Shown here: piece by piece, positions 1 to 37,407 of the stretch
How positions within the stretch are numbered: the first letter of the stretch is position 1
Layout of the letters: each line of letters begins with the position of its first letter
Assembly: GCA_023261445.1 (NCBI GenBank)
Contig: JAHFOX010000010.1
Coordinates: forward strand, 1-37,407
DNA from: Planctomycetota bacterium
GTDB taxonomy: Bacteria > Planctomycetota > Brocadiia > Brocadiales > Brocadiaceae
DNA length: 37,407 bases
Direction: 5' to 3'
Position numbers and translations under genes: made by a program
Notes under the pieces: model-generated
Told to the model about the DNA's origin: nothing
Databases searched by the model: none
What the model saw: only the letters and a program-made list of their open reading frames with translations

Positions 1-145
1 GTTCCTCTGTAAGATAAACCTGGAGTTGAAAATTGTCGGCAGGCTCTGGCTCTGTTTGAGCCTTTGCTATATTTGAAATATATAAAACTGGGAAAAATAG
101 CAGAAAAATTGATACCGCTATTAAGAAGCTTCGTCTAGTTATCAT
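1..145 (-). CDS. N-terminal part of a secreted protein of unknown function (truncated by window edge)
   Basis: Reverse-strand reading from ATG at 145 gives MITRRSFLIAVSIFLLFFPVLYISNIAKAQTEPEPADNFQLQVYLTEE, a signal peptide with AKA-Q cleavage-like site; open to the window edge. Not in the ORF track. Confidence 0.6.
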   Translation of the reverse strand, partial: MITRRSFLIAVSIFLLFFPVLYISNIAKAQTEPEPADNFQLQVYLTEE

Positions 146-238
146 AGTGTCCCTTTAAGAACAGCATTCTCAATGCACCTGTTTGAGAATGGGGAAAATC
201 TTATATTCTGTTGCGCATATTTACGCTTTATACAATCT

Positions 239-724
239 TCATGAACTGCCTATTATATCTTCTAATTTTTTCAAAAATTCCCGCTCAATAGTGCCATCTG
301 ATACAACTCTAGTCCATCGGTATGCCTGACTGCCGCCGGGAGCCTTCGTTTCCACTTGTGCATTTACGGAAACATAAGTCTTGTTTTGTTCGCCTGTTAC
401 TCTAATAATTAAACGGTAACGTTCTTGCCATTGTCCTTCCAAAAACAACCCCGTGGTCTTAGTCTTCGACCATCCCTTGCCCCATTTAGTTCTTAAAACC
501 CCATTTTCATGGTCTTTAACTTCAATTGGAATTCCTTCTGTCGCTTGAATTAAGGCATTCCAGACAGTTTCTATATCTTTGTCAAAGTAATCGGAAACAC
601 TTGTCATGTTTCTATGCCCACGGCTACCTGTAGCGCATCCCGTTAGAATGATGGTAAATAGGGCTATCGTTAACGACGTCATAATAGCAATATATCCAGC
701 ATACGATAATCCTTTTTTGTCCAT
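239..724 (-). CDS. Putative lipoprotein, BamC/NlpB-like fold possible
   Basis: 161 aa with signal peptide and lipobox (IILTGC); remaining sequence resembles small periplasmic lipoproteins. Confidence 0.7.
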   Translation of the reverse strand: MDKKGLSYAGYIAIMTSLTIALFTIILTGCATGSRGHRNMTSVSDYFDKDIETVWNALIQATEGIPIEVKDHENGVLRTKWGKGWSKTKTTGLFLEGQWQERYRLIIRVTGEQNKTYVSVNAQVETKAPGGSQAYRWTRVVSDGTIEREFLKKLEDIIGSS

Positions 725-887
725 AATGTTAAAAATATTAACAGATATAATCTTCTTTTACAAATACTTTGTTCAGCCTTTCGAGACAATTATCTCATGG
801 TTAAAGCAACGTATTTGCTAATTATATTAATTTTCCTGAATGTATTAATTCCTCATATGTGTCCCTTTCTTGAAATTGTTTTATTGG

Positions 888-1205
888 TTAACTCAAAGGT
901 ATTCGCAATCCTTTTTTCGTAAACTGATTCTGCGAATCCTTCATTTTTTGATATATAGACGACCAAGACCTTTTTGCATATACTATTGGAATTCCCTTGT
1001 TCTCAGCATGCTTCTTTATTTTATGCGCAAGATTATGGTTTACAAAGTCGTAAAGCATAATTATAAAGTCCATCGTTTCAGGAATTCCGTCGCGTATCTT
1101 CTGCCCACTCCTGCCAGTCAGATGCTTAATCTCATTAACCCCAATTTTATCAAGCTCCTTTGGAATACTACCCAAATGATCACCACCAACAATAAGTGCG
1201 GACAT
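888..1205 (-). CDS. DUF2325-family protein
   Basis: MSALIVGGDHLGSIPKELDKIGVNEIKHLTGR resembles DUF2325 proteins. Confidence 0.6.
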   Translation of the reverse strand: MSALIVGGDHLGSIPKELDKIGVNEIKHLTGRSGQKIRDGIPETMDFIIMLYDFVNHNLAHKIKKHAENKGIPIVYAKRSWSSIYQKMKDSQNQFTKKGLRIPLS

Positions 1206-1278
1206 TTTTTAGAATCCTCCTTCTGATTAAATAATAAAAGTTTGTTCGTATAAAGATGACAAACATAAAAGTAATTTG

Positions 1279-2256
1279 TTAATTTCCAATCCGTTCCAGC
1301 ACCATAGGATGCCATTGAACGGATATACTCTTTTGCCCGTTTCTGTCTTTTTGCCCACCATCCCATACCGCCATATTGAAATATGTTTTTCCGCCAGGAA
1401 CGAACTGTATATCATCATGGTCTTTTGTAATTAATGAACGATACATAATTACAGTCCATATCCCATCCTTATACTTACTACATCCATTCACGTCCTGATG
1501 GTCTTGTGTGGTAAGCGTGCCAAAACCTTCTGCGTTTAAATCCTCTACTGTCCTTCCTCTTTCTGGCTGAGAAAGCAGGTTATTGGCAGCTATCCCTCCC
1601 GACAAATGTTCTACACTGGTCATCAATTCCTGATAATTGTATGGGCTGTAAGGATTCAAATAAAAATCATCGTGCATATTCGGATATCGCTTCTGCATAT
1701 CTTCTAGCTCATCCTTAGCAAGCAAATCTGCCTCCCAGTCTGCCTTCCAATGCCAGATGTTTACGGGTTTTTCCCTGTCTCCCATCCTTGGGCTAAAATG
1801 TTCCGCTGGAGTTATATCCACTACACCTAAAGGAAACATTAAAGCCACAGCATCTCTAAACTCCTGAACTGCAATTGCTCTGGCATTCTTTGTTGGATCT
1901 TTCCATGAAATCTGGAAATAAATCATAATTCCATCATGAATCGCCTTTACCTCAGCACTATTGACAGAACCACCACCATTAGGAAACGCCTTGTCCTGTT
2001 TCTGGAGCGTAACCTTAACTGTCTTTGCATCTTTAAATGCGCCTCTTAATGATTCCACATCCATGCGATAAGGTTTGTCAATTTGTACATATTTGACGGT
2101 CAATACTTCTTTAGCAGCAGTAAATTCTTCTTCACTCATTCCCTTAACTCCTGGTGATATTTCTTCGGCTGCATGTAACGAAGCGCTAAGAAATACACAA
2201 CTCAGGAGGACTACACCATATCTTTTTAATACCATGTAATACCTTTTCATAGTCAA
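1279..2256 (-). CDS. Periplasmic ethylbenzene dehydrogenase-related heme-binding domain protein (heme-b gamma-subunit-like)
   Basis: Signal peptide; YRMDVES..VKVTLQKQDKAFPNGGG..VKAIHDGIMIYFQISWKDPTKN.. is typical of the EB_dh / DMSO-reductase-family gamma-subunit heme-binding domain; no CXXCH. Confidence 0.7.
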   Translation of the reverse strand: MTMKRYYMVLKRYGVVLLSCVFLSASLHAAEEISPGVKGMSEEEFTAAKEVLTVKYVQIDKPYRMDVESLRGAFKDAKTVKVTLQKQDKAFPNGGGSVNSAEVKAIHDGIMIYFQISWKDPTKNARAIAVQEFRDAVALMFPLGVVDITPAEHFSPRMGDREKPVNIWHWKADWEADLLAKDELEDMQKRYPNMHDDFYLNPYSPYNYQELMTSVEHLSGGIAANNLLSQPERGRTVEDLNAEGFGTLTTQDHQDVNGCSKYKDGIWTVIMYRSLITKDHDDIQFVPGGKTYFNMAVWDGGQKDRNGQKSISVQWHPMVLERIGN

Positions 2257-2264
2257 CAGTATTC

Positions 2265-3728
2265 TTAGAATCCTATTACCATACCCATCCTGTAGGAGTC
2301 GTCAAAAAAAGCTGACTTTGGGGCATTTCCGTCTGCAAAGGCTGCCCCAACAACAAATTTTATGTTGGCCCTGATGAGGACAGTAATGTCAGTACTGTAT
2401 CGGTTAAAGCTGTCGATGTCCCCGGCATCGTAAGACGGGTTCATGTTCTCAAAGCGGACTGCTGGGATAATCCATGGTAAGGCTACCCATCTGAGTTCGG
2501 CAGTATAGAGGTCGGCATCAAAGTTCTGACCGCTTTTATCCTCTATGGTTACATCACTGTCGGTTCTGTCTCTGAAGTAGGTAGCAGCTCCAAAGAGGTT
2601 AAAGTTCCACCAGTAAAAGTCGGCTTCCATGCCATATCGCCAGAAATGATTTCCACTGTTATGGAAACCTGTTCCACCAACCGGATCATTGAAGAATCCC
2701 GCATTTCCTCTGTAAAAGAAGCCAGAAAGAGTAAGGGATTTCTCCTGCCAGTTTTCAGTAGCCTTTTTGGACTCCTCTACCGTACCACCCCCTAACACTC
2801 CCATACCACCTATCTTATAGGAGATGCGGGCGTAGTAGTCCTTGCTGTTATTTACGTCAAAAGGATTATCAGCACTTTGAACATTGGTCTCAGTATTCTC
2901 CACAATTGTACTTCCAAAGTTTACCGTATTCTCTTCCCATACACCCAAAGCATCTTCTTGAGGCTCACCATTTACGATGCCAGCCGACCACAGGAGGCCT
3001 CCGTTCCCCTTTGGCCCATTCTTGCCGCCAAAGAATTCCACCCCATTCTGAAAAGGAAAGAAGGTAGTAAAATTGGCCGTGGGCAGTGTAGCCCAAGTAC
3101 TAAAGAGGTATGGGGTTGTACCAATAATGGATAGATTTTCAGATCTAGGTGTTGCACGGGGTTCAAATCTCCCGAATTCGACGTTAAATAGTCCTCTATT
3201 CTCAAAAAGTGTCGGACTATAGACCCCAAATAAACGTTCCACATGTGTCTCACTCCCTTTAGTTGACCCTTCGTTCTCAAATAATGGTGCAGCTCCAAAC
3301 CATGCAAAACTTTCTCCTAGCGTTCCTCCCGTAAGTAATTCTAACTCTCCAATACCATCAAAAGCTGTTTTACCGCTAGAGTTCTTTGGATTAACTGTAA
3401 ACTCTGATGTAACTAACAAGGCTATGGGAGGTAAGTGAGCTATCGTAGATGGCCATACAGTATTGGGGAAGACCTTTTTCCATGCCTCTCCACCCAGTGC
3501 CACAGGTGAGTCTTTTACGTATACCTCATCATCCTCTGGAAATCTGTAGCCATTGTCTTTAAAAGCCTTACCAAAGGGATTCAAAGCAGGGAAAGTTGCC
3601 CAGTGGCAAGTGGTGCATGACGTCTGATATTTCCTTGCAAAAATGGGTAAAGCATCAGCCCTTTTTGACATGTACAATGTTAACGCAAATATAAAACATA
3701 TGAATACAAACCTTAATGGGAAATTCAT
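2265..3728 (-). CDS. Monoheme c-type cytochrome fused to predicted outer-membrane beta-barrel
   Basis: Signal peptide, then FARKYQTSCTTCHWATFPALNPFGKAFKDNGYRFP (one CXXCH), then ~400 aa rich in alternating aromatic/Gly strands ending in ...YRMGMVIGF (terminal Phe, barrel-like). Confidence 0.7.
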   Translation of the reverse strand: MNFPLRFVFICFIFALTLYMSKRADALPIFARKYQTSCTTCHWATFPALNPFGKAFKDNGYRFPEDDEVYVKDSPVALGGEAWKKVFPNTVWPSTIAHLPPIALLVTSEFTVNPKNSSGKTAFDGIGELELLTGGTLGESFAWFGAAPLFENEGSTKGSETHVERLFGVYSPTLFENRGLFNVEFGRFEPRATPRSENLSIIGTTPYLFSTWATLPTANFTTFFPFQNGVEFFGGKNGPKGNGGLLWSAGIVNGEPQEDALGVWEENTVNFGSTIVENTETNVQSADNPFDVNNSKDYYARISYKIGGMGVLGGGTVEESKKATENWQEKSLTLSGFFYRGNAGFFNDPVGGTGFHNSGNHFWRYGMEADFYWWNFNLFGAATYFRDRTDSDVTIEDKSGQNFDADLYTAELRWVALPWIIPAVRFENMNPSYDAGDIDSFNRYSTDITVLIRANIKFVVGAAFADGNAPKSAFFDDSYRMGMVIGF

Positions 3729-3748
3729 ACAATCCTCCTATAATGCAC

Positions 3749-3763
3749 TAAGACTCATTCTCA
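3749..3763. promoter_or_regulatory. Fur-like operator candidate upstream of the cytochrome-barrel gene
   Basis: TAAGACTCATTCTCA, 14/15 identical to the site at 5465-5479; lies ~20-35 bp upstream of the start at 3728. Confidence 0.45.
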
Positions 3764-3933
3764 ATATAAATCAAAAATAATAATTTCTATATTGTCAGGT
3801 AAATGCAAAACCGGCTTTTTCCGAATTGTTTTTCGCAAGGCATTTCTCCTGTATAAATAAGCCGAAGAATGACACCGCGCAAGGTATTGATACTTTTTTA
3901 TGTGTCCAACAAACTATAAACTTATAAACCTAT

Positions 3934-3963
3934 CCAAGCCCTATAAGATTTAAAAGGGCTTGG
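3934..3963 (-). terminator. Probable transcription terminator for the 4020-5438 porin gene
   Basis: Inverted repeat CCAAGCCC (3934-3941) / GGGCTTGG (3956-3963), ~55 bp downstream of the minus-strand stop. Confidence 0.45.
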
Positions 3964-4019
3964 AAGGGTTACTTCAGTCTTATGTTTTCACTGGAGTCTG
4001 GTTTAACACGGAGATTGGA

Positions 4020-5438
4020 CTAAAAATAAGTTGCGACAGAGAACAAGAATGCGTTATTGGCTATATCCTCCATATCTCTTTCTTCTATGTTAATCTGATA
4101 ATCTAATTTAAAAACAGTATCTTCGGTATAACGGTAGTTCAATCCAGGTGTAATGCGATTTCTTAGCCAATGAAGATCTTCGCCGTTTTCCAACCCGGCA
4201 GTTTCTACCTGATCCCATCTAAGAACGCCTGTAAAAGTTGAGTTTTCTGTAAAAAACTTTGGTGCTAAATTTCTTAATCCTGAAGGCATAAAGTGATAGC
4301 GGGCTTCTAAATAATATCCCCACATATCATCAGTGATACCAGCATCCTCGGCGAAATCATTTGTCTCTAAAAATGCATAAGCCCCTTCGCCTACAAATTC
4401 AAATGGGCCTTTTTGATAGGCAAAATCAAATGCTGGAATGGTCAGTTGGTTTTCATTATTCTCATCATATCTGCTTGTATAAGCAGAGCCGCCAAATTCT
4501 AATCCTATAAATGGACTAAATGCCACACGCCCCACAACGCCGGGGCTTTGGTTATAGTCATCAAATGGAAAATCATTTCTGGTCTCCCTTATTCCTTCTT
4601 CAACCTCAAAGTGTGACGTACCATCAGCATCTAAACCGTGAAATACGCCATTAGTAACATAAATCTCATAATCCAGCTTGCTCAATTCTGATGGATAAAG
4701 ACTTCCAAAAAAGCCCATTCCCATATCGCTAAGGGTAGTAGGAATAATATATTGATTTACCAATGGGCGTTCGGTCAAATCCTGTAATGGCGAATCGTGA
4801 ACAAGGTTAAATTTTCCTAACGGCGACAGAATGATTCCACCCCTCCAGTTAATCCAATCTGTAATTAAAAAATCAATTGTTGCAAATTCAAGTTTGACTT
4901 CTCCGTCACTTTCTTCAGATATGCCGCCATGCTCGAATTCTATTTCTGATGCAAGTTTTACACGGTCTGAGATATCGGAAAATATAAATGGTATAAACCT
5001 TGTCTGGTCAAAACCATTTTTACTATCCTCTTCCGATGCCCTGAACTGGAAATCCATATAACCACCGACATACGTATTCCTGCCAAATCTCCTCGCAAAT
5101 GGTTTTGTGTATTGATCGGAAAAGGCGGGGGCAAGTTTTTTGTCTTTAAATTCCGCGCTCTTCTTGGCATAGTAGAGGTCTCCTGATTCAACAGACGCTT
5201 TTCCCGCGTCGGTTTCTGTTTCTTTTTTCTGAACCTCTTCTTTTATTAATGCAATCTCCTTTTCTTTTTGAACATCCTTTTCAATCTGCTGCTTTAGTAA
5301 GTTTTTTAATTCAGTCAATTCCTTTTCAAGTGTTTCAACCTTCGTTTCCAACGACTTCGTTTCTGAAGACTGCGCAAAGGCATCAACAACAAAAGAAGAC
5401 ATAGCCAAAGATATTACAACTAAAATAAAATACCGCAT
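4020..5438 (-). CDS. Outer-membrane porin with N-terminal coiled coil (phosphate-selective porin O/P-like)
   Basis: Signal peptide MRYFILVVISLAMSSFVVDAFAQ, coiled coil ETKVETLEKELTELKNLLKQ, then barrel sequence ending ...NAFLFSVATYF. Start chosen at 5438 because a purine-rich AGGGGGGATG precedes it; the longer ORF start at 5519 runs through the operator-like sequence. Confidence 0.75.
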   Translation of the reverse strand: MRYFILVVISLAMSSFVVDAFAQSSETKSLETKVETLEKELTELKNLLKQQIEKDVQKEKEIALIKEEVQKKETETDAGKASVESGDLYYAKKSAEFKDKKLAPAFSDQYTKPFARRFGRNTYVGGYMDFQFRASEEDSKNGFDQTRFIPFIFSDISDRVKLASEIEFEHGGISEESDGEVKLEFATIDFLITDWINWRGGIILSPLGKFNLVHDSPLQDLTERPLVNQYIIPTTLSDMGMGFFGSLYPSELSKLDYEIYVTNGVFHGLDADGTSHFEVEEGIRETRNDFPFDDYNQSPGVVGRVAFSPFIGLEFGGSAYTSRYDENNENQLTIPAFDFAYQKGPFEFVGEGAYAFLETNDFAEDAGITDDMWGYYLEARYHFMPSGLRNLAPKFFTENSTFTGVLRWDQVETAGLENGEDLHWLRNRITPGLNYRYTEDTVFKLDYQINIEERDMEDIANNAFLFSVATYF

Positions 5439-5464
5439 AATCACATCCCCCCTAAAAATTATAA

Positions 5465-5479
5465 TGAGACTCATTCTCA
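5465..5479. promoter_or_regulatory. Fur-like operator candidate upstream of the porin
   Basis: TGAGACTCATTCTCA (complement TGAGAATGAGTCTCA), a 7-1-7 inverted repeat with 6/7 symmetry, resembling the E. coli Fur 7-1-7 motif TGATAATNATTATCA. Confidence 0.5.
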
Positions 5480-5800
5480 ACATAATGAACGATATTATAG
5501 AAAAACAAAAAATTGTCAAGAATATTTTTAAAAATATTTTGTAACAATTCTTAAAGGCTGTAATTTAAGGGAATGAATGATTAATGATGTGCGTCTTTAA
5601 CTATCCTAAAGAATGTTGCATTTGCTGAGGTTGGCGCTGACAGCCTGATTTGTTTAAATTAACTGATATGCCATGCCATAAATAAAAAACGTAAAAAGAG
5701 GATGGAGCTATGTAACAAAAGGAATTAATCTGTTTATTATTGAATACGCTTATTTACAAAGTGTGTTACTATAAAAAGTAAACATGATGCCTTGCTAATC

Positions 5801-6481
5801 TTATGAGTACTTGTGGCGCGATTTTGGAAATATTTTTATAAGGATGATACCCAAAACGAATCCTCCAATATGTGCCCACCATGCCACACCTCCACCGTGA
5901 GCGGAGGAAATTGATGCCGTGCCGCTGAAGAATTGAATGAGGAACCAAAACCCCAGCACAATAAGCGCCGGTAATTCAAGAAATTGCCAGACGATAAACA
6001 GAGGCACAAGAACTAATACACGCGCCCTTGGGAATGTAACCATATAAGCGCCGAGCACACCGGCAATTGCTCCGCTGGCGCCTACACAGGGGACTCCGGA
6101 TTGGCTATTGAGATAGACATGCACAACTGCTGATCCGATGCCACAGATTAGGTAGAACATTATGAATTTGAACCTTCCGAGTCTGTCTTCAATATTATCC
6201 CCAAAAATCCACAGATACCACATATTACCTATAAGATGAATAAACCCTCCATGAAGGAACATGAAGCTTAAAAAAGGGAAATAGGTATTTACGATGGTGG
6301 AATCAGGTATGTCAGAAGAATAAAATACTTTGATTGGAACGACGCCAAATTGAAAAAGAAATGAATCTAGTTTTCTGCCTAAAGAGACCTCAAGAAGAAA
6401 AACTAGGACATTTATAGCAATTATGGTAACGGTAACAAGCGGAAATGTGCCAGACGGATTTCGGTCTCGGATAGGTATCAT
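5801..6481 (-). CDS. Rhomboid family intramembrane serine protease
   Basis: Multi-TM, GASGAIAGVLGAY catalytic-Ser motif, later HIGGFVLG His motif. Confidence 0.9.
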   Translation of the reverse strand: MIPIRDRNPSGTFPLVTVTIIAINVLVFLLEVSLGRKLDSFLFQFGVVPIKVFYSSDIPDSTIVNTYFPFLSFMFLHGGFIHLIGNMWYLWIFGDNIEDRLGRFKFIMFYLICGIGSAVVHVYLNSQSGVPCVGASGAIAGVLGAYMVTFPRARVLVLVPLFIVWQFLELPALIVLGFWFLIQFFSGTASISSAHGGGVAWWAHIGGFVLGIILIKIFPKSRHKYS

Positions 6482-6557
6482 TTAATTTTTGTAACAAATC
6501 AACAGGAAACTAATGAGGCAGATTTGTTGATAAAATGAATCAAATTATTTTATTAAA

Positions 6558-7151
6558 TCAATATCGGACAGTATGAGCGAGTAATTTATAATATGGAAAA
6601 TTTCTTCCGGGGCATTCTGTTTCCCTGAAATGTCTATGCATTATAATATTTTCTGATAGAATATGGCATCGCTCCTGGAGATATTCTACTAACATTGAAA
6701 GTGAAGCCATCTGTGCTGCTGTTGGGTATGAATCGTTAAAATTTCCGACAAGACATATTCCTATGCCATAGTGATTATATTCTTGGACGCCTGCATGAGC
6801 GCCGTCTATCTGACTTACCCATCTATTGCCAATCTCAATCTGTCCATCGCCAGAGCCTTTTCCGTTTCCTATCACAAAGTGATAGCCTAGTCCATTCTCC
6901 CATCCCCGTTTTTCCCTGTGATATTTATCAAACTCAGCGGCACTGCCAGATTCTGAAGCACTGTGATGAATAACAATGTACTTCCAGTCACGTACGTAGT
7001 AACGATCCAATTGACTATATATGTAGGGTTCTGGTTTTTTTGGAGGTTTCATTATAGTTACAGGTTTGAAAGTGGGTGGGGCATAGCAACCACATAAATA
7101 AAAGACGGTAATAATACAGAGGAAAATATAACTTTTCCATCGAAGGTGCAT
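6558..7151 (-). CDS. N-acetylmuramoyl-L-alanine amidase / PGRP-like lipoprotein (Amidase_2)
   Basis: YIVIHHSASESGSAAEFDKYHREKRGWENGLGYHFVIGNG...ISLVGNF-like...IMHRHFRETECPGRNFP motif set; lipobox YLCGC. Start MHLRWKS at 7151 more likely than 7178. Confidence 0.88.
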   Translation of the reverse strand: MHLRWKSYIFLCIITVFYLCGCYAPPTFKPVTIMKPPKKPEPYIYSQLDRYYVRDWKYIVIHHSASESGSAAEFDKYHREKRGWENGLGYHFVIGNGKGSGDGQIEIGNRWVSQIDGAHAGVQEYNHYGIGICLVGNFNDSYPTAAQMASLSMLVEYLQERCHILSENIIMHRHFRETECPGRNFPYYKLLAHTVRY

Positions 7152-7645
7152 AAGTAATCTCCAGTAGCAATTTAACACTTGAATGTATAACTGAGGGGGT
7201 CTTAATTATTTTGAGGAAGTATATCATAAGTGTATTTTTTGTCAAATAACAATTTTGTTTTATTCAGAATCAAGTTAAAATATCACTAAAGAAAAAAAGA
7301 AGGTGATATTGTTTATGTACGTTACGTAAAATTCTTAAGCTATGGATAAAATTGCCATTTTAATTTTTTGCTTGACATCTAACATTATGAATGGTTTATG
7401 TAAAAAACCAAACATTTTTTGATATGTTGAAGATAAGAAACACTTCTTTAACCCTATAGCAGACATTAAAAAAAGTTGTCGTTGTGAGGTATTAACCTGA
7501 AGCCGCTCGTTTTTCTGAAATGTTTGATAAGCACGGATTGCATTGTTCATTTCAATGTGTAATTGTTTTTGAATTAATGCGCCATCAATAACACTTTCTT
7601 CTGATGTTTAGTATGTTGAAATAACAAGGGAGCAATTGTACCGCT

Positions 7646-8620
7646 GTGGGAAAAAACAATAAAAACCAAAAACACCGAAACTGCATCGTAGTATGTTGTT
7701 TTATCGTTACAATTATTCTGCAAGCTTTATTTTATATTCACGAAGTAGATGCCGTTGAAAATACGGTCATTATTGTTCAGAGCCAGCAAATCCCGGCATA
7801 TAACGAAGCAATTAAGGGGTTTGAGGAAGAATGTAAAAGGAAAAACATTTCCATAAAGGCAATATACGACCTAAAAGGAGATGCAGAAGAAGGTAAAAGG
7901 ATTGTTAAAAATATTAAGGATAGTGAAATCAAACCAAAATTGTTTTTAGTGGTAGGCGTACTTGCTGCAGCCATTGTAAAGGAACAGTTCGATGATATCC
8001 CAGTCATATTTTGCATGGTTATTAATCATGAACGATTCAATTTACAGGGAGCTAATGTCACGGGTATTTCTACAGAAGCATCTGTAGAAGACCAGTTTGC
8101 TATTCTAAAAGGACTTCTTGGTACATATAAGAACGTAGGAGTCATTTACGACCCGGGAAAAACAGGGAAAATTGTATCAGAGGCAGTTGCGGCATCAAAA
8201 ATATTTGAATTCAATCTCATCAAATCAGAGGTCACTTCTGAGACCGAAGTTGCATTAGCTTTAAAAAATATTATAAATAAAATTGATGCCTTATGGATGA
8301 TACCGGATAGTACAGTAATTACAAAAAAGTCACTAGACATTATTTCTAAAACAGCTTTAGAATATCACCTGCCCATATTTTGCACCTCCGACGCTATTAT
8401 AAAAGCGGGGGCGCTTGTTTCTGTTTCTCCAGACTATAGATATATAGGTCTTCAAGCAGCCCAAATTGCACAAACGTTATTAAGTAACCCCACGATAACT
8501 TCACTGGGTATTAAGCGGCCGGATAAATTAAAATTAACATTAAATACGCAAACGGCAGAGTTAATTGGTGTAAATTTATCACCCATTCGCTCTTATCCTA
8601 ATGTGATTTTATATCCGTAG
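7646..8620 (+). CDS. ABC transporter substrate-binding protein (ABC_sub_bind family, PF04392-type)
   Basis: Signal peptide followed by VIIVQSQQIPAYNEAIKGFEEECK...PKLFLVVGVLAAAIVKEQFDDIPVIFCMV...NVTGISTEASVEDQFAILKGLLGTYKNVGVIYDPGKTG; GTG start. No permease or ATPase adjacent. Confidence 0.85.
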   Translation: MGKNNKNQKHRNCIVVCCFIVTIILQALFYIHEVDAVENTVIIVQSQQIPAYNEAIKGFEEECKRKNISIKAIYDLKGDAEEGKRIVKNIKDSEIKPKLFLVVGVLAAAIVKEQFDDIPVIFCMVINHERFNLQGANVTGISTEASVEDQFAILKGLLGTYKNVGVIYDPGKTGKIVSEAVAASKIFEFNLIKSEVTSETEVALALKNIINKIDALWMIPDSTVITKKSLDIISKTALEYHLPIFCTSDAIIKAGALVSVSPDYRYIGLQAAQIAQTLLSNPTITSLGIKRPDKLKLTLNTQTAELIGVNLSPIRSYPNVILYP

Positions 8621-8642
8621 TAGTTTTTAACGCTGGAATTGT

Positions 8643-10289
8643 ATGATTAGTATCCGTACAAGACTTATTTTTTATATGAGTATGTTAGTGATTATTGTCG
8701 GAGCGGTCAGTTGTGTATTTTTTTTAATCTATTCAAAAAAACAGCAAGAGGAATCACTTAAAAAATTGGGCGGATCCCTCGTTATGCTGCTTGCGCAGGA
8801 CAACGAAGTGAAAGATGCCCTGAGTTATTCACAACGAGCATTTCTCGACACTCCCATTCATGTGGTAAATGAGCTTGATATAGAAAAGGAAATTGGTTAC
8901 TTGCGTGTGGCAACTAATCAATCAATTTTGGTTGAGGAAAGAGCCCCTTGGATTGATATTGACATGGAGGAAATTCCAATCTGTAAGGACTCCGGGATTA
9001 CAAATGTGCCAGTGTCAAGCCAAATATGGGCAAGAGGGGGTGTGCGTGTTGTAGAACTACACCCCAATTCAAATATATCGGTCACTAATCGTAAAGTTGA
9101 TTGTGTAGGGGGGTTTTTTTACGATTTCACTGTCTCTGTTATTGGGAAGCAGACATTTTCGGAGGAAGAATTTGCTGCGCAGATTTTGGGGGAGGCTAAA
9201 GTCAGCGATAAGACTATACAAGAAAATTTAGGCTTTGTTCAGATTGGGTTGTCCACGTATAAATTAAATGAAAGGGTTAAAAAAATCATTTGGAGAATAA
9301 TTATTCCAATGGGATTAATTATCATTTTCGGAGGAATGGGCATAACATTATTTCTGACCAAATACTTTGTTTCTCCCCTGCGACACATTGCAAATATTAC
9401 GCTTGATATTGCAAAGGGAGACCTCACAAGGACTATAGATATTTGTTCTGAAGATGAGATTGGACAACTCTCCAAGAATTTTAATCAAATGACCACGGAG
9501 CTCAAAATATCGCATGATGAAAAAGAAAAGATTCTGGCACAATTACGTCAACACGTTGAAGAACTGACCAAAACAAATAAGCAATTGAGTGAGGCACAAG
9601 AACGATTGGTGCGTTCAGAGAAATTAGCCGTCGTTGGCAAGTTGGCGTCTGGTATAGGGCATGAGTTAAGAAACCCATTGGGAGCCATTAGAAATGCCCT
9701 TTTTGTAATTAAAAAGAAAACTGCAGGCATAAATACTTTAAATGATATTCAAAAATTAGATCAGCTAATTGAAATTGTAGAAAAAGAGACCGAAAGAAGC
9801 GTAAAAATCGTTAATGACCTGCTAGGATTTTCAAGAACTACAAAGCCTACTGTGTCACCTACAAGCGTCCGCGCTGTTATTGAATCTTCTTTTTTAAGAC
9901 TAAAAATGCCTGAAAGAATTGAAAAGGTCATTCAACTGGAAGATAACCTGCCATTGGTATCTGTAGATACTACTCAAATTGAAATGGTGTTTATGAATCT
10001 CATACAAAATGCCTTCGATGCTATGCCTACGGGTGGACAAGTAACTATTAATGCGAAAAGAGAAAATGGCTTTTTGGTTATTACCTTTTCTGATACAGGA
10101 TGCGGTATTCCTGATAACATTAAAGATAAAATATTTGACCCTCTATTTACAACAAAATCAAAAGGAATGGGATTGGGCTTGGCAATTAGCTCCAACATAA
10201 TACAAAGACATGAAGGATTTATTGATTTAAAAAGTAAAGAAGGGGAAGGCGCCAGTTTTATAGTTAAATTACCAATTGCAAATGTTTAA
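8643..10289 (+). CDS. Membrane sensor histidine kinase (periplasmic sensor, HAMP, HisKA, HATPase_c)
   Basis: Two TM segments, HAMP (FVSPLRHIANITLDIAKGDLTRTI), H-box SGIGHELRNPLGAIRNAL, N-box NLIQNAFDAMPTGG, G-boxes DTGCGIPDNI and KGMGLGLAISSNII. Confidence 0.95.
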   Translation: MISIRTRLIFYMSMLVIIVGAVSCVFFLIYSKKQQEESLKKLGGSLVMLLAQDNEVKDALSYSQRAFLDTPIHVVNELDIEKEIGYLRVATNQSILVEERAPWIDIDMEEIPICKDSGITNVPVSSQIWARGGVRVVELHPNSNISVTNRKVDCVGGFFYDFTVSVIGKQTFSEEEFAAQILGEAKVSDKTIQENLGFVQIGLSTYKLNERVKKIIWRIIIPMGLIIIFGGMGITLFLTKYFVSPLRHIANITLDIAKGDLTRTIDICSEDEIGQLSKNFNQMTTELKISHDEKEKILAQLRQHVEELTKTNKQLSEAQERLVRSEKLAVVGKLASGIGHELRNPLGAIRNALFVIKKKTAGINTLNDIQKLDQLIEIVEKETERSVKIVNDLLGFSRTTKPTVSPTSVRAVIESSFLRLKMPERIEKVIQLEDNLPLVSVDTTQIEMVFMNLIQNAFDAMPTGGQVTINAKRENGFLVITFSDTGCGIPDNIKDKIFDPLFTTKSKGMGLGLAISSNIIQRHEGFIDLKSKEGEGASFIVKLPIANV

Positions 10290-10298
10290 GGAATAGAA

Positions 10299-11447
10299 AT
10301 GATAAGTGAAAATAAGACACCTGGTAAAATCAGCGTCATGTTGGTAGATGACGATCTTTCCATATTACAAACAACCTCCGCGGTGCTGGAAGAAGAAGGA
10401 TATGATGTCCTGGCTTGTGGAGGAGGGAAGGAGGCGATTGATAAATTTAACGATTCTGTCCTTGCAGTGATACTGGATATTACTATGCCGGATATTTCAG
10501 GGTTTGAAGTCTTTGAAATTATCAAATCCAAGAATCATTATGTTCCTATAATTTTCCATACAGGCTACAGCGAAAAAGAAAAGAGAATAGATATTCGCAG
10601 GCACTTTCGGCCTCATGCCTATGTGGTTAAGGGCAGTGACCCGGAACAACTGCTTGACACCGTGGCAGGCGCCGTAGAATCTTATAAAAATATCCTAGAA
10701 AATGTTAAACTAAATGAAGTTCTCAAGGAACGGAACAAGCTAATTGAGGAATTCAACCGTTCTCTTGAAGACAAGGTTAAAAGACAGGTAGAAGAAATCC
10801 AGAGGACAAGCCGTTTAAAAAGATACGTTTCTCCGCAAATTGCTGAATCTATTATCTCCAAAGGCAGTGACAGATACCTTGTTAACGCAAGAAAATTATT
10901 GACGATATGCTTCTCTGATTTAAAAGGTTTTACTCAGGCATCCGAGAAGATGGAGCCAGAGACTACAGTAAAATTACTAAATGAATATTTTGCCGAAATG
11001 ACCACACTCATTTTTAAATACGGAGGCACTATAGACAAATTCATTGGTGACGGTATCCTTATATTTTTTGGCGATCCAATTAATTATGAAAATCACGCTG
11101 AACGAGCGGTCAAAATGGCTATAGATATGCGCAACAAAATTCAGGAGCTGCGAAAGCACTGGCTTGAATACGGCAGTAATATTGATATATGTTCTGGTAT
11201 CAATACCGGATATGTTACAGTTGGAAATGTCGGTTCGGCAGTCCAGATGAACTACACTGTTATAGGCCACGAAGTTAACATTGCGCACAGGTTACAACTC
11301 GAAGCCAAGGTAAGTCAAATCCTGATTACATCAAACACGTTGGCAGGATTAAAAAATATGGTAGAAACTGAGGAAATTAAGAATGTAAAGTTAAAGGGGA
11401 TTTATAGCCCTATGACCGTCTTTAATGTCATAAGATATAAGGAGTAA
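10299..11447 (+). CDS. Response regulator receiver fused to class III adenylate/guanylate cyclase
   Basis: REC residues DDD, LDITMPD, HTGYS, VVKG; cyclase motifs FSDLKGFT, GTIDKFIGDGILIFFGDP, NYTVIGHEVNIAHRL. Confidence 0.95.
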   Translation: MISENKTPGKISVMLVDDDLSILQTTSAVLEEEGYDVLACGGGKEAIDKFNDSVLAVILDITMPDISGFEVFEIIKSKNHYVPIIFHTGYSEKEKRIDIRRHFRPHAYVVKGSDPEQLLDTVAGAVESYKNILENVKLNEVLKERNKLIEEFNRSLEDKVKRQVEEIQRTSRLKRYVSPQIAESIISKGSDRYLVNARKLLTICFSDLKGFTQASEKMEPETTVKLLNEYFAEMTTLIFKYGGTIDKFIGDGILIFFGDPINYENHAERAVKMAIDMRNKIQELRKHWLEYGSNIDICSGINTGYVTVGNVGSAVQMNYTVIGHEVNIAHRLQLEAKVSQILITSNTLAGLKNMVETEEIKNVKLKGIYSPMTVFNVIRYKE

Positions 11448-11581
11448 ATCAAATAGATAGAAAATTAGTGACATGGAAGTCAAGTGTTTCATCTATAAAG
11501 AGTAAAGAATAATTAACCATGGCTTCAAATCAATCTCCAGTCTAGGAAGTTTTAGAAAAATACGATACTTAAAGTTTTGTC

Positions 11582-11610
11582 TTGACAATGTTAATTGAAT
11601 AGTTTAGAAA
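11582..11610 (+). promoter_or_regulatory. Possible sigma-70-type promoter for the TonB-dependent receptor
   Basis: TTGACA, 17-nt spacer, TAGAAA (4/6 match to -10 consensus). Confidence 0.3.
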
Positions 11611-11733
11611 ACGCACCTATCCAACATAACAACTATGATTTAAATACAGTTTCAGGCTAAATATCTAACTGCAATTTCATTGGTTTTGGTCTAAGAAGAA
11701 ACAAAATTTTTTATGGTAGAATGGATAAAAACC

Positions 11734-13965
11734 ATGAAGCGTTTGTTTGTGTTCTTAATGTTCCAAAGCATATTACTCTTGAACATTATTCCCTTCCTTC
11801 CATCCACAACTTATGCAGAAGGCGCTGATACACCATCTACTCCAGACCAAAAAACAAGTCACTCTATTGAAACTACAACAAATAGCAGTGGAAACAATTC
11901 AAAGAGCATGGAATCTGCCATATCCGAAGAACTCTCTGCTGAAGCCATTTGGTTTGGCGCCGGCGAAGAAGTAACTATTGCCACAAGGCTCAAAACTCCA
12001 ATCGGCAAGGCGCCCAGCGTTGTGACCGTGATTACGGATGAAGAGATAAAGAATCTGGGTTATCGCACCTTGGTTGAAGTGCTGAGGATTGTGCCGGGTT
12101 TTGAGATTATGAAATTTGCCGATTTCGGGATGGAAAGCCCTTCTGTGAGGGGGCTGGCTACCGTAAACGGTGCAAACAGAATAAGGCTGATGCTAGATGG
12201 GCATTTTGTAAATAATCCTTTACGTGGCAGGGCTTTTAATGAATTTGATGATTTCCCTGTAGAAAATATAAAAAGGATTGAGATTATACGAGGACCTGGT
12301 TCTGCAATGTACGGAGAAAATGCTTTTTCAGCGGTTATCAATATCATTACCAAAGATGCAGGGGATATTGATGGCGTAAAGCTTACCAGCGGGTATGGAA
12401 GTTTTGATACGTACGAAGAAAACGTCTTGTTTGGAGAAACTAATGGAAAGGTTTCTATCTCAGGAATGGCGCACTACCGACAGACAAGCGGTTTTGATGG
12501 TATCATAGAAAGTGACAGCCAGACAAATATAGACAATGCCCTTTCTCCATTTGGAATTCCTGCCGCGTCTCAGGCGCCGGGGTCAGTGCATGACGGCAGG
12601 CAAGAATACGACGTGAACTTGAAGGTGGTTTATGAAAATTTATACTTTTTAGGATGGTACGGCAATAAGAATCAGGAACCTTTTGTTGGGCCACAATATG
12701 CTTTAGCAGATGGCTCTAATGTTGAAGATAACCATGTATTTGGCGAGGTTGGGTATAAAATGACGTTTGAGGAAAAACTTACCATAAAGCCCCGGATATA
12801 CTACGATCAAATTGACACTGACATTTTTATTAAATCTTTGCCGGAGGGTACCACTTTACCTCTGGATACCAATGGCGACGGTATAACAGATACGTTTAAT
12901 TATTATCCCGATGGATTCGTCGGTGATGGTATAGTAAGTGAAAAGATAGTTGGCACAGAAATTCCATTCGATTATAATTTGTTCGATGGGAATATACTTA
13001 CACTTGGATTTGAGTATCGTCTGATCAATCAAACAAACGTCCAGTTTTTAACCAACTTTGATCCAGTAACTATGGCACCGCTGCCTTCCACTCAGGATTT
13101 TTCAGACACATACCCTTTTTTACAAGAAGCCACCAGGAGAGTAGCGTCGGTTTATGTGCAGGATACGTGGGATATTACTGACTCATTAAATCTCACCATT
13201 GGGGCAAGACATGACCAATACAACGATTTTGGCGGTGCAACCAGTCCACGGTCCGGTTTATCCTGGGCGTTTATGGAAAACGCATCGCTAAAAGTGCTTT
13301 ACGGAGAAGCATTCAGGGCGCCCAGCTTTATAGAGATGTACACTACCAATCAACCCGCTGTACAGGGTAATCCCGATTTGCAGCCTGAGCTTATTAGAAC
13401 TTATGAACTTGGGCTAAGTTATAAATTTAATAAATACGTTACAAGCAGTGTTAATTATTTCATAAATGATATAAAAGACCTCATTGCCCTGCGTCCGTTG
13501 GAATCAGATACACGCACATCACGTTATGAAAATTTTGGAGATGCACATGTACAAGGCATAGAAATGGAGACCAAGATAGATATAAGCAAGGGGAACTATG
13601 TTTTTATGAATTATACATTCCAAAACCCGGAAGACGACAATGGAGATAATCTTCCATCTGTATCGAAACACAAGGGTAATTTTGGAGTGAATGTACAACC
13701 TTGTAAACATATTAACACCAACCTCAGCACTTTTTTTAGTGGCAGACGTTTCAGAGAGGAAGGTGATCCGCGAGAAGATATGCCATCTTACGCGTTGCTT
13801 AATCTTTCTGTTATTGGAAAAGAGTTCTTCAAGACAATGGAAGTACAGGGGACAGTGTATAATCTGCTTGATAAAGACTATAGCGACCCGGGTCCTGTTT
13901 CCTTATACGAAGATTTACCCCGTCCCGAAAGGACATTTTTTGTTGGATTGAGCTATAAGTTTTAG
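11734..13965 (+). CDS. TonB-dependent outer-membrane receptor
   Basis: Plug domain TPIGKAPSVVTVITDEEIKNLGYRTLVEVLRIVPGFEI..SVRGLATVNGANRIRLMLDG..IEIIRGPGSAMYGENAFSAVINIITK; C-terminal YNLLDKDYSDPGPVSLYEDLPRPERTFFVGLSYKF. Start could be 11713 or 11734. Confidence 0.93.
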   Translation: MKRLFVFLMFQSILLLNIIPFLPSTTYAEGADTPSTPDQKTSHSIETTTNSSGNNSKSMESAISEELSAEAIWFGAGEEVTIATRLKTPIGKAPSVVTVITDEEIKNLGYRTLVEVLRIVPGFEIMKFADFGMESPSVRGLATVNGANRIRLMLDGHFVNNPLRGRAFNEFDDFPVENIKRIEIIRGPGSAMYGENAFSAVINIITKDAGDIDGVKLTSGYGSFDTYEENVLFGETNGKVSISGMAHYRQTSGFDGIIESDSQTNIDNALSPFGIPAASQAPGSVHDGRQEYDVNLKVVYENLYFLGWYGNKNQEPFVGPQYALADGSNVEDNHVFGEVGYKMTFEEKLTIKPRIYYDQIDTDIFIKSLPEGTTLPLDTNGDGITDTFNYYPDGFVGDGIVSEKIVGTEIPFDYNLFDGNILTLGFEYRLINQTNVQFLTNFDPVTMAPLPSTQDFSDTYPFLQEATRRVASVYVQDTWDITDSLNLTIGARHDQYNDFGGATSPRSGLSWAFMENASLKVLYGEAFRAPSFIEMYTTNQPAVQGNPDLQPELIRTYELGLSYKFNKYVTSSVNYFINDIKDLIALRPLESDTRTSRYENFGDAHVQGIEMETKIDISKGNYVFMNYTFQNPEDDNGDNLPSVSKHKGNFGVNVQPCKHINTNLSTFFSGRRFREEGDPREDMPSYALLNLSVIGKEFFKTMEVQGTVYNLLDKDYSDPGPVSLYEDLPRPERTFFVGLSYKF

Positions 13966-14046
13966 CGCTTCTTAGAAAATTCCACAGATTACCCATTCTC
14001 AAGGATAAGATAATGGGGCTTGTTTACGAGTTCTTACTCCGCGCAT

Positions 14047-14739
14047 TTATACCTTTAAAGGTGTCAGTTGTTTTGATATTATATCCATCAATTTATTTGA
14101 AATATCGTGTCTTGTTTCGCATATCGCCTCAACCTTTTTATCGGAATTAATCAAATAAGCTACGTGCTTATTTCCTGCAATATCATTCTGATTATTGGCT
14201 ACAACTAGATCTGTACCGTTTTCCCTTAACGATGTATATGCCCTTTCGATAAGATCATTTTTTGATAAGCCTACCTCTAATTTAAAACTCACAAGAAAAG
14301 CATTTTGCCATGACTGTCTTATCAACTTTATAATCTTTTGGGTCTTTACTAAAGTTATCGTCAGTTTGTCATTATTTGATGATAATTTGCCATTAATATG
14401 CCCTGCTGGGGTATAATCCAGCACTGCCATAACATGTACAATGGCATCAAATGACGTATCTTTTAATTTTTTCTGGATAGCGGCTAACAACTCATCAATT
14501 GTCTCTATCTCAATAAAGGTGAGTCTCCCGGATAAATCGTTATTTAATAAAGTAATGTCTGGAGTAATACTGTCTGTTCCGTAAACAAAGGTTACAAAAG
14601 CGCCTCTGTTAAGGGCTTCAATAGCAATGGTGGCCCCCAATTTCCCCGTTGACTTGTTGCTAATATATCTTACGGCGTCTAAATAACCCCTCGTTGGTCC
14701 GGAGGTTATTAAAATATGTTTTCCTGATAAATTCTCCAT
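14047..14739 (-). CDS. coaB: Phosphopantothenate-cysteine ligase domain protein (CoaB-like, stand-alone)
   Basis: GKHILITSGPTRGYLDAVRYISNKSTGKLGATIAIEALNRGAFVTFVYG; no CoaC/flavoprotein domain in the ORF. Confidence 0.75.
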   Translation of the reverse strand: MENLSGKHILITSGPTRGYLDAVRYISNKSTGKLGATIAIEALNRGAFVTFVYGTDSITPDITLLNNDLSGRLTFIEIETIDELLAAIQKKLKDTSFDAIVHVMAVLDYTPAGHINGKLSSNNDKLTITLVKTQKIIKLIRQSWQNAFLVSFKLEVGLSKNDLIERAYTSLRENGTDLVVANNQNDIAGNKHVAYLINSDKKVEAICETRHDISNKLMDIISKQLTPLKV

Positions 14740-14892
14740 ATCTTTTATACCTTTTTTACTCTAATCGAATTGTCTAAAAATATCTTCGTAAGCCATTTTT
14801 ACGCAATTGTAATATTTCCAAGATTATATTGCAATACCAAAGCAATGCGGTTAAGGTTATAAAGGTCTTTGCTTGACCACAAATTAATTTGG

Positions 14893-14898
14893 TATAAT
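14893..14898 (+). promoter_or_regulatory. Extremely close -10 element (TATAAT) ahead of the NAPRTase start
   Basis: TATAAT at 14893-14898; ATG at 14908; possible -35 TTGCTT at 14869-14874 (18-nt spacing). Confidence 0.4.
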
Positions 14899-14907
14899 GT
14901 TTCGTAA

Positions 14908-16284
14908 ATGAATAAGCCGAAATCATTATTTTTACCAGAAGATTCGCTTGGTATTGTTACCGACTTATACCAGCTTACTATGGCGGCAGGATATTTTGAA
15001 CATCGAATGCAGGATATTGCAACCTTTGAATTGTCTGTCCGTCACCTGCCAAAAAATCGCTCTTATCTGGTTATTGCTGGATTAGAACAGGCACTGCAAT
15101 ATCTAACACACATTAAATTTTCAGCAGAAGCAATTAAATTCTTAAGGGAATTACCCGCATTCAAGCAGGCTAGTAATGAATTCTTTGAATATTTAAAGAA
15201 TTTTATTTTTAGCGGCACCGTTTACGCTATGCCTGAGGGAACTATTGCTTTTGCGGGGGAACCACTGATTCGGGTTACTGCGCCAATTATTGAAGCCCAG
15301 ATTGTTGAAACATATCTTCTTTCGATAATTAACTACCAGACATTAATAGCGACTAAGTCATCAAGGATTGTGTATGCAGCTAAAGGACGTGATGTGGTTG
15401 ATTTTGGCACTCGGCGCGCTCATGGGCCACAGGCCGGCGTGCTGGCGGCAAGGTCTAGTTTTATTGGTGGTTGCAATGGTACCTCCAATGTGTTTGCCGC
15501 TTACGAGTTAGGCATTTCAGCCGTAGGAACCATTGCGCATTCATGGGTTATGGCATTTAAAAATGAACAGGACTCCTTCAATAAATTTCATGAAATATTT
15601 CCAGATAACACTATCCTGCTTATTGATACGTATGATACATTAACAGGGGCAAGACATGCAGCAAAGATAGGTGAGAAATTAAAGGGAGTCCGTATAGACA
15701 GCGGCGACTTGCTTAAACTCAGCAAAGATGTGCGAAAGGTTTTAGATGCCGAGGGCTTGCAGCATGTCAAGATTATTGCCAGCGGCGATTTGAACGAGGA
15801 CCGCATAGACGATTTATTGAAAAACAGCGCACCGATAGACTCCTTTGGCGTAGGTACGGAGATGGTGACCTCCAAAGATGCCCCTGCGCTAGGCGGAATC
15901 TATAAGCTGGTTGAGCAGGAACATGACGGGAAATCCATCCCAATGATGAAGTTCAGCGAAGACAAAATTACGTATCCATGCAAAAAACAAGTATATCGCA
16001 ATAGTGATAAATACGGCAATTTTATGCATGATATAATTGGGTTTGAAGGCGAAGAAATTGAGGGGAAGCCGCTTTTAATGCCAGTTATAAAATATGGTAA
16101 GATATGTTATAATCTGCCAACAATCTATGAAATCCAGCGCACCGCATTGGACAACCTTGCACACCTTCCAGAACCTTTTAAACGTTTAAAGAACGCCCAA
16201 ACATACCCTGTAATCAAGAGCGAGGGGTTAGAGACAAAAAGAAAAGAGGCCGAAAAAATGTTAAAAGGCATTAATGTAACGTAA
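14908..16284 (+). CDS. pncB: Nicotinate phosphoribosyltransferase
   Basis: GIVTDLYQLTMAAGYFEH...DFGTRRAHGPQAG...IDTYDTLTGARHAAKIG...KGVRIDSGDLLKLS...DSFGVGTEMVTS. Confidence 0.93.
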   Translation: MNKPKSLFLPEDSLGIVTDLYQLTMAAGYFEHRMQDIATFELSVRHLPKNRSYLVIAGLEQALQYLTHIKFSAEAIKFLRELPAFKQASNEFFEYLKNFIFSGTVYAMPEGTIAFAGEPLIRVTAPIIEAQIVETYLLSIINYQTLIATKSSRIVYAAKGRDVVDFGTRRAHGPQAGVLAARSSFIGGCNGTSNVFAAYELGISAVGTIAHSWVMAFKNEQDSFNKFHEIFPDNTILLIDTYDTLTGARHAAKIGEKLKGVRIDSGDLLKLSKDVRKVLDAEGLQHVKIIASGDLNEDRIDDLLKNSAPIDSFGVGTEMVTSKDAPALGGIYKLVEQEHDGKSIPMMKFSEDKITYPCKKQVYRNSDKYGNFMHDIIGFEGEEIEGKPLLMPVIKYGKICYNLPTIYEIQRTALDNLAHLPEPFKRLKNAQTYPVIKSEGLETKRKEAEKMLKGINVT

Positions 16285-16393
16285 AATTTATTTGCCAAAC
16301 ACGAAACCACATATTAAATTAGGACACAGTATTTTGTATATGTATAGATTAGAATCCATGAATTATTGTGTAGTGAGTATGCAAAATTGCGCA

Positions 16394-16447
16394 GTAACTC
16401 AAGACTTTAGTCTTGAAGAATGCCTCAAACCTGAAGGTTTGAGTTAC
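16394..16447. repeat. REP-like nested palindromic element
   Basis: Outer 9-bp arms GTAACTCAA/TTGAGTTAC; internal hairpins CAAGACT-tt-AGTCTTG (16400-16415) and CTCAAACCT-ga-AGGTTTGAG (16424-16443), all perfect. Confidence 0.7.
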
Positions 16448-16485
16448 ATGTTACTATCGAAAAAAAACTCAACGTTAAAGAAAAT

Positions 16486-18126
16486 ATGAAAATTGCGCTT
16501 GCACAGATTAATCAAACAGTAGGCGACTTTCAAAAAAATGTTGAGAAAATCTGTTTGTTCATTAACAGAGCAAGAGATCAAAATGTCAATCTAATCGTTT
16601 TCCCAGAATTAGCAGTTACGGGTTATCCGCCAAAAGATTTTCTGGACAATCCCTCTTTTGTAGATGGAAATTTAAAAGCTTTAGAGAAAATAGCTTCTAG
16701 TGTGTCTGGCATTTCTGCCATTGTGGGTTTTGTGGATAAAAACAAGAGACCACAGGGCAAGCTCGTACATAATGCAGCAGCATTTATTCAAGATAAAAAG
16801 ATTGTCTCTGTTAGCCACAAATCACTTCTTCCGACATACGATGTCTTTGATGAGTGTCGTTACTTTGAACCGGCACATGCCATTTCCACGGTAAAATTCA
16901 TGGGCTACACGCTGGGTATATCTATCTGTGAAGACATCTGGAATGATGAGGAATTTTGGATGCGTCCATTGTATGAGAAAGACCCAATAGAAGACCTGAT
17001 ATCTAAAGGCGCCGATGTTATTATAAATATTTCTTCATCGCCTTTTGCCGTTGGAAAACATGACAAAATAAGACTGCGTATGCTCATCCACGATGCAATA
17101 AAATATAAAGTTCCTTTTGTTTATGTAAATCAGGTTGGAGGGAATGACGACTTGGTTTTCGATGGGAATAGCACTGTAATAAATTCTGAAGGAAAGCTTA
17201 TTGCACAAGCAGCCGCTTTTGAAGAAGACTTGATGGTGGTTGATATTGAGAACCCAACAATACAGGCACAACCAAAGGCACATACCCATATTGAATCCGT
17301 TCATAAAGCCTTAATAATGGGACTTCGGGATTATGTAACAAAGTGTTGTTTTAAGAAAGTAATTGTTGGATTGAGCGGCGGTATTGATTCTGCTGTAACA
17401 GCAGCGCTGGCTGTAGAATCGCTGGGTAGAGACAATGTTATAGGTATACTTATGCCGTCTCAATTTTCTTCACGGGGCAGCATTGATGATGCTGTAAAAC
17501 TTGCTCAAAACGTTGGGATTACATATAAGGTCATACCAATTAAAGATATATTCGAAACTTACCAGCATACTCTAAAACAGGAATTTAAAGGGCGTCCGTT
17601 TGACATTGCCGAAGAAAACTTACAGGCGCGTATAAGGGGCAATATTCTTATGGCACTCTCTAACAAGTATGGATATCTTGTCCTGACAACGGGCAACAAA
17701 TCGGAACTGGCTGTAGGATACTGCACCCTGTATGGAGACATGAGCGGTGGGCTGGCTTTAATATCAGACGTTCCAAAAACAATGGTATATGAGTTAGCCA
17801 GATACATAAATCGAGAAGGAGAAATTATCCCACAGAATTCTATTGATAAACCGCCTTCTGCGGAACTAAAACCTAATCAGTTCGATCAGGATATATTGCC
17901 TCCTTACGACATCCTTGACGGCATCTTGAAGGCGTATGTAGAAGACGCTAAGAGTATCAGTGAAATTATTAGTATGGGATTTGATGAAAAGATCGTGCGC
18001 GAAATCATCAAAAAAGTAAATAGGAATGAATACAAAAGACGTCAGGCAGCGCCTGGCATTAAAGTAACATCTAAGGCATTTGGGTCAGGGAGGCGAATGC
18101 CCATCGCACATAATTACATGTGCTAA
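16486..18126 (+). CDS. nadE: NAD+ synthase, glutamine-hydrolysing (nitrilase domain + NAD synthetase domain)
   Basis: MKIALAQINQTVGDFQKN...VFPELAVTGYPPKDF...GISICEDIWND...VIVGLSGGIDSAVTAALAVESLG...LTTGNKSELAVGYCTLYGDMSGG. Confidence 0.96.
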   Translation: MKIALAQINQTVGDFQKNVEKICLFINRARDQNVNLIVFPELAVTGYPPKDFLDNPSFVDGNLKALEKIASSVSGISAIVGFVDKNKRPQGKLVHNAAAFIQDKKIVSVSHKSLLPTYDVFDECRYFEPAHAISTVKFMGYTLGISICEDIWNDEEFWMRPLYEKDPIEDLISKGADVIINISSSPFAVGKHDKIRLRMLIHDAIKYKVPFVYVNQVGGNDDLVFDGNSTVINSEGKLIAQAAAFEEDLMVVDIENPTIQAQPKAHTHIESVHKALIMGLRDYVTKCCFKKVIVGLSGGIDSAVTAALAVESLGRDNVIGILMPSQFSSRGSIDDAVKLAQNVGITYKVIPIKDIFETYQHTLKQEFKGRPFDIAEENLQARIRGNILMALSNKYGYLVLTTGNKSELAVGYCTLYGDMSGGLALISDVPKTMVYELARYINREGEIIPQNSIDKPPSAELKPNQFDQDILPPYDILDGILKAYVEDAKSISEIISMGFDEKIVREIIKKVNRNEYKRRQAAPGIKVTSKAFGSGRRMPIAHNYMC

Positions 18127-18130
18127 TAAT

Positions 18131-18242
18131 CCAGAAGCCGGAGGTTAGAAGTTGAAGGTTGAAATACAAAACAGAAAAAAATTTATAACTTTTACAATGG
18201 CATCTTACTTCTAACATCTAGCTTCAGGCTTCTGACCGCTGG
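18131..18242. repeat. Imperfect long inverted repeat between nadE and murI (MITE/REP-like)
   Basis: CAGAAGCC (18132-18139) + TTAGAAG (18145-18151) pair with CTTCTAA (18208-18214) + GGCTTCTG (18227-18234). Confidence 0.55.
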
Positions 18243-18272
18243 TTTCTAAATTTCTGAATAGTAGCAAATTTA

Positions 18273-19121
18273 ATGATAAATCATAGTGCAAAACTACCCA
18301 TCGGTGTCTTTGATTCAGGTGTAGGAGGGATATCAGTTCTTGCTGAGATAATAAAAGCGCTGCCTTCTGAAGAATTCATTTATTTTGCCGATACGCTCAA
18401 TTCCCCGTATGGTGTCAAACCGGAGAATGCCATTAGGTCTCTAGCTATAAAAGCGGCTGATTTTCTGTCAAATTTAGGCATTAAATCGCTGGTCGTTGCA
18501 TGCAACACCGCTACAAGCGCTGCAATTAGCGAACTTCGGGAAATGTATAACTTTCCAGTAATTGGGATGGAACCAGCTATAAAACCTGCTGTGGGGCTTG
18601 GACTAAAAGGCAAAATTCTTGTAATGGCAACTCCGCTTACCCTAAAAAGCAAGAAGTTTAAAGAGTTGGTGTATAATTACAAACATCTGTCGGAAATAGT
18701 ACCGCTTCCTTGTGCAGGCTTAGTTGAAATCATTGAACGATGTAACACTAACGGGCGAGAAATAGAAGAGTATCTTTTTAACTTGTTTTGTCCAATAAAC
18801 AAAGAGAAAATTTCAACTATCGTTCTTGGTTGTACACATTATGTTTTAGTTAAGCAGGAAATCATAAAAGCAGTAGGGAAAAGTATCAATGTTATAGATG
18901 GTAATTACGGAACAGCCAGACATCTAAAGAGTGTCCTTCAAAACGAAAGGCTGCTTAACAACGTTATTGACGGCAGCGACACCCTTATGCCTATAAAAGC
19001 GAATGTAAGATTTTATGTCTCTGAAAATGAAAAAGAAGTGATAATGACATGCAAACGATTATTACAAAATGAAGGAATAAACTGTGAAGAGAAAAATTTA
19101 AACTATGTAAATACTCAGTAA
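18273..19121 (+). CDS. murI: Glutamate racemase
   Basis: PIGVFDSGVGGISVLAEIIKALPSEEFIYFADTLNSPYG..VVACNTATSAAISELRE..VLGCTHYVLVKQEI. Confidence 0.95.
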   Translation: MINHSAKLPIGVFDSGVGGISVLAEIIKALPSEEFIYFADTLNSPYGVKPENAIRSLAIKAADFLSNLGIKSLVVACNTATSAAISELREMYNFPVIGMEPAIKPAVGLGLKGKILVMATPLTLKSKKFKELVYNYKHLSEIVPLPCAGLVEIIERCNTNGREIEEYLFNLFCPINKEKISTIVLGCTHYVLVKQEIIKAVGKSINVIDGNYGTARHLKSVLQNERLLNNVIDGSDTLMPIKANVRFYVSENEKEVIMTCKRLLQNEGINCEEKNLNYVNTQ

Positions 19122-19140
19122 AAAGAAAGGAGAATTTAAC

Positions 19141-19632
19141 ATGTCAAGCATGGACAATCTGAAGAATGCCTTTGCGGGTGAATCGCAGGCAAATAGAAAA
19201 TACCTCGCTTTTGCCAAAAAGGCTGAGGAGGAGGGTTTTAAACAGATAGCAAAGCTCTTTAGAGCCGCGGCTGAGGCAGAGACTGTGCACGCACACAACC
19301 ATCTGCGAGCAATATCAGGCGTGCATAATACGAAAGAAAATATACAAGATGCAATCGGGGGTGAGACGTATGAGTTTACAAAGATGTACCCGCAGATGAT
19401 TGAAGAGGCAAAGAAAGAGGGGAATAAACAGGCATTGCAGAGTTTTGAGTTTGCCAATAAAGTGGAAAAAATACATGCCGACCTTTATCAAAAGGCATTA
19501 AAAGATTTGGGTAAGAATGAATCAGTTGATTATTATGTTTGCAAGGTCTGTGGAAATACGGTTGAAAAAGAAGCGCCGGATAAATGTCCTATCTGCGGCG
19601 CATCTAAATCAATGTTTGTGAAGATTAACTAA
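19141..19632 (+). CDS. Rubrerythrin
   Basis: NLKNAFAGESQANRKYLAFAKKAEEEG...ETVHAHNHL...; C-terminal rubredoxin-like CKVCGNTVEKEAPDKCPICGA; strong AAAGGAG ribosome binding site. Confidence 0.95.
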   Translation: MSSMDNLKNAFAGESQANRKYLAFAKKAEEEGFKQIAKLFRAAAEAETVHAHNHLRAISGVHNTKENIQDAIGGETYEFTKMYPQMIEEAKKEGNKQALQSFEFANKVEKIHADLYQKALKDLGKNESVDYYVCKVCGNTVEKEAPDKCPICGASKSMFVKIN

Positions 19633-19732
19633 GTTAGACTGCTTTTATCAGCACTTCTGTGTGTGGTGGATTCTAATTGACAACAAAATGGATATGCTGT
19701 AAACTTTTGAAGTATGCTTGAAAGTTAGTCTT

Positions 19733-19774
19733 ACCTTCGGTAAACAAGGAATGGCGTTATGTCAAACCGAAGGT
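19733..19774. repeat. Inverted repeat downstream of rubrerythrin
   Basis: ACCTTCGGT (19733-19741) / ACCGAAGGT (19766-19774), 9-bp perfect arms, 24-nt loop. Confidence 0.5.
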
Positions 19775-19868
19775 TAACGATTGATTAATATTGATTTTTT
19801 AACCTCTGTTGCAATGCATAACAATACATGAATTTAAGGTATTACTTACAAATACTTAATGTAAAAAT

Positions 19869-21389
19869 ATGTTCATTAAAGTACGTACAGAATTTTTCAG
19901 CAAAAACCTGTTTTCCCTCCTCATTGCAGCGTCCCTCGTTATACATGGGGTTGTCATCTTTCTATCGCCGCAGGCAAACCAGATTATAAGTCTAAATTCG
20001 CTTCGAGAGCGTTTTATCCGCGAACCTGAAGAATATGCAGTTGCGTTGGAACTCGAAGATACCAGTACGCAAGCACAAAATGAGTCTTTAGAAAAAGAAC
20101 AAAATAAAGACGAGGTAAAGAAAGAAAAAGAACCCGAAAAAAAGAAGGAAAAATTATTTACAGACACTTCTGATAACAGGGAGGATGAAGAAGTAAAGGT
20201 TGATACAGATAAAATCGGCGAAAAGGGTGCTGTAGCGAAGGATAATTTTTCTAACGATAAGCAACCAGTGAACAATGAGCCACACGCCGAAGGCCGTTCG
20301 AAAGCGCCGCTTTTGGGTAAGGGACAGGTAACAGTTCCTGGCGATGGTCAGCAGCAACCACAAGAACAGCAAACCACGGCGCAGGCTTTTATTGCAGGGG
20401 ATAGCTCTGATAATAAAAATTCTCCACCCAAATATGCGAATCTGCCGCAGGGATTAGAAAAACAAGAGGATGCTATAAAACCTGTTCAAAAGCCACAACT
20501 GCAAACCCCTTTTGAAAGAAAGGAACAGGTGTTATCTGAAAAAAATGACGAAGAACATACAGAGGTAAAAACGGTCAAGCTGAACGAACCGGTAAAAACG
20601 GAAAATAATGAGCAAACTCCACAAAGGAAGCGTCTCAATATTGGGCGTGGTGTTGCACAAAAGGAAGAGGTGGAGACAATGTCTGAACGTGAAGGTATAC
20701 TGATTACAGATGAACAGAATGAAGTGGGTAAAAAAACAGAAATAAAGGAAGATTCATTGGCATCTTCAAAGGAACATGAAGCAGTAAAGGATAAGAATGA
20801 TGTAAAGAAAGAAGAAAATAATGAAGCAAAAGAAATGAAGGTTAAGCAGGAAACAGATGTGCTTAAGCCAGAAATACAACAGCCTCAATCAGAAATGGCT
20901 GGTTTTGAACCACAACGCAGACTTGAAAGAGGATTGAATGAGGAGGAGAGTCCCAGCAAGATTGAAAAGCCTAAGGTGTTTTTTAACGTCAATGCAAAGA
21001 CAGAAGGATCAAATAAAGACCCCGTGCTCTTTGAGGATACAATATCTAATGCGGCTATTTCGGGTGCGCCGTCTTTCAACGTGCAAAAACATGAATATGC
21101 CCCTTATTTCAAGCATATTCGTGACAGAATATCATTATATTGGTTTCTTGGATATGGTACCCGTGCTGAAATAAAGCTAGAAACTAAAGAGGATAAACCG
21201 ATTATTATAGAGTTTAAGGTCTTACCCGACGGCTCTATTGATGATGTTAAGGTTGTGGATGATGCAGGGAATTTTAATCTTGCCTCACGGCTTATTTCCT
21301 CTGTTGAAAACGCATCGCCATTAAATCCTTTTCCACCAAATATCAAGGAACCGTCAATTGAAGTAAGATTTAATTTCTATTTTTTCTAA
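19869..21389 (+). CDS. tonB: TonB-like energy transducer with very long charged linker
   Basis: One N-terminal TM (NLFSLLIAASLVIHGVVIFL), ~370-aa E/K/Q-rich low-complexity linker, C-terminal TonB-type domain (IIIEFKVLPDGSIDDVKVVDDAGNFNLASRLISSVENASPLNPFPPNIKEPSIEVRFNFYF); upstream of exbB/exbD. Confidence 0.8.
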   Translation: MFIKVRTEFFSKNLFSLLIAASLVIHGVVIFLSPQANQIISLNSLRERFIREPEEYAVALELEDTSTQAQNESLEKEQNKDEVKKEKEPEKKKEKLFTDTSDNREDEEVKVDTDKIGEKGAVAKDNFSNDKQPVNNEPHAEGRSKAPLLGKGQVTVPGDGQQQPQEQQTTAQAFIAGDSSDNKNSPPKYANLPQGLEKQEDAIKPVQKPQLQTPFERKEQVLSEKNDEEHTEVKTVKLNEPVKTENNEQTPQRKRLNIGRGVAQKEEVETMSEREGILITDEQNEVGKKTEIKEDSLASSKEHEAVKDKNDVKKEENNEAKEMKVKQETDVLKPEIQQPQSEMAGFEPQRRLERGLNEEESPSKIEKPKVFFNVNAKTEGSNKDPVLFEDTISNAAISGAPSFNVQKHEYAPYFKHIRDRISLYWFLGYGTRAEIKLETKEDKPIIIEFKVLPDGSIDDVKVVDDAGNFNLASRLISSVENASPLNPFPPNIKEPSIEVRFNFYFF

Positions 21390-21431
21390 TATTTTAATAA
21401 GCATATTTAACAAACAGGAGGGAATAAAACT

Positions 21432-22049
21432 TTGGAATGGCTGATAGGCGGCGGTCCTATAATGATACCGTTGTTAATTTGTTCTGTCCTAGCCTTGGCA
21501 GTTATTATTGAAAGGGCAATTAATCTGCGCAGAAATAAAATTCTGAAACCAGAGATTATACAAACCATTGAGGCAATACGAAGCCATGACGATATACCTT
21601 TTGCAATCTCGAAATGTGAAGTAATATCAGGTCCATTTTCAAATTTGCTGCGCCGCATACTCACAAATAATCATCTTACGCGAGAGGAAAAGTTTATTGA
21701 TATACAGGCAGCCGGACGGCAGGAAACAAAGATGCTTGAAAAGAGGCTCTTGGTGCTTGAAGTAATCACCGCAGTGGCGCCTTTGTTGGGATTGCTTGGA
21801 ACGGTATTAGGGCTGGAAAGTATTTTTGGGATCATATCTGAACTTGGTCTGGGACAGGCAAGGGCATTTTCAGGCGGGCTTGCTGAAGCCATTCGTACTA
21901 CAGTTTTCGGGCTTTTTATTGCAATTCCGTCTTTAGTGGCGTATAGCTATTTTGATAAAAAAGTAGATACATTTATTCTTGAAATGGAAGAATATTCTAT
22001 GCACCTCCTCAACAAACTATATCCGGCTAAAGGATTTGACAAAAAATAA
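21432..22049 (+). CDS. exbB: MotA/TolQ/ExbB proton channel family protein
   Basis: MEWLIGGGPIMIPLLICSVLALAVIIERAINL...ITAVAPLLGLLGTVLGLESIF...AFSGGLAEAIRTTVFGLFIAIPSLVAYSYF; TTG start after AGGAGG. Confidence 0.93.
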   Translation: MEWLIGGGPIMIPLLICSVLALAVIIERAINLRRNKILKPEIIQTIEAIRSHDDIPFAISKCEVISGPFSNLLRRILTNNHLTREEKFIDIQAAGRQETKMLEKRLLVLEVITAVAPLLGLLGTVLGLESIFGIISELGLGQARAFSGGLAEAIRTTVFGLFIAIPSLVAYSYFDKKVDTFILEMEEYSMHLLNKLYPAKGFDKK

Positions 22050-22115
22050 ATCTTCTAGGCAAGCCCCTTGCTTTACTACAATATAGTTCTAAAGGAGTTT
22101 TTTAATTTATAAACC

Positions 22116-22529
22116 ATGAAATTCCGAGAAAAACGCATTACAAAATCTATCATAAATCTTACACCAATGGTAGATATGCTGTTTTTAATACTTTTGTTTT
22201 TTTTGGTTACATCCAGTTTTATAGAACAGCCAAATATCAAACTAGAACTTCCCTCAACCAAATATGCATCCACAAGCAAACTTGAAGAGCGGGTATTAAC
22301 AATTTCTGCGGATGGAAAGCTATTCTTCCAGAACGAACCTGTCGAAAGAAAGGCCCTTATCCCTGTATTGAAAAACGCCTTCTTAAAACAGGACGACAAA
22401 ACCCTTATTATGCGCGCGGACAAGAATGTGCCTTACGGTGTTATCATTGATGTCATGGATGCGGCTAAAGGAGCAGGTTTAAAGAAGATTGTTGCGCCGA
22501 CTATTTTTGAACCTGAGAAAAAACCTTAG
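22116..22529 (+). CDS. exbD: ExbD/TolR family biopolymer transport protein
   Basis: INLTPMVDMLFLILLFFLVTSSFIEQPNIKLELPS with the membrane Asp; C-terminal VPYGVIIDVMDAAKGAGLKKI. Confidence 0.93.
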   Translation: MKFREKRITKSIINLTPMVDMLFLILLFFLVTSSFIEQPNIKLELPSTKYASTSKLEERVLTISADGKLFFQNEPVERKALIPVLKNAFLKQDDKTLIMRADKNVPYGVIIDVMDAAKGAGLKKIVAPTIFEPEKKP

Positions 22530-22665
22530 TTCGATGCTCAGGAAGATCAATTTCTTTCCGTTTGTTATGAGAGTTAGGCATGGAATAATTTAGTTGCACC
22601 TTGACAGCTAATTCCTTACAATAACAGCCAATTTATGATTTTATAAGCTCAAGGAGTATTAACAG

Positions 22666-23112
22666 ATGCTAAAGAAGAAATTCGTAAAAGACAAATGTGT
22701 GACGTGCAAACAGTGTATGATAGAATGTGCCGTAAGACATTCTACTTCAAGAAACCTGTATGATGCATTTGCAGAAACCCCTAAACCTAGATATCGCTTA
22801 CAAGTATCTATAAAAAAAGACAAACCACATATGACAGTGTGCCAAAACTGTGCAAAGCCTAAGTGCGTGGAATCCTGTGAGTATGGAGCTATTACAAAAT
22901 ATGAGGACGGCAATGTGATTATTGACACAAAAAAATGTGTCGGGTGCTGGGCATGCATAGAGGCATGTCCTTTTGGAGCGATTACCAAAAATACAGAACT
23001 CAATTTTGCATTCAATTGTGATGACTGCATGGGATTTGATACTATGGCTTGTGTTGAAGCATGCAAGACTGATGCACTGGTATATACAGAGAAATATACC
23101 AGCAAAAATTAA
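22666..23112 (+). CDS. Ferredoxin-like iron-sulfur protein with four predicted [4Fe-4S] clusters (CooF/HycB/DmsB-like)
   Basis: Cys motifs CVTCKQCMIEC, CQNCAKPKCVESC, CVGCWACIEAC and CDDCMGFDTMACVEAC. Confidence 0.85.
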   Translation: MLKKKFVKDKCVTCKQCMIECAVRHSTSRNLYDAFAETPKPRYRLQVSIKKDKPHMTVCQNCAKPKCVESCEYGAITKYEDGNVIIDTKKCVGCWACIEACPFGAITKNTELNFAFNCDDCMGFDTMACVEACKTDALVYTEKYTSKN

Positions 23113-23124
23113 TTAAACCTTATA

Positions 23125-23811
23125 ATGATTGTCGCAATACATCAGCCGCAATATCTGCCTTGGATTGGCTACTTTGATAAGATAGATCGTTCAGATGTAT
23201 TTGTGTTATTGGATAATGTACAGTACAAAAAAAACGAGTTTCAGAACCGTAACCGTATAAAAACATCTCAGGGTTGGCAGTGGATTACAGTCCCCGTTTT
23301 GTATAAATATACTGAAAAAATAAATGAAGTAAAAATAAATAATACTGTAGACTGGCAGAGGAAACACCTGAGTGCGCTGATTTGTAATTACTCGAAGGCG
23401 CCTTTTTTAAAAGAACATCTGGGGTTTTTTGAAGAAACATTCTCAATACATTGGGAATGTCTGGTAGAAATTAATATCCATATAATCAAATATCTAAACA
23501 AGGCGCTGGGGATTAATAAAGAAGTACTGGTGGCATCTAACCTTAAATTGCGTGAAGAACCGACTGAACGACTAATTGACATCTGTAAATATGTTCAGGC
23601 TGACACGTATTTATCTGGCGAAAGTGGCGCAAATTATATGAACGTTGATGCGTTTACTCAGGCAAAAATCCATGTCAAATTTCAAGACTTCCATCATCCC
23701 GTTTATCAGCAACTTTACGATAAATTTGAACCACTTATGTCAATAGTAGACCTTTTGTTTAACCACGGCACCCATAGTTTGGAAATTATAAGGAACCAAA
23801 ATAAACGATGA
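23125..23811 (+). CDS. WbqC-family protein
   Basis: MIVAIHQPQYLPWIGYFDKIDRSDVFVLLDNVQYKKNEFQNRNRIKTSQGWQWITVPV; YLSGESGANYM. Confidence 0.92.
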   Translation: MIVAIHQPQYLPWIGYFDKIDRSDVFVLLDNVQYKKNEFQNRNRIKTSQGWQWITVPVLYKYTEKINEVKINNTVDWQRKHLSALICNYSKAPFLKEHLGFFEETFSIHWECLVEINIHIIKYLNKALGINKEVLVASNLKLREEPTERLIDICKYVQADTYLSGESGANYMNVDAFTQAKIHVKFQDFHHPVYQQLYDKFEPLMSIVDLLFNHGTHSLEIIRNQNKR

Positions 23812-24425
23812 ATGTGCTGGCTTTAGGCTCACATCCTGATGATATTGAATTCGGCTGTGGCGGCGCTCTTTTTCTATATGCCAAAAAGGGACATCAAGTG
23901 TTCTTGCACATATTGACTAAAGGTGAGTCCGGAGGGAATGGCGCCATTCGAAAGGAAGAACAATTGAATGCCGCAAAAATACTTCACATCAAAGAAGTTT
24001 TTTTCGGTGATTATGTGGATACTCAGATTCCAGTTGACAAGGCGCTGATTTCCGAAATAGAGTCTATTCTGCATAAAGTTAAACCTGATATTATATTTGT
24101 AAACTATCCCGATGACACTCATCAGGATCATAGAAATCTTGCAATGGCAACCATATCGGCAACACGTTACATTAGAAATGTGCTATTTTATGAAGGACCA
24201 ACCACACAGAATTTTACTCCAAATGTGTTTGTTGATATCGGTGAAGAATTAAATGCTAAACTGGATGCGCTGAATGCCCACGCAACTCAAGCGCTTAAAA
24301 CAAATATCGAGGGAGTTTCAATTACCGATATAGCAAAGGCTGCTGCGACCTTTCGTGGTATTCAGGGCAGGGTGACTTATGCCGAAGGGTTCGTCTCGGA
24401 ACGGCTATTTATTACAATATGGTAA
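23808..24425 (+). CDS. PIG-L family (LmbE-like) deacetylase
   Basis: NVLALGSHPDDIEFGCGGALFLYAKKGHQV...NYPDDTHQDHRNLA; ATGA overlap with the wbqC-like stop (translational coupling). Confidence 0.93.
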   Translation: MNVLALGSHPDDIEFGCGGALFLYAKKGHQVFLHILTKGESGGNGAIRKEEQLNAAKILHIKEVFFGDYVDTQIPVDKALISEIESILHKVKPDIIFVNYPDDTHQDHRNLAMATISATRYIRNVLFYEGPTTQNFTPNVFVDIGEELNAKLDALNAHATQALKTNIEGVSITDIAKAAATFRGIQGRVTYAEGFVSERLFITIW

Positions 24426-24699
24426 ATATATATTTTACTTTAAATGGTAAATTTTTCTCGCATTTAGTATAGTTAACGTAAACATATTGTTGAAATATAA
24501 TACTCTAGTTTGTAATCTTATGCTCTACTTTGTATTGGGTATACCGCTATACAAGGGATTTTGCAATTTCTCAGACAGTTCTTTTCATGCCTTACACTGT
24601 TTAACTATTCTGGTATTTTCCAAAACCTATATTTTACATGGAATTGCTTCTCCATCGTTGTATACTTATTCAAAAATAGATGTATCGCTGCCACTTTTA

Positions 24700-25776
24700 A
24701 TGTTGCTTTCAGTATTTAACGAGAAGAAAGAAGCCATTATTCCTCATTCTAAGCCAACGATTAACGAAGAAGATGTTGTTGCCGTCTCAAACACGCTTCG
24801 TTCAGGAAATATTGCACAACGGGAGATGGTAGAAAAATTTGAGCGTGAAATAGCCAATTATATTGGTTTAAAAGGTGGCGTTGCAACATCCTCTGGTTCT
24901 ACAGCCCTCCACTTAGCCTTGCTTGCATTAGATGTTACAAAAAAGGACGCAGTAGCCATTCCAAGTTATGTATGCACAGCGGTTCTGAATGCCGTTAATT
25001 ACATCGGCGCTTCCCCAGTCCTGATAGACATCCATCCCGATACGCTTAATCTGGATGTAGAGGATTTAAAAAGAAAACTAACCAGGCATGTCAGAGCCAT
25101 TATTGTTCCACATGCATTTGGTCTTCCTGCAGATATTGAAGAAATTACGGGACTGGGCATTCCTGTGGTTGAAGATTGTGCCCAATCTATCGGCGCTACT
25201 TACAAAAATAAGAAGGTTGGCTCATTTGGCAATGTCTCTGTTTTCTCATTTTATGCCACTAAGGTAATTACCACAAGTGAAGGAGGAATGGTGGCTTCAA
25301 ACTCAAATGAGCTTTTGGGAAAAGTAAGAGACCTAAAGGATTATGACAATAAAGAGAATTACATTACACGATATAATTATAAAATGACCGACATTCAGGC
25401 ATCATTGGGACTTTCACAACTGAAAAGATTAAATCAGTTTATTGAAATACGCCGAAGCATTGCCCAAAGGTATACTGACGAACTTAAAGATTTCTGTGCC
25501 TTGCCAATCAATCACAAAAGTGACAGTAAACACATATATTATCGCTATATAATCAAGCTGCGCAGAGATGTAGAAGGTTTTCTGAAATTGTCGAAGGAGA
25601 AGGGTATAAACTGTGAGAGACCCATATTCAAGCCTTTGCATAAATATCTTAATTTATCAGGTTTCCCCAACACAGATAGTGTCTGGAAGCGGGCGGTATC
25701 AATTCCTATCTATCCAACACTTACAGAAGAAAATATAAAAACTATCATTGAATTCGTTAAAAGCTGTAAACCATAA
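24700..25776 (+). CDS. DegT/DnrJ/EryC1/StrS aminotransferase
   Basis: KPTINEEDVVAVSNTLRSGNIAQREMVEKFEREIANYIGLKGGVATSSGSTALHLALLAL...VEDCAQSIGATYKNKKVGSFGNVSVFSFYATKVITTSEGGM. The ORF opens at 24487 but the first ~71 aa do not look like this family; start placed at 24700. Confidence 0.9.
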   Translation: MLLSVFNEKKEAIIPHSKPTINEEDVVAVSNTLRSGNIAQREMVEKFEREIANYIGLKGGVATSSGSTALHLALLALDVTKKDAVAIPSYVCTAVLNAVNYIGASPVLIDIHPDTLNLDVEDLKRKLTRHVRAIIVPHAFGLPADIEEITGLGIPVVEDCAQSIGATYKNKKVGSFGNVSVFSFYATKVITTSEGGMVASNSNELLGKVRDLKDYDNKENYITRYNYKMTDIQASLGLSQLKRLNQFIEIRRSIAQRYTDELKDFCALPINHKSDSKHIYYRYIIKLRRDVEGFLKLSKEKGINCERPIFKPLHKYLNLSGFPNTDSVWKRAVSIPIYPTLTEENIKTIIEFVKSCKP

Positions 25777-25791
25777 AATTTACATAGGAAA

Positions 25792-26952
25792 ATGTTAAAG
25801 TATTTTGTGGAAGCCAAAAGCGCAATTCGTATCTATTCGGTAGGTATTCTTTTTTCCCTTGCCTTTCTACTGATTCCGGGGGTGCAAAGGCATTTTGATT
25901 CCAATCATGTTCTCTGGCTCTATATTCTGTTGTTTTCTTATATAATCGCCAATGTCACCACGCCGGCGGTAAAGTTCATTGCGACTCGTTTCAATGTAGT
26001 TGATAAACCCGGAGGGCGCAAGATTCATTCCAATGCCACACCTCTTATGGGGGGGCTGGCAGTTTACATCGCCTTTGCTGTCACTATTATCCACAATGAC
26101 GTTTACTCGCCTGAATTAAAAGGCGTTGCCGTAGGCGCAACGATTGTTTTTATAATGGGACTTATTGACGATATAAAATCACTGCCGGCGATATTAAAAC
26201 TGATTGTTCAGTTGGTTGCCACGTATGTTATGATACGTTACGGCGTTGTCGCAGATTTTTTGCCAAACGTATGGTGGGGGAAATTCTTTGAGATAGTGAT
26301 TACAATGCTTTGGGTAATAGGTATCACTAATTCTCTAAATTTCTTTGACGGCATGGATGGACTGGCAACAGGATTAGTCATTGTAAGTGCCTTATTTATG
26401 GGGATGCTTGCTATTCAATCCAAACAACAGTATTTAATGTATCTTTCTATCGCGCTAGTGGGCAGCGGACTTGGGTTTCTTCCATATAATTTCAGATATA
26501 AGCAATGCGCCAGTATTTTTCTGGGTGATGGAGGCAGCACCTTTATGGGATTCACGCTTGCAAGCCTGACAATTATGGGTGGATGGGGAGCCACGGAACC
26601 TATTAAAGCGTATGCCATGCCTATACTCATTCTGGGAATATTCATATTTGACATGCTTTATACCACGGCTACAAGAATTAAAAATAAGCAAATTTCTGAT
26701 TTTGGCGAATGGTTAAGTTTTACAGGAAAGGATCACATGCATCATCGCCTTGAGAAGTTGGGATTTACAAGGAAGCAGGCCGTTTTTTTTATACTGCTCA
26801 TTTCAGCTACGCTTGGTTTAAGCGCCCTCGTATTGAGAAATGGAAACACGCTTGATGCCTTGTTGCTTCTGCTACACGCCGTCCTGATCTATCTTGTCAT
26901 TGTAATTCTCATGATACGAAGAAAGAATAAAAACAATGCAGCAAGCACTTAA
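25792..26952 (+). CDS. MraY/WecA-family undecaprenyl-phosphate sugar-1-phosphate transferase
   Basis: Multi-TM; VVDKPGGRKIHSNATPLMGGLAVY, MGLIDDIKSLPA, NSLNFFDGMDGLATG, IFLGDGGSTFMGF, KDHMHHRLEKLGF. Confidence 0.94.
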   Translation: MLKYFVEAKSAIRIYSVGILFSLAFLLIPGVQRHFDSNHVLWLYILLFSYIIANVTTPAVKFIATRFNVVDKPGGRKIHSNATPLMGGLAVYIAFAVTIIHNDVYSPELKGVAVGATIVFIMGLIDDIKSLPAILKLIVQLVATYVMIRYGVVADFLPNVWWGKFFEIVITMLWVIGITNSLNFFDGMDGLATGLVIVSALFMGMLAIQSKQQYLMYLSIALVGSGLGFLPYNFRYKQCASIFLGDGGSTFMGFTLASLTIMGGWGATEPIKAYAMPILILGIFIFDMLYTTATRIKNKQISDFGEWLSFTGKDHMHHRLEKLGFTRKQAVFFILLISATLGLSALVLRNGNTLDALLLLLHAVLIYLVIVILMIRRKNKNNAAST

Positions 26953-27319
26953 TATTTCATCTTCCACTATTTGCCAAATTAAAGATTAAAGAGTTTTGGA
27001 TAGTCATAAAAAGAAATTCATAGTGGCGCATAATTTCTTACTCCCGTAAGTTCAGAGTAGCGGTACACCCTTAACTTCCTATTCTTTCCTGTTATCTCAT
27101 GTCCAATTTTGTGTGCATAGTGTACCACCCCCGAACTGCATGATACTTGCGCTTACATATCCTTATGTGATAGACTTTCTTTTATTATCGTTTCTTATGT
27201 TGCAATGTGTATTATAAAGCATTTTCAAATGCGATATACTGCAATTAATAATATTGCTTTTTGTAAATACAATAACTTTCTTCTTCCGTTTACTATGGTA
27301 AAGTGTTCCGGGTAAAAAT

Positions 27320-29770
27320 ATGCAAACAAAGTCAATCCGTAGTTTTTTATTACTGTGTATTGCCGCAATTGGCTGTTATGCAACCATTGCACAGGTTATA
27401 TTGATTCGAGAATTTCTGAATGTCTTTTATGGCAGTGAATTATGTTTGGGTATAGTGTTTGGGGCATGGTTTCTTGGTATTGCAACTGGTGCATTTGTTG
27501 GTGCAAAAGTTGAGCATAACTTTAAGTATGCGTTCAACGTTTTTATTGTTACGTTGTTAGTTATGTGTTTTGTATTACCCTTCCAGATTGTTTCTGTGCG
27601 TGGCATACGCGGTGTTTTGGGTGTTGGAGTTGGGGAGTACGTTTCTATATTGCCGCTGTTTTTCACTTCTTTTGGCTTAATAATGCCGTTTAGTTTTATT
27701 ATAGGTTTTATATTTCCATTTTCTTCGAAAGTTATTCGCGCCGCCCACACAGATGGCGCAGTGGATATTGGCATTGTTTACATCGCGGAGTCCATAGGCA
27801 GTCTTATTGGCGGGCTTACGTTTTCGTTTTACATGGTATCGAGGTTTTGTCCATTTGAAATTATTACATTGTTGAATGTAATTGTATTAATTTTTTTAAC
27901 TCTTTCAATTTTTCTCTCTCTAAAAAATAGAAAAGTTCGTTCTGGTCAAAAAGAAGATAAGGCGGTAAACAGATGGCTTGGCTTTGTTTCGCTGGGGTTA
28001 CTGTTGATCGTTATAACGATTTGGTTTTCTTCGATACCTGACAGGGTTGAGGCATTATCTGCGAAAATGCGGTGGAGTACATTGAACCCGCAAATTGAAT
28101 TGATAGCCTCAGCAGATTCAAAATACCAACATATAGACATAGGGAGGCAGTCTCAGCAATATAGTATTTATATTAATGGTCAATATGCGTCGGCATTTCC
28201 TAATGAATATGAATACGCCCAGGTTGCCCATCTGGTTATGGCGCAGCACCCATCCCCGAAACACGTCCTTTTGATTGGTTGTGGGCTAGGCGGATTTCTT
28301 TCGGAAATGCTTCTGTATCCAATTGAAAAACTTGATTATGTGGAACTAGACCAAAACCTACTGCACACTGCCGAAAAATATCTAACATCCTCTGACAAGC
28401 AAGCGCTGACCGATAGGCGCGTGACTGTATATCATCAAGACGGTCGTTATTACGTAAAAAACACGTCAATAAAAAACCACTATGATATTATTCTGATAAA
28501 TATACCTGATCCGTCAACTGCCTTCCTGAATCGTTTTTATACACTCGAATTTTATAAAGAAACGCAAGACATTTTAAAAGCAGATGGTGTTTTAGCCACC
28601 TCTGTTAGTTCGGCAGTAACCTATATTGGCAAGGAAGTTGGAAGTTATACGGGTTCTCTGTATCGCACACTGCATAGGGGATTCCAGCATGTACTGGTAA
28701 CACCGGGTCAGACTAATTTTTATTTTGCATGCAATGAGGATGGAATCATTACCCTGAACATTGAAACCCTCATGAAGCGATACAAAGAACATCAGATAAA
28801 TTCTGATTACTTTACAGAACATCTTTTCTATACCCTTCTTCAACCAGAACAGGTTAAATTTATAGAAACACAACTAAATCAGAGAAAAGACCTGCTCATC
28901 AATACCGATGCGAAACCTGTTACTTATTTTCTAAGCCTTGTATTGTGGGATTCCCTTACAGGCGGGCGTTTGCACGGTTTACTCCGCAAATTGAAGGATA
29001 TGGGATTACAATCGTTTTTAATTCCTATTATAATTGCTTTAGCTGGAAGGATAATCTACGTTGTTTTGAGGCAACCTGAACGTTTTAACTTTTATTGTAC
29101 AAAGCAGCTTAAAGTAAACTGCCTAATTGCGGTGGCAACAACAGGGTTTGCAGGCATTGCATTTGAAATTGTAATCCTCTATGCCTTTCAAAATATCTAT
29201 GGTTATATTTATGAGAGAATGGGCGTTATTGTTGCTGTTTTTATGATTGGGCTTGCACTCGGCGGCTATATTGCAAACCGAATCATCCAAACAACCATTC
29301 GCAGAAGCCGTCTCCAGGCGGAGACTAGCAATGTTTCAATGTTATACGAAACGGCACAGTTGTCTATGGGAGCTGGCTCATACCGATGGATAAATATTCT
29401 GATGCTTTTTGAAGGGATTATTGGATTATATGCTATCATTCTGCCATTCATAATCAAGGCGTTGTCATTTTATTCAATATTGGCTGAGGTTGGGTTGGTT
29501 TGTTTAATTGGAGTGGGAGGGATATTAACGGGCATTGAGTTTCCGCTTGTTAATAAAATATTTATGCAATGCAATAAAGATGTTGCTATATCCGCAGGGA
29601 CAACGAATGGCGCCGACCATATCGGCGCCTTTCTGGGGGCAATACTAACAGGGGTTGTTTTTTTGCCTCTTCTTGGTGTGTTCGGGGCTTGCCTTATTTT
29701 AGCCGCACTAAATATATCAAGCTTAATCTTGATAGCAATATTTAAGGCGAAAACATTGAATGTAAGATAA
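27320..29770 (+). CDS. Fused membrane + spermidine/spermine synthase-like protein
   Basis: N- and C-terminal TM bundles flank a Rossmann methyltransferase-like domain (KHVLLIGCGLGGFLSEMLLYPIEKLDYVELDQNL..ILINIPDPSTAFLNRFYTLEFY). Confidence 0.85.
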   Translation: MQTKSIRSFLLLCIAAIGCYATIAQVILIREFLNVFYGSELCLGIVFGAWFLGIATGAFVGAKVEHNFKYAFNVFIVTLLVMCFVLPFQIVSVRGIRGVLGVGVGEYVSILPLFFTSFGLIMPFSFIIGFIFPFSSKVIRAAHTDGAVDIGIVYIAESIGSLIGGLTFSFYMVSRFCPFEIITLLNVIVLIFLTLSIFLSLKNRKVRSGQKEDKAVNRWLGFVSLGLLLIVITIWFSSIPDRVEALSAKMRWSTLNPQIELIASADSKYQHIDIGRQSQQYSIYINGQYASAFPNEYEYAQVAHLVMAQHPSPKHVLLIGCGLGGFLSEMLLYPIEKLDYVELDQNLLHTAEKYLTSSDKQALTDRRVTVYHQDGRYYVKNTSIKNHYDIILINIPDPSTAFLNRFYTLEFYKETQDILKADGVLATSVSSAVTYIGKEVGSYTGSLYRTLHRGFQHVLVTPGQTNFYFACNEDGIITLNIETLMKRYKEHQINSDYFTEHLFYTLLQPEQVKFIETQLNQRKDLLINTDAKPVTYFLSLVLWDSLTGGRLHGLLRKLKDMGLQSFLIPIIIALAGRIIYVVLRQPERFNFYCTKQLKVNCLIAVATTGFAGIAFEIVILYAFQNIYGYIYERMGVIVAVFMIGLALGGYIANRIIQTTIRRSRLQAETSNVSMLYETAQLSMGAGSYRWINILMLFEGIIGLYAIILPFIIKALSFYSILAEVGLVCLIGVGGILTGIEFPLVNKIFMQCNKDVAISAGTTNGADHIGAFLGAILTGVVFLPLLGVFGACLILAALNISSLILIAIFKAKTLNVR

Positions 29771-29884
29771 GGTTTGTTGAGATACGGCTGTATAAAATAC
29801 TTGTTTTGTTGATGTAAAACGTGTATGCTTTGATTATTAGAATTTTCGTAAAATGTTTAAGTTCAAATGAAAAGGAGTTGTTTA

Positions 29885-30661
29885 ATGAAAAGATTTGTGA
29901 CATCACTATTTTTGGTTTTGCCCTTAGTATCTGTAGTTTTCTTGCACAGTGTATTCGCTGATTCTAAAAAGCCCGCCAGTCCGCCTCCTGAGCAAGTATA
30001 TATGAAAGAAAAACCAGATGCGCCTTCACAAGATGCGAATTCTCTTTCTGGTAAAATTGTGGAGACGATGAATAGCGGCGGTTATACATATCTTTGCATA
30101 GAAAAGGATGGTAAAAAAACATGGGTAGCTGTGCTGGAAATGAAAGTGGCCGTTGGGCAGGAAATCTCTTTACAGCCGGGTTATGAAATGGTCAATTTCA
30201 CGAGTAAGACACTTAACCGAACGTTTGATAAAATTATTTTTTCTACTGGACCAGCATCAGATCAAGGCGCAGGAGATACAAAGGACTTCCACGGCAAAAC
30301 AATGAGCAAAGGTACAGAAGTGGCTGTAAATGAGAAAATAAGTGTTGAAAAGGCTTCGGGTAAGGATGCGTATACTATTGCTGAACTTTATGCAAAAAGC
30401 GTTGAACTCGACAAGAAAAACATTGTGGTAAGGGGTAAGGTTGTCAAAGTATCATCTGGAATTATGGGGAAGAATTGGCTGCACATTCAGGACGGAAGCG
30501 GAAATCAGAAGGATAGTAGCAATGACCTTGTTGTGACGTCACAAGATATAGCTTCAGTTGGTGATGTTGTAACAGCAACAGGGACTTTATTTAAAGACAA
30601 GGACTTCGGGAGCGGTTACAAGTATGATGTAATAGTGGAACAGGCAAATATTAAAAAATAA
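29885..30661 (+). CDS. Periplasmic OB-fold nucleic-acid-binding-like domain protein
   Basis: Signal peptide; repeated Gly-rich beta segments; C-terminal KNIVVRGKVVKVSSGIMGKNWLHIQDGSGNQKDSSNDLVVTSQDIASVGDVVTATGTL typical of OB-fold exported proteins. AAAAGGAG precedes ATG at 29885. Confidence 0.75.
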   Translation: MKRFVTSLFLVLPLVSVVFLHSVFADSKKPASPPPEQVYMKEKPDAPSQDANSLSGKIVETMNSGGYTYLCIEKDGKKTWVAVLEMKVAVGQEISLQPGYEMVNFTSKTLNRTFDKIIFSTGPASDQGAGDTKDFHGKTMSKGTEVAVNEKISVEKASGKDAYTIAELYAKSVELDKKNIVVRGKVVKVSSGIMGKNWLHIQDGSGNQKDSSNDLVVTSQDIASVGDVVTATGTLFKDKDFGSGYKYDVIVEQANIKK

Positions 30662-30708
30662 CATCAAACTTGCCAAATTCTTTCAATTGATATTTTATTG
30701 CACTGTGT

Positions 30709-31851
30709 TCAAGACCATATACCCGGTATAGGTCTATCACAATCTTCACACTTATTATCTTTAAGATGGTTCTCTAATATTGAAAAACCTGACCGTTTTA
30801 TTACGACATGCTGGCAGTGTGGACAGTATGTATTCTCGCCTTCATGCCCCGGTACATTGCCCACGTAAGGGAAATGAAGTCCTGTATCAAGCGCAATTTT
30901 TCTAGCCATTTCCAGCGTCTTTAGTGGTGTTGGCGGCAGGTTTTTGATTTTGTATGTAGGATGAAAGCGTGTGAAATGAACTGGAACATCTTGTCCAAGA
31001 TTTTCCTTAATCCATGCACACATTTCCCGAAATTCCTTTTCACTATCGTTGAGTGTTGGCACGACTAACATAACAATCTCAAACCATATCCCAATCTTTT
31101 TTAGATTTATTAGTGTGTCTAGGACGGGCTTTAATTCGCCTGAACAGGTCTCCTGATAAAATTTTTCGGTAAAACCTTTTAGGTCAATCTTTACTGCGCT
31201 CAGGTGTTGGCACAACCCAGCTAAAGGTTTTTCCTGAATGTAGCCGTTCGATATCATCACGCTTTTAATGCCGTGTTTATTGCCCAGTTGGGCTGTATCA
31301 AACATATATTCATAAAAGACCACTGGCTCGGAATAGGTATAGGCAATGGTTTGGCTACCGCTTGCCCTTGCCTCCTTTACTACATCTTCTGGCGTAAGCA
31401 TAATACTTTCAATCTGCTCAGGTCTATATTGTGAAATCTGCCAATTTTGGCAAAACTTACACTCAACATTACATCCTGCGGTGGCTAGTGAATAAGCCTT
31501 TGTGGCGGGCAAATAGTGAAATAAAGGTTTTTTTTCGACTGGGTCTATATTCAAAGCGCAGACGCGTGAATGTACTAAGGTGTAGTAAGTGCCGTCTCGA
31601 TTTTCTCGCACACCACAATAACCGCGCTCCATATCGGCAATAGTGCATTTGCGTGGGCAAAGTTCACATTCCACCCGCAGGTCTTCAAGTTTCTTGTAAT
31701 GCATGGCTTCCTTTACAGGAAACCCCTGATTAACACCCCTGAGCGTTTCGGGCGTATAAATGTCCTCCGCCCATGCCGAAAGCTTATTTCCAAGGCAAAG
31801 ACTGCATGCGCCGAGCAATCCCGCTTTTAATAATGACCTTCTGTTAATCAT
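30709..31851 (-). CDS. amrS: AmmeMemoRadiSam-system radical SAM enzyme (AmrS-like) with twin-arginine signal
   Basis: MINRRSLLKAGLLGACSLCLGNKLSAWAED; CELCPRKCTIADMERGYCGVREN; AGCNVECKFCQNWQISQ (CX3CX2C); C-terminal CPHC...CEDC zinc-ribbon-like. Confidence 0.88.
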   Translation of the reverse strand: MINRRSLLKAGLLGACSLCLGNKLSAWAEDIYTPETLRGVNQGFPVKEAMHYKKLEDLRVECELCPRKCTIADMERGYCGVRENRDGTYYTLVHSRVCALNIDPVEKKPLFHYLPATKAYSLATAGCNVECKFCQNWQISQYRPEQIESIMLTPEDVVKEARASGSQTIAYTYSEPVVFYEYMFDTAQLGNKHGIKSVMISNGYIQEKPLAGLCQHLSAVKIDLKGFTEKFYQETCSGELKPVLDTLINLKKIGIWFEIVMLVVPTLNDSEKEFREMCAWIKENLGQDVPVHFTRFHPTYKIKNLPPTPLKTLEMARKIALDTGLHFPYVGNVPGHEGENTYCPHCQHVVIKRSGFSILENHLKDNKCEDCDRPIPGIWS

Positions 31852-32069
31852 AATACACCGTAGGTAAGAACTATAGAGTTCAGGAGTCGGAATGCGGAGG
31901 CAAGTTTTTTAAATATGCTCCAACTCCGAATGCTTATTTTAATTAATTATATTGCTATTGTATTTGTATGTCAAGCTATACATAATAATGGTCAAAGTAA
32001 CAGGATAAAGGCTGAGTATTTGATATACAGGAATAAGAAAAGAAGTTCATTACATGGGGCAGTTTTGGT

Positions 32070-32807
32070 ATGGAATCTTTATACGAAGAAGTTGCAAGTT
32101 TATTGGTTAAGCAAAAACAGTGTGTTGCGCTGACCGGCGCTGGTATTTCATTGGAGAGCGGCATACCTACTTTCAGAGAAAAAGGCGGACTATGGGAAAA
32201 GTACGATCCAATGGTATATGCCTCAATTGATGTGTTTAGAAAAGACCCCTCAAAATACTGGTCGTTACGGGACTATTTTATTAAGGACTACGACAAGTAT
32301 CAGCCAAATAAAGCTCATTATGCTTTAAAGGATTTGGAGGATATGGGAATAGTGAGATGTGTGATAACACAGAACATTGATGGTCTGCATAAAAAGGCTG
32401 GAAGCAAAAATGTAGTTGAGATTCACGGAAGCATTAGGGAGATTTATTGCACTAAATGCGGCAAGGAGTATGAAGCGCCGCATATCCCTGATGGTATTCC
32501 GCCTTATTGCCTATGTGGTGGCGTCCTCAAACCGAACACTATCTTATTTGGCGAGGAGTTGCCGCAGGATGCGCTTTTGAAGGCAAGAAACGAATCCATG
32601 TCATGCAAAACCATGCTTCTCGTTGGCACTTCTGCCATTGTTTATCCGGCGGCATCCTTACCTAACACTGCGAAACAGAACGGAGCAAAGATTGTAGAGA
32701 TTAACATCGAGGAAGCTTTTTCAGATGCAGATTATTTCATAAAGGAAAAGGCAGGCACGGCCCTTCCTAAAATTGTTGAGGAGATACGAATAATTGACAA
32801 ACATTGA
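32070..32807 (+). CDS. cobB: Sir2-family NAD-dependent protein deacylase
   Basis: ALTGAGISLESGIPTFREKGGLWEKYDP, TQNIDGLHKKAGSKNVVEIHGSI, CTKC...CLCGG Zn site, PNTILFGEELP. Confidence 0.95.
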   Translation: MESLYEEVASLLVKQKQCVALTGAGISLESGIPTFREKGGLWEKYDPMVYASIDVFRKDPSKYWSLRDYFIKDYDKYQPNKAHYALKDLEDMGIVRCVITQNIDGLHKKAGSKNVVEIHGSIREIYCTKCGKEYEAPHIPDGIPPYCLCGGVLKPNTILFGEELPQDALLKARNESMSCKTMLLVGTSAIVYPAASLPNTAKQNGAKIVEINIEEAFSDADYFIKEKAGTALPKIVEEIRIIDKH

Positions 32808-32886
32808 CATTAATTTGATGTATGCAAGGAATTCCAAAGACAAGCTGGTTTGAACCTGTTCATATAGGTATTTCAATTTTAGGATT

Positions 32887-33363
32887 ATGACATCAGGTCA
32901 TTTAAAATTCATAGCAGATGCCATGCTTGGCAGACTTGCAAAGTGGCTGAGACTGCTTGGATACGATGTGGTCTATGAATCTTCTATCTCTGATGACGAT
33001 CTTATTGCCATGGCACTTAAAGAACATCGCATAATATTGACAATGGACAGGAAATTGACGGAACGCAAGTCAGCGAGAAATTCGCTCTGTATCAAGAGTG
33101 ATGACTATAAAGAACAACTTAGAGAGGTTATCAGGCAATATAGTATTGATTACAAGTCCGATATTTTTACGAGATGTTTATCTTGTAACGTGCGATTAGA
33201 TTGTGTCGAAAAGAAAAAAATAAAGGACAGGATACAACCGTATGTTTACTCGACGCAGGATAAATTCTACGTCTGTCCGCAATGCAATCAAATCTACTGG
33301 GCTGGCACTCATAGAGTTAAAATACTAGAGATATTAGATGAAATACTGAAGAATAGAAATTAG
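32887..33363 (+). CDS. Mut7-C RNase domain protein
   Basis: FIADAMLGRLAKWLRLLGYDVVYE..HRIILTMDRKL; zinc-ribbon CLSC...CPQCNQIYWAGTH. Confidence 0.92.
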   Translation: MTSGHLKFIADAMLGRLAKWLRLLGYDVVYESSISDDDLIAMALKEHRIILTMDRKLTERKSARNSLCIKSDDYKEQLREVIRQYSIDYKSDIFTRCLSCNVRLDCVEKKKIKDRIQPYVYSTQDKFYVCPQCNQIYWAGTHRVKILEILDEILKNRN

Positions 33364-33504
33364 AATGCGTATGGTAAAAAACAGATTAATGCCCTATTCC
33401 AACCGTTTCCGACTTATATTTGACAATTTTCTGGCGGTTTTGTATAGTTAAACAGGTCAGTTAAGTCCAATTACGAAAATAATATGTTTGAATGAGATAG
33501 TACA

Positions 33505-34434
33505 ATGAACAAATGGTTAACATCTTTAATATGTTTTATCTTGGTTGTACTTCAGCAAGTTGCTTTTTCCTCAGAATCGAAACAACAAAGTGATGTTGTA
33601 GCAACTGTTAATGGCAAGAAAATAACTCTGGAGGCGGTGACTAAACGGCTTACAGATTTTAAAGATGCTGATTCTGAAACGCTAAATGCTGTAAAGCAAG
33701 AAATCATTGACCAATTAATTACCGATATTTTGCTGGAGGAATTTATTGATAAACAAGGTTTAATTGTTGCTCCGGAGGAGATCGAAAGGGAAGTGGAGCG
33801 GATAAGGAGCGATATCGCTGGCAATCAGGAATATAATGGTCCATCTTTGGAAAAGGTTCTCGCAGCCGTAGGTTCCGACATAAATGAATTCAAAAAAGGT
33901 ATAAAACATTCTATTGCCCTTGAAAAATATTTTAATAATAAAGTTGATGATGAAACACTGATGAAATTTTTTGAAGAAAACAAAAGCCTATTTAATGGCG
34001 AGTCTATCAGGGTTAGTCACATACTAATAGATACAAGGGATTTGAAAACGCAGGAAGAATTTTCGAAAGCACTGGAAAAAATTAAAAATATCAAGAAAGA
34101 GATAGATAGGGGAGCTTCTTTTGATGAGCTTGCAAGAAAACACTCTGCTCATTTATCAGCCCAGGAAGGCGGAGACATGGGGTTTATTCAAAGAAAGGGT
34201 TCCCTCGCAAAACCGTTTTTAGATGCAGCATTTTCGTTGCAAATAGGCGAGGTAAGCGAACCTGTTAAGACGGAATATGGATATCACCTTATAAAAGTTA
34301 CCGACAAAAAGGAAGGCTCCAATATAAAATTTGCAGATATTAAGAGGAATGTGCGTTTAGAGGCAATAGATGCGGAGATTCTTAAATTACTCGAGCGTCT
34401 TCGTAAAGAAGCTCAGATTGTAATTAATCAGTAA
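33505..34434 (+). CDS. Parvulin-type peptidyl-prolyl cis-trans isomerase (SurA/PrsA-like), exported
   Basis: Signal peptide; ATVNGKKITLEAV; PPIC domain IRVSHILIDTRD...ARKHSAHLSAQEGGDMGFIQRKGSLAKPFLDAAFSLQIGEVSEPVKTEYGYHLIKV. Confidence 0.95.
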   Translation: MNKWLTSLICFILVVLQQVAFSSESKQQSDVVATVNGKKITLEAVTKRLTDFKDADSETLNAVKQEIIDQLITDILLEEFIDKQGLIVAPEEIEREVERIRSDIAGNQEYNGPSLEKVLAAVGSDINEFKKGIKHSIALEKYFNNKVDDETLMKFFEENKSLFNGESIRVSHILIDTRDLKTQEEFSKALEKIKNIKKEIDRGASFDELARKHSAHLSAQEGGDMGFIQRKGSLAKPFLDAAFSLQIGEVSEPVKTEYGYHLIKVTDKKEGSNIKFADIKRNVRLEAIDAEILKLLERLRKEAQIVINQ

Positions 34435-34438
34435 ATGC

Positions 34439-35140
34439 CTAGAGTTTTTCCCGGTGTGCATAATCAAGAATTTCTTTTGAAGTAATAAGTTTCTGGGCTA
34501 GTTCGTATATAAGTATTTGAATTGCCTCATCAACGGCAGGCGCAAAATTAGGACCAGTAGTCATCCACCATTCGTGTTCAACTTTTGAACTTACAAAGTC
34601 AAAACCTTTCCCTTCTACGATAATTTCTGACTCCCAAATTTTATGCAGTTTTGGATCTAAGAATGATGCCGTGATTGAAAGGTTATGTTGTCCAATAGCC
34701 CTCCATACAGACACATCCATATGAAGTTCTATTTCTGAATTCTTTAAACTAACGGCTAAAACTCCGTCCAATGCCTCTTTATTCAAAAATTCCTTATTCT
34801 GTAAACTATCTATGAATATTGCCTTTTTAAATACGATTCGTGACATTTCCCCGATCTTTGAAGAAAGAGTTTCGCCGATTGGAAAAATAAAGTTTGGAAA
34901 AACATAATAAGGCGTACCGGCCTCATCCTGTTTCAAAGGTACTTCCTGGACATAATTGCGCAGTGTTGGTTCAATATAAATACCAACAGTAAGCGGTAAA
35001 GGAGTTATTTGATAAAGTCCTTTATCAAGTTTTGGGGAAAGCCTTACATGCGGTCTGGTTCCGCTTAAACAACCGATTAAGATGAAGGAGAGGATTAAAA
35101 AGAAACAATATTTATACAAGGTAGATTTTGTGGGATTCAT
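34439..35140 (-). CDS. Putative lipoprotein of unknown function
   Basis: Signal peptide with lipobox FILIGC; convergent with the PPIase, 4 bp apart. Confidence 0.75.
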   Translation of the reverse strand: MNPTKSTLYKYCFFLILSFILIGCLSGTRPHVRLSPKLDKGLYQITPLPLTVGIYIEPTLRNYVQEVPLKQDEAGTPYYVFPNFIFPIGETLSSKIGEMSRIVFKKAIFIDSLQNKEFLNKEALDGVLAVSLKNSEIELHMDVSVWRAIGQHNLSITASFLDPKLHKIWESEIIVEGKGFDFVSSKVEHEWWMTTGPNFAPAVDEAIQILIYELAQKLITSKEILDYAHREKL

Positions 35141-35268
35141 AATAGGTTACGATTTATGGTTTATATTTTAAATCAAAAATCCCTAATAGTAAACCTAAAA
35201 TTTTCTGTTCTGGTTTTTCTGGGTAGGATAAATATTACAATAAAATGGCGGCATTTATAAATTGCTTT

Positions 35269-35734
35269 TCATTTTTTCCGCTTTATAGTTACGTCATTGC
35301 TTTCCCTGCCGATCAATACAGCCCCTTTTATATTCTTCAGTCAATTATAAATCGGGTATGTTTTCAACAGGACAAGGCTATTGGTTTTGGAGCTTAGAAT
35401 TTCACCGGTTGTTGTTTTGCCCTTGCCATGTCGGACAATTCTTACAGGCAAGCGCAAATTTGTGCTTTGTAAAAAAACACTTTTTCTCAATAGGACGGCC
35501 TACAAAAAATTCTTTAGCTGCTTTGTTTATATTTGTTACATTGAACTCCGTATCAAATACAACTATAGGATATGTTATTGCGTTAAAAATTGGATCGAGT
35601 TTTTCCTCTGTTTTACGCATCTTTGGACGATATGCATATATATTACTAATGTCCAAGCTGAGCTTCGGTTTCGCCAAATGTGTTGATGCTGTTTTTGGAC
35701 TATATTTTTTTGTAAGCAATTTACATTCTCGCAA
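35269..35734 (-). pseudogene. Degraded PAS-domain protein (one +1 frameshift plus one in-frame TGA)
   Basis: ORF 35734-35402 encodes PIFNAITYPIVVFDTEFNVTNINKAAKEFFVGRPIEKKC..ACKNCPTWQ; dropping one G at ~35420-35422 continues as GKTTTGEILSSKTNSLVLLKTYPIYN-[TGA 35343-35341]-LKNIKGAVLIGRESNDVTIKRKK, the expected C-terminal half of a PAS domain. Confidence 0.65.
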
Positions 35735-36018
35735 AACAATCCCGTAACCTGTCTGGATCAGGGTCAGATTTTTAGTTTCTTTACAAAATTACTTGCCAGA
35801 AATTCATTTCTATGGATTAGCAATTGGCATACCGTAAAATATATTATAGATATTGTCTGATGATTAATTTGCACAAGTAGTTAAGTAATTAGTATATAAG
35901 TGAAAACAGATATTTACAGACAGATAGCCTTGTGCATAAAGGTATTACTGTAAGTGAGGGTGTTTCATGGTGGTAATCAGCCAATATTCAAAATGTGTGT
36001 AATTTGGAATACGGATAT

Positions 36019-36480
36019 TCAGGGCATTGAAAATATTTGTTCTGGAAGTCTTATACTAAATACCGGGCAGGGAGCTTTTTGTATAACCCTTTGAGCAACG
36101 CTTCCAATTAATATGTGTTCCAAGCCAGTTCTGCCATGTGTGCCCATTACTATTAAATCCATCTGTTTATCCCTGGCGGTTTTTATTATCTCGACATATG
36201 GAATGCCTTTAACAATAATAGTCTCAATGGTAATACTTTTTTGTATATTATCTGGTATTAAACTAGTAAGTTGAACCCTTAATTCGTCAATCTGTTTGTC
36301 ATCCAATAACAAGTCAATTTGCTTGAGCATATCTCTTACATCATTTACATGGGTTTCTACAACATGTATCAAATATAATGAAGCCTTGTTTTTAATTGAT
36401 AGGTCAGTTGCGTAGCTAAGTGCGTGTGTAGAACAAGCCGAGAAATCAACAGGGCAAAGTATTTTTTTTAGTTTGATCAT
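36019..36480 (-). CDS. Universal stress protein (UspA family, ATP-binding type)
   Basis: ILCPVDFSACSTHALSYATDLS...LIVMGTHGRTGLEHILIGSVAQRVIQKAPCPVF (GX2GX9GS motif). Confidence 0.95.
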   Translation of the reverse strand: MIKLKKILCPVDFSACSTHALSYATDLSIKNKASLYLIHVVETHVNDVRDMLKQIDLLLDDKQIDELRVQLTSLIPDNIQKSITIETIIVKGIPYVEIIKTARDKQMDLIVMGTHGRTGLEHILIGSVAQRVIQKAPCPVFSIRLPEQIFSMP

Positions 36481-36494
36481 GCTTTAATAAAAGA

Positions 36495-36532
36495 AAAGGC
36501 AGTTGTTAATTGTTTCTTTAACAACTGCCTTT
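36495..36532 (-). terminator. Rho-independent terminator for the 36575-36919 gene
   Basis: Perfect 15-bp stem AAAGGCAGTTGTTAA / TTAACAACTGCCTTT with 8-nt loop, followed on the minus strand by a T-rich tract. Confidence 0.8.
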
Positions 36533-36574
36533 CACATTATGAACTTAGTTAAATCCTGTGGTGTTATATCAGGA

Positions 36575-36919
36575 TTAGTGCTGTCCGCTTGGATGGAGTG
36601 CGCTAGCCCCTAAATCCAATGATATAAACCTAATATTTTTTTCTTCCAAAGTAACTTCAGTGTGAGCGCTTGCGCCGCCGTGTTCATGAACTGTAATTGA
36701 ATATGTTCCAGGTTTTAATTCAAATACACATGTGCCATTCTTGCCGGTTGTGCATGAGTTTTCGCCAACCTTTATTTCTGCCCCCTCGATAGGTGTTCCT
36801 ATGGCGATTGCCGTAACCCATAATTTTGCAGGTTTAACCTCATAAGCCTGAGCCTTTGATATGCCAATCCCTGCGATTAACGCTACACCGATGAACCCTG
36901 CAAATATGTTTTTAAACAT
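36575..36919 (-). CDS. Small exported protein with carboxypeptidase-regulatory/Cna-B-like beta-sandwich
   Basis: Signal peptide MFKNIFAGFIGVALIAGIGISKAQA; IGTPIEGAEIKVGENSCTTGKNGTCVFELKPGTYSITVHEHGGASAHTEVTLEEKN. Confidence 0.75.
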   Translation of the reverse strand: MFKNIFAGFIGVALIAGIGISKAQAYEVKPAKLWVTAIAIGTPIEGAEIKVGENSCTTGKNGTCVFELKPGTYSITVHEHGGASAHTEVTLEEKNIRFISLDLGASALHPSGQH

Positions 36920-37143
36920 AGTCCGTATCTCCTTTCTTATATTTATGATTAATACTTATATATAACATAAAACTTAATTCTAAATTAATTTACCTCCTAT
37001 CCTCCACCCCCTTTCGCCAATTGTCATCATTTGCTAATAAATATTGCAATATTATACATTTTAAAATTTCCTCGTCAAGATATATATTTGCTTCAAAAGA
37101 CCGGCGGGTTTTATTAATAAATTTTGCCGCATAGAGAGAATAA

Positions 37144-37407
37144 TCATTCTTTCCTCGTTTGGTTAATTGTTACAATAAGTTTTCCTTCGTTATCCTTAAA
37201 TCCTTTGCCGTATAATCCAATAGTATCATCGTTCATGGTCAGATATAGAAATTCACCATCTTCGCTTGGGCGGATATGGATTGATCCTGAAGTTCCCATC
37301 GGGAATAGCCTGCCACAATCCCCAAACCTGCCAATAAGCATACCAATAGGTTGATCGGGAAGTACATAATCTTTCAAGGCATTTACAGGAATACCATCGG
37401 CTGTGTG
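37144..37407 (-). CDS. C-terminal part of a PA-IL/LecA-like carbohydrate-binding domain protein (truncated by window edge)
   Basis: Open frame to the edge: HTADGIPVNALKDYVLPDQPIGMLIGRFGDCGRLFPMGTSGSIHIRPSEDGEFLYLTMNDDTIGLYGKGFKDNEGKLIVTINQ; LIGR.G..G..F..G / LYLTMNDD / DNEG..VTI pattern. Confidence 0.65.
   Translation of the reverse strand, partial: HTADGIPVNALKDYVLPDQPIGMLIGRFGDCGRLFPMGTSGSIHIRPSEDGEFLYLTMNDDTIGLYGKGFKDNEGKLIVTINQTRKE

Follow-up and report, generated by a model that had tools for sequence, protein, structure and literature searches.

The window, a 37,407-nucleotide stretch of DNA from an anammox bacterium of the order Brocadiales (draft genome of 2.08 Mb, 91% complete), contains a gene group that likely encodes a transporter-less, binding-protein-dependent receptor. 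A solute-binding protein (SBP) of the PF04392 family would bind a small molecule in the periplasm, and the neighboring histidine kinase would sense the ligand state of the SBP through a Cache-like extracytoplasmic domain, as LuxQ does that of LuxP. The kinase would phosphorylate or dephosphorylate Asp60 of a receiver-cyclase, whose phosphorylation state would set cAMP production. The adjoining TonB-dependent receptor would probably carry the ligand across the outer membrane.

The genes lie head to tail on the forward strand. The SBP gene (7646-8620, 324 aa, GTG start; PF04392, ABC_sub_bind) is followed after 22 nt by that of the membrane histidine kinase (8643-10289, 548 aa; Pfam HAMP, HisKA and HATPase_c), whose residues 1-235 (8643-9347) make up a lineage-specific sensor part resembling a single Cache/PDC domain. 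After a further 9 nt comes a receiver fused to a class III cyclase (10299-11447, 382 aa; Response_reg and Guanylate_cyc), and 265 nt separate this gene from that of the TonB-dependent receptor (11713-13965, 750 aa; TonB plug and barrel), all on the same strand. Open reading frames and Pfam domains thus agree with the gene order given in a preliminary description of this DNA. Its 22-nt spacing is exact, whereas the kinase-to-cyclase gap is 9 nt, not 10, and the receptor lies 265 nt downstream compared with the approximately 270 claimed. The same trio of SBP, kinase and receiver-cyclase recurs in 22 of 33 family genomes, so the arrangement is not due to chance, and the synteny that the description had proposed to check is conserved. 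Predicted promoters and terminators within the trio are no more numerous than in shuffled DNA. Elsewhere in the window, 1279-2256 encodes a protein similar to the heme b subunit of type II DMSO reductase family enzymes; its score, 126.7 bits, is below the cut-off of 169.9.

The SBP matches PF04392 with an E-value of 9.2e-28 and 97.7 bits, above the curated cut-off of 25.9. It has an N-terminal hydrophobic signal segment with no evident lipobox and is predicted to be periplasmic. A search with its AlphaFold2 model (mean pLDDT 90) using Foldseek returned CD0873 (6hni), 3lkv, and 3lft with L-Trp as best matches. The protein is only about 20% identical to structures with a known ligand, and its score of 88 bits against the TrpX equivalog model NF041285 falls below the cut-off of 390. 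Plasmid-borne PF04392 SBPs are less than 30% identical to it, and no closer relatives were found on plasmids. The genome holds two PF04392 proteins. The second (G000:C59:28661-29584; L003:14656-15633) is 67% identical to the first and has neither sensor nor TonB receptor; it is followed by a 270-aa transglutaminase-like protein, which elsewhere follows a TonB-SBP-HD-GYP version of the locus.

No permease or ATPase gene adjoins the trio, as the preliminary description had stated. The partner permease family, PF02653, to which the genome-wide search was directed, was not found in the 2.08-Mb draft (91% complete). Because a draft genome can miss genes, the whole family was screened for PF02653, which is absent from 22 of the 33 genomes. 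These 22 include the single-contig or few-contig relatives G024, G013, G010 and G006, each with three to four PF04392 proteins. The suspected absence of a cognate permease genome-wide is thus upheld for this permease family. Two positive controls were detected by the same search: a permease-SBP fused protein in G058, and a PF02653 permease beside a PF04392 gene on contig C139 of G023. Transporter-type PF04392 loci of Brocadiales carry the permease fused to, or beside, the SBP gene.

The kinase comprises a first transmembrane segment (residues ~6-33), an extracytoplasmic domain (~34-211), a second transmembrane segment (~212-244), HAMP (237-287), HisKA with His340 (codon 9660-9662) and HATPase_c (442-546). 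An extracytoplasmic domain between two transmembrane segments, followed by HAMP and a kinase core, is the layout of SBP-activated sensor kinases. The GHELRNP, N box, DTGCGI and GMGL motifs are intact. Searches of the sensor domain against Pfam, PDB sequences and profiles gave nothing above threshold. An alignment of the first 235 kinase residues from 62 loci was built, and 26 of these 62 members gave sCache_4 matches, all sub-threshold. The AlphaFold2 model of the sensor (mean pLDDT 74.7) consists of a long helix, two helices, a five-stranded sheet and a C-terminal transmembrane helix. Its best crystal match by Foldseek is the LuxQ periplasmic domain, both alone and in complex with LuxP, at a weak E-value of 6e-3 and a TM-score of 0.42; CitA, DctB and Tlp3 come next, similarly weak at E-values of 6e-3 and up and TM-scores of about 0.4. 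Given these values and the sub-threshold sCache_4 matches, the sensor is described here only as Cache/PDC-like, and identity with the LuxQ domain is not claimed. The domain is present in 45 of the 59 related genomes searched and, outside Brocadiales, in one remaining genome of a 392-genome phylum sample, where it is weakly matched. It appears to occur almost only in Brocadiales.

We searched the 59 related genomes for the sensor independently of the SBP. A PF04392 match lies directly upstream on the same strand, at a median gap of 27 nt, for 70 of the 73 strong sensor matches, and two of the three exceptions begin at a contig edge. Three of the 70 paired sensors, one in each of three genomes of genus g6, keep only an SBP remnant, and G004 retains the sensor with no SBP gene genome-wide and at most a short remnant. 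Intact sensor kinases of 1400 aa with a remnant or lost upstream SBP are found at G006:C3:1034575, G013:C1:3503435, G017:C4:33129 and G004:C33:106761; these may rely on an SBP acting in trans or have become independent of one. Reciprocally, of 74 close SBPs, 65 are followed by the sensor. Linked genes give matching trees whether or not their proteins touch. The correlation between SBP and sensor trees (r 0.945) exceeds all those obtained by swapping partners within genomes (mean 0.914, maximum 0.938, 0 of 999 as high); the match is supporting and not decisive, since any two genes inherited together would be expected to show it. No conserved permease occurs among the genes nearest the SBP-sensor pair. 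Judged by gene neighborhood, the conserved partner of these SBPs is the sensor, not a permease. A distant second PF04392 subfamily (~26% identical; L102, L103, L104, L107 and L110) shows the order TonB receptor-SBP-kinase or TonB receptor-SBP-HAMP-GGDEF-EAL, with a diverged sensor.

The residues required for signal relay are present in the window. Besides the HisKA histidine and the ATP-binding motifs of the kinase, the receiver has the acidic pair, the phosphoacceptor Asp60 (codon 10476-10478), Thr88 as the T/S residue and Lys111. The cyclase has D207 and D251 for metal binding, K247 and T320 for adenine, and N327 and R331 for the transition state, which are the residues of class III adenylate cyclases of the Lys/Thr type. 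In an alignment of the cyclase-type loci, nearly all of the relay and cyclase residues are unchanged. The nearest solved structure is CyaB (3r5g, E 1e-45), in which the six catalytic residues are identical. Because the Lys/Thr pair is that of CyaB-type adenylate cyclases, cAMP is the predicted product. Of the two outputs initially considered, cAMP is thus favored and cGMP less so.

Downstream of the SBP-sensor unit, the output varies between genomes. The kinase with receiver-cyclase is found in the window and 21 other family genomes. In relatives the same unit is followed by a PAS/GAF hybrid kinase with a sigma-54 regulator, by PAS-GGDEF-EAL or GAF-HD-GYP proteins, or by a kinase with REC-PAS-GGDEF-EAL, and the Scalindua-type family has a kinase, a multi-receiver protein and REC-HD-GYP. 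An input that is kept while the output is swapped would be the expected look of a binding-protein-dependent receptor. Several loci of the sigma-54 version, from several genomes, are preceded by TrkH, TrkA-like and ParA-like genes (L048, L051, L054, L056 and L082). In another family of the order (L096 and L097), the gene after the SBP-kinase pair encodes, in place of a response regulator, a kinase-fold protein of the Kdo/WaaP-like type, 524-559 aa long.

Directly upstream of the SBP, 7 of the 22 cyclase-type loci encode a protein that binds cyclic nucleotides, in most cases together with a flavoprotein-like gene, and it is plausible that this protein is the effector of the cyclase. In other genomes the gene has decayed or is lacking, and it has been lost in the window, where no remnants of it or of the flavoprotein gene were found in 7179-7645. 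Loci with a cyclic-nucleotide-binding protein before the SBP are L035, L036, L037, L041, L049, L062, L064 and L069; in L049 this protein and the flavoprotein-like part form one open reading frame, whereas in the others the genes adjoin.

No PF00593 barrel other than the TonB-dependent receptor was found in the window genome. The closest relatives of this receptor (67-70% identical) immediately precede SBP-sensor pairs in other Brocadiales, which suggests that the receptor is an input part of the module rather than its target. Of the 27 TonB receptors in seven genomes, 11 are no more than 6 kb from a PF04392 gene, where 0.29 would be expected. Most cyclase-type loci have no adjoining TonB receptor, so the link between receptor and SBP is family-wide and not strict. 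The receptor had been suggested as a possible target, with a search for CRP-family sites near 11500-11710 as the check. A role as a transcriptional target is not borne out: no CRP-like box occurs in 11448-11712 within three mismatches, CRP-like matches over the whole window are no more frequent than in shuffled DNA, and the two cyclic-nucleotide-binding proteins of the genome have no recognizable DNA-binding domain. The receptor is probably the outer-membrane part of the same module. An apparent fusion of TonB receptor and SBP (L091, 1046 aa), which at first seemed to tie the two proteins together decisively, most likely results from frameshift read-through, as the receptor lacks its last strand and the SBP that comes after it still has its own signal peptide.

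Other explanations of the locus were weighed against these data. Cache/PDC domains can bind ligands directly, as in CitA and DctB, both of which are among the Foldseek matches of the sensor. The kinase might thus sense its ligand directly through the Cache-like domain, the SBP being a co-regulated scavenger or buffer for an unrecognized transporter. The sensor of G004 without an SBP, the remnants in the three g6 genomes and the 9 of 74 SBPs that have no sensor fit such an arrangement. We nevertheless consider it unlikely, because the sensor almost never occurs without the SBP in any of five output contexts, single-contig genomes contain no PF02653 permease, and no permease is conserved nearest the pair. 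Less probable still is a transport role, in which a permease of some other family, encoded elsewhere, receives the cargo of the SBP and the kinase regulates this uptake. PF04392 proteins whose function is known, TrpX of Streptococcus suis among them, are components of ABC uptake systems (PMC9382623). The draft genome is 91% complete, and the permease search was confined to PF02653. Against this stand the single-contig relatives that keep the SBP with zero PF02653 permeases, the true transporter-type loci in which the permease is in or beside the SBP gene, and the conserved partnership with the sensor instead of a permease.

The adjoining TonB receptor, and the linkage of such receptors to PF04392 SBPs across the order, could also reflect trans-envelope signaling of the FecA-FecR type, with the SBP and kinase as chance neighbors. 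We regard this as very improbable: Pfam recognizes only plug and barrel in the receptor, with no STN/secretin N-terminal signaling domain, no FecR or ECF sigma gene was found among its examined neighbors, and the sensor is also conserved at loci that lack the receptor. A FecA-FecR-type signaling receptor was rejected on these grounds. The reading of the SBP as a periplasmic ligand sensor that feeds the kinase, already put forward in the preliminary description, gains from an SBP without a transporter, its fixed position beside a kinase with an SBP-linked sensor, and the intact relay residues. Several points count against it. Neighboring SBPs and kinases are not always functionally linked, since AgtB and AgtS, though encoded side by side, did not bind each other (PMC11113362). 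The sensor persists in G004 without an SBP and in three g6 genomes with a remnant, and the likeness to LuxQ is weak and shared with the direct binders CitA and DctB. The lack of an adjoining receptor at most cyclase-type loci bears against the TonB part.

The proposed receptor resembles several known systems. In the LuxP-LuxQ receptor for AI-2 of Vibrio, the gene of a periplasmic binding protein likewise adjoins that of a membrane kinase, whose periplasmic domain is PAS/PDC-like. Unlike this pair, the window SBP belongs to PF04392 and is unrelated to LuxP at the family level; its sensor is shorter, with one Cache-like unit in place of the tandem PAS/PDC of the LuxQ type; and the output is a receiver-cyclase, whereas LuxQ, a hybrid kinase, acts within a phosphorelay. 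NspS of Vibrio cholerae is an SBP without a transport role that controls the membrane GGDEF-EAL enzyme MbaA. It resembles the GGDEF-EAL versions in Brocadiales relatives, whereas the window output is a cyclase reached through kinase and receiver. The cyclase shares the metal, Lys/Thr and Asn/Arg residues of CyaB, a class III adenylate cyclase of Pseudomonas aeruginosa, but a receiver domain replaces the CyaB N-terminal part. We know of no SBP-activated kinase pair that carries cyclase, sigma-54, GGDEF-EAL and HD-GYP outputs within one order.

TrpX and CD0873 share the family and fold of the window SBP, but TrpX works with a permease and an ATPase in one operon (PMC9382623), neither of which adjoins the SBP gene here. 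TorT-TorS, AioX-AioS, BctC and other SBP-activated kinases resemble the proposed receptor in mechanism but have other SBP families and other sensor domains (PMC11113362, PMC9602780). Only about 10 such kinases have been characterized (PMC9602780), and the genes are adjacent in 10 of 11 characterized SBP-kinase pairs (PMC11113362). The working principle is thus known from LuxP-LuxQ and TorT-TorS. The novelty of the anammox version lies in the use of PF04392 together with a lineage-specific sensor, in its spread through the lineage, in outputs that can be exchanged and in the association with a TonB receptor. We found no prior description of an SBP/TonB/kinase module in anammox bacteria in the open-access literature.

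To our knowledge, very little has been learned about sensing in anammox bacteria. One report describes a CRP homologue in a Brocadia genome but gives no clear stimulus for it (PMC8510549). Nine family genomes yielded no class III cyclase besides the receiver-cyclase, and the SBP-kinase pair is therefore a leading candidate for the input into cAMP signaling of these bacteria. One SBP-sensor unit that evolution has joined to five different outputs offers a clean test bed, and the ligand of one member, once found, would suggest ligands for about 70 loci. More tentatively, the locus may represent an order-wide, outer-membrane-gated module in which a TonB receptor imports a scarce molecule, the SBP captures it and the Brocadiales-specific sensor drives whichever output is fused to it. 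If so, the output would be cAMP in the window and c-di-GMP or sigma-54 transcription in relatives, and TonB-dependent uptake would serve perception, not nutrition.
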